A stretch of 64,000 nt of DNA, from assembly GCF_000827595.2 (NCBI RefSeq), contig NZ_LN776186.1, positions 164,236-228,235 on the forward strand, in the 5' to 3' direction. Source of the stretch: Necropsobacter massiliensis. Its GTDB lineage: Bacteria; Pseudomonadota; Gammaproteobacteria; Enterobacterales; Pasteurellaceae. This document shows, piece after piece, positions 1 to 64,000 of the stretch. Under the pieces are notes generated by a model. That model saw nothing but the letters and a program-made list of their open reading frames with translations. It did no database searches and was not told the origin of the DNA. Position 1 is the first letter of the stretch. The number at the start of each line of letters is the position of its first letter. The position numbers and the translations under genes are program-made.

Positions 1-1
1 A

Positions 2-109
2 CCCTCCGCACAACTGCCTTGGGCAACGAAATTGAAGGGGAAAAATTTAATGGCGCAAATTGAGGTGGCGGATGTTGCGGCGCACATGCGGAAACTGGGA
101 TTATTGTGA
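2..109 (+). CDS. C-terminal end of an unidentified gene (cut by window start)
   Basis: An open frame enters from the left edge and ends with TGA at 107-109, leaving 35 codons. The tail ends MRKLGLL and has a short hydrophilic helix-like stretch (AQIEVADVAAHMRK). It uses the same codon style as the neighbouring gene and runs in the same direction. I do not recognise the family from so short a tail, and it could be a chance open frame. Confidence 0.45.
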   Translation, partial: PSAQLPWATKLKGKNLMAQIEVADVAAHMRKLGLL

Positions 110-123
110 CGGCTTAAAAACAG

Positions 124-152
124 TTAAATAATAACCGATTTTCCGCTATAAT
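124..152 (+). promoter_or_regulatory. sigma70-like promoter before the ABC exporter gene
   Basis: TTAAAT at 124-129, a 17-base spacer and a perfect TATAAT at 147-152. It lies between the end of the upstream gene and the ATG at 214, so it would start a transcript near base 159. Confidence 0.5.
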
Positions 153-167
153 AAGCGCAATTTTCAA

Positions 168-197
168 GGCAACATTATCTTGTTGCCTTTTATTTTT
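168..197 (+). terminator. hairpin plus T-rich tract upstream of the ABC exporter gene
   Basis: GGCAAC (168-173) and GTTGCC (182-187) form a six-base stem with an eight-base loop, followed directly by TTTTATTTTT. It is either the terminator of the upstream gene or, since a promoter lies just before it at 124-152, an attenuator in the leader of the next gene. Confidence 0.5.
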
Positions 198-213
198 AGA
201 TGTAGGAAAGGTC

Positions 214-2058
214 ATGTTAAATAAAATTTTTGCATGGTTTGAGCGACGCTTAAACCCTTATCCGGAGCAATCTCCGCAAACGCCGGGCAACGGTCTGATA
301 CGTTTTATCTGGTCGAGCTTGGACGGTATGAAAGGCTGGATCTTGCTGCTCTCGCTGATGGTGGTTGGTACCGGGGTGATGGAAGCGGTGTTGTTTCAGT
401 TTATGGGCGTATTAATTGACTGGATGGGGCAATATACGCCGGCGCAATTATGGGCGGAAAAAGGGCATTTGTTGCTTGCCATGGGCGCGGTGCTGGTTAT
501 CAGCGTGGTCTGGTTGTTTGTTTCTTCGTTGATTCGGTTGCAGACCTTGCAGGGTAATTTCCCGATGCGTTTGCGCTGGAATTTTCACCGTTTGATGTTG
601 GGACAAAGTCTGAGTTTTTATCAGGACGAATTTGCCGGGCGGGTATCGGCCAAAGTGATGCAAACTGCGCTGGCGGTGCGCGATACGGTATTGACGATTG
701 CCGACATGTTTGTGTATGTGGCGGTGTATTTTATTACCTCGGGCGCAGTGCTGGTGGCGTTAGACGGCTGGTTGTTGTTGCCTTTTGTGATTTGGATTGT
801 GCTGTTTGTCGTTATTTTACGGCTACTGATTCCGAAACTGGCGAAAACCGCCGAACGTCAGGCGGATGCCCGTTCGCTAATGACCGGACGGATTACCGAT
901 GCCTATGCCAATATTGCCACGGTAAAATTATTTTCCCATGGTGCGCGCGAAGCCGCTTATGCTAAGCGTTCCATGAAAGAGTTTATGCTAACCGTACATG
1001 CCCAGATGCGTTTAGCCACTTCGCTGGACACGCTGACCTATGCCGCGAATGTGGCGCTGACTTTGAGTACGGCGGTGCTCGGTATTGTATTGTGGCGGCA
1101 AGGTGCAGTCGGCGTCGGGGCGATTGCTACCGCCGTTGCGATGGCATTGCGGGTAAACGGCTTGTCACGCTGGATTATGTGGGAATCAGCGCGTTTGTTT
1201 GAGAATATCGGTACGGTCAACGACGGTATGAATACGTTGACCAAACCGCACACTATTGTGGATAAACAGGATGCTTATCCGCTGAATGTCACGCGCGGTG
1301 AAATTCGTTTCGACGATGTGAGTTTTTCTTATGATGCGGCAAAACCGTTATTGACGCATTTTAATTTAACGATCAAACCGGGTGAGAAAGTCGGTTTAAT
1401 CGGTCGTTCCGGTGCAGGAAAATCCACAATCGTGAATTTATTGCTGCGTTTTTATGAATGTGCGGAAGGGCAAATCACCATTGACGGACAGGACGTTTGT
1501 GCGGTTTCACAGGAAAGCCTGCGCCGCCAGATCGGCTTAGTCACGCAGGATACTTCGCTGCTGCACCGCTCGGTGCGTGATAATATTGTTTACGGTCGTC
1601 CGCAGGCGACGGAAGAGGAAATGCTCAACGCCGCACAACGGGCGGAGGCGGCGGATTTCATTCCGTTTTTAAGCGATGCCAAAGGACGGCGCGGATATGA
1701 CGCCCATGTGGGGGAACGTGGTGTGAAATTATCCGGCGGTCAGCGCCAGCGTATTGCGATAGCCCGTGTGATGCTGAAAGACGCACCGATTCTGTTACTG
1801 GATGAAGCCACCAGCGCGCTAGATTCGGAGGTGGAAGCGGCGATTCAGGAAAGTCTGGATAAAATGATGGAGAATAAAACCGTAATTGCGATTGCACACC
1901 GCTTATCTACCATTGCGGCGATGGATCGCTTGATTGTGCTGGATAAAGGGCAAATCGTCGAACAGGGCAGCCATGCGCAACTACTGGCGCAAAACGGGCT
2001 ATATGCGAAACTATGGCAGCATCAAAGCGGCGGTTTTTTAAGCGAGCATACGGATTAA
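214..2058 (+). CDS. ABC exporter, fused permease and ATPase (HI_1051-like)
   Basis: Half-size type IV ABC exporter of 614 residues: six membrane helices in roughly residues 40-325, then one nucleotide-binding domain. Walker A (GRSGAGKST) is at about 396-404, the signature LSGGQ at about 506, Walker B (LLLDEATSALD) at about 526 and the H-loop histidine in IAHRLST near 560. The length equals that of the uncharacterised H. influenzae transporter HI_1051, and the fold is that of MsbA and multidrug exporters, so it should work as a homodimer moving a lipid or drug out of the cytoplasm. The substrate is not known. The ATG is preceded by AGGAAAGG. It is a single gene closed by a terminator at 2075. 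Confidence 0.93.
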   Translation: MLNKIFAWFERRLNPYPEQSPQTPGNGLIRFIWSSLDGMKGWILLLSLMVVGTGVMEAVLFQFMGVLIDWMGQYTPAQLWAEKGHLLLAMGAVLVISVVWLFVSSLIRLQTLQGNFPMRLRWNFHRLMLGQSLSFYQDEFAGRVSAKVMQTALAVRDTVLTIADMFVYVAVYFITSGAVLVALDGWLLLPFVIWIVLFVVILRLLIPKLAKTAERQADARSLMTGRITDAYANIATVKLFSHGAREAAYAKRSMKEFMLTVHAQMRLATSLDTLTYAANVALTLSTAVLGIVLWRQGAVGVGAIATAVAMALRVNGLSRWIMWESARLFENIGTVNDGMNTLTKPHTIVDKQDAYPLNVTRGEIRFDDVSFSYDAAKPLLTHFNLTIKPGEKVGLIGRSGAGKSTIVNLLLRFYECAEGQITIDGQDVCAVSQESLRRQIGLVTQDTSLLHRSVRDNIVYGRPQATEEEMLNAAQRAEAADFIPFLSDAKGRRGYDAHVGERGVKLSGGQRQRIAIARVMLKDAPILLLDEATSALDSEVEAAIQESLDKMMENKTVIAIAHRLSTIAAMDRLIVLDKGQIVEQGSHAQLLAQNGLYAKLWQHQSGGFLSEHTD

Positions 2059-2074
2059 CCGGTTTTTAACGTAT

Positions 2075-2111
2075 AAAAAAGCAGTTATCCTCGTCGGTTA
2101 ACTGCTTTTTT
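2075..2111. terminator. bidirectional intrinsic terminator
   Basis: AAAAAAGCAGTTA at 2075-2087 pairs perfectly with TAACTGCTTTTTT at 2099-2111. The A-run and T-run make it work for the ABC exporter on the plus strand and the convergent yfcZ gene on the minus strand. Confidence 0.85.
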
Positions 2112-2125
2112 GTTGATGCCGAAAA

Positions 2126-2410
2126 TTAACGCAAACCCAGCTCGAAAATCAGTGATTCCGCCTGACAGCTGAAAGTGAAATCCGCTTTCAGTAACACGCC
2201 GTCATCCGTTTTAGTAATAGTTGATTGAATCTGGCAAGGATCCGTTTCGGCATTTCTGGCTTTGCGGGTAAATTCCGCTAGCGCGTTTTGCGCTTCTTGT
2301 TCGCTAGCGTAGTGTCTTTCGACATGCGCGGTACAGTCGCTGTTGTCGATAACTGTGCCCACATCAAAGGTGTTACAGCCTACGCATTCAACGGGTTGTT
2401 CTTTTTTCAT
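2126..2410 (-). CDS. yfcZ: YfcZ/YiiS family protein (DUF406)
   Basis: Small acidic protein of 94 residues, the same length as E. coli YfcZ. It keeps the family pattern: two cysteines near the N-terminus (VECVGCNTFDVG), the block DNSDCTAHVER, a middle helix, and the C-terminal run DFTFSCQAESLIFELGLR with its conserved cysteine. The function of the family is unknown; the protein is cytosolic. GGAGGAG lies five bases before the ATG. It converges on the ABC exporter across a shared terminator and stands alone. Confidence 0.9.
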   Translation of the reverse strand: MKKEQPVECVGCNTFDVGTVIDNSDCTAHVERHYASEQEAQNALAEFTRKARNAETDPCQIQSTITKTDDGVLLKADFTFSCQAESLIFELGLR

Positions 2411-2523
2411 ATATACTCCTCCGGTTGGAAAACATCATCATGTGCGGAAAACAGCCGTTTTTTTGACCGCACTTTGGGCAATCCCGCCCGCCGATTAAAC
2501 GGGTCGGGCGCCGATGCAGTTAA

Positions 2524-3978
2524 TTATACCTCATAGGTGGTGGAAGCGGTATTGCCGCCGCGACCTGTCCAGTTGGTATGGAAGAATTCGCCGCGCGGTT
2601 TGTCTGTCCGTTCGTAAGTATGGGCGCCGAAGTAATCCCGCTGTGCCTGCAATAAATTTGCTGGCAGACGCGCGGAAGTGTAGCCATCTAAGAAGGTGAT
2701 CGCAGAGGCCATACAAGGCATCGGAATCCCCGCTTCCACCGATTTTGCCACCACTTTGCGCCAGTCCGGCAACGCGTTTTCCAGAATATTTTTGAAATAC
2801 GGATCAGAACCTAAAAAGACCAGATCCGGGGCGGTTTGATAGGCATCGCGGATATTGCCCAAGAAACGGCTGCGGATAATACAGCCTTCGCGCCATAATA
2901 AGGCGGTTGCACCGTAGTTAATGTTCCAGTTGAAATGCTCGGAGGCTTCACGAATCAGCATAAAGCCCTGCGCATAAGAGATGATTTTTGATGCCAGTAA
3001 GGCTTTGCGTACCGCTTCGATCCAGACTTGTTTATCGCCCTCAATCGGCGCAACGGTTTTATTAAACAGTTTCGCCGCATCGGTGCGCTGTTCTTTAAAG
3101 GCGGACACGCAGCGCGCAAAGACCGCTTCGGTAATCAGCGTAAGCGGAATGCCGAAATCCAGCGCGTTGATACCGGTCCATTTACCCGTGCCTTTTTGAC
3201 CTGCGGTATCTAGAATTTTTTCTACCAGCGGCTGACCGTCGCTATCTTGGTAACCGAGAATATCGGTAGTAATATCAATCAGATAACTGTCGAGCTCGGT
3301 ATTTTTCCAATCAGCGAAGATGCGCTGCATTTCCGCATAGCTTAAGCCTAATCCCTCTTTAAGGAACTGATAGGCTTCGCAGATAAGTTGCATGTCGCCG
3401 TATTCAATACCGTTGTGCACCATTTTGACGAAATGGCCGGCGCCTTCTTTACCGACCCAGTCACAACAAGGTTCGCCTTGGTCGGTTTTGGCGGCGATGG
3501 CCTGCAAAATTGGTTTAACATAAGGCCAAGCTTCTTCGTTTCCGCCCGGCATAATAGAAGGACCGTGGCGTGCGCCTTCTTCACCGCCGGAGACACCGGT
3601 GCCGACAAAGCGGATGCCTTTTTCTGCCAGTGTTTTGACGCGGCGGTTTGAGTCCGGATAATTGGAATTGCCACCGTCGATAATAATATCGCCCGCGTCA
3701 AGATGCGGCAACAATGCGTCGATAAACTGATCAACCACTTCGCCGGCACGCACCATTAACATAATTTTACGTGGTTTTTCTAACTTCGCCGCCAAATCTT
3801 CTAACGAATAGGCACCGATCACATTAGTGCCTTTCGCCGCGCCTTGTAAAAATTCGTCCACTTTTGAGGTGGTGCGGTTGAACGCCACCACTTTAAAGCC
3901 ATGGTCGTTCATATTTAAAATGAGGTTCTGCCCCATTACGGCGAGTCCGATAACGCCGATGTCGCCTTTTACTGACAT
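2524..3978 (-). CDS. gnd: 6-phosphogluconate dehydrogenase, decarboxylating
   Basis: Third enzyme of the oxidative pentose phosphate pathway: 6-phosphogluconate + NADP+ gives ribulose 5-phosphate, CO2 and NADPH. The protein has 484 residues with an N-terminal Rossmann motif (IGLAVMGQNL), the substrate loop GGNSNYPDS and the catalytic block GAGHFVKMVHNGIEYG with its lysine and asparagine. An in-frame ATG at 4047 would add 23 residues, but the ATG at 3978 has an AGGAGAAA ribosome site and matches the usual family start. pgl and zwf, the two preceding steps, lie on the same strand, separated from gnd only by a lipoprotein gene and decayed genes. Confidence 0.97.
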   Translation of the reverse strand: MSVKGDIGVIGLAVMGQNLILNMNDHGFKVVAFNRTTSKVDEFLQGAAKGTNVIGAYSLEDLAAKLEKPRKIMLMVRAGEVVDQFIDALLPHLDAGDIIIDGGNSNYPDSNRRVKTLAEKGIRFVGTGVSGGEEGARHGPSIMPGGNEEAWPYVKPILQAIAAKTDQGEPCCDWVGKEGAGHFVKMVHNGIEYGDMQLICEAYQFLKEGLGLSYAEMQRIFADWKNTELDSYLIDITTDILGYQDSDGQPLVEKILDTAGQKGTGKWTGINALDFGIPLTLITEAVFARCVSAFKEQRTDAAKLFNKTVAPIEGDKQVWIEAVRKALLASKIISYAQGFMLIREASEHFNWNINYGATALLWREGCIIRSRFLGNIRDAYQTAPDLVFLGSDPYFKNILENALPDWRKVVAKSVEAGIPMPCMASAITFLDGYTSARLPANLLQAQRDYFGAHTYERTDKPRGEFFHTNWTGRGGNTASTTYEV

Positions 3979-4067
3979 ATTTTTCTCCTGTTGGTTTGAA
4001 TTCTTTACAATGTTTTCAACATCATACCATATCAATGTTGTGTTCATAGTCCGAGCAAACAGATTGA

Positions 4068-4264
4068 TTATTCAATCTCTTTCACCATTTGCCCTGGCTG
4101 ATTATAAAGTTGATATTTCATCATTTCACCGTCTTTGTACAAAATGCAGGTTCTAAGCTGACCTTGTTCGGTGTAATCTGCCGACCAACCATCTGTTTTT
4201 TGGCATAAAGCGCCGAAAATATGGCGTTTTCTTTGCCGGAGACTGATTGCTCGACGGTGGCTAT
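4068..4264 (-). pseudogene. remnant of an unidentified small gene
   Basis: The minus strand is open for about 65 codons between stop codons but lacks a usual start before an internal Met-Met two-thirds of the way along. The reading looks like protein (...TDGWSADYTEQGQLRTCILY...GQMVKEIE stop). It starts only a few bases beyond the stop of the lipoprotein gene, in another frame, so it may be the lost C-terminal part of a longer lipoprotein or the tail of a deleted neighbour. I do not recognise the family. Confidence 0.4.
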
Positions 4265-4272
4265 TTATCCGA

Positions 4273-4689
4273 TTAGCGTGTTAGCGAATAGTTCAATTGT
4301 ACCTTTTTCGCTTTCGCCGCCTGTTCTAACGCCGCTTTATCGCTTTCGCTGTCACCGAGCATATATAACCCCACATTGCTTCCGATTTTCGGTGCTTGTT
4401 CCAGGGCATACAGCACGGTGGCTTTATTCAGCATTTGACTGTTTCCAATTACACCGATGTTGACATTATCCATCCCCAGAACCTGTATGATATTTGAGGC
4501 CGACGGAGAACCAGACGTTTTAATCATTGCAACAACCATCGTATTTGAAACTGCATTACTCGCTGCCGGAATATCGACGATAAAAGCCTGCTTGTCGTGC
4601 GGCATTTTTCCTTGAATATCTTTTAATGATACACCGGATGAACAGGCCGCAAGGCTTAATAAACAAAATAAAGTCAATAATTTTTTCAT
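4273..4689 (-). CDS. hypothetical lipoprotein
   Basis: 138 residues with a lipoprotein signal: basic start MKK, hydrophobic stretch, then the lipobox LAAC with the modified cysteine at residue 16. The mature part is alanine- and lysine-rich, with a helix-prone segment near the end (DKAALEQAAKAKKVQLNYS). The family is not recognised. It should be anchored to a membrane facing the periplasm. AGGAAT stands before the ATG. The frame ends close to an out-of-frame coding remnant at 4068-4264, so the gene may be shortened by a frameshift. Confidence 0.7.
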   Translation of the reverse strand: MKKLLTLFCLLSLAACSSGVSLKDIQGKMPHDKQAFIVDIPAASNAVSNTMVVAMIKTSGSPSASNIIQVLGMDNVNIGVIGNSQMLNKATVLYALEQAPKIGSNVGLYMLGDSESDKAALEQAAKAKKVQLNYSLTR

Positions 4690-4815
4690 ATGTAATTCCT
4701 TTCATGTTAAATAATAATTGGCTGAATTAACCGCACTTTCTCAAGATATTTGCTTAATTTTGCGATATGTTTTCTAGGCAATCAATATGCCATATATCTT
4801 GCTTATTCTTTGCAA

Positions 4816-5244
4816 CTATCGGGTATTTTCTAAAATAAAATCCACCGCCATTTGGCTGTGTAATGCGGCAGTATCAAAAAATGGCAGCGGCGAATCCGTT
4901 TGCTCAATCAATAATCCGATTTCCGTGCAACCTAAAATCACGCCTTTGATGCCAAGTGCGGTCAATTTTTCAATCGTTTCTAAATAGAAAGTTTTGGATT
5001 GCGATAAGATTTTCCCTACACAAAGCTCATCAAAAATAATTCGATGAATTTCTTGTTGTGTTTGCGCATCCGGCACAATCGGCGTAATCCCACGTTCGAT
5101 TAGACCATCCAGATAAAAATTGTCGCTCATGGTAAACGCTGTGCCTAATAATGCCACTTTGCTTAACCCTTGCGCCTTAATTTGATTTATTGTCTTGGTA
5201 CAAGGTGTTACCGCTACAACCTGATTTACGATTATTAAATAACA
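4816..5244 (-). pseudogene. truncated aspartate/glutamate racemase family gene
   Basis: The readable part matches the C-terminal half of YgeA/RacX-type amino acid racemases: VALLGTAFTMSDNFY, FDELCVGK, and the block GVILGCTEIGLL with the second catalytic cysteine. An ATG at 5157 would give 113 residues, but homologous-looking sequence continues upstream without a start (VVAVTPCTKTINQIKAQGLSK) until a TGA at 5245. The family has about 230 residues, so the N-terminal half with the first catalytic cysteine is missing and the protein cannot be an active racemase. It lies in a patch of decayed genes. Confidence 0.75.
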
Positions 5245-5370
5245 TCAGCGTTGTAGAAAACATTGCAATGCCTGTTCGGTAAAGGCATAAGGTAAATATT
5301 TCCAATGCCTCTCTTGAACTGTTTCGCCATCTTCTCCGTTTAAGGTCACAAATGTTGACCTTAAAAAAGC
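5245..5370 (-). pseudogene. C-terminal remnant of an unidentified gene
   Basis: An open stretch of 41 codons on the minus strand ends at the TGA that precedes the racemase remnant. It reads like protein (TFVTLNGEDGETVQERHW, then YAFTEQALQCFLQR) but has no start codon with a ribosome site; a TAG closes it upstream. It probably marks the junction left by a deletion. I do not recognise the family. Confidence 0.4.
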
Positions 5371-5430
5371 CTAAAATGAACCAATTTTCATTATTTAGAT
5401 TTTTGAGATCACAATTTGCGATCTCAACAT

Positions 5431-6129
5431 TTACAATAACTTCGCCGCCTCTTTATCCAAATACCACTCCGTGACGCCGTTTTTCGCGTGAATGCGAGCG
5501 GCGGGATAAGGCAGTTTTTCGGGGGGGACGTCTTGAATTTCTTTCAAGATTTCCGCTTTCGCCGCGCCCGTCACCAAATAGGTAATACGTTTTGCTTGCG
5601 CAATCAGTTTTGCCGTTTTTGAGATACGCAGCTGTCCGCTGTCGGGATGTTTTGCGATTACCGCTAAATTCGGGTCGTCAAAATTGGTTTGGTGCGGGAA
5701 CAAGGACGCCGTATGCCCGTCTGCGCCCATGCCTAGGATAATCCAGTCAAACGCCAGATTGGGAACTGTTGCGCATAGTTCCTGCTCGAAACGTTTAAGT
5801 TCTTCCTGCGCTGGTTGTTCGCCGCGGATACGGTGAATATTCTGCGGCGGAATGGCGATGTGAGCGAATAATAATTTCTGTACTTCGCCGTAATTGCTTT
5901 CCGGATCCTGTGGCGGCACCATGCGCTCATCGCCCCACCAAAAATGCAGATTTTTCCACCGCACTGTGGTGGCGAAAGGTTCGCTCGCCAGCGTTTTAAA
6001 CAGCAACTTCGGCGTACTGCCGCCGGATAAGGAAATATGCACCGGGCGCTCCTGTTCACTGTAGGCGCTTAGCTCGTCGGCGATTTTTGCTACCGCCGCT
6101 TGTGCGCTGTCAAAAATAATAGATTGCAT
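5431..6129 (-). CDS. pgl: 6-phosphogluconolactonase
   Basis: Hydrolyses 6-phosphogluconolactone to 6-phosphogluconate, the second step of the oxidative pentose phosphate pathway. The 232-residue protein has the DevB/SOL signatures: SLSGGSTPK in the phosphate-binding region, WGDERMV, and GMGADGHTASLFP. An ATG at 6144 would add five residues, but the ATG at 6129 has GAGG seven bases upstream and matches the family start. It follows zwf by 72 bases on the same strand, so the two are probably co-transcribed. Confidence 0.96.
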   Translation of the reverse strand: MQSIIFDSAQAAVAKIADELSAYSEQERPVHISLSGGSTPKLLFKTLASEPFATTVRWKNLHFWWGDERMVPPQDPESNYGEVQKLLFAHIAIPPQNIHRIRGEQPAQEELKRFEQELCATVPNLAFDWIILGMGADGHTASLFPHQTNFDDPNLAVIAKHPDSGQLRISKTAKLIAQAKRITYLVTGAAKAEILKEIQDVPPEKLPYPAARIHAKNGVTEWYLDKEAAKLL

Positions 6130-6201
6130 GATTGTTCCTCGCATGATGTATGAATATGCCGGATAACAAAGGTGCGCGGCAGCGCCCTACCGGCAAATAA
6201 T

Positions 6202-7692
6202 TTAAATTTTTTTCTTCATTAACCCGCTCGGTTTGCGCCATACCCGTCCGGTTTTGGCGATCATTTTGTCTGCTTCAACCGGTCCCCAGCTGCCGGATTC
6301 GTATTCGTAAACCCGTCCGCGTTCGGCTTTGTAATCCAGAATCGGCTGGACAAATTTCCAGCAGGCATGTACCGCATCGGTACGCGCAAATAAGGTCGCG
6401 TCTCCTTTCATGGCATCCAGCAGCAGGCGTTCGTAGGCGCTCAGCAGGCTTAGGGTGGCGAGATCCGCATAACGAAAATCCATGGATACCTCTTTGGCTT
6501 CAAAACCGGCGCCCGGTTTTTTCAGCCCGAAGCGCATGGAAATCCCCTCGTCTGGCTGAATGCGGATAATCAGTTTATTTTCCGGCGCTTTCTGACTGAA
6601 TACCGGGTGCGGGGTGGTTTTAAAGTGAATCACCACTTCGGTGACGCGCACCGGCAGCCGTTTTCCGGTGCGCACATAAAACGGCACGCCTGCCCAACGC
6701 CAGTTATCGATTTCACAGCGCAGCGCCATATAGGTTTCGGTGTCGGAATCCGCTGGCACGCCTTTTTCTTCGGTATAGCCTTTGAGTTTTTTGCCGTCGA
6801 TTGAGGCACTGGTATATTGACCGAGTACCAGATTGTTTTTCACGTCCTCGGCGCTTAACGGGTGTAGGCAGTGCAAAACTTTCGCCACTTCGTCACGCAT
6901 GGAATCGGCGTTAATGATCGCCGGCGGTTCCATGGCGACCATTGCCAGCACTTGCAGCAAATGGTTCTGGAACATATCGCGCACCGCGCCGGAACCGTCG
7001 TAATAGCCGCCGCGTTCTTCCACTCCGATTTGTTCTGCGCCGGTGATCTCGACATAATCAATAAAATTGCGATTCCACAACGGTTCAAACAAACCGTTTG
7101 AAAAACGCAGCACCAGCAAATTCTGCACGGTTTCTTTACCCAGATAGTGATCGATACGGTAAATTTGATGTTCTTCAAAGAAGCGGTGAATTTGCACGTC
7201 TAAGGCTTTGGCAGTTTTAATATCATAACCGAACGGCTTTTCTACGATAATCCGTTTCCAGCCGAATTCTTCGGTGTTTAAGCCGTGTGCCGCCAGACAT
7301 TCCGGGATCACGCCGTATAAGCTCGGCGGCGTTGACATATAATATAATGTGTTTCCGCAGCTTTGGTATTTATCGTGCAATTCGTCCAGGCGCGGTGTCA
7401 GCTTGGCATAGTCCGACGCTTCGGCGGTATTAATGGCTTGATAATACAGATGGCTACAGAATTTTTCCAGCGTATCGCGGTCGGTTTTCTCTGTTTCCAG
7501 CAGTGCCTTATGCATTTTTTGCCGGAATTCTTCGTCGCTCAGTTCTGTTCGCGCAACGCCCAGCACGGAAAAATGTTCGGTTAAACGTCCTATTTTGTAT
7601 AAATTATACAGAGCCGGAATCAGTTTGCGGTGGGTTAAATCCCCGGAGGCGCCGAAAATGACAATACAATTATTTTCTGCATTAACGTTCAT
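6202..7692 (-). CDS. zwf: glucose-6-phosphate 1-dehydrogenase
   Basis: First enzyme of the oxidative pentose phosphate pathway: glucose 6-phosphate + NADP+ gives 6-phosphogluconolactone and NADPH. The 496-residue protein has the coenzyme motif [12 protein letters not shown] near residue 14 and the substrate motif [13 protein letters not shown] near residue 180, with EKPFGYD before it. Length and order are typical. AGGAA precedes the ATG. It lies 74 bases downstream of cysQ and just upstream of pgl on the same strand. Confidence 0.97.
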
Positions 7693-7766
7693 ATTGTTCC
7701 TAAATGTGATGTGTCAAAAGAGCTGTAATAATATGCTCAAACCGGGTAAATTACCAATAGTTCTGA

Positions 7767-8576
7767 TTAATCGAATTGAAAGATAGCCCGCCAGTCGAGA
7801 CCGCTGTCCGCGCCCATTACGAAGTCGGGGTTGACCAGCGTTTCCCGTTGATTGTAAGTCAGCGGTTGGAAGCGGGTATCGACGATAAATCCGCCGGTTT
7901 CGTTCAGCAGCACTTCCGCCGCTGCGGTATCCCATTCGCCGGTTTGTCCCAAACGCACATAACAATCCGCGCAGCCTTCTGCCACTAATGCGCCTTTCAG
8001 CCCGCAGGAACCGTGGATCAGAAATTCGTATTGATAATTCGGGGTTAAAATCGACCGCACTTTTTCCTGCGCATCGCGAGAACCAACAGCGATTTTTAAC
8101 GGTTTTGCCGGATTCAGCGCGCGCGGGGCGAGCCGCGTTAGACCGTCCGGGGTTTGCTTGTATGCACCGACGTTGCGCATGGCGTAATAGGTGTGTGCCG
8201 ATAGCGGTACATGAATAATGCCCATTATTGGGCGATTGTGTTCAATCAGGGCAATCAACAAACAAAATTGACCGCTGCGGTTAATGAAATGCTGTGTGCC
8301 GTCGAGCGGATCAATCAGCCAATAACGTTGCCAGTCTTTACGCTGTGCCAGCGAGATATGAGCGCTTTCTTCCGACAGCACCGGAATGGCGGGCGTAAGT
8401 GCGGTCAGTTTTTCGATTAAAAATCGGCTGACGAACAGATCCGCAGCAGTGACCGGTGTATTGTCGGTTTTGGTATGTACGGTCAGGTTACGCTGATAAA
8501 AATCGCTTAAGTGATCGCCCGCCTGACGGGCAATGTGCAGGGCGGATTGCAATAATTGCGGAGTTGGTAACGCCAT
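7767..8576 (-). CDS. cysQ: 3'(2'),5'-bisphosphate nucleotidase CysQ
   Basis: Removes the 3'-phosphate from PAP, the by-product of sulfate activation, and so relieves inhibition of sulfur and RNA enzymes. The 269-residue protein belongs to the inositol monophosphatase fold: metal-binding glutamate in VLSEESAH, the DPLDGTQHF motif, and EWDTAAAEVL near the end. Upstream ATGs exist to 8648, but MALPTPQLL at 8576 is the family start. The neighbours zwf and the OPT transporter match the H. influenzae order. The sulfate importer at 33575-37386 supports a role in sulfur metabolism. Confidence 0.93.
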   Translation of the reverse strand: MALPTPQLLQSALHIARQAGDHLSDFYQRNLTVHTKTDNTPVTAADLFVSRFLIEKLTALTPAIPVLSEESAHISLAQRKDWQRYWLIDPLDGTQHFINRSGQFCLLIALIEHNRPIMGIIHVPLSAHTYYAMRNVGAYKQTPDGLTRLAPRALNPAKPLKIAVGSRDAQEKVRSILTPNYQYEFLIHGSCGLKGALVAEGCADCYVRLGQTGEWDTAAAEVLLNETGGFIVDTRFQPLTYNQRETLVNPDFVMGADSGLDWRAIFQFD

Positions 8577-8624
8577 AGTCAGCCTCAATATTCGCTTAGT
8601 GGCGATAGTATAACAAAAGAAATG

Positions 8625-8653
8625 AAAAAGGGTGCAAATCATTCGCACCCTTT
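8625..8653 (-). terminator. intrinsic terminator after the OPT transporter gene
   Basis: On the minus strand AAAGGGTGC pairs with GCACCCTTT around a nine-base loop, followed by a T-rich tract. It lies between the stop of the OPT gene and the start of cysQ and thus separates their transcripts. Confidence 0.8.
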
Positions 8654-8661
8654 AATTCATA

Positions 8662-10689
8662 TCAGTTTTTCGCTCTTAATATACGCAGAGCGAAAATGCC
8701 TACCCCGGTGACAAATACCAGTAAGCCTAAGATTTGGGCGGTAGCGTCCCAGTTTTCCAGCTGTAATGCCAACGGTGCATCGGAGCCACCGGAGGTGACG
8801 GAAGCGGCGATGATAAAGGCGAGGATCACGCCGATCAGGCTTTCTCCGACGATAAGACCGGCGGCGAACAAGGTGCCATAGCGTTCGGCTTTTTTCTTCA
8901 CTTCAGCGACATTTTTGTCTTTTTGACGTGCGTAGCTTTCCAGATGACGGTTGATTAACCACGACAATAATGCGCCGATAATAATCGGTGCGTTGATTGA
9001 TGGCGGTAAATAAATCCCCATTCCGACCGCCAGTGCCGGCAAGGCAAAACGATTGGCGCTGGATTTTCTTAATCCTACATCGATACAAATTAAGATCAGA
9101 CCTAACACAATGCCCATAAAGATATAAGTCCATTCCAGATTATCGGAGAAAATACCTTTGGCGATCGTGGTCATTAAAGTTGCCTGTGGCGCGGAAAGCG
9201 CTTGCGACGGATCCATTTCCGCCCGTGGCATTGCACCGCTGAAACCGTAAGCGTGATACAAAATTTCCAACACCGGCGCGATAACCAGCGCACCGACCAC
9301 ACAGCCGATAATCAGTGCGACCTGCTGACGCCATGGAGTCGCTTCCACTAATAAGCCGGTTTTTAAATCCTGTAGGTTGTCGTTTGAAATCGCCGCGGTA
9401 GTCACCACAATGGAACCGGAGAAAATCGTTAGTGCGGTTAAAAATTGCTGACCTTCCGCGCTATCCAGCAAGCCGGAGGTTTTGCCGATCAGCATTAATG
9501 TTAAGGAAATTAACACTACGGAAATAATGCCGATGCCTGAAATCGGACTGGAAGACGAGCCGACCAAACCAGCCATATAACCGCATGCCGCTGCAACGAA
9601 AAAGCCGATAAAAACGGCAAGAGCGGTACACACCGCGATCAGTAAAACCGCCAGTTCGGCGGAAACCGGCGCCGCTTCGATAAAGTGCGAAAGTGCTAAT
9701 GCAATCAAGGCAATCGCTACAATAGCGACATAAATCATGGTTTTCGGTGAAAGATCTTGCTGAGTCCGGTCATTTTGGCGCAAGGTAGGATCTTTTAAGG
9801 CGCGGAAAGATTGCGCCATTCCTTGAATCATCGGTTTCATTAATACCAATAATGTCCAAATTGCGGCAATACCGATGGTGCCGACGCCGATAAAGCGCAC
9901 TTTGCTTTTCCACACATCCATGGCATAACCGATCATATCTGCATCGGCAGGCATGATGGAAGAGGCGGTGAAGTAAGGTACGGCAACGCCCCAAGTTAGG
10001 ACAATTCCCAGTAAAATGGCGATACCGCCGACGATACCGACCAGATAGCCGGCGCCCAGCAACGCCAGCGAGAAGCCCATCGGCACCTGAAATACCGCAT
10101 TGCCGCCCTTAAACCAGAGACTGGCACCGTCGGCTAGCAGACGTAACCCGTTGGTTAGAAAACCGATTACCGCCGCAATCACCCCGCCGGCGGCGATTTC
10201 TTTAATTCCGCTCTCGCTGTTGTTATCCTGCTCCTCATGGTTGCCCGCCTTCAGAATTTCTGCCGCGGCGACGCCTTCCGGATAAGGCAGGTCACTTTTC
10301 ACCACCATCACATGACGTAGCGGAATGGTGAATATCACCCCCAGCGTTCCGCCGGCGATACAGATTAACAGGGTTTGCCAGAACGGAAAATCCTGCCAGT
10401 AGCCCATCATCAGCAAACCGGGCAGGACGAATATCACCGAAGACAATGTGCCCGCCGAGGAGGCTTGGGTCTGTACCATGTTATTTTCCAGAATGTTAGA
10501 GCCGGAAAACATTTTTAATACCGCCATGGAAATGACCGCAGCAGGAATGGAGGAGGCAAAGGTCAAGCCTACTTTCAGCCCCAGATAAACGTTCGACGCG
10601 GTAAATACCACGGTGATTAATGCGCCCAACAGCATGCCGCGAAACGTCAGTTCCTGCAAGCTGGGCGCGAGATGAGTAGATTTCTGCAT
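8662..10689 (-). CDS. OPT family oligopeptide transporter
   Basis: Proton-driven importer of the bacterial OPT branch with 675 residues and about fifteen membrane helices over its whole length. Typical elements include the first-helix start FRGMLLGALITVVFTASNVYLGLKVG (26 residues, 18-43), the loop LPYPEGVAAAEILKAG near residue 135, and glycine-rich helices such as GSSSSPISGIGI. Family members move oligopeptides or iron-siderophore-like compounds; the substrate here is not known. It corresponds in position to HI_0561. It has its own terminator downstream. Confidence 0.9.
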   Translation of the reverse strand: MQKSTHLAPSLQELTFRGMLLGALITVVFTASNVYLGLKVGLTFASSIPAAVISMAVLKMFSGSNILENNMVQTQASSAGTLSSVIFVLPGLLMMGYWQDFPFWQTLLICIAGGTLGVIFTIPLRHVMVVKSDLPYPEGVAAAEILKAGNHEEQDNNSESGIKEIAAGGVIAAVIGFLTNGLRLLADGASLWFKGGNAVFQVPMGFSLALLGAGYLVGIVGGIAILLGIVLTWGVAVPYFTASSIMPADADMIGYAMDVWKSKVRFIGVGTIGIAAIWTLLVLMKPMIQGMAQSFRALKDPTLRQNDRTQQDLSPKTMIYVAIVAIALIALALSHFIEAAPVSAELAVLLIAVCTALAVFIGFFVAAACGYMAGLVGSSSSPISGIGIISVVLISLTLMLIGKTSGLLDSAEGQQFLTALTIFSGSIVVTTAAISNDNLQDLKTGLLVEATPWRQQVALIIGCVVGALVIAPVLEILYHAYGFSGAMPRAEMDPSQALSAPQATLMTTIAKGIFSDNLEWTYIFMGIVLGLILICIDVGLRKSSANRFALPALAVGMGIYLPPSINAPIIIGALLSWLINRHLESYARQKDKNVAEVKKKAERYGTLFAAGLIVGESLIGVILAFIIAASVTSGGSDAPLALQLENWDATAQILGLLVFVTGVGIFALRILRAKN

Positions 10690-10781
10690 AATATGCCTCT
10701 GTCTTTTTTGTAATTATTAAAATCGGTGAGAAATTCTACCCCAAGTTGGGGAGAATGAATAAGAGTAATTTATTTTTAATG

Positions 10782-10824
10782 AAAAAAAACGCATTATTTT
10801 TTATGGTTTCTAAAAAATAATGCG
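10782..10824 (-). terminator. strong AT-rich terminator after nudE
   Basis: CGCATTATTTTTTA at 10790-10803 and TAAAAAATAATGCG at 10811-10824 form a perfect 14-base stem with a seven-base loop. On the minus strand an eight-T run follows. It ends the nudE transcript before the OPT promoter region. Confidence 0.85.
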
Positions 10825-10840
10825 AATTAATAAAAAATAA

Positions 10841-11398
10841 CTAATATTCAGCGGCGGATTTGAGATAATCCCGTAAGCTGTAAAGTGCAGTCAGGTTGCG
10901 TGCTTCGCTGAAATCGGGCTGTTGCAGCAGTTCATCAATATTCGCTAACGGATAACGTACCAGTTGCAGCGGTTCCGGCTCGTCGCCTTCCAGTTTGCAG
11001 GGATAAAAATCCCGCGCCACGAAAATATGCATCGGATTGTTCATGAAACTCGGCGAACTGTTGACGGTACGCAGATGAGTCAAGGAATTTGCACCTAAAC
11101 CGATTTCCTCTTTCAGTTCGCGATTAGCGCTTTGTTGCGGGGTTTCGCCGGGATCCATTAAACCTTTCGGAAAGCCGAGTTCATAGCGTTCAGTTCCCAC
11201 CGCGTATTCCCGAATCATTAATAGCTCCTGTCCGTCTACCGGTAAGATTAACACGGCAGCACGGCTACTCGGTTTGAAACGTTCGTAAACCCGGTATGCA
11301 CCGTTGGAAAATTTCAGTTCTACCGCCTGAATTTCAAAAATACGCGATTTTGCCGCCACCGATACGGAGAGAATTTCCGGCTTTTTTAATTCCTGCAT
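10841..11398 (-). CDS. nudE: ADP compounds hydrolase NudE
   Basis: Nudix hydrolase of 185 residues that splits ADP-ribose, Ap3A and NADH into mononucleotides. The Nudix box is intact from about residue 86: GLMDPGETPQQSANRE followed by LKEEIGLG. It is close to E. coli NudE over its length (REYAVGTERYELGFPKG, LEGDEPEPL, DFSEARNLTALY). Frames open upstream to 11500, but the ATG at 11398 has AGAGGTG before it and fits the family. It is divergent from yrfG, as in E. coli. Confidence 0.93.
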   Translation of the reverse strand: MQELKKPEILSVSVAAKSRIFEIQAVELKFSNGAYRVYERFKPSSRAAVLILPVDGQELLMIREYAVGTERYELGFPKGLMDPGETPQQSANRELKEEIGLGANSLTHLRTVNSSPSFMNNPMHIFVARDFYPCKLEGDEPEPLQLVRYPLANIDELLQQPDFSEARNLTALYSLRDYLKSAAEY

Positions 11399-11470
11399 AA
11401 GCACCTCTTTTACAAACTGACCGAATAACGATACCATAAAGCCCATGTGGAGAGAACAGCGGGAGAGCGA

Positions 11471-12127
11471 ATGGCGAAAATAAACTGGTCGCAGGTGCAA
11501 ACCGTCATTTTAGATTTGGACGGCACCTTAATCGATCTCTATTTTGATCATTATTTCTGGGCGTATTCGGTGCCGCAGGCTTATGCGACGAAGTTCGGCT
11601 TATCGGCGGAACAAAGCCGCACCCTGCTGAAACGCCATTATGATGCGATCGAACACCATCTGGACTGGTACAGCATTGATTTCTGGGCGCAAAAGCTGGA
11701 TTTACCGCTGCGGGAGTTATTGCACGCACAAGGCGCGATGACCAAAGTGCGGTCGGATGTTTACCCGTTTTTGCAAGCCTTGCGCCGAATGAACAAACAA
11801 CTGATTTTGTTGACCGACAGCCACCCTTTTAGCCTACAGGTCAAACTGAATCATTGCGATTTGGCGGCGCATTTTGACCTGTGTTTATCCAGCCACCACT
11901 TTCATGCGCCGAAAGTTCAGCAACGGCTATGGACGAATTTACAGCAAACGCATTATTTCGATCCGCATAAAACGTTGTTTATCGATGACACCGAAAAGGT
12001 GCTCGACAGCGCCCGGCGTTTTGGCATTGTTTACACCGTCGGGGTGGAAAATCCGGACAGCAGCGTGGCGGATAAAACCTTTGAACGGCATTTCTCGGTA
12101 AAAGATTACCGCACTTTATTGGATTAA
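11471..12127 (+). CDS. yrfG: GMP/IMP nucleotidase YrfG (HAD family)
   Basis: HAD-superfamily phosphatase of 218 residues; the E. coli counterpart dephosphorylates purine nucleotides. Motif I is DLDGTLIDL near residue 16, motif II LLTDSHP near 109, the motif III lysine in the HAPKVQQRLW region, and motif IV FIDDTEKVL near 165. The ATG at 11471 has GGGAG five bases upstream and is preferred to one at 11447. It is followed four bases later by hslR. Confidence 0.9.
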   Translation: MAKINWSQVQTVILDLDGTLIDLYFDHYFWAYSVPQAYATKFGLSAEQSRTLLKRHYDAIEHHLDWYSIDFWAQKLDLPLRELLHAQGAMTKVRSDVYPFLQALRRMNKQLILLTDSHPFSLQVKLNHCDLAAHFDLCLSSHHFHAPKVQQRLWTNLQQTHYFDPHKTLFIDDTEKVLDSARRFGIVYTVGVENPDSSVADKTFERHFSVKDYRTLLD

Positions 12128-12130
12128 ATT

Positions 12131-12544
12131 ATGGCGAAACATGCAGCAGATTTAACGGAAAAAGACGATGATGTGCGTCTGGACAAATGGCTGTGGGCGG
12201 CGCGTTTTTATAAAACCCGTTCTCTCGCCAAGGCGATGATTGACGGCGGTAAGGTGCATTACAACAACCAACGCACCAAGCCGAACAAGTCGGTAGAAGT
12301 CGGCGCACGGATTAAACTGCGTCAGGGCAATGAGGAAAAAGAGGTAATTGTGACCGCACTTTCCGCGCAACGGCGCGCTGCGGTACAGGCTCAGCTACTT
12401 TACCGCGAAACGGAAGAAAGTGTTGAAAAGCGGGAAAAAACCGCGCTTGCGCGCAAAAATAATGCCTTATCAATGCCACATCCCGACCGACGTCCGAATA
12501 AAAAAGAGCGGCGCGATTTGCTTAAGTTCAAACATCAGGCATAG
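12131..12544 (+). CDS. hslR: ribosome-associated heat shock protein Hsp15
   Basis: 137 residues with an S4 RNA-binding domain at the N-terminus (VRLDKWLWAARFYKTRSLAK...INGGKV-type core) and a basic, lysine-rich tail. Hsp15 recycles 50S subunits that carry a nascent chain after translation aborts under heat stress. It starts four bases after yrfG and is followed by hslO 94 bases later, the same order as in E. coli, so it is in the same operon. Confidence 0.93.
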   Translation: MAKHAADLTEKDDDVRLDKWLWAARFYKTRSLAKAMIDGGKVHYNNQRTKPNKSVEVGARIKLRQGNEEKEVIVTALSAQRRAAVQAQLLYRETEESVEKREKTALARKNNALSMPHPDRRPNKKERRDLLKFKHQA

Positions 12545-12638
12545 GGTTGTGATTTTGCAATTCGCTACCATATTGCTGTCTGTATAAATGCCGTGAAAAG
12601 CGGATAACAGCAAATTTACATTTAATTTAGGATACACA

Positions 12639-13508
12639 ATGAATTACCAAACCGACAACGACAAACTTTACCGCTATCTGTTCAAACAGCGCGCCGTACG
12701 TGGCGAGTGGGTTCGCCTCAATCAAACCTTCAGCGATACGCTTAATACTCACCATTATCCAAAAGCGGTGCGGAATTTGTTGGGCGAAATGATGGCGGCA
12801 ACCAATTTATTAACCGCCACCTTAAAGTTCAAAGGCGACATTACCGTGCAGATTCAGGGTGACGGCGCGCTTAAACTGGCGCTGGTTAATGGCACGGACA
12901 GTCAGCAAATCCGCGCGTTGGCGCGCTTGCAGGGCGATATTGAGGATAATATGAGTTTAACTCAAATGGTCGGCAAAGGCGTGCTGGTGATCACCGTTGC
13001 GCCGCAGGAAGGCGAGCGTTATCAAGGCATTATTCCGCTGGATAAACCGACATTGAGCGAATGTCTGGAGGATTATTTTATTCGTTCTGAGCAGTTGCAA
13101 ACTCAGTTAATTATCCGCAGCGGCGAATTTGAAGGCAAACCGGTGGCGGCGGGCATGCTGTTGCAAATCGTGCCGGACGGCACAGGTTCAGCGCAGGATT
13201 TTGAACACCTCGCCACCTTAACTGCCACAGTCAAAGATGAAGAGCTTTTTGCCCTGAGCGCGGAAGAACTGCTGTATCGGTTGTATCATGAGGAAACCGT
13301 AGAAATTTATCCGCCGCAATCGGTCGAATTTCATTGTGGCTGCTCGCAGCAGCGTTCTGGTGCGGCGTTGCGCTTAATTTCTGATGAAGAAATCGATGAG
13401 ATTCTGGCTGAACACAATGGCAGCATTGATATGCAGTGCGAATGCTGCGGTACCCATTATTTCTTTAACAAACAAGCGATTGAGCAGCTCAAAGCACAGG
13501 CTGATTAA
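12639..13508 (+). CDS. hslO: redox-regulated chaperone Hsp33
   Basis: 289-residue cytosolic holdase activated by oxidation. The zinc-binding redox switch is visible at the C-terminus: CGC at about residues 235-237 and CECC at about 267-270, giving the CxC...CxxC arrangement. The N-terminal substrate-binding domain carries the expected DNLLTATLKFKGDITVQIQG-like core. It follows hslR and precedes pckA, as in E. coli. A 253-base gap before pckA holds the pckA promoter. Confidence 0.95.
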   Translation: MNYQTDNDKLYRYLFKQRAVRGEWVRLNQTFSDTLNTHHYPKAVRNLLGEMMAATNLLTATLKFKGDITVQIQGDGALKLALVNGTDSQQIRALARLQGDIEDNMSLTQMVGKGVLVITVAPQEGERYQGIIPLDKPTLSECLEDYFIRSEQLQTQLIIRSGEFEGKPVAAGMLLQIVPDGTGSAQDFEHLATLTATVKDEELFALSAEELLYRLYHEETVEIYPPQSVEFHCGCSQQRSGAALRLISDEEIDEILAEHNGSIDMQCECCGTHYFFNKQAIEQLKAQAD

Positions 13509-13665
13509 ACGGTATCAAAACGCGGGCGAGCTCCCGCGTTGTTGAGCGCTCGCCGGCAACATTGCTTTGCAGTTTTGGTTGAATGCGGTGTAATTGGTGG
13601 CGATAGTTTGATTCATATCATTAATCTCAACTATTCTTAGAAAAATTCCAATTATTTTTCAATTT

Positions 13666-13681
13666 TGAGATCAATCTAACA
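13666..13681 (+). promoter_or_regulatory. possible CRP site upstream of pckA
   Basis: TGAGA-N6-TAACA resembles the CRP core TGTGA-N6-TCACA with one mismatch in each half. Its centre is 41.5 bases before the start point predicted from the -10 box at 13703, the classical class II activator position. Confidence 0.4.
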
Positions 13682-13702
13682 TTTTTTTCCCCTCGCTTTA
13701 CA

Positions 13703-13708
13703 TATAAT
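13703..13708 (+). promoter_or_regulatory. -10 box of the pckA promoter
   Basis: Perfect TATAAT, with an extended T-rich upstream region but no good -35 box, consistent with activator dependence. The transcript would start near 13715, 47 bases before the ATG of pckA. Confidence 0.55.
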
Positions 13709-13761
13709 GCTGAACAGTTTTTGTCTCAACTTTAAATATTAACTTTCAATCGAGGTGTATT

Positions 13762-15378
13762 ATGACAGATGTAAACAAAGTAATCAGCGAACTTGGCGAA
13801 CTAGGTATCTACGATGTGAAAAATGTTGTTTATAACCCGAGTTATGAACAATTATTTGAAGAGGAAACCAAACCGGGTTTACAAGGCTTTGAAAAAGGTA
13901 CGGTGACCAAATCCGGTGCAGTCGCGGTGGATACGGGGATTTTTACCGGTCGTTCCCCTAAAGACAAATACATCGTGTTGGATGAAAAAACCAAAGATAC
14001 CGTATGGTGGACCAGCGAAGCGGCGAAAAACGATAATAAACCGATGAATCAGTCCACATGGCAGAGCTTAAAAGAGCTGGTTACCAAACAACTGTCCGGC
14101 AAACGCTTATTTGTGGTTGACGCGTTCTGCGGCGCCAATCCGGACACCCGTCTAGCGGTGCGAATTGTAACCGAAGTGGCATGGCAGGCGCATTTCGTCA
14201 CTAATATGTTTATTCGTCCTTCCGCCGCAGAATTGCAAGGCTTCAAACCGGATTTCGTAGTAATGAACGGTTCAAAAGTCACCAATCCGAACTGGAAAGA
14301 ACAAGGGCTGAATTCTGAAAACTTCGTGGCATTCAATATTTCTGAAGGCGTGCAGTTAATCGGCGGTACTTGGTACGGCGGCGAAATGAAAAAAGGTATG
14401 TTCTCAATGATGAACTACTTCCTACCGTTACGCGGCGTGGCGGCAATGCACTGTTCTGCCAACGTAGGTTCAGCGGGCGATGTGGCTATCTTCTTCGGTT
14501 TATCTGGCACCGGTAAAACCACGCTTTCCACTGATCCTAAACGTCAGCTGATCGGGGATGACGAACACGGTTGGGATGATGACGGCGTATTCAATTTCGA
14601 AGGCGGCTGCTACGCGAAAACCATTAAACTGTCGGAAGAAAACGAACCGGATATCTACCGCGCAATCCGTCGCGATGCGCTGTTGGAAAACGTGGTAGTG
14701 CTGGCGGACGGTACGGTTGATTTTGACGACAGTTCAAAAACTGAAAATACCCGTGTTTCTTATCCGATTTATCATATTGATAATATCGTTAAACCGGTAT
14801 CCAAAGCTGGTCATGCGAAAAAAGTGATTTTCCTCAGTGCCGATGCGTTCGGTGTGTTGCCGCCAGTGTCTAAATTAACGCCGGAACAAACTAAATATTA
14901 TTTCTTATCTGGTTTTACCGCGAAATTAGCCGGTACCGAACGCGGCATTACCGAACCGACTCCAACATTCTCCGCCTGTTTCGGTGCGGCATTCCTGACA
15001 TTACATCCGACACAATATGCAGAAGTGTTGGTTAAACGTATGGAAGCTGCCGGTGCGGAAGCCTATTTGGTCAATACCGGTTGGAACGGCACCGGTAAAC
15101 GTATCTCAATCAAAGATACGCGCGGTATTATTGATGCGATTTTGGACGGTTCCATTGATAAAGCGGAAATGGGTTCGTTGCCAATCTTTAACTTCGCCAT
15201 TCCGAAAGCCTTGCCGGGCGTCGATTCTTCAATTTTGGATCCGCGTGATACCTATGCCGATAAAGCCCAATGGCAGGAAAAAGCACAGGATTTGGCAAGC
15301 CGTTTCGTGAAAAACTTTGAAAAATATGCAACCAATGACGAAGGTAAAGCATTAATTGAAGCAGGTCCGAAAGCGTAA
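13762..15378 (+). CDS. pckA: phosphoenolpyruvate carboxykinase (ATP)
   Basis: 538 residues, the usual length. It interconverts oxaloacetate + ATP with PEP + CO2 + ADP; in many Pasteurellaceae the enzyme runs towards oxaloacetate and feeds fumarate respiration and succinate formation. The kinase-1a loop [11 protein letters not shown] lies near residue 247, followed by the metal-binding [11 protein letters not shown]. The block [20 protein letters not shown] is also present. GAGGTG stands before the ATG. The DcuB-family carrier at 45687 would supply C4 acids to the same pathway. Confidence 0.97.
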
Positions 15379-15403
15379 GCGTTAAAAAACCTGCTATAAT
15401 TCC

Positions 15404-15441
15404 ACCGCACTTTGGACATCGCGCTAAAGTGCGGTTTATTT
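15404..15441 (+). terminator. terminator built from paired uptake sequences, after pckA
   Basis: ACCGCACTTT at 15404-15413 and AAAGTGCGGT at 15426-15435 are inverted copies of the uptake word and form a ten-base stem, followed by TTATTTTTTCG. Such head-to-head pairs are typical Pasteurellaceae terminators. Confidence 0.8.
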
Positions 15442-15484
15442 TTTCGTTATTTTGGCTGACTTGTGCTATTTTACCGGGTGCTGA

Positions 15485-16080
<596 letters not shown>

Positions 16081-16100
16081 CAATAAGCAAAGAGAATGAC

Positions 16101-16718
16101 ATGACTGAGCTAAAACTGAACTATCACAAAACCCGGTTTCTGACCAGCGCCCCGACGATCAAGGCGCTGCCGCAGGATGAGGGCATTGAAATTGCCTTTG
16201 CCGGGCGTTCCAATGCGGGCAAATCCACCGCGCTGAATGCGCTGACTAACCAAAAAAATTTGGCGCGAACCTCCAAAACGCCGGGGCGCACTCAGCTAAT
16301 TAATTTGTTTGAAGTGGAACCGCAGTGTAAGTTAGTAGATTTACCGGGCTACGGCTATGCCGCAGTGCCGGAACAAATGAAAATTCAGTGGCAGAAAGCC
16401 CTCGGCGAATATTTGCAGAAACGCGAATGCTTGGGTGGGCTGGTGGTGTTAATGGATATTCGTCATCCGCTTAAAGATTTGGATCAGCAAATGGTGGAAT
16501 GGGCGGTGTCGGCGGAGTTAGCGGTGCTGATTTTACTGACTAAGGCCGATAAACTCAGTCAGAGTGCGCGCAGCAAACAGGTAAAAATGGTTCGTGAGGC
16601 GATTTTGCCGTTTCAGGGCGACATACAGGTGGAAGTGTTTTCTGCACAAAATAAAATCGGTATTGAACGGCTGTCGGCAAAACTGGATAGCTGGTTTGCC
16701 CCGCTTTTTGCGGCATAA
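16101..16718 (+). CDS. engB: ribosome biogenesis GTPase EngB (YihA)
   Basis: 205-residue P-loop GTPase needed for late 50S assembly. Motifs: G1 GRSNAGKST near residue 36, G2/G3 region KTPGRTQLI and DLPGYGYA, G4 TKAD near 152. An in-frame ATG at 16077 overlaps the trmL stop but the one at 16101 fits the family start and has AAAGAGA upstream. It closes the trmL-engB pair and is followed by the comM control region. Confidence 0.95.
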
Positions 16719-16726
16719 CATAGTAT

Positions 16727-16748
16727 TTTTACGATCTTGATCGCAAAA
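16727..16748 (+). promoter_or_regulatory. CRP-S (Sxy-dependent) competence site before comM
   Basis: A near-perfect palindrome: TTTTACGATC, two bases, GATCGCAAAA. This fits the CRP-S consensus of H. influenzae, whose halves are TTTTGCGATC and GATCGCAAAA and whose mark is C at the sixth core position. A -10-like TATAGT at 16786-16791 places the centre about 60-61 bases before the start point, a class I position. comM is a known member of the Sxy/CRP competence regulon. Confidence 0.8.
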
Positions 16749-16787
16749 CAGCGTGCGTTCGATTTGTTTCGGCGCGCGCTGTTTTTA
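16745..16787 (+). terminator. hairpin after engB, overlapping the comM control site
   Basis: AAAACAGCGTGCG pairs with CGCGCGCTGTTTT with one G-T pair, followed by T residues. It can end engB transcription. It overlaps the right half of the CRP-S site, so termination and comM activation share the same DNA. Confidence 0.6.
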
Positions 16788-16821
16788 TAGTAACTGCTAA
16801 TTCGGTCATGTGAGAATTATT

Positions 16822-18354
16822 ATGTCATTAGCTATTGTCTATAGTCGCGCATCTATGGGCGTACAGGCACCGCCGGTTACTATTGAAGTGCATTTGAGCA
16901 ACGGTAAACCGGGTTTTACGCTGGTAGGGTTGCCAGAAAAAACTGTTAAGGAGGCGCAAGATCGGGTGCGCAGTGCGCTGTTGAACGCAAATTTTAAATA
17001 CCCGCCGAAACGTATCACCGTCAACCTTGCGCCTGCCGATTTGCCGAAAGAGGGCGGACGCTTTGACTTACCGATTGCGGTGGGCATTCTGGCGGCATCC
17101 GGGCAAATAGCCGCAAAAAATTTACAGCGTTTCGAATTACTGGGCGAGCTGGCGCTGACCGGCAGTTTGCGCGGAGTGCATGGTGTGATTCCAGCGATAT
17201 TGGCAGCGAAAAAGGTGGGGCGTAGTCTGATTATTGCCCGTCATAATGCGAACGAAGCGGCGCTGGTGTCCGATCAGGATTCTTATTTTGCTGATTCGCT
17301 GCTGGATGTCGCGCAATTTCTCAGCGATCAGGCGCCATTGCCGCTGGCGACCGTTGCCAATACGCCGAAGGCATCGGACTTGTCGAGCGAAAACCGCAAA
17401 GATTTAACCGATATCATCGGTCAGCAGCATGCGAAGCGGGCGCTGATTATTGCTGCTGCCGGTCAGCATAATCTATTATTTCTGGGGCCGCCGGGAACGG
17501 GAAAAACCATGTTGGCAAGCCGATTAACCGCATTGCTACCAGAAATGTCCGAGCAGGAAGCGATTGAAACCGCGTCGGTCACCAGTCTAGTGCAAAATGA
17601 ACTGAATTTTCATAACTGGAAGCAGCGTCCGTTCCGTGCGCCGCATCACAGTGCCTCATTGCCAGCATTGGTGGGGGGCGGCACGTTACCTAAACCCGGC
17701 GAAATATCGCTGGCGCATAACGGCGTGCTGTTTTTGGATGAGCTGCCGGAATTCGAGCGCAAGGTGCTGGATGCTTTGCGTCAGCCGTTGGAAAGCGGCG
17801 AGATTATTATTTCCCGAGCCAATGCGAAAATTCGTTTTCCGGCGCGTTTTCAGCTGATTGCCGCGATGAATCCCAGCCCGACCGGACATTACACCGGGCA
17901 GCATAATCGCACTTCGCCGCAACAGGTGATGCGTTATCTGAACCGATTATCAGGGCCTTTTTTGGATCGTTTCGATTTGTCCATTGAAGTGCCGCTACTG
18001 CCACAGGGCGCGTTGCAACAGCTTGGTGAACGGGGCGAAAGCAGCGAAAAAGTGCGGTCGAAAATTTTACGGGTTCGTGAAATACAATTTGCCCGGGCAG
18101 GAAAAATCAATGCGCATCTCAGCGGCAGAGAAATTGAACGGGATTGTCGGCTTTGCCGCGATGATGCCGTATTTCTGGAAAATGCGCTGACTAAGCTGGG
18201 GCTGTCTGTCCGTGCTTATCACCGTATTTTGAAAGTCGCGCGCACAATCGCGGATCTCAATCAGGAGTCGCAAATTGCTCGCCCGCATTTGGCGGAAGCG
18301 CTGGGATATCGTGCGATGGACCGACTGTTGCAGAAGCTGTCGAATAATCTGTAA
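16822..18354 (+). CDS. comM: competence protein ComM (YifB family AAA+ helicase)
   Basis: 510 residues, as in H. influenzae ComM. It helps incorporate transformed single-stranded DNA by promoting branch migration of recombination intermediates. N-terminal Lon-like domain (residues about 1-165), then an Mg-chelatase type AAA+ domain with Walker A GPPGTGKTM near 222 and Walker B LFLDELPEF near 300, and a C-terminal domain with a CRLC cysteine pair in the 440s. The ATG at 16822 is used rather than 16810. Expression is probably switched on with competence through the CRP-S site at 16727. Confidence 0.96.
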   Translation: MSLAIVYSRASMGVQAPPVTIEVHLSNGKPGFTLVGLPEKTVKEAQDRVRSALLNANFKYPPKRITVNLAPADLPKEGGRFDLPIAVGILAASGQIAAKNLQRFELLGELALTGSLRGVHGVIPAILAAKKVGRSLIIARHNANEAALVSDQDSYFADSLLDVAQFLSDQAPLPLATVANTPKASDLSSENRKDLTDIIGQQHAKRALIIAAAGQHNLLFLGPPGTGKTMLASRLTALLPEMSEQEAIETASVTSLVQNELNFHNWKQRPFRAPHHSASLPALVGGGTLPKPGEISLAHNGVLFLDELPEFERKVLDALRQPLESGEIIISRANAKIRFPARFQLIAAMNPSPTGHYTGQHNRTSPQQVMRYLNRLSGPFLDRFDLSIEVPLLPQGALQQLGERGESSEKVRSKILRVREIQFARAGKINAHLSGREIERDCRLCRDDAVFLENALTKLGLSVRAYHRILKVARTIADLNQESQIARPHLAEALGYRAMDRLLQKLSNNL

Positions 18355-18394
18355 GGCGGCATTGCTCGCTTAAATTGGTCGGCAGAACCGAATG

Positions 18395-19243
18395 TTATTT
18401 CGGTATGCCGCGTAGCAGCGGAATAGCCGTAAACGGCGGTGCGGAGGTCGGCGCCGGTTGGGTGTTAAACAGCATAATAAACGGTTTCGGCGGAACGACT
18501 TTTTCATGCCGCCACAGGCTGCCGATACCGACCAGCTGAATATCGGTCGGTAAATGGCGAATGCCCGCCTGTAATACGGCAACGGTATTTTTGCGCGGAT
18601 GACCGATAGCAATGGCGCTACCGTGCTTGCGGGCGTAATGCAGCGCATTATTGAATTGGCGCTGAACGTCGGCGAAATTATCACTATCATCGAGAAAAAT
18701 ATGCCGATCCAGCGATATCACGCCCTGCTGTGCGGCGATTTTGCCAGCTACCGAGCGTCCGATTGTGCGGCTGTCGAGAAAAAACAGATGTTGTGCGTGC
18801 AGCGCGCTCATTAGTTTGGTCATTAAATCCGTATCCGCAGTAGCTGCGCTGCCCATGTGGTTATTCATGCCGATAGCGTGGGAAACAATGTTTTTAGCAT
18901 TTTGCACTCGCCGGTTGACTTCATCCTGACTCATGCCCAGCGTCAGCCCGCCGGGTTCGATTTTCTGGTTGCTTAACGGTTGCATCGGCATGTGGATCAG
19001 AATATCGCGTCCTTGTTGCTGAGCCTGCCGATTGCGTTGCTCGGCATAGGGTGCGGAAGGAATAATTGCCACCGAGACTTCTTTCGGTAGCGCGTAAATA
19101 GCGGCATCTTCCCTTGCACGATAACCGATATCATCGATTACAATGGCAAGCTGTCCGTGGTTTGCACCCATCGTCGGAGAACAGAAAAAGGCTGCGCAAA
19201 TCATTGAAATTTTGACCGCACTTTGTATGGTTTTTTTTATCAT
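18395..19243 (-). CDS. divergent polysaccharide deacetylase family protein YibQ
   Basis: 282 residues with a Sec signal peptide (MIKKTIQSAVKISMICAAFF, cut near ANHG), so periplasmic. The deacetylase fold shows in LAIVIDDIGYR, LIHMPMQP, NNHMGSAATAD and FFLDSRTIG; active-site residues differ from classical deacetylases, hence divergent. Its ATG overlaps the envC stop by four bases (ATGA), so it is translationally coupled to envC. The same pair is seen in other gammaproteobacteria and points to a role in envelope or septal murein maintenance. Confidence 0.9.
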   Translation of the reverse strand: MIKKTIQSAVKISMICAAFFCSPTMGANHGQLAIVIDDIGYRAREDAAIYALPKEVSVAIIPSAPYAEQRNRQAQQQGRDILIHMPMQPLSNQKIEPGGLTLGMSQDEVNRRVQNAKNIVSHAIGMNNHMGSAATADTDLMTKLMSALHAQHLFFLDSRTIGRSVAGKIAAQQGVISLDRHIFLDDSDNFADVQRQFNNALHYARKHGSAIAIGHPRKNTVAVLQAGIRHLPTDIQLVGIGSLWRHEKVVPPKPFIMLFNTQPAPTSAPPFTAIPLLRGIPK

Positions 19244-20469
19244 CTCAACCAGCCCGTAGGATTGACCGCTACACCTTTGCGGCGAATTTCAAAATAAAGC
19301 CCGCTGCGCGCCTGACCGCCGGACGAGCCGACTTCCGCGATTTTTTGTCCGGCTCTGACCAACTGCCCTTCTTTTACCGACACCGCTTGATTATAACCGT
19401 ACAGGCTGAGATCATTTTCCCCGTGTTTGACGATCACCATCAAACCGTATCCCTGTAGCCAGCTAGATAAAATCACTCGCCCGTCGGCAATGGCTTTAAC
19501 CGGTGTGCCGCTTCCCGCACCGATGACGATACCTTTCCATTTCAGCTCGCCCATTTGGCTGGAACCGAAACTGTTGAGGATTTTACCCGACACCGGAGAA
19601 GCATATTGTTTTCTCGGTTGCCCTAATCCGCCGGAGCCGGACAGCAGCTGTTTTTCTTGTGCGGTTGGGGTGTAAGGTTTCTGGTTTTTCCGTTCTTCCT
19701 GCCGCTGTTTTTGTGCCAGCGCTTCGCGTTCGCGTTTTTCCTGTTCGCGAGCTGCCTGTTCCGCCCGTTGAATCTGGCGGCGTAAGGCGTTTTCGTTGGC
19801 TTTCAGTGTGTCCAGTTTATTTTGATCCCGCGCCAGACTGCGATTTAACTGGTTCAGTGTAGATTGCCGTTCGCGTTGGACTTTCTGCAAATCCTGCTGT
19901 TGTTTTTTCTGGCTGGCTAATTGATTTTGATGGGCTTTTTGCTGTTCCTGCACCGTAAGTTTATCCTGCGCCAGTTGCAATTGCGTGGCTTTCAGCTCTT
20001 CAATCAGCACCAGTCGCGCCTGATTCATATGGTCATAATAGGCTTTCATGCGTTCGGCTTTTTGCGCATCTTCGGAAAACAATTTTTCCAGCGTAGTAGG
20101 ATTGATGCCCGAACGATACATCGCATCCAATTGTTTTGCCAATTTATTTTTCTGCGCCGCTTCTTGTTTTTCCAGCTGTTTGATTTGTTTGTCGGTATCA
20201 GCGATCGTCTTACGGATTTCTTTCAGATCCGATTCGGTCTGGCGCAGTTCACCGAGTACGCCGTTAATTCGGGTTTCCTGATTTTTTAAGGTGGATTGCA
20301 GTTTGTTTTGTTCCCGCTTTTGTTCGGCGATTTTTTGTTCCTGTTGTTTGATTTGCTGCTGGATTTTAGACAAGTCATTGCCGTGTACCGAAAACGACAA
20401 TACGATTCCGGCACAGAAAAGTGCGGTGAGTTTTTTTATTGTTTTGCTTATTTTGAGTGACAACGGCAT
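19240..20469 (-). CDS. envC: murein hydrolase activator EnvC
   Basis: 409 residues. A signal peptide (about 1-30) is followed by long coiled coils rich in Gln, Lys and Glu (about 35-265) and a C-terminal LytM domain (about 295-409). In the LytM domain the zinc ligands of active M23 peptidases are degenerate, as in EnvC, which activates AmiA/AmiB at the division septum instead of cutting murein. The ATG at 20469 has AGGA seven bases upstream; a TTG at 20490 is less likely. It forms an operon with yibQ. Confidence 0.95.
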   Translation of the reverse strand: MPLSLKISKTIKKLTALFCAGIVLSFSVHGNDLSKIQQQIKQQEQKIAEQKREQNKLQSTLKNQETRINGVLGELRQTESDLKEIRKTIADTDKQIKQLEKQEAAQKNKLAKQLDAMYRSGINPTTLEKLFSEDAQKAERMKAYYDHMNQARLVLIEELKATQLQLAQDKLTVQEQQKAHQNQLASQKKQQQDLQKVQRERQSTLNQLNRSLARDQNKLDTLKANENALRRQIQRAEQAAREQEKREREALAQKQRQEERKNQKPYTPTAQEKQLLSGSGGLGQPRKQYASPVSGKILNSFGSSQMGELKWKGIVIGAGSGTPVKAIADGRVILSSWLQGYGLMVIVKHGENDLSLYGYNQAVSVKEGQLVRAGQKIAEVGSSGGQARSGLYFEIRRKGVAVNPTGWLR

Positions 20470-20659
20470 ACCCAAATCCTGAATTTCCAACCGAGGGATA
20501 AATATATCATTATTTGCCTTCAGGCTCTAAATATTCCTGTGTAAAATTCCTGTAAATTCTTGCGGAAGATCAGGAAAGCACCGCTTTTCGCTTTTAAAAG
20601 CAGGAAAATTTTGCTATAAAGTGCCCAGTATTTTTTATTCGACACGAGGAGATTTTTTT

Positions 20660-21343
20660 ATGGAATTAGTATTTATTCGCCACGGTTTTAGTGAGTGGAA
20701 TGCTAAAAACTTATTTACCGGCTGGCGCGATGTAAACCTGACCGAACGCGGTGTGGAAGAAGCGAAAGCGGCCGGTAAAAAATTATTGGATGCTGGCTAT
20801 GAATTTGATATTGCGTTCACTTCCGTGTTAACCCGCGCGATCAAAACTTGTAACATCGTGTTGGAAGAATCTCGTCAGTTATGGATTCCGCAGGTGAAGA
20901 GCTGGCGCTTGAATGAACGTCATTACGGCGAATTGCAGGGATTAGACAAAAAAGCCACAGCGGAAAAATATGGTGACGAACAGGTGCATATTTGGCGTCG
21001 TTCTTATGACACGTTGCCACCGTTGTTGGACCCGAAAGATCCGAATTCCGCCCATAATGACCGCCGTTATGCGCATTTACCGGCCGATGTGATTCCAGAC
21101 GGTGAAAATCTGAAAGTAACCTTGGAACGCGTACTGCCGTTCTGGGAAGATCAGATTGCGCCGGCGTTGCTGTCTGGCAAACGCGTCCTGGTTACCGCGC
21201 ACGGTAACTCGCTGCGCGCACTGGCAAAACACATTATCGGTATTTCCGATGCGGATATTATGGATTTTGAAATTCCGACCGGTCAGCCGTTAGTGTTGAA
21301 ACTGGATGATAAATTAAACTTTGTGGATAAATTCTATCTGTAA
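20660..21343 (+). CDS. gpmA: 2,3-bisphosphoglycerate-dependent phosphoglycerate mutase
   Basis: 227 residues; interconverts 3- and 2-phosphoglycerate in glycolysis. The phosphohistidine motif is at the very start ([10 protein letters not shown], His 8), with [23 protein letters not shown] and the second histidine in [17 protein letters not shown] lies before the ATG at 20660, so an upstream in-frame start at 20621 is rejected. It stands alone, with a terminator directly downstream. Confidence 0.97.
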
Positions 21344-21360
21344 GTGATGATGTGATAAAG

Positions 21361-21390
21361 ATTCCCCGTATGAATGCGGGGAATTTTTTT
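21361..21390 (+). terminator. intrinsic terminator after gpmA
   Basis: ATTCCCCG and CGGGGAAT form an eight-base stem with an eight-base loop, followed by six T. Confidence 0.9.
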
Positions 21391-21441
21391 GCAGTCAACA
21401 CAGGTATGATAGGCAAAAGTGCGGTGCAAATTCACTGAGTT

Positions 21442-21864
21442 TTATGCCTGATTGCAGCTTTCAAACCAGCTTTCCAGAATCAAGCAGGCGGAAATGCCGT
21501 CCACTTTGCCTTTTTCCAGGGCGCGGTAGCCGCCGCGGGTAAAGATTTCACTTCTTGCTTCAGTTGTGGTCAGACGTTCGTCTTGTAATTCCACACGAAT
21601 GCCAAAACGACCGTGCAGGCGATTGGCAAATTTTCTGGCGCGCGCCGTCAGCGCTTGTTCCGTGCCGTCCATATTCAGCGGCAAACCGACAACGATAATA
21701 TCCGGCTGCCATTCACGCAGACATTTTTCGATTTTCGCCCAGTCTGGAATGCCGTCCTGCGCTTTAAATGCCGGCAGCGCTTGCGCCGTTGCTGTGACGC
21801 TTTGTCCGACGGCGCAACCGATGCTGCGGGTACCGAAATCAAAAGCGAGTGCAGTGAGCGTCAT
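21442..21864 (-). CDS. ruvX: Holliday junction resolvase-like RuvX (YqgF)
   Basis: 140-residue RNase H-fold nuclease; YqgF acts in pre-16S rRNA 5' end processing and is annotated as a possible resolvase. The catalytic aspartates lie in [20 protein letters not shown] and the C-terminal region after DERLTT. The start is the ATG at 21864, which overlaps the yqgE stop (TAATG), so the two genes are translationally coupled. USS pair member AAAGTGCGGT lies just downstream. Confidence 0.93.
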
Positions 21865-22421
21865 TAACAATGCCCCGCCTGATAAGCAAAGTTGTGATTA
21901 TGGATGCCCAGCAGCAGATTGGCTTCCAGCCAGCGTTCTTCGCAAGGCACATCAAATAAAATCCGTTCGTTGGCAGGCGCGATCAGCCAGTCGTTGTTGG
22001 CGATCTCCTGTTCCAGCTGCTCCGGCGACCAGCTGGCGCAGCCGAGCGCGACCAAGTATTTGTGCGGTGCCAAGGGGGTGCCGAAGCTGTCGATGACATC
22101 TGCTGAGGTGGTCAGATATAAGTTATCGGTAACTTTATAGCTGTGCTGGAACGGGCGCGGTGCGGCGGTATGCAGAATAAAGCCACGTTCAAGGTTCGTC
22201 GGGCCGCCCGCCAATACCAGTTCGTTAGGATAACGACGGTTATCCGCCATCATAAAATTCATTTTCGCACACAGTTCGGCAATACTTAAATCCGTCGGTC
22301 GGGTCAGTACCAGCCCCATAGCGCCTTGTTCGTTATGCTCGCAGATATACACCACGGAACGATTGAAATATTCATCCTCCAGATGCGGCATCGCGATAAG
22401 AAAGTGATTCTGTAGTTCCAT
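21864..22421 (-). CDS. yqgE: YqgE/AlgH family protein (UPF0301)
   Basis: 185 residues with the family start [27 protein letters not shown] and the conserved [10 protein letters not shown] and [15 protein letters not shown] blocks. No catalytic function is established for the family; the protein is cytosolic. It sits between rsmE and ruvX on the same strand, the standard order in gammaproteobacteria, and shares one base with the ruvX start. Confidence 0.95.
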
Positions 22422-22441
22422 ATCTCTTGTATCTCAATAAA

Positions 22442-23176
22442 TTAAGCCAAATCACCGAAACAAACCTGCAAGGCGCTGATCGCCGTTAACGCTGCGGTTT
22501 CGGTGCGTAATATGCGTTTGCCCAACAGCACTTCGGTAAAGCCCTGTTGTTCTGTTTGCGCGATTTCTTGCGCCGATAAGCCGCCTTCCGAGCCAATCAG
22601 CAGACGCACGCCCGCCGGCGGAATGTTCGGCAGACTACGGATGCTGTATTGCGCCCGTGGATGCAGGTTGAGTTTCAGGCTGCCGTCTTGTTCTGCGCAC
22701 CAGTCCTGCAAGTTCATCATCGGGCGAATCTGCGGAATCACATTACGTCCGCATTGTTCGCAGGCTGCGATAGCAATTTTCCGCCACTGGCGGATTTTTT
22801 TCTCCATGCGTTCGTCATCCAGCTTCACACCGCAGCGTTCCGACCATAAGGGCGTGATAATATTGACCCCGAGTTCGACGGATTTTTGGATAGTAAACTC
22901 CATTTTCTCCCCGCGTGAAATAACCTGTCCTAGATGAATATGCAGATTGCTTTCGCGATCATCAAGGCATCGTTGGTTGATTTTTGCTTCGACGGCTTTT
23001 TTATCCGCACGGATAATCGTCGCCCTATAAATATGGTTGCTGCCGTCGAATAATTCAAGCTGCTCGCCCGCTTGCATACGCAGCACGCGCCCCACATGAT
23101 TAGCGGCATCTTCGCTGAGCTGGCAGCGGCTTGTTTCGGTCAACGGTTCGGGATGATAAATTCTGGGTATTCTCAT
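22442..23176 (-). CDS. rsmE: 16S rRNA (uracil(1498)-N3)-methyltransferase RsmE
   Basis: 244 residues. An N-terminal PUA-like domain (about 1-72) is followed by a SPOUT methyltransferase domain. The SAM knot is seen in [13 protein letters not shown] near residue 195 and [12 protein letters not shown] near 220; [18 protein letters not shown] marks the domain start. It methylates U1498 in the decoding centre. It is followed after 20 bases by yqgE. Confidence 0.95.
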
Positions 23177-23216
23177 AATTATTCGGAATTAAAAAATTTG
23201 CCTTATCATAACAGAA

Positions 23217-23241
23217 ATAAAAAAACGGTGAAAAAATTCAC
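23217..23241 (-). terminator. intrinsic terminator after the TusA-like gene
   Basis: On the minus strand CGGTGAA, four bases, TTCACCG, then seven T. The left arm is continuous with an uptake word (ACCGCACTTT). Confidence 0.8.
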
Positions 23242-23273
23242 CGCACTTTATTGAATATTCGTTATCGCCGTCG

Positions 23274-23495
23274 TTATTTTACGACGGTGATCGTCCATTT
23301 GGCGTCATCGATCTGTTCAAAATCCGTGACTGTATAACCTTCTTCTGCCGCCCAGTTCGGAATGGCTTCCGTTGCTTGAGTGCAGTCAAATTCAATTTGC
23401 AGACCGTCACCCTTAGCTAAGGTTGCCATTGCCGCTTTTGCCTCGACTAATGGAAACGGGCAAACTAATCCCGTGGTTTTTAGTTTTACGATCAT
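23274..23495 (-). CDS. TusA/YedF family sulfur carrier
   Basis: 73-residue TusA-fold protein with the CPxP motif (TTGLVCPFPLVEAK), whose cysteine at residue 12 would carry a persulfide. It begins 10 bases after the YeeE/YedE gene ends. This pairing is known both for thiosulfate uptake (TsuA/TsuB) and for the selenium-linked yedE/yedF pair, so it likely takes sulfur or selenium from the transporter and passes it on. Which of the two I cannot tell. Confidence 0.88.
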   Translation of the reverse strand: MIVKLKTTGLVCPFPLVEAKAAMATLAKGDGLQIEFDCTQATEAIPNWAAEEGYTVTDFEQIDDAKWTITVVK

Positions 23496-23505
23496 ATTGT
23501 TCTCC

Positions 23506-24558
23506 TTATGGTGCGTTAAATGATATTTGCGCTAATTTAAGTTGCTGCGGGCGGATAATGGTGAAATAGGCGGCAACCCAAGTGCCTGCGATCATTACCG
23601 GCAATGCCAGCCAGCCTTGCCAAGAGAAAAAGGCGGTTTCCACCAAGCCGTTACCGATAGAACAGCCACCCGCCAGTGTCGCGCCGATACCCATTAGCAT
23701 ACCGCCGACTGCGCTGCGTAACAGCGTGGTGACGTCTGGCACGCGGAAACGGAATTCGTTACTGCCTTTTGCCGCAATGAACGAACCGACGAAAATGCCT
23801 AACACCAGATAAACGCCCCAGTTAATGAATTTGCTTTCGCCGGTGATCAGATACTGCATAATGTTGGCGGACGGTCCGGTGATTCCCAATCCGAATTCCC
23901 GCCCAGTCGCCACACTTAACGGCCAAGCTGCCAGTGCGATTAAGCCGACCAAGATTGCGGTGAAGAACGGATCCCAGCGTTTTTCAAATAAAAGGTGCGC
24001 CAGACCGGTTTTTTTCGGTTTTAGTGCGGCCAGCTTAGCTCGTGGCTTGGTAAGATGGCGGAAAACGTAAAATAAGGTTACAGCGCTTAATAGGGTGACT
24101 AGCCACCACGGGGAAATGCCGAGAGAATCGTAAATTGTGCGGTGTTCAATCGTTATACCGCGCAAGGCGTCGTTAAATGCCCCTAACGGTCCGCTGCGCA
24201 TCATGGCGCTGAGCAGCATGTAAGTGAATAAAGCCACCCAACTGCCGATCAATCCCTCACCTGCGCGATACCATGTGCCGGTGGCGCACCCGCCCGCCAG
24301 CACGATACCGATGCCGAATACGAAAGCACCGAGCAATACCGCGAAAAACGCCAGATTCTCCGCCGGTTCAACACTGAGCAGACCGCTTTGTTTTAAGGCG
24401 AAAAACCCCACTGATTGAATGCTGACGGCAATCAGCAAAGCGATAAACATTTTATTGCTTTTGGTGATATATAAATCGCGGAATGCGCCGGTAATGCAAA
24501 AACGCCCGCGCTGCATCACAAAACCCAGCAGCATGCCGCATAAAAGTCCGCTGAACAT
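23506..24558 (-). CDS. YeeE/YedE family thiosulfate/selenium-type transporter
   Basis: 350-residue membrane protein with about ten helices and two internal repeats. Each repeat has a conserved cysteine near a glycine pair: GGCATGTWYRAGEG near residue 90 and LAGGCSIGNGL near 300, plus QRGRFC at the N-terminus. In the family, cysteines relay thiosulfate through the membrane. The ATG at 24558 has AGGAG upstream; an ATG at 24576 lacks one. It is paired with a TusA-like carrier. Since selA, selB and selC are in this genome, a selenium role is possible. Confidence 0.87.
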   Translation of the reverse strand: MFSGLLCGMLLGFVMQRGRFCITGAFRDLYITKSNKMFIALLIAVSIQSVGFFALKQSGLLSVEPAENLAFFAVLLGAFVFGIGIVLAGGCATGTWYRAGEGLIGSWVALFTYMLLSAMMRSGPLGAFNDALRGITIEHRTIYDSLGISPWWLVTLLSAVTLFYVFRHLTKPRAKLAALKPKKTGLAHLLFEKRWDPFFTAILVGLIALAAWPLSVATGREFGLGITGPSANIMQYLITGESKFINWGVYLVLGIFVGSFIAAKGSNEFRFRVPDVTTLLRSAVGGMLMGIGATLAGGCSIGNGLVETAFFSWQGWLALPVMIAGTWVAAYFTIIRPQQLKLAQISFNAP

Positions 24559-24791
24559 AATAAAAACTCCTGTCATGACACAAATAATAAAAGTGCGTTA
24601 TTATCGGCAAAGCGCTTTGCACGACGCCAATAATTTTTGCTTCGTAGTTATAATAATTTGTTATTAAACGAATGAGAAAATAGCACAAATAAAGCTGAAA
24701 AGTGCGGTGAAAAATCTGATAAAATAGATGCCGTTTGAAGTGATATCTTAAAGGTAAGGGTTGAGTTATCGAAAACTGGCAACGGGGCTTT

Positions 24792-25478
24792 GTGCTGCAT
24801 CGCCGTGCTTACGGCGAGACAAGTTTATTGGTGGATGTGTTTACCGAGGAAACGGGACGTTTGACGCTGCTGGCAAAAGGGGCGCGGGCAAAACGTTCGC
24901 CCCAGAAGGGCATTTTGCAACCCTTTACCCCGCTGCTGCTGCGCTGGAGCGGGCGCGGCGAGCTGAAAACGTTAACCAAAGCGGAACCTGCTGCCATTAG
25001 TCTGCCGCTGCGAACCGAGGCGCTTTACAGCGGATTTTATGTGAATGAGCTGATTATGCGTTTGCTGGCGGCGGAAACCGCCTATCCGCAATTGTTTCAG
25101 GATTATCTGCACTGTCTGACTGCGCTTGCCGCTGCGCCCGAGCAGCTTGAAAGCGGTTTGCGCCGGTTTGAGTTCCGTTTGTTACATACCATGGGATACG
25201 GTGTGGATTTTTGTCATTGCGCGGGTTCCGGCGAGCCGGTGGATGCAGATATGACCTATCGTTATCGGGCAGAAAAAGGCTTTATCGCTTCACTAATCAA
25301 AGACAATCTCACTTTTTACGGGCGGGAGTTGCTTGCTTTTGCGCGACAGGAATTTACTGATCCCGCCGTACTACAGGCGGCGAAACGTTTTATCCGAATT
25401 GCGCTGAAACCCTATTTGGGCGCAAAACCGCTGAAAAGCCGCGAACTGTTTACTCAATCCGTTTTATATCGAAGATAA
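24792..25478 (+). CDS. recO: DNA repair protein RecO (start uncertain)
   Basis: Loads RecA with RecR onto SSB-coated single strands. The readable frame from GTG 24792 gives 228 residues with an OB-fold N-terminus ([29 protein letters not shown]) and a helical C-terminal part. The conserved first strand, however, continues upstream in frame ([12 protein letters not shown]) to a TGA at 24762 without ATG, GTG or TTG; only ATC at 24768 lies at a proper distance from AAGGTAAGGG. The true start may be that rare codon, or a base is missing. It leads recO-rlmD-relA-dgkA. Confidence 0.9.
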
Positions 25479-25481
25479 ATC

Positions 25482-26801
25482 ATGGCGTTATTTTATACCC
25501 CGCAGAAAAATACAAAGTCGGTGCCGGCATTTGAGGCGAATATTCTGGAATTGGACTATCAGGGCTTGGGCGTGGCGAGAGTCAACGGCAAAACTTGGTT
25601 TGTGGAAAATGCGTTGCCCGGCGAGACCGTGCGGGTTGCCGTGCTTGAGGAAAAGCGGCAATACGGAAAAGGACGGGCGGTGAACATTCTGCATGCTGCG
25701 CCGGAGCGCTGTTTGCCGCGTTGTGCTTATTATCAGCAATGCGGCGGCTGTCAAGGGCAACATATCGCCATCGCGTTGCAGCGTCGGGCGAAACAGAATG
25801 CGCTGTTTCAGCGCTTGCGCAAATTGCAGCCGCAGGGCATCGAATTTATGCCGATGATCGTCGGCGAACCTTGGCATTATCGCCGTCGGGCGCATTTTGC
25901 CATACGCTGTAACGGCAAGCATAACGGCGTCGCGCTGGGGTTTCGGCGCAAAAACTCGCAACAGATTGTACCGATTACAGGCTGCGCGGTGCTGGAAGCG
26001 CCGATTAACGATTTACTGCCGAAACTGACCGCACTTTTTGCCCATTGGTCGCAGCCGAAATTGCTGGGACATCTGGAACTGACCGTCGCCGATAACGGAC
26101 TGGCACTGTTGCTGCGCCAGCGTGGAAATCTGGCGAAAACCGACCGCACTTTACTGCAACGGCTTGCCGAGCAGCAGAATTTGATGTTGTTTGTGCAGGA
26201 TGACGAGCGCATTGAACAGTTGCACGGCGAATCACCTTATTATCAGCTGAACGACGATCTGCGCCTACAGTTTGATATTGCGGATTTTATTCAAGTTAAC
26301 GCCGCGCTGAACCGGCGAATGGTTGACACCGCGCTGGACTGGCTGGCGCTCACGAAACAGGATAACGTGCTGGATTTATTCTGCGGCATGGGTAATTTCA
26401 CGCTGCCTATCAGCCGACTGGCGAAAAGTGCGGTCGGTATTGAGGGTGTTTCCGCGATGGTGGAAAAAGCGGTAAAAAATGCGGAACGAAATAATTGCAC
26501 TAATGTCCAATTTTACCGAGGGGATCTCGACCAACCGTTTATACGACAACAGTGGTCAAAACGCGAATTCAATAAGATTTTGCTTGATCCGCCGCGCAGT
26601 GGTGCCGCATTCGCACTCAATGCGCTGTGCGGTTTAGGCGCGGAAAAAATCCTTTATGTCTCTTGTAATCCCGCGACGCTGCTGCGGGATGCGGAAATCT
26701 TATTGAATTCAGGTTATCAGTTGAAACGAACGGCGATGATCGATATGTTTCCGCATACGGGACATTTGGAAAGCATCAGCCTGTTTGAAAAACGACAATA
26801 G
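25482..26801 (+). CDS. rlmD: 23S rRNA (uracil(1939)-C(5))-methyltransferase RlmD
   Basis: 439 residues: N-terminal TRAM domain (about 15-75), a 4Fe-4S cluster site with cysteines in CLPRCAYYQQCGGCQ near 75-90, then a Rossmann methyltransferase domain with DLFCGMGNFTLP near 305, LLDPPRSGA near 367 and the catalytic-cysteine block YVSCNPATL near 393. It starts three bases after the recO stop. The SAM-dependent reaction methylates U1939. Confidence 0.96.
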   Translation: MALFYTPQKNTKSVPAFEANILELDYQGLGVARVNGKTWFVENALPGETVRVAVLEEKRQYGKGRAVNILHAAPERCLPRCAYYQQCGGCQGQHIAIALQRRAKQNALFQRLRKLQPQGIEFMPMIVGEPWHYRRRAHFAIRCNGKHNGVALGFRRKNSQQIVPITGCAVLEAPINDLLPKLTALFAHWSQPKLLGHLELTVADNGLALLLRQRGNLAKTDRTLLQRLAEQQNLMLFVQDDERIEQLHGESPYYQLNDDLRLQFDIADFIQVNAALNRRMVDTALDWLALTKQDNVLDLFCGMGNFTLPISRLAKSAVGIEGVSAMVEKAVKNAERNNCTNVQFYRGDLDQPFIRQQWSKREFNKILLDPPRSGAAFALNALCGLGAEKILYVSCNPATLLRDAEILLNSGYQLKRTAMIDMFPHTGHLESISLFEKRQ

Positions 26802-26810
26802 GAAGAAATT

Positions 26811-29042
26811 ATGGTTGCTGTACGCGGATCGCATTTATTAAATCCAAAGGATTTTGTGATTGAGAAATGGTGTGCCGGGTTGGCGCTGCCGCAAAACGTA
26901 GAACAAACGCTGGTTAAAGCGTGGCATTATTCGCAGGATAATATTGCACAAAAACCGAACGGCGATGCGCCGGGCGAGTATTGCTCGCTGCACGGTGGCG
27001 TAGAAATGGTGGAAATTCTGCATAGTTTGAATATGGATGCCGACAGCCTGATTACGGCGATGCTTTATCCCATCGTGCATTATAATATCGTCGATCTGGC
27101 GCAGATTAAGGAAAATTTCGGGGCGAAAATCAGCAAACTGGTGAAAGGCGTGATTGAAATGGATAATATCCGCCAGCTCAATGCCAGCCATTCCGCCGAC
27201 AGTTTGCAGGTGGATAATGTGCGCCGTATGTTGCTTGCCATGGTGGATGATTTCCGTTGTGTGATCATTAAATTAGCGGAACGAATCGTGTACCTGCGCG
27301 ATGCGGAAAAGTGCGGTTCGGAAGAAGAAAAAGTATTGGCGGCAAAAGAATGTTCCAATATTTATGCTCCGCTCGCCAATCGGCTTGGGATCGGGCAACT
27401 GAAATGGGAGCTGGAAGATTATTGTTTCCGCTATTTGCATCCGGATCAATACCATATTATTGCGAAACTGCTAAAAGAGCGCCGTTTGGATCGGGAACAG
27501 TATATCGCCGATTTTGTGGCGGAATTAACCGGTTATCTGAAAGAGAATATCGATCAGGTCGAAGTGTACGGGCGTCCGAAGCATATTTACAGCATTTGGC
27601 GCAAAATGCAGAAAAAGCATTTGGAATTCAGTGATTTGTATGATGTGCGCGCGGTGCGAATCATTGTGCAGAAACTACAGGATTGTTATTCCGCACTGGG
27701 TATTGTGCATACCCATTTCAAACATTTGCCGAAAGAATTTGACGATTATGTCGCCAATCCGAAGCCGAACGGTTATCAATCGATTCATACGGTGGTGCTA
27801 GGCAAGGGCGGCAAGCCTATCGAAGTGCAGATTCGCACCCAGCAAATGCACGATGATGCGGAACTTGGCGTGGCAGCACACTGGAAATATAAAGAAGGGT
27901 TGACCGGTCGTTCCGCTTATGAAGATAAAATCGCATGGCTGCGCAAACTGTTGGCATGGCAGGATGATATTACCGATTCTGGCGAGGTGATGGCGGAGCT
28001 GCGCAGTCAGGTGTTTGATGATCGGGTGTATGTGTTTACCCCAAAAGGCGAAGTGGTGGATTTGCCAAGCGGTTCGACGCCGCTGGATTTTGCTTACGCC
28101 ATTCACAGCGAAATCGGACATCGTTGTATCGGTGCCAAAGTCGGCGGACGGATTGTGCCGTTCACCTATCAGCTACAAATGGGCGATCAAATCGATATTA
28201 TCACGCAAAAAACGCCGAATCCGAGCCGCGACTGGCTGAACCCGAATCTGGGCTTTACCCACACGGCGAAAGCGCGGGCAAAAATTCATGCTTGGTTTAA
28301 AAAACTGGATCGCGATAAGAATATTCCTGCTGGTAAAGAATTATTAGAAAACGAAATTACTCGGCTGGGTTTGAGTTTGAAGCAGGTCGAACAGCATGCG
28401 TTACCGCGTTATAACCTGAAAAATCTGGATGATTTGTATGCTGGCATCGGCGGCGGCGATATTCGTTTGAATCAGTTGGTGAATTTTTTACAGAATAAGC
28501 TGATTAAAACCACGGCACAGGAAGTCGACGCAGAAATTTTGCGCCATGTAGCAAATAAAGGCGCGAGCAATACGCAGCAGAAAAACGATGATAAAAAAGG
28601 TTATGTCATCGTTGAAGGCGTAGGCAATCTGATGCACCATATTGCACGTTGCTGCCAGCCGATTCCGGGTGATGATATTGTCGGTTATATTACCATGGGA
28701 CGCGGTATTTCCATTCACCGCAGCGATTGCGAACAGTTTATGGAGCTGCAAAACTCTCATCCGGAACGAGTGGTGGAGTCGGTATGGGGCGACAATTACG
28801 CTAGCGGTTTTCGCATCAGTATTCGGATTATTTCCAGCGATCGCAACGGCTTGCTGCGGGATATTACCACCGTGCTGGCAAATGAGAAAATCAGTGTACT
28901 CGGTGTATCCAGTCGTACGGACACCAAGCGGCAAGTGGCGACCATCGATATGGAAATTGAGCTGAACAATGTGCAGATTTTGAGTAAAATTCTGGCGCGT
29001 TTAGCTAAACTGGACGATGTGATTGAAGCCAAACGTCTTTAA
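26811..29042 (+). CDS. relA: GTP pyrophosphokinase RelA
   Basis: 743 residues, the ribosome-bound (p)ppGpp synthetase of the stringent response. The N-terminal HD hydrolase region is degenerate, with AMLYPIV replacing the catalytic HD motif, so it should only synthesise. The synthetase domain carries EFDDYVANPKPNGYQSIHT near residue 310, of the RelA-type EFDD class. TGS domain (VYVFTPKGEVVDLPSGSTPLDFAY... split, about 405-465), zinc-finger region with CC in HIARCCQP near 615, and a C-terminal ACT domain follow. It is 9 bases after rlmD. Confidence 0.96.
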   Translation: MVAVRGSHLLNPKDFVIEKWCAGLALPQNVEQTLVKAWHYSQDNIAQKPNGDAPGEYCSLHGGVEMVEILHSLNMDADSLITAMLYPIVHYNIVDLAQIKENFGAKISKLVKGVIEMDNIRQLNASHSADSLQVDNVRRMLLAMVDDFRCVIIKLAERIVYLRDAEKCGSEEEKVLAAKECSNIYAPLANRLGIGQLKWELEDYCFRYLHPDQYHIIAKLLKERRLDREQYIADFVAELTGYLKENIDQVEVYGRPKHIYSIWRKMQKKHLEFSDLYDVRAVRIIVQKLQDCYSALGIVHTHFKHLPKEFDDYVANPKPNGYQSIHTVVLGKGGKPIEVQIRTQQMHDDAELGVAAHWKYKEGLTGRSAYEDKIAWLRKLLAWQDDITDSGEVMAELRSQVFDDRVYVFTPKGEVVDLPSGSTPLDFAYAIHSEIGHRCIGAKVGGRIVPFTYQLQMGDQIDIITQKTPNPSRDWLNPNLGFTHTAKARAKIHAWFKKLDRDKNIPAGKELLENEITRLGLSLKQVEQHALPRYNLKNLDDLYAGIGGGDIRLNQLVNFLQNKLIKTTAQEVDAEILRHVANKGASNTQQKNDDKKGYVIVEGVGNLMHHIARCCQPIPGDDIVGYITMGRGISIHRSDCEQFMELQNSHPERVVESVWGDNYASGFRISIRIISSDRNGLLRDITTVLANEKISVLGVSSRTDTKRQVATIDMEIELNNVQILSKILARLAKLDDVIEAKRL

Positions 29043-29057
29043 ATAATAAGGAATTGT

Positions 29058-29414
29058 ATGCAGAAAACCACAGGGTTAACCCACCTGATAAAATCAACCG
29101 GCTATTCATTAAAAGGATTAAAAAGTGCGGTCAAATATGAGACCGCTTTTCGCCATGAATTGCTTTTGGCAATAGTGCTGATTCCGCTGGCGTTCTGGCT
29201 TGGGCGGGATCACATTGAGATTGCGCTGATGGTCGGTTCCGTGTTGATGGTGCTGGTGGTGGAATTATTAAATAGTGCGCTGGAAGCGGTTGTCGATCGA
29301 ATCGGAACGGAATATCACGAACTGTCCGGACGCGCGAAGGATTTGGGTTCGGCGGCGGTGTTTGTGGCGCTGACGCTAATGGTGATTGTATGGGGACTAA
29401 TGCTGTTTTGCTGA
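29058..29414 (+). CDS. dgkA: diacylglycerol kinase
   Basis: 118-residue trimeric membrane kinase that recycles diacylglycerol to phosphatidic acid. Three membrane helices follow an amphipathic start. The signature ELLNSALEAVVDR lies near residues 70-82 and carries the catalytic glutamate and the asparagine for ATP-Mg; another conserved glutamate is in KYETAFRHE. It follows relA by 15 bases and is closed by a bidirectional terminator. Confidence 0.95.
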   Translation: MQKTTGLTHLIKSTGYSLKGLKSAVKYETAFRHELLLAIVLIPLAFWLGRDHIEIALMVGSVLMVLVVELLNSALEAVVDRIGTEYHELSGRAKDLGSAAVFVALTLMVIVWGLMLFC

Positions 29415-29432
29415 CCGTAAAACAGTAAAAAA

Positions 29433-29467
29433 CGAAACAGGGCATACACGAATATGCCCTGTTTTGC
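29433..29467. terminator. bidirectional intrinsic terminator
   Basis: AAACAGGGCATA (29435-29446) and TATGCCCTGTTT (29453-29464) form a twelve-base stem with a six-base loop between the convergent dgkA and O-antigen ligase genes. Confidence 0.85.
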
Positions 29468-29475
29468 TTATTGGC

Positions 29476-30726
29476 TTAAGGGTTTTGTGCTCGGGTTAAA
29501 TGTTTAAGTGCGGCGAAAAATACGATAACCAGAAAGAAATAGAAAATATTACCCGAATTATGGGTAAAAAATCCCTGACTGACACAGTAAAACATCACCG
29601 ACAGAATATGCACGATGCCGAGCGCCGCTACGGTGCGTGCTTCGATTGAGGTGTTTGACAGGCTGCGGATAAAATAGCGCATCGGCACCAGCATAATACC
29701 CAGTAGCCCCAATAAACCGAGTACACCGCGTTTGGCCAGCTCATCTAAATATTGGTTATGCGCGTGATTAAAAATAGCAGCCTGTTTATTGATTATTTTC
29801 TGTGCGGCGTATTTTTTTGACTGCTCCGCCACTCCGGCGGTTCCCCAACCTAAAAGTGGCTTTTCTTGCGCCATTAACAGCGCGCCTTTCCACATATCGA
29901 AACGCGCGCCGACAGAAGTTGCGCCGTTATTTTTGTCAAAATAGGCGACGATCTCGTTGTTGGCTTTTTTAATGCGGTTCATCACCTGCGTATTCGGTAG
30001 TGAAAGAGCCGTGATGACGCCGATAAGAATCACGCAGCAGATGCCGGTTAAAAACGGTTTGCTCAGATTTTTACGATAGAGCAGCACAATGACGGCGATA
30101 ATAAACGGCAGTCCGATCCAGCCGCCGCGCGCGGTAGAAAGAAAACTGCCGAGTATGCCGAACAGCGTCGCCACAGTGCAGAGTACGGCGAGCTTATATT
30201 GTTTGTGGGCGGCGAAATACAAGGCGATGACCAGCGAAAACATGCCCAGCGACATGGCAATATCGCCACCTTGAATGTGCATGGTACGCGGTGAATAAGC
30301 CATCGACGCACCGAGATAAAAGCGATCATACAAGGCGACCAATCCTGTGATCAGCGCGCCGACGGGAATGCTGTAAGCCAGCACTTTGAAACGAATTGGG
30401 TAATGGAACAGCAGCAGGAGTAACGGTAACAAAAAAATAACTCGGCTGGGGTTGTCCAGTTCTCTGGCTTTGCCGCCGTTGATCAGTAACGACAACAGGA
30501 AAATGGAAAAATAAAACACATAAGCGACAATCAGTTGTTTTTCGTCAGCGGGAACCGACCAGCGCGGTTTTCGGCTGAGAAAATAAATAAAATACGCAAA
30601 CGCGATCACCATTAACAGAAACGGTGAAAAATTATGTCCGCCTTTGACGCTTAATACGGAAAGAAAGAAAAAACCGACGGCGAAATTAACCAGCCAAGTA
30701 AGCCTATTGCCTTTTAGAAGAGACAT
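29476..30726 (-). CDS. O-antigen ligase family membrane protein (Wzy_C domain)
   Basis: 416 residues with about ten to twelve membrane helices. The large periplasmic loop near residues 200-310 ends in FNHAHNQYLDELAKRG, the H-N-x-x-L-D pattern of WaaL-type ligases that join a glycan from its lipid carrier to lipid A core. Family members also act as polymerases, so the precise role is not settled. The ATG at 30726 is chosen over an in-frame TTG twelve bases upstream. It is a single gene. Confidence 0.85.
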   Translation of the reverse strand: MSLLKGNRLTWLVNFAVGFFFLSVLSVKGGHNFSPFLLMVIAFAYFIYFLSRKPRWSVPADEKQLIVAYVFYFSIFLLSLLINGGKARELDNPSRVIFLLPLLLLLFHYPIRFKVLAYSIPVGALITGLVALYDRFYLGASMAYSPRTMHIQGGDIAMSLGMFSLVIALYFAAHKQYKLAVLCTVATLFGILGSFLSTARGGWIGLPFIIAVIVLLYRKNLSKPFLTGICCVILIGVITALSLPNTQVMNRIKKANNEIVAYFDKNNGATSVGARFDMWKGALLMAQEKPLLGWGTAGVAEQSKKYAAQKIINKQAAIFNHAHNQYLDELAKRGVLGLLGLLGIMLVPMRYFIRSLSNTSIEARTVAALGIVHILSVMFYCVSQGFFTHNSGNIFYFFLVIVFFAALKHLTRAQNP

Positions 30727-30749
30727 ATTACCCCACAAAATTTACGCGT

Positions 30750-30780
30750 AAAAAAAACCGCACTTTTAAAGTGCGGCTTT
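30750..30780 (-). terminator. uptake-sequence terminator after fba
   Basis: CCGCACTTT and AAAGTGCGG stand almost back to back (30758-30776), with a seven-T run on the minus strand. It ends the pgk-fba transcript. Confidence 0.85.
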
Positions 30781-30801
30781 ATTTTAGACTATTTCTGAAA
30801 A

Positions 30802-31881
30802 TTATAATACATCAATACAGTTTAAATCTTGGAAGGATTTTTCCAGACGTTTAGACATGGATTCTTCCGATTTACGCAGCCAAACACGCGGATCATAGTA
30901 TTTTTTGTTCGGTGCGTCAGGGCCTTCAGGATTACCCAGCTGACCTTGCAGGTAAGCCTCGTTAGCTTTGTAGAAGTTCAGAATACCTTCCCATGCCGCC
31001 CATTGGGTATCGGTGTCGATATTCATTTTGATCGCACCGTAGCTAATGGCTTCACGAATTTCTTCAGTGGAAGAACCAGAACCGCCGTGGAAGACAAAGT
31101 TAATCGGTTTTGCTGGCAGATTACGTTCTTTTGCTACGAATTCTTGCGATGCGCCTAAAATAGACGGTTTTAATTTTACATTACCCGGTTTATACACACC
31201 ATGTACGTTACCGAATGCAGCGGCAACGGTGAAACGCGGGCTGACCGGATGCAGCTGATCATACACGTAAAGCACATCTTCCGGCTGAGTGTAAAGGCGG
31301 GATTCATCCACACCGCTGTTATCCACGCCGTCTTCTTCGCCGCCGGTGATACCGATTTCGATTTCAAGGGTCATACCTAATTTTGACATGCGTTCCAGAT
31401 ATTGACGGCAGGTTGCCATGTTTTCTTCCATCGGTTCTTCAGAAAGGTCGAGCATGTGGGAAGAGAATAACGGTTTGCCGGTTTCGGCAAAATGTTTTTC
31501 TCCAGCATCCAGTAAGCCGTCGATCCACGGCAGTAATTTTTTGGCGCAGTGGTCAGTATGCAGGATAACCGGCACGCCGTATTCTGCGGCTAATGTATGC
31601 ACCTGTTTGGCTCCGGCAATGGCACCCAGCACATCAGGACGAATACCGCTCGCTGGTTTAATGCCTTTACCTGCATAGAATTGCGCGCCGCCGTTGGAGA
31701 ACTGAATAATAACCGGCGCTTTAACCCGTGCTGCAGTTTCCAGAACGGTATTGACGCTGTCGCTGCCGACACAGTTGACGGCCGGGATTGCAAAGTTGTT
31801 TTCTTTCGCATAAGCGAAGATTTTTTGTACGTCATCACCTGTTACGACGCCCGGTTTTACGATATCTAATAATTTTGCCAT
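30802..31881 (-). CDS. fba: class II fructose-bisphosphate aldolase
   Basis: 359 residues, zinc-dependent. Splits fructose 1,6-bisphosphate into two triose phosphates in glycolysis. Zinc ligands and active site: VILHTDHCAKKLLPW near residue 105, EIGITGGEEDGVD near 175, HGVYKPGNVKL and FHGGSGSS near 265. It lies 81 bases after pgk on the same strand, the usual pgk-fba operon, here without epd. Confidence 0.97.
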   Translation of the reverse strand: MAKLLDIVKPGVVTGDDVQKIFAYAKENNFAIPAVNCVGSDSVNTVLETAARVKAPVIIQFSNGGAQFYAGKGIKPASGIRPDVLGAIAGAKQVHTLAAEYGVPVILHTDHCAKKLLPWIDGLLDAGEKHFAETGKPLFSSHMLDLSEEPMEENMATCRQYLERMSKLGMTLEIEIGITGGEEDGVDNSGVDESRLYTQPEDVLYVYDQLHPVSPRFTVAAAFGNVHGVYKPGNVKLKPSILGASQEFVAKERNLPAKPINFVFHGGSGSSTEEIREAISYGAIKMNIDTDTQWAAWEGILNFYKANEAYLQGQLGNPEGPDAPNKKYYDPRVWLRKSEESMSKRLEKSFQDLNCIDVL

Positions 31882-31962
31882 TTTTTGCTTCCTATGATTG
31901 TTTGAAATTGGTCGGAACGATGCGCGCGGTCACTGCGAACAGCGCGCATCACATAAGGTGGA

Positions 31963-33138
31963 TTAGCCGTTGGCGCGTTTTTCCAGAATTTCTACCGCCG
32001 GTAAAACTTTGCCTTCTACGAATTCTAAGAACGCGCCGCCGCCGGTAGAAATATAGGAGATTTTATCCGCGATACCGAATAAATCAATGGCGGCCAAGGT
32101 ATCACCGCCGCCGGCAATGGAGAATGCACCGTTTGCAGTGGCTTCGGCAATAGCGTTGGCAACCACTTCGGTACCTTTGCGGAAGTTCGGGAATTCAAAC
32201 ACGCCGACTGGACCGTTCCACAAAATTGTTTTCGCATTACGGATAATGTCTGCCAGCTGTGCTGCGGATTTATCACCAATATCGAAAATAGACTCGTCCG
32301 CTGCAACCTGGTCAACGGCTTTTTCAGTTGCCGCCGCAGTTTCGGAAAATTCGGTGCCGACACGGACATCCACCGGTACTGGAATATCGGTCGCTTTAGA
32401 CAGGCGCTGCGCTTCCGGAATTAAATCCGCTTCGTACAGAGATTTACCCACATTGTTGCCTGCTGCCGCAATAAAGGTGTTGGCGATACCGCCGCCGACG
32501 ATCAACTGATCGGCAATCTTGGCAAGGGAATCTAGCACGGTCAGTTTTGTAGAGACTTTCGAACCGCCCACAATCGCCAACATCGGACGTTGTGGTTGTT
32601 TCAACGCTTTACCTAAAGCATCTAATTCCGCTGCCAACAATGGACCGGCACAGGCAACCGGCGCATATTCAGCCACACCGTAAGTGGATGCCTGCGCGCG
32701 GTGTGCGGTACCGAACGCATCCATGACGAATACATCACAAAGTGCGGCGTATTTTTTGCCCAATTCGGCATCGTTTTTCTTTTCGCCTTTGTTAATTCGC
32801 ACATTTTCCAGCACTACGATTTCGCCGGCGTTCACTTCAACGCCGTTTAGATAATCGCGCACCAAACGAACCGGCACGCCTAAATCGGAATTATTTAAGT
32901 AATCGACCACCGGTTGCAGCGAATCTTCAGGTTTGAATTCGCCCTCGGTCGGACGGCCTAAATGGGAGGTTACCATGACTTTCGCGCCTTTTTGCAGCGC
33001 AAGTTTTAAGGTTGGAATGGTGGCGCGGATACGCGCGTCGGACGTGACTTTACCGTCTTTTACCGGTACGTTCAGATCGGCGCGAATAAAGACGCGTTTA
33101 CCTGTTAAATCTAGGTCGGCCATTTTAATTACTGACAT
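31963..33138 (-). CDS. pgk: phosphoglycerate kinase
   Basis: 391 residues. Transfers phosphate from 1,3-bisphosphoglycerate to ADP. N-terminal substrate domain with [11 protein letters not shown] and the basic [10 protein letters not shown] patch, nucleotide domain with [10 protein letters not shown] near residue 200 and the glycine-rich [11 protein letters not shown] near 355. AGAGGGT precedes the ATG at 33138; another ATG lies 15 bases later. It heads the pgk-fba operon. Confidence 0.97.
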
Positions 33139-33574
33139 AATTTACCCTCTTGGTTGGTTAAAATTAAAAAATATACATACTGCCGTGCATTATACTCACT
33201 TATTCCCCCTGATGTAACGGGTCTAGATCAAATTCTCACCATTATTCCCGTTCTTAAATGAATTCTTTCTAATTGATTAGATAAATGACATATTTTTTTC
33301 AATATTCGGAGCGAAAGTTTATATGTGCGTTATCAAATGAAGAAAAAGTTTAAAAAATCGACCGCACTTTTGCGTCGCACTGCATGGAAAACGGTGATGT
33401 AAATGATATTTATCGCCGTTGATATATTTATATGGAATATTAAATGCGATTTTTTTATTTCTGCGGTTAAATTTTTGATGGTTAAATGCAGTGAACCTGA
33501 TAACAGGCATAATTTGAAGCATATATTTATAACAACAATCGACACAACATCAACCGACAACCGAAGGAGAGAAT
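33139..33574. other. 436-base intergenic region between pgk and the sulfate importer
   Basis: AT-rich spacer between divergent operons. It should hold the pgk-fba promoter and the promoter of sbp. One uptake word (ACCGCACTT, about 33361) is present. I see no convincing gene, hairpin terminator or defined operator. Confidence 0.5.
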
Positions 33575-34609
33575 ATGCAACGCGTTCTTTCATATTTTAG
33601 GCTACCGGCGTCGCTGGGGCGGAAAACTGCGCTGATTATCACCGCACTTACGGCGCTGTCCGGCGCGCAGGCGACAACCATCTTGAATGTCTCTTATGAT
33701 CCCACCCGTGAGCTGTACAAAGAGTACAACCAACTGTTTGAGCAACATTGGCGACAAACCGGCGGAGACAACATCACCGTTCGCACTTCGCACGGCGGCT
33801 CCGGCAAACAAGCGCGCTCGGTGATCGACGGCTTGCAAGCGGATGTGGTCACGCTGGCGCTGGCGGGCGATATTGATGCCATTAACAGCCGACAGCCACT
33901 GATTGCGCCGGATTGGCAGGATAAGTTTGCTGACAACAGTACGCCTTATACCTCCACCATTGTCTTTTTAGTGCGCAAGGGCAACCCGAAACAGATCCAT
34001 GACTGGGACGATTTAGTGCGTGAAGGAATTGAAGTGATTACGCCGAATCCGAAAACCTCCGGCGGTGCGCGTTGGAATTTCTTGGCAGCATGGGCTTTTG
34101 CCAAGCAGAAATACGGCAGTGACGATAAGGCGTTAGCCTTTGTCAGCGAGATTTATCGTCATGTGCCGGTATTAGATACCGGCGCGCGCGGTGCGACCAC
34201 CAGTTTTGTTCAGCGCGGGCTGGGCGATGTGCTGCTGGCTTGGGAAAACGAAGCCTATTTGGCATTGGCGGAACAAGGTGGCGATGCGTTTGAAATTGTC
34301 ACTCCGTCTCTTTCTATTCTGGCGGAACCGCCGGTGGCGGTGGTCGATGCCGTGGTGGATAAAAAAGGCACGCGCCAACAGGCGCAGGCTTATCTGCAAT
34401 ATTTATACAGCGATGAGGCGCAGCATGTTATCGCCAAACATTTTTATCGCCCGCGCAATCCTGCGATTTTAGCGCAATACAGTGACCGCTTCCCGCCATT
34501 GACGTTAGTGAACATTAATCAGGCTTTTGGCGGTTGGGCGCAGGTGCAAAAGACTTATTTTGATGACGGCGGGGTATTTGATCAGATTTTTGCTCAGATT
34601 AACGAATGA
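33575..34609 (+). CDS. sulfate/thiosulfate ABC importer, periplasmic binding protein
   Basis: 344 residues with a long signal peptide (cut near residue 33, after ALSGAQA). The mature start TTILNVSYDPTRELYKEYN and the motifs SHGGSGKQARSV, VTLALAGDID and NPKTSGGARWNFLAAWA are those of Sbp/CysP. It binds the oxyanion and hands it to CysT-CysW. Sbp and CysP cannot be told apart with confidence by eye. GGAG stands before the ATG. It leads the sbp-cysT-cysW-cysA operon. Confidence 0.93.
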   Translation: MQRVLSYFRLPASLGRKTALIITALTALSGAQATTILNVSYDPTRELYKEYNQLFEQHWRQTGGDNITVRTSHGGSGKQARSVIDGLQADVVTLALAGDIDAINSRQPLIAPDWQDKFADNSTPYTSTIVFLVRKGNPKQIHDWDDLVREGIEVITPNPKTSGGARWNFLAAWAFAKQKYGSDDKALAFVSEIYRHVPVLDTGARGATTSFVQRGLGDVLLAWENEAYLALAEQGGDAFEIVTPSLSILAEPPVAVVDAVVDKKGTRQQAQAYLQYLYSDEAQHVIAKHFYRPRNPAILAQYSDRFPPLTLVNINQAFGGWAQVQKTYFDDGGVFDQIFAQINE

Positions 34610-34655
34610 TTAGGAGAGGCTTCCACTTGGGCGGAGGCTGTTCAAGGAGTGATTT

Positions 34656-35468
34656 ATGACAGCGGCACCCCGCATTATTCCCGGATTTAAATTATCGTTG
34701 GGTTATACGATCAGCTTTTTAAGCCTGATCGTATTAATCCCTTTGTTTTCTCTGTTTGTATTTTCCATGCAGATTAGCTGGCAGGAATTCGTACGGCTGA
34801 TCACCGGCAAACAGCTGCTGCTATCCCTGTGGTTGTCCTTGCGTACGGCATTCAGTGCAGCATTACTCAATACTTTGCTAGGCGGCGTGCTAGCGTGGAC
34901 CTTGGTGCGTTACCGTTTTGTCGGACGCAAATTCATGGACACCTTTATTGATATGCCGTTTGCTTTGCCGACGGCGGTTGCTGGCATTGCGTTAACCGCC
35001 ATTTATGCACAAAACGGGATTATCGGTCAGCTGTTTTCTTTTAAGATCGCCTATACGCCCATCGGCATTACACTGGCGTTGTTGTTCGTTACCTTGCCTT
35101 TCGTGGTGCGTACGCTACAACCGGTATTGCAGGATTTGCCGAAAGATGTGGAGGAGGCGGCAACCATTCTGGGCGCTAACCGAATTCAGATTTTTATCCG
35201 CATCATTCTGCCCGCAATTCTGCCGGCATGGCTTATCGGTTTCACCCTTGCCTTTGCGCGCGCCATCGGCGAATACGGTTCAGTGGTATTTATCGCCGGT
35301 AACATTCCCTTTAAAACGGAAATTCTGCCCTTGCTGATTGTGGCAAAGCTGGATCAGTATAACTATGTGGCGGCCGCTATGATTGGCGTTATTATGCTAC
35401 TGATTTCTTTCACACTGTTATTTATTATCAATATTATCCAGCACCGCCTTGCGCGTTTTGGCTCTTAA
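34656..35468 (+). CDS. cysT: sulfate/thiosulfate ABC importer permease CysT (CysU)
   Basis: 270 residues with six membrane helices. The cytoplasmic coupling loop is EEAATILGANRIQIFIRIIL near residue 165-184. It forms the channel with CysW. The gene starts 46 bases after the binding protein with AAGGAG before the ATG, and cysW follows after 9 bases. Confidence 0.93.
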   Translation: MTAAPRIIPGFKLSLGYTISFLSLIVLIPLFSLFVFSMQISWQEFVRLITGKQLLLSLWLSLRTAFSAALLNTLLGGVLAWTLVRYRFVGRKFMDTFIDMPFALPTAVAGIALTAIYAQNGIIGQLFSFKIAYTPIGITLALLFVTLPFVVRTLQPVLQDLPKDVEEAATILGANRIQIFIRIILPAILPAWLIGFTLAFARAIGEYGSVVFIAGNIPFKTEILPLLIVAKLDQYNYVAAAMIGVIMLLISFTLLFIINIIQHRLARFGS

Positions 35469-35477
35469 GGAACAATT

Positions 35478-36302
35478 ATGTCATTGCATTCACAGAAATA
35501 CAGCCCGGCGGCTTATGTGCTGATTGCCTTGTCGGTGGCGATTTTTCTTATTTTATTGGTATTACCGCTGCTGGTTGTGATCGCACAGGGATTCAGCGAA
35601 GGCTTTCCGGTGTTCTGGGCAACCATTCTTGAGCCGGATACCATTGCCGCGTTAAAACTTACGTTACTTGCCGCAGCGATCGCCATGCCGCTGAATGTGG
35701 TCTTCGGCGTGTTTGCCGCTTGGGCGGTGAGTAAATATGAATTTAGAGGTCGTCAGTTTCTGATCACCTTGATTGATTTACCGTTTTCCGTTTCGCCGAT
35801 TGTGGCGGGATTGATTTACGTATTGCTGTTCGGCACCCAAAGCTGGTTATATCCTTATCTTGACACATGGGATATTCAGATCGTGTATGCCGTTCCAGGC
35901 ATTGTGCTGGCGACTATTTTTGTGTCCGTCCCTTTTGTGGCGCGCGAGCTGATTCCCATCATGCAGGCGCAAGGCACGCAGGAAGAAGAAGCAGCCGCCG
36001 TGCTGGGCGCGAACGGCTGGCAGATTTTCCGCTATATCACCTTGCCGAACATCAAATGGGCGCTGCTGCACGGCGTAGTGCTTTGTACCGCGCGCGCACT
36101 GGGCGAATTCGGCGCGGTTTCGGTATTGTCGGGGCATATTCGCGGCTATACCAACACTTTGCCGCTGCATATTGAAATTCTTTATAACGAATATAACATT
36201 GTCGCCGCATTCAGCGTCGCCGTTTTATTGTTGCTGCTTTCGCTGGTATTGCTGCTGGCGCGCCAATGGACGGAAAGTAAACTCGGCAGAGAAGCGGCAT
36301 AA
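35478..36302 (+). CDS. cysW: sulfate/thiosulfate ABC importer permease CysW
   Basis: 274 residues, six membrane helices, coupling loop [20 protein letters not shown] near residue 171-190. Its sequence is clearly distinct from cysT, as expected for the heterodimeric channel. AAGGAAC precedes the ATG. cysA begins ten bases after its stop. Confidence 0.93.
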
Positions 36303-36312
36303 GAGGAACAAC

Positions 36313-37386
36313 ATGAGCATTATTATTCGGGATATTCAAAAAACATTTGAAAATCTGACCGCACTTGACAAGATTAATTTTACTGTACGGGACGGTGAAC
36401 TGGCTGCGCTGCTGGGACCGTCCGGCTGCGGCAAAACGACTTTACTGCGCATTATTGCCGGGTTGGAGGAGGCCGACAGCGGTACCATTTTATTCGGCGA
36501 ACGGGATGTCAGCGGGCTGAGCGCAAAACAGCGGGACATCGGCTTTGTGTTTCAAAGTTATGCTCTGTTCCGGCACATGAACGTGGCGCAGAATGTGGCG
36601 TTCGGCTTGAAAGTCAAACCGAGGTCGGAACGCCTGAGTGACGACGAAATTCAGCGTAAGGTACGCGAATTGCTGGATTTGGTTCAGCTTAATCGCTTTG
36701 CCGGTTATTATCCCGATCAGCTTTCCGGCGGGCAGCGTCAGCGCGTGGCACTGGCACGCGCGTTAGCTACGCAGCCGAAAGTCCTGTTGCTTGACGAACC
36801 GTTTAGTGCGCTGGATGCGACGGTGCGCAAAGAACTGCGTCGCTGGCTGCGCGATTTTCATCATGAAATTAATGTCACCAGCTTATTTGTTACCCATGAT
36901 CAGGATGAGGCCTTAGAAGTGGCGGATAAAATTATCCTGATGAACAAAGGCAAAGTAGAACAGGTGGGGACTCCGGAGGAAGTGTACAAACAACCGCAGA
37001 CCGCATTTGTGGCGCATTTTCTGGGTGAAGTGAATGTGTTGCACGGCGTAATTGAGCAAAACCGGCTGCGCATCGGCGATTTTGTGCAGCCGCTCAACCG
37101 GCATCATCAGCCGCAATCGGTGATTGCCTACGTGCGCCCTCATGAAATCGGCATGAGTAAAGCGAAAAATGACAACGCCATGCAGGGCAATATCAGCCGT
37201 TTGCATACCGCCGGAGCGACGATTTTTGTTGAAGTACAGACTGCCCGCCATGAAAAACCGATCGAAGTGTCGATTAATCACGCCCAACTGGAACAAGAGG
37301 GCTTTGCGCCGGGTGACAGCGTGTATTTAACGCCGAAGTTAGTTAATATCTTCACGCGTGACGAATTAATTGAATTTATGATTTAA
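36313..37386 (+). CDS. cysA: sulfate/thiosulfate ABC importer ATPase CysA
   Basis: 357 residues. Walker [10 protein letters not shown] near 37, Q-loop FVFQSYALF, signature [15 protein letters not shown] near 136, Walker [12 protein letters not shown], switch histidine in [14 protein letters not shown]. The C-terminal extension (about 240-357) is the TOBE-like regulatory region. The ATG at 36313 has AGAGGA upstream; a longer frame reaching into cysW is a shadow. cysM is not attached, unlike in E. coli. A USS-based terminator follows. Confidence 0.95.
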
Positions 37387-37397
37387 ATCGCGACAAA

Positions 37398-37433
37398 ACA
37401 TCGCACTTAAATAAAAAGTGCGGTGTTTTTTTT
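37398..37433 (+). terminator. terminator after cysA using one uptake word
   Basis: ACATCGCACTT pairs with AAGTGCGGTGT (one G-T pair) around a seven-base loop, followed by eight T. Confidence 0.85.
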
Positions 37434-37481
37434 CGCTGTTTTGGCATTATTGCGGTGTGGGCGGTCTGACCGCCGACGCGG

Positions 37482-38180
37482 TTAATACCCGGTGCGGCTG
37501 CGCGGACAGTCGATGACCTGCCAGCTCAAATCGTAGCAGATGAACAGTTCGTTGCGGCTGGCGCCGATATAAATATTCTTCAGCTGCGGATTATTCTTTT
37601 TCATCCACGCGAACAACTCGTTGCGGGATGACAGCTCATAGGCGGGGAATTTTAAGGTGTGGAACAGTTCCTGTTGTTTGGCAAAATAATCTTGTGCCTT
37701 ATCAAAGGCACAGGCGCCGTGTTTTTCCCATTCACCTTGCAATAAATTGGCGCTTGGGCTTTCCGCTAAGAATTGCTCAATGACCTCCTGTTTCACCATC
37801 GGCAAATCGCCTTGACAGAAACGGGGCTGATCGGATACTCGGCGGGCAAATTTATTTTGCGGCCATAAACCGTGAATCACCCAACCGAACTGCTGAGTTT
37901 TACCGCATTGGTATTTCAGCGAGTTGGGCAGGTTTTCGCCGTATCGCTTGCGCTGAATATCGCAAAACGCCGGCGACCAAGACAGCACAAAGGTATAATA
38001 ATGCGTCGGTGCTTTGGCGTTCTGCCCGATAGGATCATGTTGCATAATATAGTCGTAATCGCGCTCCACGACGGTGGAAACGGCTTGTTTCTGCTGCGAA
38101 AAATAGTACCAGCCCGCCAACAGAAACATAAAAAAGAACACCACAAAAATGGATAATTGCATCATGCGTTTTTGATTCAT
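37482..38180 (-). CDS. ribonuclease T2 family protein, membrane-anchored
   Basis: 232 residues. A single N-terminal helix (about 8-28) without a clear cleavage site suggests a membrane-anchored periplasmic enzyme. Both RNase T2 active-site segments are intact: FGWVIHGLWPQ near residue 98 and GEWEKHGACA near 150, each with its catalytic histidine. Paired cysteines (FCDIQRK, FCQGD, GACAF, FICYD, VIDCP) fit disulfides. Family members degrade RNA non-specifically through 2',3'-cyclic products. It is divergent from the ferredoxin gene. Confidence 0.92.
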   Translation of the reverse strand: MNQKRMMQLSIFVVFFFMFLLAGWYYFSQQKQAVSTVVERDYDYIMQHDPIGQNAKAPTHYYTFVLSWSPAFCDIQRKRYGENLPNSLKYQCGKTQQFGWVIHGLWPQNKFARRVSDQPRFCQGDLPMVKQEVIEQFLAESPSANLLQGEWEKHGACAFDKAQDYFAKQQELFHTLKFPAYELSSRNELFAWMKKNNPQLKNIYIGASRNELFICYDLSWQVIDCPRSRTGY

Positions 38181-38215
38181 CTGTGCTTCGCCTTAAATGA
38201 GTATTTAATTTTTAA

Positions 38216-39594
<1,379 letters not shown>

Positions 39595-39770
39595 AATGAT
39601 TTGCCGCTAATAGATTGAAAAACAGTGATAAAGTGAGTAAAAAATATGCGCACTTTACGGGAAATTGTGAGCATTATAACGAAAAAAAACCTTTTTTCTA
39701 CCCGCTTTAGCGGTAAATATTGTAAACTAGCCAACTAATTTCTCGTCGCGTCAATTATAGAGAACGATAT

Positions 39771-41138
39771 ATGTTGATAAATAAAACTAAACGAGCAATC
39801 CAACATCTTGAGTGCCTGCCCTGTCTGCCGCTACGGGCGGAACAGGTCGAATTTATCGAAAGCCCCGCCGCATTTAAAGCGCAAATTATTCAGCTGATCC
39901 GTCAGGCAACATCACGTATTTATATTACCGCACTGTACTGGCAGAACGATGAAGCTGGACAGCAGATTTTAGATGAAATTTACCGCGCCAGACAGGATAA
40001 GCCCGAACTGGATGTGAAAATTTTTGTCGATTGGCACCGTGCGCAACGCAATCTGCTCGGTGCGGAAAAAACGGCGACGAATGCCGACTGGTATTGCGAG
40101 ATGCGCGCCAAATATCAGCTGCCCGAGGAACCGAATATGTTTTTCGGCGTGCCGATTAATACTCGTGAAGTGTTCGGCGTGCTGCATATTAAAGGTTTTA
40201 TCTTTGACGATACCGTGCTGTACAGTGGTGCAAGCATCAATAACGTATATCTTGCTCAGCATGAAAAATATCGCTACGACCGCTATCATCAAATTCACGA
40301 TAAAGCATTGGCGGATACGTTGGTCGGCTTTATCAAGCGCGATTTGTTCGACCCGAGTGCAGTGTCGCCGTTGGATGTGAGCGCTCGCCCGCAGATCAAA
40401 GCGATTCGCCAGGCTATTCGTGTCTTTCGCAAAAGTTTGTCCGGCGAGGGACAGTATCAACTGCCAACTTCCGTCAGGTTACATGACAGCCTGACGGTGT
40501 GTCCGCTGTTCGGCTTGGGGGCAGGCAATAATGTTTTAAACCGCACGATTGAGGCGCTGTTTCAGCTGGTGCAAGAACAATTGGTAATTTGTACGCCGTA
40601 TTTTAATCTGCCGCGTTCGTTGCGTTACAACATTCACCGTTTACTGGAAAAGGGCAAACGGGTTGAAATTATTGTTGGCGATAAGGTGGCGAACGATTTT
40701 TATATTCCGCCCGACCAACCGTTCAAAATGGCAGGCGCGCTGCCTTATTTGTATGAAAGCAATCTACGTCGTTTCAGCAAGAAGTTTGAATCTTTCATTA
40801 CGCAGGGGCAATTGGTGATCCGCACGTGGAAAGACGGCGATAATACCTATCATCTGAAAGGGCTATGGGTGGACGACAATGCCATTTTGCTGACTGGAAA
40901 TAATCTGAACCCGCGTGCTTGGCGGCTGGATGCAGAAAACGGGCTCTTTATTCATGATCCGAAACGGGAATTGCGTGCCCGAGCGGAAAAGGAGCTGAAT
41001 GATATTCGCCGCCACACCACAGTGCTGAAACATTATACCGAATTGGACGATTTGGATACCTATCCGCAGCCGGTGCAAAAACTGCTACGCAAATTTGCAC
41101 GCCTGAAAGCGGATAAACTGGTGAAAATGATTTTATAG
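39771..41138 (+). CDS. pssA: CDP-diacylglycerol-serine O-phosphatidyltransferase
   Basis: 455 residues, the phospholipase D-type phosphatidylserine synthase of gammaproteobacteria. Two HKD motifs are present: HIKGFIFDDTVLYSGASIN near residue 142 and HLKGLWVDDNAILLTGNNL near 361. It makes phosphatidylserine for phosphatidylethanolamine and binds peripherally to the membrane. No membrane helices are seen. It is a single gene with its own terminator. Confidence 0.96.
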   Translation: MLINKTKRAIQHLECLPCLPLRAEQVEFIESPAAFKAQIIQLIRQATSRIYITALYWQNDEAGQQILDEIYRARQDKPELDVKIFVDWHRAQRNLLGAEKTATNADWYCEMRAKYQLPEEPNMFFGVPINTREVFGVLHIKGFIFDDTVLYSGASINNVYLAQHEKYRYDRYHQIHDKALADTLVGFIKRDLFDPSAVSPLDVSARPQIKAIRQAIRVFRKSLSGEGQYQLPTSVRLHDSLTVCPLFGLGAGNNVLNRTIEALFQLVQEQLVICTPYFNLPRSLRYNIHRLLEKGKRVEIIVGDKVANDFYIPPDQPFKMAGALPYLYESNLRRFSKKFESFITQGQLVIRTWKDGDNTYHLKGLWVDDNAILLTGNNLNPRAWRLDAENGLFIHDPKRELRARAEKELNDIRRHTTVLKHYTELDDLDTYPQPVQKLLRKFARLKADKLVKMIL

Positions 41139-41161
41139 CCTTCTTATTGAAACATTTGGAC

Positions 41162-41189
41162 AACCACGCTGCGGCGTGGTTTTTGTTTA
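41162..41189 (+). terminator. intrinsic terminator after pssA
   Basis: AACCACGC and GCGTGGTT with a short loop, followed by TTTTGTTT. Confidence 0.8.
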
Positions 41190-41648
41190 GCCGAAAATTT
41201 TTTTGCCGAAGAAAAACAGGGTTAAGCCGCAGGCAATGACGATAAAGCCGATAATCTGCCACGGCTGTACCGGGCGTTCGGGCATGCCGATCAAACCGAA
41301 GTGATCGATGATCGCCGCGGCAATCAGCTGACCGACAATAATAAAAAACAGCATATTGGTTACCCCCATTTTGGGCGCGAGAAAAATCGTGGTGAAGACC
41401 ACCAGCGCGCCTAAAGGACCGCCAATAAGTTTCCATAACGGTTGTTTCGGCACTTGTTGAAGGGCGCCGAGCAGATCGGTTTTCCAGCCGCAAATCAGCA
41501 ATAATACCAGCGTACCGGTGGCAAAGGAGATTAGCGCTGCGACCGCCGGCTGACCAATGAGCGAGCCTGCCAGCTGCGAATTGATTGCCGCTTGCGTGGC
41601 TAACGCGACGCCGGCACAGAGTGCGATTAAAACGAATGATAACAGCAT
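41187..41648 (-). CDS. DMT family transporter, YdcZ type (DUF606)
   Basis: 153-residue membrane protein with five helices and little soluble sequence. The half-transporter length and the motifs ATQAAINSQLAG at the start and GGPLGALVVF with LGTL-like helix packing are those of the YdcZ branch of the drug/metabolite transporter superfamily; such proteins work as dimers. The substrate is unknown. Its stop overlaps the pssA terminator. Confidence 0.85.
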   Translation of the reverse strand: MLLSFVLIALCAGVALATQAAINSQLAGSLIGQPAVAALISFATGTLVLLLICGWKTDLLGALQQVPKQPLWKLIGGPLGALVVFTTIFLAPKMGVTNMLFFIIVGQLIAAAIIDHFGLIGMPERPVQPWQIIGFIVIACGLTLFFFGKKIFG

Positions 41649-41734
41649 ACGGACATCCTTAAACGGAAATGAGCAAAACTGTGCAAAATTCTACCGCACT
41701 TTTGGCGTCGCGAATATGGCTTTAGTGCAATTCA

Positions 41735-43018
41735 TTAGTGCAGTTTCATTGACGGACGCAATAACCGATTGATTCGACCGACCAACACAATCAGCCCGGT
41801 GCGGAAACAGCCGTGCAGTGCCGCTTGGTGCATGCGATATAAAGAAAGATACATCATGCGCGCGATTTTGCCTTCAATAAACATGGAACCTTTGGTTAGA
41901 TTGCCCATGAGATTGCCAACCGTACCGAATCGTGAAAATGAAACTAACGAACCGTGATCGCTGAACACAAACGGTTTCAGCGGTTTGCCTGCCAGTTGCG
42001 CCAGAATATTCTTGCCACATGCCGCCGCCATTTGGTGTGCTGCCTGCGCGCGCGGCGGTACCGGTTTGCCGTTTGACTGCATTAGCGCGGCACAGTCCCC
42101 GATCACATAGACATCCTCATCCACCGTGCTTTGCAGGGTATCTTTAACTTCGATCTGGTTGATGCGGTTGGTGGAAAATCCAAAATCGCGGGTGATGTCC
42201 GAAGCTTTAACGCCGGCCGCCCAGACCATTAAATCGGCATTTATGTTGTCGCCGTCGCGGGTGATTAAACAGTTTTGCTCGGCTTGCACCACTGCGGTGT
42301 CGGTGCGTACGTCCACTCCGAGGGCGCGCAATTCTTTTTCAGCCGCGGCGGAAATGCGTTCCGATAAAGCGGGCAGAAGGCGCGGTCCGGCTTCCAGTAA
42401 AGTGACTTTCAGGCTAGTGTTATTCAGTTTGCCGAAGCCGTAATGATGCAAATGTTTCGCCGTATTATACAACTCGGCGGACAGCTCAATGCCGGTCGCA
42501 CCGCCGCCGACAATGGCGATATGCACTTCTTTGTCATTGTTATTGGCGAATTTGAGAAACAGTTCCATCATGCGGTGATGGAAGAGTTTCGCCTGCTCTG
42601 AGCTGTCTAAGAAGATACAGTGCTGCGCCACGCCCGGGGTGCCGAAGTCATTGGATTTACTGCCGATAGCCAGCACTAAGGTATCGTAAGCGATAGTGCG
42701 TTCGGCGACCAGCAATTCGTTTTGAGCGTTGTAAATCGGTGCCAAGGTGACATTTTTATGCGTGCGATCGACAGCGGTCAGCGCGCCTTGTTGGAATTCG
42801 AAATGATGATTTTTGGCATGCGCACGATAACTGAGCGCGTCAATATCGTCATCCAACGAGCCGGTCGCTACCTCATGCAGCAAGGGTTTCCACAGGTGAG
42901 TGCTGTTTTTGTCAATTAAAATCACATGCGCTTTTTGCTGGCGACCTAATTTGTCGCCCAGCGCGGTGGCAAGTTCTAATCCGCCGGCACCGCCGCCGAC
43001 TATAACGATTGTTTTCAT
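41735..43018 (-). CDS. ndh: type II NADH:quinone oxidoreductase
   Basis: 427 residues. Oxidises NADH and reduces quinone without pumping protons. FAD motif [16 protein letters not shown] at residue 5, NADH motif [17 protein letters not shown] near 165, the second FAD block [10 protein letters not shown] near 300 with [11 protein letters not shown] after it, and a C-terminal amphipathic membrane anchor. It is a single gene with the divergent region to the hydrolase gene holding uptake words. Confidence 0.95.
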
Positions 43019-43142
43019 AAACTACTTTCCTATAAAATTGATTAAGATCAAAACCGCCAGAATTGTAGTCGTTTATGCGGGAATGTCCAGCATCTTTTAT
43101 CTGGTGTTCGGGGGTGATTGAAAGGTCACTCAAGAAAGCGGC

Positions 43143-43183
43143 AAAAGTGCGGTGAAAAATAAGCGATTTTTATACCGCACTTT
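43143..43183 (-). terminator. uptake-sequence terminator after the tannase-like gene
   Basis: AAAAGTGCGGT (43143-43153) and ACCGCACTTT (43174-43183) are inverted around a 20-base loop, with its stop seven bases away. Confidence 0.65.
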
Positions 43184-43189
43184 GTCGGA

Positions 43190-44731
43190 TTATTTGCTGA
43201 TGGCGTCCGTCCAGCGGAACAGTTCTTCCAGATCATAGTCGCCGGAATGTCCCACCGCCCAAGGCGTCGCATAATCCACTTGCTTGCCTGCCATGTTCAG
43301 TTTAACCGCAAGGATTGCGCTGATCGCATGGGAGGTGTCGCGATCCGCACTGCCGACGCGAATACGCCAGTGTTCGGCGGCGTTTGGATTATCCAGATAA
43401 TTCATCACATTCATTAATTTGATGATTTTTGCCTCCGCCATGCCGCCTTGTACGCGGGAATGTTGCTGTGCATAGGCGGTAAAGTGCTGATTGTCCACGG
43501 TTTGTGTACCGAACAGATTGTTTTCGCCGCTGCTGAGGTCTAGGGCGTCAAATGCCGGCGGCGATTTCATCCGTTTTTGCGAATGAATGTAGCCGTGCCA
43601 GTCGATATCGCTTACCCCGTCTTTGCCGAGCGTAAGCCAAGACAGGGCAGATAAATCCGTTCCCGCTTTGTACGCTTTATCGGCAGCACGGATAAGCACG
43701 CCTTTCACATAGTCTTTGAAGGAACCGTTACCTTGCGCATCTAGCGTCAGCGGGTTGCCGTTTGGGTCTTGCAGATTCAGGCTGTTTAAATAGGCGGGAA
43801 ACGCCGCTTTTAATTGATCGGACACGGCAATTTGTGCCGCACTTAATTCGCCCTCAAGCATTGGCATCGGTTTGCTACGATCGTTATAGCCGGCAGCATT
43901 TAATTTACTCATATCCATACGGCTGTATTGATTTAGCCCATTGAATTCCCATTCGTAAGCGCTGTCGGCGTGTTCCAGATTGGTAATCGGGCAATAGGCG
44001 GAAACGGCAAAAATGCGATCACTGGCATCGGCGGCGCCCAGCTCGTTGAAATATGTCGCATAATCGGCGCTGTCGCCGCTGGCGCCTAACAGTGCGGATA
44101 GTGCACCGCCGGCGCTGGTGCCGTTGGCGATGATTTTATTGGCATCGCCCGGCATGATTGCGTCATTGAAATGTAAATAGCGAACGGCGGATTTCAGATC
44201 AATAATCGCTGCCGGCGCTTTGCCGGTATATGTGCCGTTTTGTTGCAGCGTGCGTCCGCGTGCGCCAACGCTTGCCACCACGTAGCCTTTGGCAAGTGCG
44301 GTCATAATTGCGTTAGGTTTGCCGCTATTTGCGCCGAAACCTTTGCTGTCATAAGTGGCGGCTTTGGCAGGCATATAGCCACCGACGGCATTGGGCAGGA
44401 AGATTGGGGCGTTTTGCGCGTTGAAACCGTTGATACTGCCGTGATTGAAATAGGCTTCCGGAATATACAGGTTCAGGGTTTGATAATCCGGTTCCAGCGG
44501 ATGCTGAACATACACGATTTTTTCAAAGGCGCGGAATTTCACCAGCTTACCGTCGACACTGGTTTCAATGGCACGGTAATTTTCGCCGTTAAATGTCAGT
44601 TGATAACCGTCTTGCGTTTGGTTGAAATACGGCATTGTCGCCAGCGCATCGTTTTTTTCTGTCGGCAAGGCATAACCCGTTGCTGCGACGGTGGCGCCCA
44701 TCAGCAGGGCGGTCAGAGAGGTGAATTGCAT
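43190..44731 (-). CDS. secreted alpha/beta hydrolase, subtype B tannase-like
   Basis: 513 residues with a signal peptide (about 1-22). The hydrolase nucleophile elbow is ANGTSAGGALSALLG near residue 205, with GARGRT before it and a catalytic-type C-terminal histidine in PWAVGHSGDYDLEE near 495; an aspartate is available in VGSADRDTSHA. The layout matches subtype B tannases and related esterases, which split gallate or other phenolic esters. The real substrate is unknown. AT-rich sequence and no operon partners. A USS terminator follows. Confidence 0.75.
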   Translation of the reverse strand: MQFTSLTALLMGATVAATGYALPTEKNDALATMPYFNQTQDGYQLTFNGENYRAIETSVDGKLVKFRAFEKIVYVQHPLEPDYQTLNLYIPEAYFNHGSINGFNAQNAPIFLPNAVGGYMPAKAATYDSKGFGANSGKPNAIMTALAKGYVVASVGARGRTLQQNGTYTGKAPAAIIDLKSAVRYLHFNDAIMPGDANKIIANGTSAGGALSALLGASGDSADYATYFNELGAADASDRIFAVSAYCPITNLEHADSAYEWEFNGLNQYSRMDMSKLNAAGYNDRSKPMPMLEGELSAAQIAVSDQLKAAFPAYLNSLNLQDPNGNPLTLDAQGNGSFKDYVKGVLIRAADKAYKAGTDLSALSWLTLGKDGVSDIDWHGYIHSQKRMKSPPAFDALDLSSGENNLFGTQTVDNQHFTAYAQQHSRVQGGMAEAKIIKLMNVMNYLDNPNAAEHWRIRVGSADRDTSHAISAILAVKLNMAGKQVDYATPWAVGHSGDYDLEELFRWTDAISK

Positions 44732-44816
44732 ACAGACTCCAAATAAAGTGAATATACCTGTGGTTTGACCGGTACAGGGCGTGCTAAGTTCCGCTATATT
44801 GTAAAATATATTGAGA

Positions 44817-45485
44817 TTATTTTATCCATGTCACGACCTCATCAAAAGCCTGACGCGTTTTTTCCCGCGGCGGATTGCGCCGATAACCGAACGCTGCCAT
44901 CACGCTCAGCTTATATTGCTGCGGCTCGTACAATCCTTGCTGTGCCAGCAGGGCGTTCATTTCTTCCAACGGGAAGCCTTCAATCGGTGTGCTGTCGATA
45001 CCGATCATAGCGGCGGAGGTCAGCATATTTGCCAGTGCGATATAACTTTGGCGACAAGCCCAGTGATAAAAGGCGACGGGATCTTGCGTCAGTTTAAAAT
45101 CCTGTTCGCTGAAATGGCGGTAAGACTCCTGCCGCTGCTGCAATGCTTGCGGCGGAATGTGGTGAATATCGCGCATAATGTGTTGCACATAGTCGCCGTC
45201 GGCAAGCAGCGTGGACGGTTGGCGCACCAAGATAACCAGAAAATGACTGCAATCCATGACTTTATCTTTCGCTCCCCAAGCATTATCGCGGATAAGCTGG
45301 CGGATGTGTGGGTTGTCAATCACCAGAAATTTCCACGGCTCAAAACCGAAAGAACTGGGTGACAGGCGCCCGGTTTCTAAAATAAAACGAAAGTCTTGCT
45401 CGCTGATCTTTTTGTTTGGATCATAGGCTTTGCAGGCGTGGCGATAATGGTAAGCGTTGAGGATTTGTTGTTTGTCAATGGTCAT
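44817..45485 (-). CDS. NAD(P)H nitroreductase (NfsB family)
   Basis: 222-residue flavoprotein. FMN-binding RHACKAYD near residue 15 and RLSPSSFGFEPWKFLV near 40, plus GIDSTPIEGF and the C-terminal FGYRRN region, as in NfsB. It reduces nitro compounds and quinones with two electrons. The length matches the H. influenzae HI_1542 group. AAGGAG precedes the ATG. It stands alone between the hydrolase and the C4-dicarboxylate carrier. Confidence 0.9.
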   Translation of the reverse strand: MTIDKQQILNAYHYRHACKAYDPNKKISEQDFRFILETGRLSPSSFGFEPWKFLVIDNPHIRQLIRDNAWGAKDKVMDCSHFLVILVRQPSTLLADGDYVQHIMRDIHHIPPQALQQRQESYRHFSEQDFKLTQDPVAFYHWACRQSYIALANMLTSAAMIGIDSTPIEGFPLEEMNALLAQQGLYEPQQYKLSVMAAFGYRRNPPREKTRQAFDEVVTWIK

Positions 45486-45616
45486 GGCGTTTTCTCCTTG
45501 AGGATAAATCTATAATCTATTATGCGAGGTTTTGTCTGCAATGCCAATATAGTTTGGGCATGCAGCGGTTTGGCGGAAAAGAATAAAAGTGAAAACGGGC
45601 GGAAAAAGCGGGAAAA

Positions 45617-45659
45617 ATAAAAAAAACGTACCGCACTTTTAACTTTTAAAAGTGCGGTA
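45617..45659 (-). terminator. uptake-sequence terminator after the dcuB-like gene
   Basis: TACCGCACTTTT (45629-45640) and AAAAGTGCGGTA (45648-45659) form a perfect twelve-base stem, followed on the minus strand by a T-rich run. Confidence 0.85.
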
Positions 45660-45686
45660 GGATTTTCGCTTGTTTTTAGCGTCGGC

Positions 45687-47000
45687 TTACAGGAACAAGT
45701 TGGCGAATAACAGGCCGAAAGCCAGGCTGAATGCCATGCTCAGTAAACCCGGGAGCATAAAGCTGTGGTTGAAGATATATTTACCGATACGGGTCGTGCC
45801 GGTAGTATCGAAGTCGATAGAGGCGATGATCGGACCGTAGTTCGGAATAAAGAAATAACCGTTTACCGCTACGAATACCCCGATCAAAATCGGTGCCGGA
45901 ATGCCCAGCGCAATCCCTACCGGGAACAAGGTCGCCACGGTTGCGCCCTGGCTGTTAACCAGCACGGACAGCAGGAATAACGCGAAAGCGAATGTCCAAG
46001 GTGCGGTTTCGACCAAGGCTTTTACGCTTTCTTTTACTTCCACCATGTGTGCCTGCATTAAGGTGTCGCCCAACCAAGCGATACCGAAAATCGCAATCAC
46101 CGCGCGCATACCGGCATGGAAAACGGAACCTTGCGTGATGGCATTACCGTTCGGTTTACAAATAAGAATAATCAGCGCACCAACGGTTAACATCACGATT
46201 TCGATTGTGTGTGCCATGCCCATCGGTTTGCCGTCAAAGCTCGGACGTAATGACGGGAAAGCCCCCATGATTACCACTAACAGCGCACCGATCAGGAATA
46301 AAGATACGGAAGTTTTTGCCGTTTTGCTGATTTCAATTTCAGCGACGTTGGTTTTGGCTTGATTTTTCTTGATATATTCCGGATCTTGCAATAAACGCTG
46401 ATAATCCGGATCGTCTTTTAATTCTTTACCCATTTTGTTGACGAAAATACACGCCACGCCGATACCCAACACTGTCGCTGGCATGGTGACTTTCAATACA
46501 TCGCCCAAGTGAATGCCTTGCGGTTCAAGATATGCCACCACCGCAACGACTGCTGCCGCAATCGGGCTGGCGACGATAGCGAACTGGGATGCAATAACCG
46601 CCATGGAAAGCGGACGTTCCGGACGGATACCGTTATGACGGCTAACCTCGGCGATCACCGGTAATACTGAATAGGCAACATGCCCGGTGCCGGCCAGTAC
46701 AGTGAATGTCCAAGTCACCGCCGGCGCCATGAATGTGATGTATTTTGGATTTTTACGCAGAATATTGGTGGCGATTTTAATCATGTAGTCCAGCCCGCCT
46801 GCCGCCTGCATGGCCGCCGCGGCGGAAACCACCGCCATAATCATTAACATAACGTCAATTGGCAAACCGGCAGGCTGTAGCCCGAAGCCGAAAGACAGAA
46901 TGGCAAGACCGACACCGCCCATTACCCCCAAACCGATACCGCCGATGCGGGCACCGATCAGGATACAAATTAGCACGATGGCGAATTGAAGAAAAAACAT
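45687..47000 (-). CDS. anaerobic C4-dicarboxylate transporter, Dcu family (DcuB-like)
   Basis: 437 residues with about eleven membrane helices. Conserved Dcu stretches include [20 protein letters not shown]-like [26 protein letters not shown] and the C-terminal [19 protein letters not shown]. It exchanges fumarate, malate or aspartate for succinate during fumarate respiration. The FNR-like promoter element at 47148 fits anaerobic induction. Together with pckA it suggests a fermentative C4 pathway. Confidence 0.9.
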
Positions 47001-47119
47001 GGTTGACCCCTATTTTAAACATGTATAAAGAAGCGTTCCCGATAAATGAAACGGGAATTTACCTCACGTAAGAAAGCGGCTTAGTAATCAATTTATTCTT
47101 CCTCGCGCGATCGGACGCT

Positions 47120-47161
47120 ACTATAGCAACAAACTTGTCTTATCTCTATAATATAGATCAA
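47120..47161 (-). promoter_or_regulatory. FNR-like site and -10 box of the dcuB-like gene
   Basis: On the minus strand TTGATCTATATTAT (47148-47161) has one perfect FNR half TTGAT and a degenerate second half. A -10 box TATAGT lies at 47120-47125. The site centre is about 41.5 bases before the predicted start point, the usual FNR activator position. Confidence 0.45.
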
Positions 47162-47180
47162 TTAAATTGCAATAGTTTCT

Positions 47181-47209
47181 TTGAAAGATGAAGAAACTGC
47201 GGTTATACT
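47181..47209 (+). promoter_or_regulatory. sigma70 promoter of yibN-secB
   Basis: TTGAAA at 47181-47186, a 17-base spacer and TATACT at 47204-47209; the transcript would start about 43 bases before the yibN ATG. Confidence 0.65.
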
Positions 47210-47258
47210 TAAGCCCTTATTTTTAAACTTAAACATTGAATTTAACATTGAGAACAAC

Positions 47259-47705
47259 ATGCAAGAATTTCTCCCTATGGCGACGGATTTCGCTAAAAAT
47301 CATTCTTTAATGGTCATCGCATGGCTTGCCGTTTTTATTATGGTGGTTTATACCCTGACCAAGTCCGTTACCACAAAAGTGAAAGTCATCGGCAATGCGC
47401 AAGCCGTCAGCCTGATTAATAATGACGATGCGGTGGTCATTGACCTGCGCACCATTGACGAATTTGAACGCGGTCATATTATTAACAGTATTAACCTGCT
47501 GCCCAGCGAAATCAAAAATCAGAATGTGGGCAAGATCGAACAGCATAAAGAACATGCGGTTATTCTGACCTGCGCAACCGGCATGTCCGCCGGCGCATCG
47601 GCTGAATTGCTGTCTAAACAAGGTTTCAGCCGGGTTTATACGCTGAAAGACGGTATCGGCGGCTGGCGTTCCGAGAATCTCCCTTTAGTAAAGAAAAACA
47701 AATAA
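47259..47705 (+). CDS. yibN: rhodanese-like protein YibN
   Basis: 148 residues with one N-terminal membrane helix (about 18-38) and a cytoplasmic rhodanese domain. The active-site loop holds a cysteine (VILTCATGMSAGAS near residue 100), and AVVIDLRTIDEFERGHI is the rhodanese signature. Such proteins may transfer sulfur from persulfide. It starts at ATG 47259; an earlier in-frame start at 47181 lies inside the promoter. It is followed by secB after 17 bases. grxC, which sits between them in E. coli, is missing. Confidence 0.9.
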   Translation: MQEFLPMATDFAKNHSLMVIAWLAVFIMVVYTLTKSVTTKVKVIGNAQAVSLINNDDAVVIDLRTIDEFERGHIINSINLLPSEIKNQNVGKIEQHKEHAVILTCATGMSAGASAELLSKQGFSRVYTLKDGIGGWRSENLPLVKKNK

Positions 47706-47722
47706 TCAAGAAGGATTAAACC

Positions 47723-48229
47723 ATGACAGAGCAAAATCAAGAGGTCGCGGCAAACGAAGAACAAAACGCGCAGGCCGTATTGCAGATTCAACGTATTTAC
47801 GTTAAAGACGTCTCCTTTGAGGCGCCAAATTTACCGCACATTTTTCAGCAGGAATGGAAACCGAAATTAGGTTTTGATTTAAGCAGTGAAACCACGCAAT
47901 TGGGCGATGATTTATATGAAGTCTGCCTGAATATTTCCGTTGAAACCACCTTGGAAGACAGCGGCGATGTTGCTTTTATTTGTGAAGTAAAACAAGCAGG
48001 CGTGTTTACCGTCAGCGGGCTGGAAGATATGCAACTGGCTCATTGCCTGACTTCGCAGTGCCCGAATATGCTGTTTCCTTATGCGCGCGAGCTGGTGTCC
48101 AATCTGGTTAACCGCGGCACCTTCCCAGCATTGAATCTTTCCCCAGTCAATTTTGATGCGCTGTTTATGGAATATTTACAACGGCAGCAAGAACAGCAAG
48201 AACAATCCGGCAGTCAGGAAGTGCATTAA
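47723..48229 (+). CDS. secB: protein-export chaperone SecB
   Basis: 168 residues, cytosolic tetramer that holds preproteins unfolded and hands them to SecA. The conserved core is clear: IQRIYVKDVSFEAPNLPHIF, CPNMLFPYARELVSNLV and FPALNLSPVNFDALF near the C-terminus. GAAGGA precedes the ATG. A hairpin at 48250 follows, then gpsA. Confidence 0.96.
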   Translation: MTEQNQEVAANEEQNAQAVLQIQRIYVKDVSFEAPNLPHIFQQEWKPKLGFDLSSETTQLGDDLYEVCLNISVETTLEDSGDVAFICEVKQAGVFTVSGLEDMQLAHCLTSQCPNMLFPYARELVSNLVNRGTFPALNLSPVNFDALFMEYLQRQQEQQEQSGSQEVH

Positions 48230-48249
48230 CCCGGCGAAACAAGCTGTTG

Positions 48250-48280
48250 AAAAAGGCGGATGACTGCTCCGCCCTTTATT
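48250..48280 (+). terminator. possible terminator between secB and gpsA
   Basis: GGCGGA and TCCGCC with a seven-base loop, flanked by A- and T-rich runs. The stem is short, so read-through into gpsA is likely. Confidence 0.45.
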
Positions 48281-48322
48281 ATTTTTCCATTCTTGTCAAA
48301 TTTCGCCATTTCCGGAGTATAA

Positions 48323-49339
48323 ATGATGAATACGACAATATCCGCTTCGCCTATCACCGTGATCGGCGCTGGTTCTTACGGTACCGCGCTGGCGATTACC
48401 TTTTCCCGCAACGGTTATCCCACTTATCTATGGGGGCATGATCCCGAACATATGCGCCGCTTGGCTGACGAACGGCGTAATCAGGCGTTTTTGCCTGATG
48501 TGCGTTTCCCCGATGCGCTACAAATTGAAGCCGATTTGGCGGCGGCAATAGCAAAATCGCGCGATTTATTAATTGTGGTGCCGAGCCATGTATTCGGCGA
48601 AGTTATCACCAAAATCAAACCGCACTTACGCGCGGACAGCCGTATTGTGTGGGCGACCAAAGGGTTGGAACGCGACAGCGGACGCCTATTGCAGCATGTG
48701 ATCGAAGATACGCTCGGCAAAGAATATCCGCTGGCGGTGTTATCCGGACCGACGTTTGCTAAAGAACTGGCGGCGGGTATGCCGACTGCGATTGCGTTGG
48801 CGTCGAATAATCAGCAGTTCGCTCTTGAGTTTCAGGCGCGTATTCATTGCAGTAAGCATTTTCGCGTGTATATCAATCACGATATGATCGGCGTGCAGCT
48901 CGGCGGGGCGATTAAAAACGTCATTGCCATCAGCGCCGGCATGTCCGATGGCATGGGCTTTGGCGCCAATGCCAGAACTGCATTGATCACGCGCGGCATT
49001 GCTGAAATCAGTCGTTTGGGCGTTTCTCTGGGGGCGAACCCGAATACCTTTATGGGCATGTCGGGTTTAGGCGATCTGGTGCTGACCTGTACCGATAACC
49101 AATCCCGCAACCGCCGTTTTGGTTTAATGCTGGGACAAGGCGTCAGTGCGCAGGCGGCAATGGAGGAAATCGGTCAGGTAGTGGAAGGCTTTTATAATAC
49201 CAAAGAGGCCTATTTGCTTGCGCAGCAGCAGGGCGTGGAAATGCCGATTACCGAACAGGTGTATCAGGTACTGTTCTGCGGTAAGAATGCGCAGGAGGTG
49301 GCAATGAGCTTACTCGGACGTGAACGTAAAGTGGAATAA
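48323..49339 (+). CDS. gpsA: glycerol-3-phosphate dehydrogenase [NAD(P)+]
   Basis: 338 residues. Makes sn-glycerol 3-phosphate from dihydroxyacetone phosphate for phospholipids. Rossmann motif [13 protein letters not shown] at residue 12, the catalytic lysine in [14 protein letters not shown] near 195, and [10 protein letters not shown] near 250. Two tandem ATGs begin the gene with GGAG before them. It belongs to the secB-gpsA-cysE block and cysE follows after 9 bases. Confidence 0.96.
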
Positions 49340-49348
49340 GGAAAATAT

Positions 49349-50146
49349 ATGTCGGTAGAATTGTGGAATCTGATCCGTCAGGAAGCAAAAGAACAGGTGG
49401 AATGCGAGCCGATGCTGGCGAGTTTTTTTCATTCGACCATTTTAAAGCATCATAATCTGGGCAGTGCGCTGAGTTATATTCTGGCGAATAAACTTGCCAA
49501 TCCCATTATGCCGGCAATTGCACTACGTGAAATTGTAGAAGAAGCGTATCAGTCGCAGCCGAGTATTATCGAAAGTGCGGCTTGCGATATTCGCGCGGTG
49601 CGGCAGCGCGATCCGGCGGTGGAATTGTGGACGACGCCGTTGCTGTATTTAAAAGGCTTTCATGCCTTACAAAGCTACCGTATCACCCATTATCTGTGGT
49701 TATGCGGGCGTAAAGCGTTGGCGATTTACTTACAGAATCAGATTTCCGTCGCCTTTGATGTGGATATTCATCCGGCGGCAAAAATCGGTCATGGTATCAT
49801 GTTCGACCACGCCACTGGCATCGTTGTAGGGGAAACCTCGGTGATTGAAAACGATGTATCCATTCTACAAGGCGTTACTCTCGGCGGGACGGGTAAAGAA
49901 TCGGGCGATCGTCACCCGAAAGTACGCGAAGGCGTGATGATCGGTGCCGGCGCGAAGATTTTGGGTAATATTGAAGTGGGGCGTTATGCCAAAATTGGCG
50001 CGAATTCGGTGGTGTTGCAGCCGGTGCCAGAATATACTACGGTGGCAGGCGTACCGTCGAAAACTGTCGGCAAGGATAAAGGAGCGAAGCCGGCTTTCGA
50101 TATGAATCAATATTTTATTGATGATTCAATTAACTTAAATATTTAA
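49349..50146 (+). CDS. cysE: serine O-acetyltransferase
   Basis: 265 residues. Forms O-acetylserine, the acceptor for sulfide in cysteine synthesis. An N-terminal helical domain precedes a left-handed beta-helix of hexapeptide repeats (about 140-240). Active-site blocks: IMFDHATGIVVGETSVI near 150 and LGGTGKESGDRHPK near 180. The C-terminal tail, which normally gives feedback inhibition by cysteine, is present. AAGGAAA lies before the ATG. Confidence 0.96.
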   Translation: MSVELWNLIRQEAKEQVECEPMLASFFHSTILKHHNLGSALSYILANKLANPIMPAIALREIVEEAYQSQPSIIESAACDIRAVRQRDPAVELWTTPLLYLKGFHALQSYRITHYLWLCGRKALAIYLQNQISVAFDVDIHPAAKIGHGIMFDHATGIVVGETSVIENDVSILQGVTLGGTGKESGDRHPKVREGVMIGAGAKILGNIEVGRYAKIGANSVVLQPVPEYTTVAGVPSKTVGKDKGAKPAFDMNQYFIDDSINLNI

Positions 50147-50173
50147 TTTCAGTTTGTTAACAGGAAAGCACAA

Positions 50174-50989
50174 ATGATCAATAAAGATACCCAATTATGT
50201 ATGTCCTTATCCGGTCGGCCCGGCAATACCGGCACCTATTTTCATAACTATCTGTATCAGAAACTCGGGCTGAATTTTGTGTATAAGGCCTTTACCACGC
50301 AGGATATCGAACATGCGGTGAAAGGCGTGCGTGCGCTCGGCATCCGCGGCTGTGCGATGTCCATGCCGTTTAAAGAAAGTTGCATGCCCTTTGTGGATGA
50401 AATCGATCCCTCTGCCCAGGCGATTGAATCGGTCAATACCATTGTCAATGATAACGGTCATCTGAAAGCCTACAATACGGACTATATCGCGATTGTTAAG
50501 CTGATTGAGAAATACCATCTGGATAAACATGCCCGTGTGATTGTGCAGGGCAGTGGCGGTATGGCAAAAGCAGTGGTGGCGGCATTTAAGCATGCCGGGT
50601 TTAGTGCATTGCAGGTTTATGCTCGCAACGCGCAGACCGGCGCGTATCTGGCGCAGCTTTACGGCTATGATTATATTGACGACCTAACTGGACAGCAGGC
50701 GGAGATTATCGTCAACGTTACACCTATCGGTATGCAGGGCGGTAATGAGGCATCGCAGCTAGCTTTCCCGTCGGCAATGATCGCCGGTGCGCAAACTGTG
50801 TTTGATGTGGTGGCGATGCCGGCGGAAACGCCGTTGATCCAGGCCGCCCGCGCACAAAATAAGCAGGTGATTTCCGGCGCGGAAGTAATGACTTTACAAG
50901 CGGTGGAACAATTCGTGTTATATACGCATCTGCGTCCGAGCGATGCGCTGATTGCCGAGGCTGCGGCATTTTCCCGCTCCAACCGTTAA
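50174..50989 (+). CDS. shikimate dehydrogenase-like protein (HI0607 type)
   Basis: 271 residues. N-terminal substrate domain with SLSGRPGNTGTYFHNYLY and SMPFKESCM, the lysine of which (about residue 63) is catalytic in the family; SVNTIVND and AYNTDY follow; Rossmann domain with VQGSGGMAKAVVAAF near 122. H. influenzae has this separate branch in addition to AroE, with weak shikimate activity, next to cysE as here. The physiological substrate is uncertain. Confidence 0.88.
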   Translation: MINKDTQLCMSLSGRPGNTGTYFHNYLYQKLGLNFVYKAFTTQDIEHAVKGVRALGIRGCAMSMPFKESCMPFVDEIDPSAQAIESVNTIVNDNGHLKAYNTDYIAIVKLIEKYHLDKHARVIVQGSGGMAKAVVAAFKHAGFSALQVYARNAQTGAYLAQLYGYDYIDDLTGQQAEIIVNVTPIGMQGGNEASQLAFPSAMIAGAQTVFDVVAMPAETPLIQAARAQNKQVISGAEVMTLQAVEQFVLYTHLRPSDALIAEAAAFSRSNR

Positions 50990-51289
50990 GCATCGTTATC
51001 TGCCGGGGCGATGGAGCTCGGCGGTGCGGTTTTTCACCGTACAGACCAACGCATCGTTGTCGCCGAGATATACCGGAAATTCGTTGAAAAATCACCGCAC
51101 TTTTTATTGGGATTCGGCGTATTCATATAGCGTCAAAGTTGGCATCCTGTTAAAATCTGCCGTTCGTTTGATTACATTCCCCTGCCGATAATTTTTGAGA
51201 AGAAAAAAGCGTCATCGGCGGAGGTATAGGCGTGCCGGATCGGGGCGCCGTTTGCCGTTCGGCATCCCAACAGATTGAAGAAAACCGTT
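50990..51289. other. 300-base spacer between the shikimate-dehydrogenase-like gene and mgtC
   Basis: Holds one uptake word (about 51092) and, on the minus strand at 50996-51091, a short open run of 31 codons that reads somewhat like a protein tail (DNDALVCTVKNRTAELHRP) but has no start. No RNA gene or clear terminator is seen. Confidence 0.35.
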
Positions 51290-52009
51290 ATGTATAATAC
51301 TTTATCGTTATTTGAACAACTTCTTTCGACAGACAATATGGACATTTTGTTCAAAATGGTTATCGCCGCGGTGCTTGGCGGCATTATCGGGCTGGAGCGC
51401 GAACTGAAACACAAACCGGTCGGGGTGAAAACCTGCGTGATTATCGCGGTAACCACCTGTGTGCTGACCATTGTGTCGATTAAATCGGCAGAACATTACG
51501 CGCAGGTTTCGGAAAATATCCGCACCGATCCCATGCGTCTGGCGGCACAGGTGATCAGTGGCATTGGTTTTCTGGGCGCCGGGGTGATTTTGCGCAAAAG
51601 CAATGATGCGATTTCCGGGCTGACCACGGCGGCGATTATTTGGGCGGCAGCCGGTATCGGCATTGCCACCGGCGCGGGTTTTTTCTTTGACGCCGTGATC
51701 GCCACCATGATGATTCTGCTGGCGGTGCGTTTGGGACCGAAAGTACAGCAGCTGGTCAGCCGCAGTAAACGGAAAAATCGCAGAACGAAAATCAATATAT
51801 TACTTAATACCGCCACCGCAATCGGCAAGGTGACGAATATTTTGGTCAGCAATAATTATCGGATTGACAACTTAACGGTTAAAGATCAGCAAAACGGCGA
51901 GGTTAAGCTGATTATCAAATGCCTGATTACCGAAAAATCAATGTTACAAGGCGTGTATTTATTGCTGAAAGACGAACCGGAAGTGGTGAGTATTGATTTA
52001 CAGCATTAA
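51290..52009 (+). CDS. MgtC/SapB family membrane protein
   Basis: 239 residues. Four or five helices in the first two thirds carry the MgtC pattern: GGIIGLERELKHKPVGVKT near residue 28 and VISGIGFLGAGVILR near 90. A soluble ACT-like C-terminal domain follows. MgtC proteins influence magnesium adaptation and ATP synthase. Start choice is uncertain: ATG 51290 is used; TTG 51275 or ATG 51338 are alternatives, none with a strong ribosome site. Confidence 0.85.
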   Translation: MYNTLSLFEQLLSTDNMDILFKMVIAAVLGGIIGLERELKHKPVGVKTCVIIAVTTCVLTIVSIKSAEHYAQVSENIRTDPMRLAAQVISGIGFLGAGVILRKSNDAISGLTTAAIIWAAAGIGIATGAGFFFDAVIATMMILLAVRLGPKVQQLVSRSKRKNRRTKINILLNTATAIGKVTNILVSNNYRIDNLTVKDQQNGEVKLIIKCLITEKSMLQGVYLLLKDEPEVVSIDLQH

Positions 52010-52076
52010 GACCCGCTTTTTCAGCGGATCTTAACACGGCGCAAACATCGCAAAAAATGACCGCACTTTTGCGCGT

Positions 52077-53932
52077 TTACCAGTCGAACACCTCGCCGTC
52101 GCGCAAAATATGCGCATTTCCCTTACGGCGCAAAAAACCGCAGCGATCGAAATATTCCATTAACTGCACGGTGATTTTGCGCCCCCAGCCCAGCTCGTCA
52201 CGCAGCCGATTCACGGAAATACTGCCCTGTTCGGCAATAATTTGCTTAATCAGACGGGCGTAAGCGTAGGCGTTTTCCGTCAGCAAAAAACGGTCTTTGA
52301 CAATCGGCGTCAGGTAGCCCAGCTTGCCCGCTTTGTACAGAAAGTTACGCATATCGCTTTCCGTTTGTCCGAGCTTATCCGCCAGATCCCGCACCCACAG
52401 CGCCTGTCCGTGTTGGCACTCAAATTGTTCCGCCACTGCCTGCCACAGCATTTTTTCCGCCTCTGAAAAACGGATTTTATGCTCAGGCGTATGCAGCCAG
52501 CCACGGGTTTGTTCAATTTGCCCGTTGTCAAGCAACTGCTCGATAATATGATAAATCAGCTTTTCCGGCTGATTAATTGCCGCAATGCGATATAAACGAG
52601 CTTTGCTCAATCCAAGCTGATCGCCGTGCAGGGCGTGATATTCGCTCAGCGCCGCGAGCAGCTTTTCCGCCTGCTGCGCCTGATAATGGCGGTTAAATCC
52701 CCACTCTTGAAACACCACGTCTTGATTGGCGCGGATGATGTCCTGCAATTGCTCGGCGCTTAACTGTTCCGTCCAAGCTAATGTGGCTAATGGGAGCGGC
52801 TGTTGTGCCAGATACCGTTTAATGCGTTCGGCGGCGCTGTTGGTTTGAATCAGCGCGCGTAAGTAATCCAGTCTTTCTGCGCTGCGTTTATGGCGTTTCG
52901 GTGAGTTAATCTCCACCGTTTTGGCGCCAGCAAGCACAGATTTGGCATCACCGCTGCGCAAAATCAGTTTGTCGCCGTACGCCAGCAACAGCGGTTTGTC
53001 TAAAATCAGCTCGGCAAATCCCTGCTGTTGCGACGCCAGTTTTTTTTCCTGCAACAGATTGAGTCTGCCCACAGTGCGTGCCGCGGCGTGATAAATATGC
53101 ACCGGCTGGCTTTCCGTTAAGGGCTGCGCCGCCTCAAGCCAAAGGGTAACGCGTTCTGTCGGCGGCAACGGCGGTTGCGCCAGTAGCCAGTCGCCGCGCT
53201 CAATTTCGTTGCGCGCTAAATCGGTGCTAATATTCAGCGCTAACCGTTGACCTGCCACTCCGCGCGTGTTTTGCTGATTCTGGGCGTGGATATTTTTTAC
53301 CCGCACTTTCTGCCCGCCGGATAAATACAGCGTATCTTCAAGTTGCACCGTGCCAGCAAATGCGGTACCGGTGACCACCGTACCGGCGCCTTTCACGCTG
53401 AAAACGCGGTCGATAGCGTAGCGAAACGGTCTGTCTTGTTCCGCCGGGTTTGGCAGTTGCGCCAGATAATCGCGCAATGCCTCAATACCGCTGCCGGTCT
53501 GGGCAGAGGTGACAAACAACGGACATTGCGCTAAAAACGGATAATCCTGCATGAGCTGGCGGGTGAGCTGCTCGATCTGCGCGGCATCAACACGATCCGC
53601 CTTGGTAATCACCACCATCAACCCGTCAATATGCAGCAGACGCAATATTGCCAGATGTTCCGCGGTCTGCGCCTGCACGCCTTCATCAGCCGCAATAACT
53701 AGCATGGCATAGTGAATACCACCCAGCCCCGCCAGCATATTCGGTAGGAATTTTTCATGCCCCGGCACATCAATAAAACCTAAAACGCGTTCTTTCAGCG
53801 GCAAATAGGCATAGCCGAGATCAATGGTCATGCCGCGTTTTTTTTCTTCCGGCAAATGAGCCGTATCCGTGCCGGTTAAGGCTTGTAATAAAGCGGTTTT
53901 ACCGTGATCCACATGACCGGCGGTGACAATAA

Positions 53933-53936
<4 letters not shown>
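52077..53936 (-). CDS. selB: selenocysteine-specific elongation factor SelB
   Basis: 619 residues. Brings selenocysteyl-tRNA to UGA codons marked by a SECIS hairpin. N-terminal EF-Tu-like GTPase: [16 protein letters not shown] at residue 5, DVPGHEKF near 57, TKAD near 110. Domains II and III follow, then four winged helices (about 370-619) that bind the SECIS RNA. The ATG overlaps the selA stop by four bases, so translation is coupled. Confidence 0.96.
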
Positions 53937-55318
<1,382 letters not shown>

Positions 55319-55438
55319 TTTTGGGTTCCTTTCTTGCCTTGAGTTGGGCTTAATCATACTGTTTTTTAGCAGGAAATTCAGTAGGAAATTGTGTCGGTCG
55401 TTATTTTCGCGGCAAAATTAATGAATTTTTCACCGCAC

Positions 55439-55467
55439 TTGAATAATCCGGCGAATTGGTTTAAAGT
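55439..55467 (+). promoter_or_regulatory. promoter of tRNA-Sec
   Basis: TTGAAT at 55439-55444, a 17-base spacer, TAAAGT at 55462-55467 and a GC-rich discriminator, typical of stable RNA genes. The first base of the tRNA is 16 bases after the -10 box. An uptake word overlaps the -35 box. Confidence 0.65.
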
Positions 55468-55482
55468 TGGTGCGCCTTTTGC

Positions 55483-55577
55483 GGAAGATCGTCGTTTCCG
55501 GTGAAGCGGCAGGACTTCAAATCCTGTTAAGGTTGCCAGCAATCTTGGGTGGGTTCGACTCCCATGATCTTCCGCCA
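55483..55577 (+). tRNA. selC: tRNA-Sec (anticodon TCA)
   Basis: 95 bases ending in an encoded CCA. The acceptor stem GGAAGATC pairs with GATCTTCC (eight base pairs), G73 discriminator, a long variable arm, and the T-arm GGTTCGACTCCC. The anticodon TCA is at 55517-55519 within ACTTCAAAT. The sequence closely follows E. coli selC. The 3' part is a known attachment site for P4-type integrases, and an integrase gene lies 320 bases downstream. Confidence 0.97.
55550..55577 (+). other. probable left attachment site (attL) in selC
   Basis: The 3' T-arm and acceptor of tRNA-Sec abut mobile-element DNA: no further chromosomal genes are seen after 55577, and a P4-type integrase follows. The core would be the 3' end of the tRNA. 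The right copy (attR) is outside the window, so the exact core is not known. Confidence 0.6.
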
Positions 55578-55618
55578 ATCCATATAAACCTGCATAAATT
55601 CACGTCAACTAATCACTC

Positions 55619-55830
55619 AATAAACCCAGTATTTTAAAGGCGTTATTGTAATTTAACGTAAACGACCATAAACTACTAGCAACAGTTTTTTAGTTCCCCA
55701 GGTAGTTCCCCAGAAGTGATATTTTCACTTACTCCCTAAAATCACTCCCTAATTTTTATATAAATGGGCTATTCGTGGGGAACTAAAATAGAAATAAACT
55801 CAATGTTCAAAAGGCGTTATTGAGGTTTAA
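55619..55830 (+). repeat. 38-base imperfect direct repeats before the integrase
   Basis: Copies at 55619-55656 and 55793-55830 agree at about 30 of 38 bases and share the exact core AAAGGCGTTATTG. They are offset by 174 bases, one next to the attachment site and one before int. Confidence 0.6.
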
Positions 55831-55893
55831 TTTTTTGATTGTTGGTTGTGACTCCTAAAGAGCTGGGGAACTACAACCATCTGTGGGGAACTA
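55691..55893. repeat. iterated integrase arm-site-like repeats
   Basis: The nine-base word GGGGAACTA occurs five times: inverted (TAGTTCCCC) at 55691-55699 and 55703-55711, direct at 55777-55785, 55865-55873 and 55885-55893. A second word ACTCCCTAA is repeated at 55731-55739 and 55744-55752. Such grouped copies between the attachment site and int look like arm-type binding sites. The last copy overlaps the ribosome site of int, suggesting that bound integrase also limits its own synthesis. Confidence 0.7.
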
Positions 55894-55896
55894 TAA

Positions 55897-57156
55897 ATGC
55901 CTAAAGTGACAACACCGCTTACCGATACAGAAATTAAAAAATCAAAGCCCAAATCGAAAGAATATATACTTTCCGATGGTGGAGGGCTTATCCTACGCAT
56001 AAAACCAAACGGGGCGAAGTTATGGATTTTTAGTTACTATCACCCAATCACAAAGAAACGGGATAAATTAGGCTTAGGCAGTTATCCTGAATTGTCCCTT
56101 GCCGATGTGCGCGCCAAGCGTGAAGAATATCGGCAGTTATTAGCAAAGAAAATCGACCCTCGCACTTACGAAGCCCAAGCTAGACAAGAAAATGCAGACA
56201 AACAGAACCGCACTTTTGCGCGCATGGCAGAAGCATGGTTTAAGGATAGACAGATGAAAGCTGACTTTACCGAGCGCACCGCAAAAGATACATGGGCTTT
56301 ATTTGAGCGGCACATTCTCCCCGCTATCGGTAAATATCCAATTGACCAACTGACCGCACTTATTGGCATTAATGCTTTCAAGCCATTAGAGCGTGCAGGG
56401 AAGTTAGAAACCGTCAGGAAGATCTTAAACAACGTAAATCATGTTATGCGTTACGCTTTGCACCGTGGCTTAATTGCCGTCAATAACTTAGCTGAGATCC
56501 AACGAGAATTTGATAAACCGCGCGTAAAAGGCATGAACACCATAGCGCCCGACGAGCTGGCGGAATTTTTAGCAAAATTCTACCAAGCAAGAGATGATGG
56601 CAGATTTTCCTTATTGTCGTTCTATGCTGTGATGTTAGCACTATTGACCGGAAGCAGACCGAGCGAAATAGCGCGGGCGCAATGGGAAGATATAGACACC
56701 TCAGCGCAAACATGGAGCTATCGAGTACAGAAAGGCAATAAGAACTTACCGGAAGGACGATTGCATATTGTCACCCTTTCCCGTCAAGCGATGGCCATCT
56801 TTGAAAAAATGCGGGAAATTCAGACCGCACTTAGTCTAACTGGTAGCCCTTTTGTCTTTGCTAGTACCGCCGCCAAGAGTGGGCATATCACCATTGAAGC
56901 CTTGCGCATGGCCATTATTCGGAGCATGGGCGAAGGGCGATTGACTACCCACGGCATCAGGCATTTGTTCAGCACCTCACTGAATGACAAGAACTATAAC
57001 GCAGATTGGATTGAAAAAGCCCTATCACACAAGGATAAGAACGCGATCAGGGGAACATATAACAAGGCTTACTATATCCACCAGCGGGCAGAGATGTTGC
57101 AGGCATGGGCGGATTATGTGGAATCATTAGCCCCCCGTCCAATTGTTGATAAATAA
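55897..57156 (+). CDS. P4-type tyrosine integrase
   Basis: 419 residues. N-terminal arm-binding domain (DUF4102; LSDGGGLILRIKPNGAKLW, about 1-95), core-binding SAM-like domain (about 105-200) and catalytic domain: Arg in LLTGSRPSEIA near 253, HGIRH near 351-355, LSH near 372 and the nucleophilic tyrosine in GTYNKAYY near 388. It integrates the element into selC. Three uptake words lie inside the gene. It reads away from the tRNA on the same strand. Confidence 0.95.
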   Translation: MPKVTTPLTDTEIKKSKPKSKEYILSDGGGLILRIKPNGAKLWIFSYYHPITKKRDKLGLGSYPELSLADVRAKREEYRQLLAKKIDPRTYEAQARQENADKQNRTFARMAEAWFKDRQMKADFTERTAKDTWALFERHILPAIGKYPIDQLTALIGINAFKPLERAGKLETVRKILNNVNHVMRYALHRGLIAVNNLAEIQREFDKPRVKGMNTIAPDELAEFLAKFYQARDDGRFSLLSFYAVMLALLTGSRPSEIARAQWEDIDTSAQTWSYRVQKGNKNLPEGRLHIVTLSRQAMAIFEKMREIQTALSLTGSPFVFASTAAKSGHITIEALRMAIIRSMGEGRLTTHGIRHLFSTSLNDKNYNADWIEKALSHKDKNAIRGTYNKAYYIHQRAEMLQAWADYVESLAPRPIVDK

Positions 57157-57648
57157 CCCGGTAAGAAGTCGCAGGGGGGCTATAAAATCGCTATGGCGAT
57201 CAGCAGAACAAACCGCCCACTCAACTCAATTTTCACAACCGTGAAATTAAGATTTTATGATGATAACAGATGACGGCAACAAGAGATGGCTTGTTAAGTT
57301 TTGAATAAAAGGTACTCCCAAGCGGGTTAGGGCTTCCAAGGGGTTGGGAGCGCGCGGTTTTCGGCAGTTTTTTCACTTTTTAGGCATCATCATCTTCCGG
57401 TAAAACCGCCTTTTTATAGCGTTCAGAAACCTGGTTATTTATACAGTTTTTTTTGTTCGTCCTATTGAAACCTTATTTCCCTTGTGAAAGAATAAGCCAA
57501 CATAAACCGCCGTAAAGATACGGCAAGATTAATACTAGATATAGTGCGACTAGGTGCGGATTAATTACCCAAACCGAAAGAATGAAACCCTATTTTCATT
57601 TTGTCGCACTTCCTTTCAGGAATAGGGACTTACGCATAGGGGCGTTTT
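57157..57648. other. 490-base leader with hairpins between int and the cargo genes
   Basis: No gene is seen. It holds a short hairpin TTTCAC-AACC-GTGAAA at 57231-57246; a composite hairpin with CTCCCAA (57315-57321) and TTGGGAG (57344-57350); a stem GCGGTTTT (57354-57361) with AAAACCGC (57402-57409) and five T; and CCCTATT (57588-57594) with AATAGGG (57621-57627) directly before the first cargo gene. The third can end int transcription. The fourth may control the cargo genes. Confidence 0.5.
57354..57415 (+). terminator. possible terminator after int
   Basis: GCGGTTTT and AAAACCGC form an eight-base stem over a 40-base loop, followed by CTTTTT. The long loop makes it less certain. Confidence 0.4.
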
Positions 57649-58329
57649 ATGACTTATGAAGATAATCAGTTCTTGTCTTTATTGGAAAACTCTTACGATC
57701 CACTAATTAGTTTTAAAGAGTTAATTCTCCAAATATCAACCTACACAAATCAAACACCAAGCCAAATTGCCGATAAATTAGAAACACTATTATTTGATTT
57801 TCGACAGAATGGAGCTTATATCAATTCCTTTTGTTACTGCACAATTATAAATAAAACTGGAAGTGAAAGAGAAATTTACGAGCCAATGGAGAATAATTTT
57901 AAAGACGCTTTTAATTTTGTTAAAGGTCATTTAAAAGACATTATTTTGCGTAATTCTCTTGATATTGAAAATATTGATATGTTTTTTGTTAGGCGTTCTG
58001 AAATCATTCAACGAATTAAAATATCTAAATCATTAATACTGAATAAAGTAAACTCGATTCCACTACAACAAATTAGCCAAATAGAAGGCGATTATATTAG
58101 CCTTTATGCGCTTTTAGAGTGGGCTAAGCCAGACTATGAAAATCTATCCAAAACAGCGGTAGATTTACTTAGATTGTTACAAGGGAGAGATGTTCAGCTT
58201 TACCGCAGATACAGTGGTATTAAGAAAAATATAGACAAGGACGATACCAATATTAAAGAGCTATTGAAATTTGTTCAGAAAAATAACGGCTACAATGAAT
58301 ATCAACCAGAAGATGAAATTCCTTTCTAG
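57649..58329 (+). CDS. cargo protein A of unknown function
   Basis: 226 residues, AT-rich gene. I do not recognise the family. No signal peptide or membrane helix is seen; the protein looks mainly helical, acidic at the ends and basic in the centre (RRSEIIQRIKISKS, residues about 120-133). The start ATG follows a hairpin leader and GCATAGGGGCG. Gene B starts 12 bases later with AGAGGAAA, so they form one operon. The position between integrase and alpA is where satellites carry host-benefit or phage-defence genes. No uptake words are present. Confidence 0.75.
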   Translation: MTYEDNQFLSLLENSYDPLISFKELILQISTYTNQTPSQIADKLETLLFDFRQNGAYINSFCYCTIINKTGSEREIYEPMENNFKDAFNFVKGHLKDIILRNSLDIENIDMFFVRRSEIIQRIKISKSLILNKVNSIPLQQISQIEGDYISLYALLEWAKPDYENLSKTAVDLLRLLQGRDVQLYRRYSGIKKNIDKDDTNIKELLKFVQKNNGYNEYQPEDEIPF

Positions 58330-58341
58330 AGGAAATGAGAA

Positions 58342-59232
58342 ATGTACCAAAGACAAGCACAGCGAATTTTTACAGAGCAAGATTTTAAACAATTATTGAT
58401 AAATAGATCTGACATTGAAAAAGCCTTAGATCTAAAAATTGAACTACAAAAAAGCAGTGATGAGCAATATTTAGAAGATTACGCTTTATTCCCTGAGATA
58501 CACTTACATGATGTTATTTGTATTTTTTTAGGTCTACACCCAGAAGATATCAATGCGACACAACATCCAAGATATAATGTCATTTATGCTGCTATATCTC
58601 AACAAGCAGAAAAAGGACTAATTAAATCAACGATTGAATATGATATAAATGGAAATTTAACAGCTATATTTATCCCTCATTCAACAGCGAGAAATATTGC
58701 AAACTCAAGAGGATATGAGTGGAACGTTCCACCATACCGGAATTTAGTAGAAAATGAAAACCTGTCAAAACCTGACATTTTAGACACAGCAAAAGATTTA
58801 ATCATTGCTGAACTACGAGCCGAGAAAGCTAAAAATGAACAACTACAAGCCGAAAACGAAGGTTTAAAAGCTGAAAATGCAGAGCTAAAGGTACAGCCTA
58901 AGCAAAGTGCAGTAGATTCTGAAAGTATTTTAGAATTGGAAAATCAACTTGCCGAAAAAGACAAAATCATAGAAGAACTAAGAGAACAATTGCAACAAAA
59001 GCCCAATAACACCGCGTCTGATAACAAAAAGAACGCATTCATAAAATCACTGTTATTTATTCATTATGGCGAGCAAGTGGCAGAAAATCCCCGTCCGTAT
59101 ATTTACGATCCAAACTCCAGTGAAAAGAGCAAAGACGGCGTGATTCAAAAGAGTTTTGAGTTAAGCGGTTTAGATAAGCACTTGCCAAGCGGGCGAACTC
59201 TCCAAAACTGGATTAAATCCGTAGATTTATAA
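58342..59232 (+). CDS. cargo protein B, coiled coil with C-terminal domain
   Basis: 296 residues. An N-terminal globular part (about 1-140) is followed by a coiled coil rich in Glu, Leu and Lys (about 149-222, LRAEKAKNEQLQAENEGLK) and a compact basic C-terminal domain (about 230-296: FIKSLLFIHYGEQVA ... LPSGRTLQNWIKSVDL) that looks like a small DNA-binding or wHTH-like module. I do not recognise a named family. Coupled with protein A and closed by a strong terminator, so the two genes are an isolated unit. Confidence 0.75.
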   Translation: MYQRQAQRIFTEQDFKQLLINRSDIEKALDLKIELQKSSDEQYLEDYALFPEIHLHDVICIFLGLHPEDINATQHPRYNVIYAAISQQAEKGLIKSTIEYDINGNLTAIFIPHSTARNIANSRGYEWNVPPYRNLVENENLSKPDILDTAKDLIIAELRAEKAKNEQLQAENEGLKAENAELKVQPKQSAVDSESILELENQLAEKDKIIEELREQLQQKPNNTASDNKKNAFIKSLLFIHYGEQVAENPRPYIYDPNSSEKSKDGVIQKSFELSGLDKHLPSGRTLQNWIKSVDL

Positions 59233-59248
59233 CCACACCTAAAACGGG

Positions 59249-59296
59249 AAAAGACTGGAAAACGCTGGAATTTACTGGCAATTTCCAGTCTTTTTT
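59249..59296 (+). terminator. terminator after the cargo operon
   Basis: AAAGACTGGAAA (59250-59261) pairs with TTTCCAGTCTTT (59282-59293), followed by T residues. The loop holds further CTGGAA-like words. Confidence 0.8.
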
Positions 59297-59372
59297 ATTT
59301 TATCTCCCACAATACCCCTACACCGTCCACTGCTGGCGGTTGATATTAGTTTATAAACACTAGGGGTAAGCA

Positions 59373-59579
59373 ATGACACTTCAAACACAAACCGATCCAA
59401 ATAAACGTTGTTCATTGGCAGAGGTTAAAGATCTTGCCGGCGGCGTATCACATACATTCATTTATCAACAGGTGAAAAAAGGCTTATTAGCACCGCCTGA
59501 AAAATTAGGGCGCATGAGCCGTTGGAAATATGCTGACGTGATGGCATGGCTTAATGGCGAAACCGCAAAGGCACACTGA
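59373..59579 (+). CDS. AlpA-family transcriptional regulator
   Basis: 68-residue MerR-like helix-turn-helix protein (SLAEVKDLAGGVSHTFIYQQVKKG, then PPEKLGRMSRWKYADVMAWL). AlpA proteins in P4-like elements control excision and integrase expression. AGGGG lies six bases before the ATG. A ten-base palindrome GTTTATAAAC and the CCCCTA/TAGGGG pair just upstream could be its operator. It heads the early operon. Confidence 0.88.
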   Translation: MTLQTQTDPNKRCSLAEVKDLAGGVSHTFIYQQVKKGLLAPPEKLGRMSRWKYADVMAWLNGETAKAH

Positions 59580-59592
59580 TGGAGGGGGAAAA

Positions 59593-59853
59593 ATGAATCA
59601 AATTCCTTTTCTTTCCACCACCAGCACGGGCGAACAACGCCGATTCACCATTGAACGGCTAAGAGAGCGTCCGCACAGCACCAACGAACTACGGCAAATG
59701 GGCGTTTATTCCCCGCTGGCACGCATTAAGGAATTGCGTAATCAAGGTTATTTAATTGATACGTTCTTTCGTGACGAAACCGACAACACCGGCTTAACTC
59801 ACCGCGTGGGCGTTTATGTTCTGCACGAAAACGAAGTAAGCCAAAATTCTTAA
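59593..59853 (+). CDS. small winged helix-turn-helix protein
   Basis: 86 residues. The pattern RPHSTNELRQMGVYSPLARIKELRNQGYLI is that of a winged HTH module seen in small phage proteins. A polypurine GGAGGGGG stands before the ATG at 59593, which is preferred to an in-frame start inside alpA. It lies 13 bases after alpA. The role is unknown; it probably binds DNA. Confidence 0.75.
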   Translation: MNQIPFLSTTSTGEQRRFTIERLRERPHSTNELRQMGVYSPLARIKELRNQGYLIDTFFRDETDNTGLTHRVGVYVLHENEVSQNS

Positions 59854-59880
59854 TATAACGAGCATAGAGCGATTTTAACG

Positions 59881-60204
59881 ATGAATAATGCAATGACACC
59901 AATTAACCAGAAAAAACAACAAGGCGCAACACTGGCGGGCATTGAGGAGATGATTAGCCGTATTGAAGCATTTTCAAGTTCAGCCGTTACCGGCAATGCA
60001 TCAACTCTCAACCCTGACGGCACAAAAACACCGATGTCGCAAAATGAAATCTTTGATCTGATTAATGAGATGGCAAACCTTGCCTTAATGGATATTCAAG
60101 CATTACGCCAAGAACTTGAGAGATTGACTATCCACCACAAAACCAAAGATGAATCAGTCTGTTTGCCGGTGGTGAACTTAAAGGGAGAGGTGGCCAATGA
60201 CTGA
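59881..60204 (+). CDS. hypothetical protein of the element
   Basis: 107 residues, soluble, helical at both ends, with a Ser/Thr/Asn-rich central stretch (about 30-50). Family not recognised. The weak ribosome site (GAGCG, far upstream) makes the start less certain. The next gene overlaps its end by eight bases, so they are translationally linked. Confidence 0.65.
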   Translation: MNNAMTPINQKKQQGATLAGIEEMISRIEAFSSSAVTGNASTLNPDGTKTPMSQNEIFDLINEMANLALMDIQALRQELERLTIHHKTKDESVCLPVVNLKGEVAND

Positions 60205-60415
60205 TCAAACTACCAACGAAGAACAGGAAAAGCCCACGCTAGAAATGGCGCGGAAATATATCGCCAAACTACGGGAAATCACCGGAGCAATGGTGGAGGA
60301 AAGAGAACTTAAAGACAACCTAACACCTACTGATATGTGGAAACTTGTTCACGCGCACTTAGGCAATACAGCACGCCTGATTGAAATCGCACAAGAGCAA
60401 CTCAAGAGGATTTAG
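60197..60415 (+). CDS. hypothetical protein of the element
   Basis: 72 residues, acidic N-terminus and helical remainder. It overlaps the preceding gene by eight bases, with GGGAGAGG before its ATG. Family not recognised. Confidence 0.65.
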   Translation: MTDQTTNEEQEKPTLEMARKYIAKLREITGAMVEERELKDNLTPTDMWKLVHAHLGNTARLIEIAQEQLKRI

Positions 60416-60418
60416 ATA

Positions 60419-60520
60419 ATGAGTTACGGGCAAAAATTGAAAGTCACCCCAAGAAAGCCCCAAGGGTTTAAAAAAATAACAGCGCCTTTGAGCAACAAAG
60501 ATCCGCTTAGAAAAGAGTAA
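60419..60520 (+). CDS. 33-residue basic mini-protein
   Basis: ATG at 60419 follows AGAGGA and opens a 33-codon frame (MSYGQKLKVTPRKPQG...). It fits exactly between its neighbours (three bases after the previous stop, seven bases before the next ATG). It is rich in Lys, Pro and Arg. The reading is tentative. Confidence 0.5.
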   Translation: MSYGQKLKVTPRKPQGFKKITAPLSNKDPLRKE

Positions 60521-60527
60521 CTTTTTT

Positions 60528-60803
60528 ATGAAATGCGCAATCGCCAAACATACCCCGCTTATTTTGATTCAAGCGGTTAGACACTATCAGAAATCGGCTC
60601 AAATCTTCACTTTCCCAAGCCTGTATGACGATTTCGAGCCTTACCCGATAAAAGAGGTGGTGGACGTATTAAAACTCAAGGCAAGTGATTTAGAACGCGC
60701 TATCGACGCGCACCCGTTGAATGAATCACTAAAAACGAGCTTTTACACCACACAGAAACATTTAATCCAAATGCAAAAGCGACTAAAGGAGATGACTCAA
60801 TGA
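60528..60803 (+). CDS. hypothetical protein of the element
   Basis: 91 residues, soluble. It has a helical C-terminal half (TTQKHLIQMQKRLKEM). The stop overlaps the antirepressor ATG by four bases (ATGA), so it is co-translated with it. Family not recognised. Confidence 0.65.
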   Translation: MKCAIAKHTPLILIQAVRHYQKSAQIFTFPSLYDDFEPYPIKEVVDVLKLKASDLERAIDAHPLNESLKTSFYTTQKHLIQMQKRLKEMTQ

Positions 60804-61528
60804 AAACTGAAATTATTAATCTATTACAAACAACACAAGCCCTTGATGGTGGAAATCAAGGCATTAATGCGCGTGATGTTCATCGCCTGTTGAACGTAGG
60901 CCGAATGTATCAACACTGGATTAAGGCACGCATAAAACAGGCGGGATTTAGTGAAAATCAAGATTTTGTAATTGTTCAGAATTCAACCATTGGTTTGCCA
61001 AAATTGGCAAGCGCAAAAGGTGGAGATACACGCAGTTATGATTATATCGTTTCCCTTGATATGGCAAAGCACCTTTGCTTAATGGAGAAAAACGAAATCG
61101 GCAGAGCGGTTAGACAGCACTTTATCGAGGCAGAAAGGCAGTTAAAACAGGTTGCGCCAAAGGTTTATAAAAACACCTTAGCCAAAACCCTTGAACGATT
61201 GGAAAGTATCGACAGAAACCGAGAAATGACGGACGCAATCAAAGCACGGTTACAGAGAAACGGAACACAGCCGAAACCCTATCATTACAGCCAAGAGCAA
61301 GAAATGTTAGACAGTCTAGTGTTAGGGGTAAATGTTCGCAAATGGAAAGCGGCTAAAGGGATTAAAGGCAATGTGCGGGATTATTTCAATGTGGCACAAA
61401 TTCGCTTATTGAAAACACTACAAGCTACCAACGCCGCACTGATTGAGCTTGATACAAGCTACCAAGAACGCAAGGCACAGTTGCAGAAATTAAGCCAACG
61501 TTATTTAAGCGAACAGTTGGCGGCATAA
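60800..61528 (+). CDS. AntA/AntB family antirepressor
   Basis: 242 residues. The N-terminal AntA/AntB domain is clear: NARDVHRLLNVGRMYQHWI, FSENQDFVIV, then YIVSLDMAKHLCLMEKNE and QHFIEAERQLKQ (about 15-115). The C-terminal half is a helical, basic domain. In phage P1 and related elements, ant relieves repressor control and its synthesis is limited by c4 RNA; here the c4-like region lies just downstream. Confidence 0.88.
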   Translation: MKTEIINLLQTTQALDGGNQGINARDVHRLLNVGRMYQHWIKARIKQAGFSENQDFVIVQNSTIGLPKLASAKGGDTRSYDYIVSLDMAKHLCLMEKNEIGRAVRQHFIEAERQLKQVAPKVYKNTLAKTLERLESIDRNREMTDAIKARLQRNGTQPKPYHYSQEQEMLDSLVLGVNVRKWKAAKGIKGNVRDYFNVAQIRLLKTLQATNAALIELDTSYQERKAQLQKLSQRYLSEQLAA

Positions 61529-61553
61529 GACAACATCAAAATAAATTTACCGC

Positions 61554-61582
61554 TTGACACTTTCCCGCGATAGGCATAGAGT
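61554..61582 (+). promoter_or_regulatory. strong promoter of the control region
   Basis: Perfect TTGACA at 61554-61559, 17-base spacer, TAGAGT at 61577-61582. The transcript would start near 61589 and run through the first target site to the terminator at 61646-61672. Confidence 0.7.
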
Positions 61583-61588
61583 GAAAAG

Positions 61589-61672
61589 GCAGTCTGAAAA
61601 GAGATTGCCAGCCGTAGGAAGCTGAATAATTTACAATTGGCGAACAGCACGCCGTTAAATCGTGCTTTTTTT
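61589..61672 (+). ncRNA. short leader RNA with target site 1
   Basis: About 84 bases between the promoter and an intrinsic terminator. It contains a hairpin GGCAGTCT/AGATTGCC (61589-61609) and target motifs GTAGGAAGCTG (61614-61624) and ACAATTGG (61633-61640). No coding frame is evident. It corresponds in position to the seqA-containing leader of P4. Whether it is stable as a separate RNA is unknown. Confidence 0.5.
61646..61672 (+). terminator. intrinsic terminator inside the control leader
   Basis: AGCACG and CGTGCT with a nine-base loop, followed by seven T. It lies just after target site 1 and before the antisense segment, so it can gate transcription into the icd-like gene. Confidence 0.75.
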
Positions 61673-61723
61673 GTTCGTGAATTTAACACACCTAAAATAA
61701 ATACGTTCCCCGAATTTGGGGAG

Positions 61724-61741
61724 ATTGATTTATTCATCAAT
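61724..61741. promoter_or_regulatory. operator-like palindrome before the antisense segment
   Basis: ATTGATTTATTCATCAAT: six-base arms around six bases. A weak TTGATT/TGTTAT promoter overlaps it. A repressor target is possible. Confidence 0.35.
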
Positions 61742-61754
61742 GATGGCGTGTTAT

Positions 61755-61850
61755 GGGCAGTCTTTAAGACTGGCTGCTTTTCCAATTGTGAGCAGTTTCC
61801 TACCCCGTAACACGCTATCGCCCAGCCGTAGGAAGCCAAGCGATAGCCCT
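61755..61850 (+). ncRNA. c4/CI-like antisense RNA segment
   Basis: First a hairpin CAGTCTT/AAGACTG (61758-61772). Then CTGCT (61774-61778) with AGCAG (61791-61795) closes a twelve-base loop that shows CCAATTGT (61782-61789). Next is CAGTTTCCTAC (61793-61803). Both are complementary to target sites 1 and 2: ACAATTGG fully, GTAGGAAGCTG with one G-U pair. This is the architecture of P1 c4 and P4 CI RNAs. Ends are estimated. Confidence 0.65.
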
Positions 61851-61868
61851 AAAATTTTACAATTGGAG
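61814..61868 (+). promoter_or_regulatory. target site 2 and ribosome site of the icd-like gene
   Basis: GCTATCG (61814-61820) and CGATAGC (61841-61847) form a stem whose 20-base loop shows GTAGGAAGC (61828-61836). ACAATTGG (61859-61866) runs into the GGAG (61865-61868) that serves the ATG at 61878. Pairing with the antisense segment would hide the ribosome site. Confidence 0.6.
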
Positions 61869-61877
61869 CAAATCGCA

Positions 61878-62105
61878 ATGATTTATTTATTCCGTGGCAT
61901 TTCTCGCCAAGATTTCGCGAACACCGCATTAAATCTTCACACCTTCCCAACACACCGCTTAGCCGTTGAAGCGGAAAACGAAAACACCGCCAGAAATCAC
62001 TTCTCAAAAGATTATCTGCTGATTTCGTGCGGACAAATCAATCCCGTTCACCTTAAAAAAACTCGTGTTCAAAACCACCGTGTGCAAGGGGTGATTTATG
62101 CGTAA
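61878..62105 (+). CDS. Icd-like small protein
   Basis: 75 residues: MIYLFRGISRQDFANTALN, HRLAVEAENENTARNHFSKD, YLLISCGQINPV. The pattern resembles the host cell division inhibitor (Icd-like) proteins of P1 and P4-like elements. GGAG lies nine bases before ATG 61878; an in-frame ATG at 61716 would run through the antisense region and is rejected. Downstream genes overlap, so the block is one operon. The function is inferred from context. Confidence 0.65.
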   Translation: MIYLFRGISRQDFANTALNLHTFPTHRLAVEAENENTARNHFSKDYLLISCGQINPVHLKKTRVQNHRVQGVIYA

Positions 62106-62280
62106 CAACGAAACTAGAGAAGCCCTAAAAACCCTATGGGAAGCGCAAGCCATTGCCGAATTAATCAGCAAGGTAGTAGGCGAAGTTGAGAAAACAGATC
62201 CAGTCATCTATGAAACCGCTTTCCGTGGCGTAGCGCGTTTAGTGCTTGATGCCGTGATGACGTTAGAAGAAGAGTTATAA
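62098..62280 (+). CDS. hypothetical small acidic protein
   Basis: 60 residues, helical and acidic (ends LEEEL). It overlaps the icd-like gene by eight bases, with AAGGGGTG before the ATG. Family not recognised. Confidence 0.65.
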   Translation: MRNNETREALKTLWEAQAIAELISKVVGEVEKTDPVIYETAFRGVARLVLDAVMTLEEEL

Positions 62281-62290
62281 GAGGTGATTT

Positions 62291-62521
62291 ATGCTTAATC
62301 AACGTATTGATCAATTCCAATTTAATTTACTGAAATCTGAAGTAAGTAACCTTGAAGAAGTGAACGTGCTATTAAATTTACTTTTTACCCACACCGATTT
62401 AGACAGTGTCGATAGTTGCGAAATGGAGTTAGCATTAAAAGGAATTAACCGCTTATTGGAAGATGGGATTGCAGAGATTAATCATCGTATCGCCTTTATG
62501 CTTGGCGAGGAGGTGAAATAA
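62291..62521 (+). CDS. hypothetical small helical protein
   Basis: 76 residues, acidic and helical, with GAGGTG before the ATG. Its TAA shares one base with the next ATG (TAATG). Family not recognised. Confidence 0.65.
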   Translation: MLNQRIDQFQFNLLKSEVSNLEEVNVLLNLLFTHTDLDSVDSCEMELALKGINRLLEDGIAEINHRIAFMLGEEVK

Positions 62522-62964
62522 TGGATCTCAATCAAGAAATGGATTATTCCAAATTAAGCGCCGTTGAATTAAACGCGATTTCAATTAGTCATCAGAACAT
62601 GGGAAAACGCAAAGATGAAGCCTTTAATTCGTCTTTCCCTTATACGACGGAAGCAATTCAGGCATTAGCCGAACAGTTTATTGATTATCCCGCTGAATAT
62701 CTCGGCGGGCTAAAAATTGTTCATGATGAACTACTGGCTATCAATAAGCATTTATTAGCAATGGCACCGAAACCACCTTCACCCAATCCGGAAGAGGTAG
62801 CGGCGGAATTATTTAATGATGAACTGATAGATGGTTTATTAAAACATTGTGTAGTGAATTCCTTGGTCGAGGCGTTTTCCTATTTTCAAAAAGTAGTCAA
62901 TATGCGCATTCACACAATTGAGAAAGGTGCGGTTGAGGGGGTAAATCATGGCACGCTTAATTAA
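62521..62964 (+). CDS. hypothetical protein of the element
   Basis: 147 residues, acidic, helical, with a proline-rich stretch (APKPPSPNPEE, about 81-91). Coupled to both neighbours by overlaps. Family not recognised. Confidence 0.65.
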   Translation: MDLNQEMDYSKLSAVELNAISISHQNMGKRKDEAFNSSFPYTTEAIQALAEQFIDYPAEYLGGLKIVHDELLAINKHLLAMAPKPPSPNPEEVAAELFNDELIDGLLKHCVVNSLVEAFSYFQKVVNMRIHTIEKGAVEGVNHGTLN

Positions 62965-64000
62965 TGCCCCTTATGTGAAACTACAAGACCAAACAGGCGA
63001 AACGGAAATCACGATTTGCTTAGGTGTGCAGGCGTGGGAGATTGCCAAACACATTGACGAATCGGGCAAAAGTGCGGTTGAAATCGACCTCGAAAATGCC
63101 TTAGGCGAGAATGCCCTCAAATCGCCTTGTGTGGTGGTGGACGATAAAGCCTTAGAAACTATCCAATCATTACGAATTGCCCCGAAAAACGCCCGTTATG
63201 TTCGTTTAATTCGGGCAAATGGCGGCAACACGTTAGACTCGGAGACCTTAGAGGCGGTTTATTTGAATCTTGCCACACATACGGCAGCCGAAAGTGTGAT
63301 TTATTGTGATGAAGCGTTGCAGATGATTGAAGATGTGAGCCGATATATTCAGCGCATACGCAAGGGGGAAACCTATCACGGGAACATTCAGCTAATTGTG
63401 GAACCCACCCGAGATAATCATCAACCCTATATCGAAGAACGCAAGGAAAACGGCATAGCGGGCATTTATCGCATTATTCCGAAGTTAGACAAGGACACGG
63501 GCGAATTAAACGAAAAAAGCGAATGGTTAGCGGATTGTGTGGACGTGGTGGGCGTGGGTATTTCCGAGAGTGAATATTTTTCGATGCTTTCCTTTCAGGC
63601 ACAAGGCAAAACCGAACCGACTTTAATCGCGCTTCCGTGGGCGGATATTGGCGAACGTGCAGGGTGGCAACTACTCAAGCAAAAAGGCGTAAGAGTAACC
63701 AATAATCAACGGCTCAAGCCTTATTTAGCGGATTTTCTGCAAGATACGCAGAATAAACCCATTTATCAGATTGTAAATGAGACTGGCTGGCAGGCGGATT
63801 TTAATGCGTATATTTTGCCAAATGGCGAAGTGTTGGGAAAACCAAGTCGGCCCGTTTATTTCAACAGTAAATCATCCACCACCGCAGGCTATCAAGCCAA
63901 AGGCGCGTTAAATGACTGGCAACAGGAAATCGGGCAATATCTCGAGGGCAATCATTCAATGATGTTAGGTATGGCGTGTTCTTTGGCTGCGCCTTTGATT
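62948..64000 (+). CDS. DUF927 domain protein, replication helicase-like (cut by window end)
   Basis: Starts at ATG 62948, 17 bases inside the preceding gene, and stays open for 351 codons to the window edge. About residue 170 onward the sequence fits DUF927, found in phage and element DNA-replication proteins: YQIVNETGWQADFNAYILPN, WQQEIGQYLEGNHSMMLG, ACSLAAPLI. The Walker region of such proteins would lie past the window end. It carries one uptake word near 63071. In P4-like elements this position holds the replication primase/helicase. Confidence 0.8.
   Translation, partial: MARLINAPYVKLQDQTGETEITICLGVQAWEIAKHIDESGKSAVEIDLENALGENALKSPCVVVDDKALETIQSLRIAPKNARYVRLIRANGGNTLDSETLEAVYLNLATHTAAESVIYCDEALQMIEDVSRYIQRIRKGETYHGNIQLIVEPTRDNHQPYIEERKENGIAGIYRIIPKLDKDTGELNEKSEWLADCVDVVGVGISESEYFSMLSFQAQGKTEPTLIALPWADIGERAGWQLLKQKGVRVTNNQRLKPYLADFLQDTQNKPIYQIVNETGWQADFNAYILPNGEVLGKPSRPVYFNSKSSTTAGYQAKGALNDWQQEIGQYLEGNHSMMLGMACSLAAPLI

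Follow-up and report, generated by a model that had tools for sequence, protein, structure and literature searches.

A C4-type antisense RNA module, probably the immunity switch of a P4-like satellite beside selC in Necropsobacter massiliensis

We describe a C4 antisense RNA module that is most probably (at a rough probability of 0.8) the immunity switch of a P4-like or PICI-like satellite of about 11 kb beside selC. It lies in a stretch of 64,000 nucleotides of Necropsobacter massiliensis, hereafter the window, and it is a real module rather than a chance match, given the score and rarity of its match to Rfam family RF01695, the z-score of its fold and the pairings that are kept by compensatory changes in relatives. 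As read from the sequences of these relatives, the recognition segments of the RNA change fast and nearly always in step with their own flanking targets, in a lock-and-key fashion. Judged from gene order and sequence, the layout of the window's circuit is P4-like rather than P1-like.

The C4 module of the window

RF01695 matched 61736-61825 (+ strand) over the full model length with 61.8 bits (gathering cut-off 45, E 1.7e-11), and the only other Rfam match above cut-off in the 64-kb window was tRNA-Sec. The C4 fold has a computed energy of -40.6 kcal/mol, with z = -6.68. A sequence-only reading of this DNA had called the segment a C4/CI-type antisense RNA and proposed the Rfam search that gave this score; it had also placed targets upstream (a1, b1) and downstream (a2, b2, the latter at a ribosome site) of the antisense segment. 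Both calls were borne out, and every sequence piece that it had named was found in its place when the coordinates were re-read. The parts of the module are as follows.

61554-61582, + strand: sigma-70-like promoter, TTGACA (61554-61559), 17 nt, TAGAGT (61577-61582), consensus match 10/12
61588-61609, + strand: 5' leader hairpin GGCAGTCT/AGATTGCC, from the computed fold
61609-61624, + strand: a1-bearing hairpin, CAGC/GCTG stem with a1 in the loop, from pair counts
61614-61624, + strand: a1 target GTAGGAAGCTG, core GTAGGAA at 61614-61620
61633-61640, + strand: b1 target ACAATTGG, complement of b'
61639-61653, + strand: possible antiterminator, GGCG (61639-61642) with CGCC (61650-61653)
within 61641-61677, + strand: outer stem CGAACA/TGTTCG enclosing the terminator, from pair counts
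61647-61651 and 61661-61665, + strand: arms GCACG and CGTGC of the intrinsic terminator between b1 and C4, U-run at 61666-61672
61736-61825, + strand: C4 antisense RNA, Rfam RF01695, model positions 1-87
61782-61789, + strand: b' antisense segment CCAATTGT, hairpin-2 loop of C4
61797-61803, + strand: a' antisense segment TTCCTAC, junction of C4
61814-61847, + strand: competing hairpin, C4 3' strand GCTATCGC with GCGATAGC, a2 in the loop
61828-61835, + strand: a2 target GTAGGAAG
61859-61866, + strand: b2 target ACAATTGG, its GG common to the Shine-Dalgarno GGAG (region 61859-61868, ATG at 61878)

The promoter had been described as strong. The box is present, and several relatives have by eye a comparable TTGACA box at the same place, but a 10/12 consensus match is no better than chance (1 found against 1.0 expected from shuffles). 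The terminator was not among the hairpins listed by our scan; at 9 nt, its loop is probably too long for the tool, which allows 8. A blastn search of 61540-61900 against phage records gave no match.

Keys and locks in relatives

For comparison, 126 C4 rows from 74 genomes were read, among the better matches of 140 genomes; 123 are distinct and 109 belong to class I, classes and anchors having been defined after the sequences had been seen. Listed matches outside this set include G043:C3:503429, G005:1313359, G138:377759, G068:C166:89, G086:C62:13144 and most of the G087 copies. From sequence and comparison, the parts of the module, their pairing and their coevolution can be followed through this set. 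Anchors for b' and b1 were independent of complementarity and could be placed in 80 loci (29/109 were not anchorable); b' formed 6/6 pairs with its own b1 in 70 of these 80, compared with 0.2% when differing words were swapped. The a' segment fitted its own a1 perfectly in 104/106 loci (swapped, 28/7,992) and its own a2 in 104/105, and b' formed 6/6 pairs with its own b2 in 77/108 loci, five of six in 28 and fewer in 3 (swapped, 0.2%). These fits are kept across a wide range of keys, since the 108 loci use 7 different a' words and 41 b' words in 74 combinations, and in 15 pairs of C4s that share an identical scaffold the keys differ in 73%.

Compensatory changes were counted in an alignment of 60 rows hand-picked from 81 distinct ones (the mosaics L014, L036 and L037 are among the 21 rows not used), and this comparison, which the sequence-only reading had also suggested, showed the pairings kept with compensatory changes. 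The a1:a' pairs were formed in 98.8% of cells and the b1:b' pairs in 99.2%, with compensatory changes at 6/8 of the latter; b2 was left out of the pair counts, its alignment being shifted in some rows. Among the local structures, the leader hairpin was paired in 83.3% of cells with compensatory changes at 7/7 counted pairs, the a1 hairpin stem in 98.3%, the inner terminator stem in 100%, the outer stem in 98.8%, C4 helix P1 in 99.8%, and the competing hairpin in 97.3% with compensatory changes at 3/8 pairs. The whole-structure covariation score was 0.503 against 0.161 for shuffled alignments. Three measures did not separate from 500 shuffles: the count of further pair types reached its observed value in 43/500 in the main 60-row analysis and in 366/500 for the competing hairpin, and the count of pairs with a change on both sides did so in 159/500 for the competing hairpin. 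The remaining covariation measures, for the main analysis, helix P1 and the competing hairpin, were reached by 0/500.

The same relation holds outside the family. In 25 non-family loci (L142 and L148 left out, and several loci coming from single genomes), runs of at least 7 with the own target were found for b1 in 20/25, a1 in 23/25, a2 in 22/25 and b2 in 22/25, against 34/600, 12/600, 6/600 and 22/600, respectively, when targets were swapped. A few modules in the family are mosaics: the b' of L036 matches neither b target, L037 has a b1 and L058 an a1 of a different type, and neither a1 nor b1 fits in L014. Their sequences suggest recombination between keys and locks.

Leader, terminator and putative antiterminator

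That an intrinsic terminator separates target 1 from the antisense segment had been singled out as a notable layout. The terminator is there, but the layout is the usual one of the C4 family and not new: an a1 hairpin could be anchored in 106 of the 109 class I loci, and all 106 have a terminator between a1 and C4, compared with 7/530 shuffled sequences. A second search found a terminator-like hairpin in 147/150 loci of all classes, and a third, tied to b1, missed it in 7/150. By eye, P1 and P4 have the same leader order, with a terminator enclosed by an outer stem (CGGACA/TGTCCG in P1, GCGACA/TGTCGC in P4) and then C4 or CI. A CI-dependent terminator, t1, was reportedly described in P4 by Briani in 2000.

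An antiterminator may also arise from the 3' end of b1, whose terminal GG, together with the following CG, can pair with CGCC in the terminator. A stem between the b1 end and the terminator arm was present in 95/109 class I, 13/14 class II (one row, L011, being cut wrongly) and 16/22 class-wide loci, and the shuffled rates were 12.5%, 19.6% and 24.5%, respectively. When b1 was masked, the computed probability of the terminator rose from 0.77 to 0.97 in the window and from 0.70 to 0.90 in P1, although masking of any competing bases tends toward terminator formation. The mean rose from 0.86 to 0.96 in class I, where 75/104 loci rose by more than 0.01 and 2 fell, and from 0.51 to 0.84 in class-wide loci, where 13/20 rose, L131 and L152 fell, and five of the 20 went from below 0.15 to above 0.85. 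Ten of the 150 loci were left out of this computation, 3 for a weak b1 and 7 for a failed terminator search; 2 of these 7 are class I (L062 and the second module of L072) and were terminator-positive in the other search. Covariation between the b1 end and the terminator arm is seen in class II, with pairing in 12/14 own against 47/170 swapped combinations, while over all loci outside class I the separation is weak (29/36 own, 616/1,238 swapped). The models thus point to an antiterminator that would be weak in class I, would fail or reverse in some other loci and would be stronger in some relatives than in the window. Since masking of b1 raises the terminator probability, C4 bound at b1 would be expected to remove the antiterminator.

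Proposed switch and a possible activator

From these data we infer action in trans, termination, repression, immunity and an antiterminator in the following way. One promoter would give a leader in which a hairpin loop presents a1, followed by b1. With no C4 bound, the 3' end of b1 would pair with the 5' arm of the terminator, and polymerase would continue through C4 into the operon; with C4 bound at a1-b1, the terminator would form and transcription would end before C4. C4 would also pair with a2 and b2 and hide the first ORF's ribosome site; the gene that follows is probably coupled to this ORF. The net effect would be that the primase operon of the resident element is kept off, that C4 limits its own level, and that an incoming element with the same a'/b' key should be silenced. 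Premature termination via seqA and seqC has been reported for P4 CI (PMC4825925 and PMC10111431, both in part).

The leader might also work in another direction. A short terminated a1-b1 leader could act in trans on the long transcript, capture or displace C4 and so turn on translation of the first ORF, in the manner of IsrK; the terminator would then make a sponge RNA and not only an attenuator. We consider this possible if on balance doubtful. For Gifsy-1, IsrK has been reported to act in trans as an activator of its own long transcript (PMC4825925), and the isrK model scored over its cut-off on leaders of 5/7 sources scanned (P4, L001, L003, L068 and L127), among them the second C4 locus of the present genome (58.5 bits, cut-off 50). 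P1 gave only 35.1 bits with isrK but passed the c4-a1b1 model (RF03163) at 51.0, and L127 passes c4-a1b1 too. The conserved competing fold of the C4 3' strand with the a2 flank would suit such an activator: it uses alignment columns in common with C4 helix P1, and since both structures are conserved and mutually exclusive, a long transcript would be either C4-folded or a2-presenting. The window's own leader (scanned within 61400-62100), however, matched neither isrK nor c4-a1b1 at E up to 1, and IsrK-like activation is compatible with attenuation rather than exclusive of it. The immunity switch is the preferred reading, and the gene order of the element bears on it as well.

The element, its gene order and its host

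Behind tRNA-Sec the order is integrase, AlpA-like gene, AntA, C4 module, small ORFs and DUF927 primase, with the following coordinates.

55483-55577: tRNA-Sec (selC), by Rfam
60800-61528, + strand: AntA-type antirepressor/Bro-network gene (Pfam AntA, 1.6e-21)
61878-62105, + strand: first ORF of the controlled operon, 75 aa, its stop overlapping the next start (ATGCGTAA)
62098-62964, + strand: three more small ORFs of the operon
62948-64000, + strand: DUF927 primase-like gene, running past the window end; 731 aa in L033

The primase-like gene matched Pfam DUF927 at 5.2e-51 and PHROG 1139 (DNA primase) at 1.7e-21. The AlpA-like assignment is weak, with HTH_17 below its curated Pfam cut-off and PHROG 66 at 4.4e-06, and neither Pfam nor PHROGs matched the first ORF at E up to 0.01. 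At L033:5954 (about 66,719 in window numbering) the end of the tRNA recurs as a 13-base copy; this probably marks the right end of the element, which would thus measure about 11 kb. Between the primase and this putative right end we found no + strand ORF of 70 aa or more, and no late or packaging genes. The gene-poor right part also holds, from L033:5266 onward (about 66,031), a leader-like stretch with a 5' hairpin and an a1-like loop and with no C4 seen behind it, which may be a relic or a decoy. Immediately right of the putative att core, a HipA_2 kinase and a DUF3037 gene (L033:6090-7654, about 66,850-68,420) match the PADLOC candidate defence pair PDC-M66A/B.

The sequence-only reading had placed a Pasteurellaceae element beside selC, in agreement with the tRNA-Sec found here. 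The host assignment is borne out at the sequence level by 45 words of AAGTGCGGT in the window against 0.61 expected, which we take to be the Haemophilus-type uptake signal, and by the closest relatives of the ORF at 62521-62964, which are in Haemophilus massiliensis (94% identity), Aggregatibacter segnis and A. kilianii. The part of the window that belongs to the element (55897-64000) holds just four AAGTGCGGT words, of which three fall within the integrase and the fourth within the primase.

Gene order also bears on the circuit logic. That reading had taken the first gene for icd-like and inferred that the element is silenced by the logic of P4 and P1, with the antirepressor gene directly upstream; in the logic of P1 proper, C4 blocks an Icd homologue and thereby the antirepressor. 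The C4 family is the same, and a small ORF behind b2 does overlap the next start. However, the window's AntA gene ends at 61528, ahead of the promoter at 61554, so that it does not lie behind C4 and cannot be translated from the C4 transcript; BLASTP showed no resemblance of the first ORF to P1 Icd at E up to 10, and the operon behind C4 leads to the DUF927 primase. On gene order and the lack of Icd similarity we reject the icd-ant chain for the window and hold this logic to be very improbable there, so that of the supposed circuit the C4/CI part stands and the P1 chain does not. AntA does lie downstream of C4 in some relatives. Homologues of the window's AntA (tblastn, E up to 1e-3) were found in 36/126 C4 rows, upstream in 31 and downstream in 5, and homologues of DUF927 in 30/126, always downstream, in counts for which most flanks measured about 1.5 kb and tandem loci were entered once per module. 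The five downstream rows are class II (L006, L011, L071, L078 and L080), in which AntA follows the C4 targets directly, some 200 bases from the start of C4; by their sequence these loci are closer to P1 logic, and direct control of the antirepressor is possible in them.

Least probable of all is that C4 is a relic, or that it was co-opted to control host genes in trans, as proposed from a' differences for Acinetobacter C4-like RNAs (PMC5320573, in part), since the window module is intact and the variable segments of the relatives fit their own flanking targets (a1 104/106, b1 70/80, and 20-23/25 outside the family).

Distribution, co-residence and stacked modules

C4 was found in 96/140 genomes of the window's family, in 36/43 genera, and in 18/274 genomes drawn from the class, two of these 18 being in the window's family. 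The present genome carries a second C4 (G000:C1:140068-140156; L001, L034) with b' ACTGAT and a' CTCA and a DUF927 homologue downstream. The two C4s have b runs of at most 5 with each other's b targets, while the window C4 has runs of 8 and 9 with its own. No exclusion of like keys within genomes was visible: b' was shared by 5/63 within-genome pairs (a count that includes identical rows), compared with 22/281 same-genus pairs in other genomes and 189/6,559 pairs across genera. Three of the five within-genome pairs have identical C4s, and with identical rows dropped 0/49 within-genome pairs share the whole key. Co-residence would be allowed by an immunity that silences replication without blocking integration, and is no evidence for immunity.

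The loci read include ten stacked arrays, each made up of two to four modules with differing keys. By reading, every stacked module is complete with a leader, terminator, C4 and targets of its own, and a small ORF is present in most. In the nine tandem C4 pairs within 1.5 kb the two b' keys always differ, while a' is identical in L060, L067 and L068; in L060 a third complete C4, with another key again, comes after the pair. In every case the b run of a tandem C4 with its neighbour's targets was at most 6, and own b runs of 8 to 13 were found at one or both targets in 17/18 stacked modules. The exception is module 1 of L068, whose own runs are 6 and 5 because of G-U pairs. An array in a genome of another family (L143, G399:C9) has four consecutive C4 modules (C4 at 548, 903, 1501 and 1855 of the locus), with four a' words, two b' words and, by eye, a DUF927-like gene behind. 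In L048 (G026:C2) an inserted IS-like stretch separates two tandem C4 modules. G087 (L118 and others) has 27 C4 matches in one genome, and several that share a contig recur at a spacing of about 7.9 kb, which looks like head-to-tail repetition of an element.

Taken further, these observations would describe a fast-changing key of two parts (a' of 3-4 bases, b' of about 6) whose changes must coincide at three sites, one antisense and two targets; some elements would stack 2-4 modules with different keys before one replication operon, each a lock to be opened, and the b1 antiterminator would make one of the bindings an attenuator. We grant this description somewhat less than even odds. In the parts of the literature searched we found no description of stacked C4 modules, of a family-wide table of keys and locks or of a b1 antiterminator, and we do not claim that they are absent from print. 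The stacked modules raise the question of whether extra C4s widen immunity or add locks.

Comparison with known systems

P4 is like the window in several respects. Its immunity RNA gives 74.9 bits with RF01695, the leader order is by eye the same and a replication (primase) operon lies behind the immunity RNA; the key differs. P4 immunity is reported to control the replication genes of the element (PMC4825925, in part), and, according to PMC10111431, relatives of P4 CI and seqA can be detected with the Rfam models C4 and isrK. The immI region of P1 (c4-icd-ant) gives 68.8 bits and has annotated a1, b1, C4, a2 and b2 in the same order, with an unannotated terminator-like hairpin and outer stem between b1 and C4 as in the window; however, ant is downstream in P1 and AntA upstream in the window, and Icd similarity is lacking. 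For P1/P7, RNase P processing of C4 has been described, which yields a stable RNA of about 77 bases (PMC5320573).

IsrK/STnc1160 (RF01394) shares with the window a short leader that ends at an intrinsic terminator. In Gifsy-1, IsrK is such a leader RNA, with a complementary RNA processed downstream (PMC4825925). The window's leader, in contrast, fits neither the IsrK nor the c4-a1b1 model, and no short ORF-antirepressor pair stands behind it. The gram-negative PICIs have been mapped with an integrase and AlpA, a Bro-network protein with an immunity RNA and a replication zone (PMC10111431, in part), and the window's element has a tRNA-proximal integrase, an AlpA-like gene, a Bro-network protein with an immunity RNA and a replication zone in the same order; it differs from them in having no late or packaging genes between the primase and the putative right end.

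The window module thus belongs to a known RNA family, of which it is a well-formed and ordinary example, and alone it adds one member and a corrected gene logic. The variability of a', the specificity of P1 and P7 by few bases and predictions of C4 in Pasteurellales had already been noted (PMC5320573). The relatives matter more, as they make C4/CI immunity readable from sequence and its keys and locks listable, so that cross-immunity between satellites should become predictable and the origin of new specificities, in which three sites change together, is open to study. The Group 1 sRNAs of Acinetobacter have the same C4 fold and a variable a' loop, and phage or host targets have been suggested for them (PMC5320573, in part), whereas the variable parts in the window's family track their own flanking targets. 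By analogy, own flanking targets may be a simpler account of the Acinetobacter C4-like RNAs than host targets.
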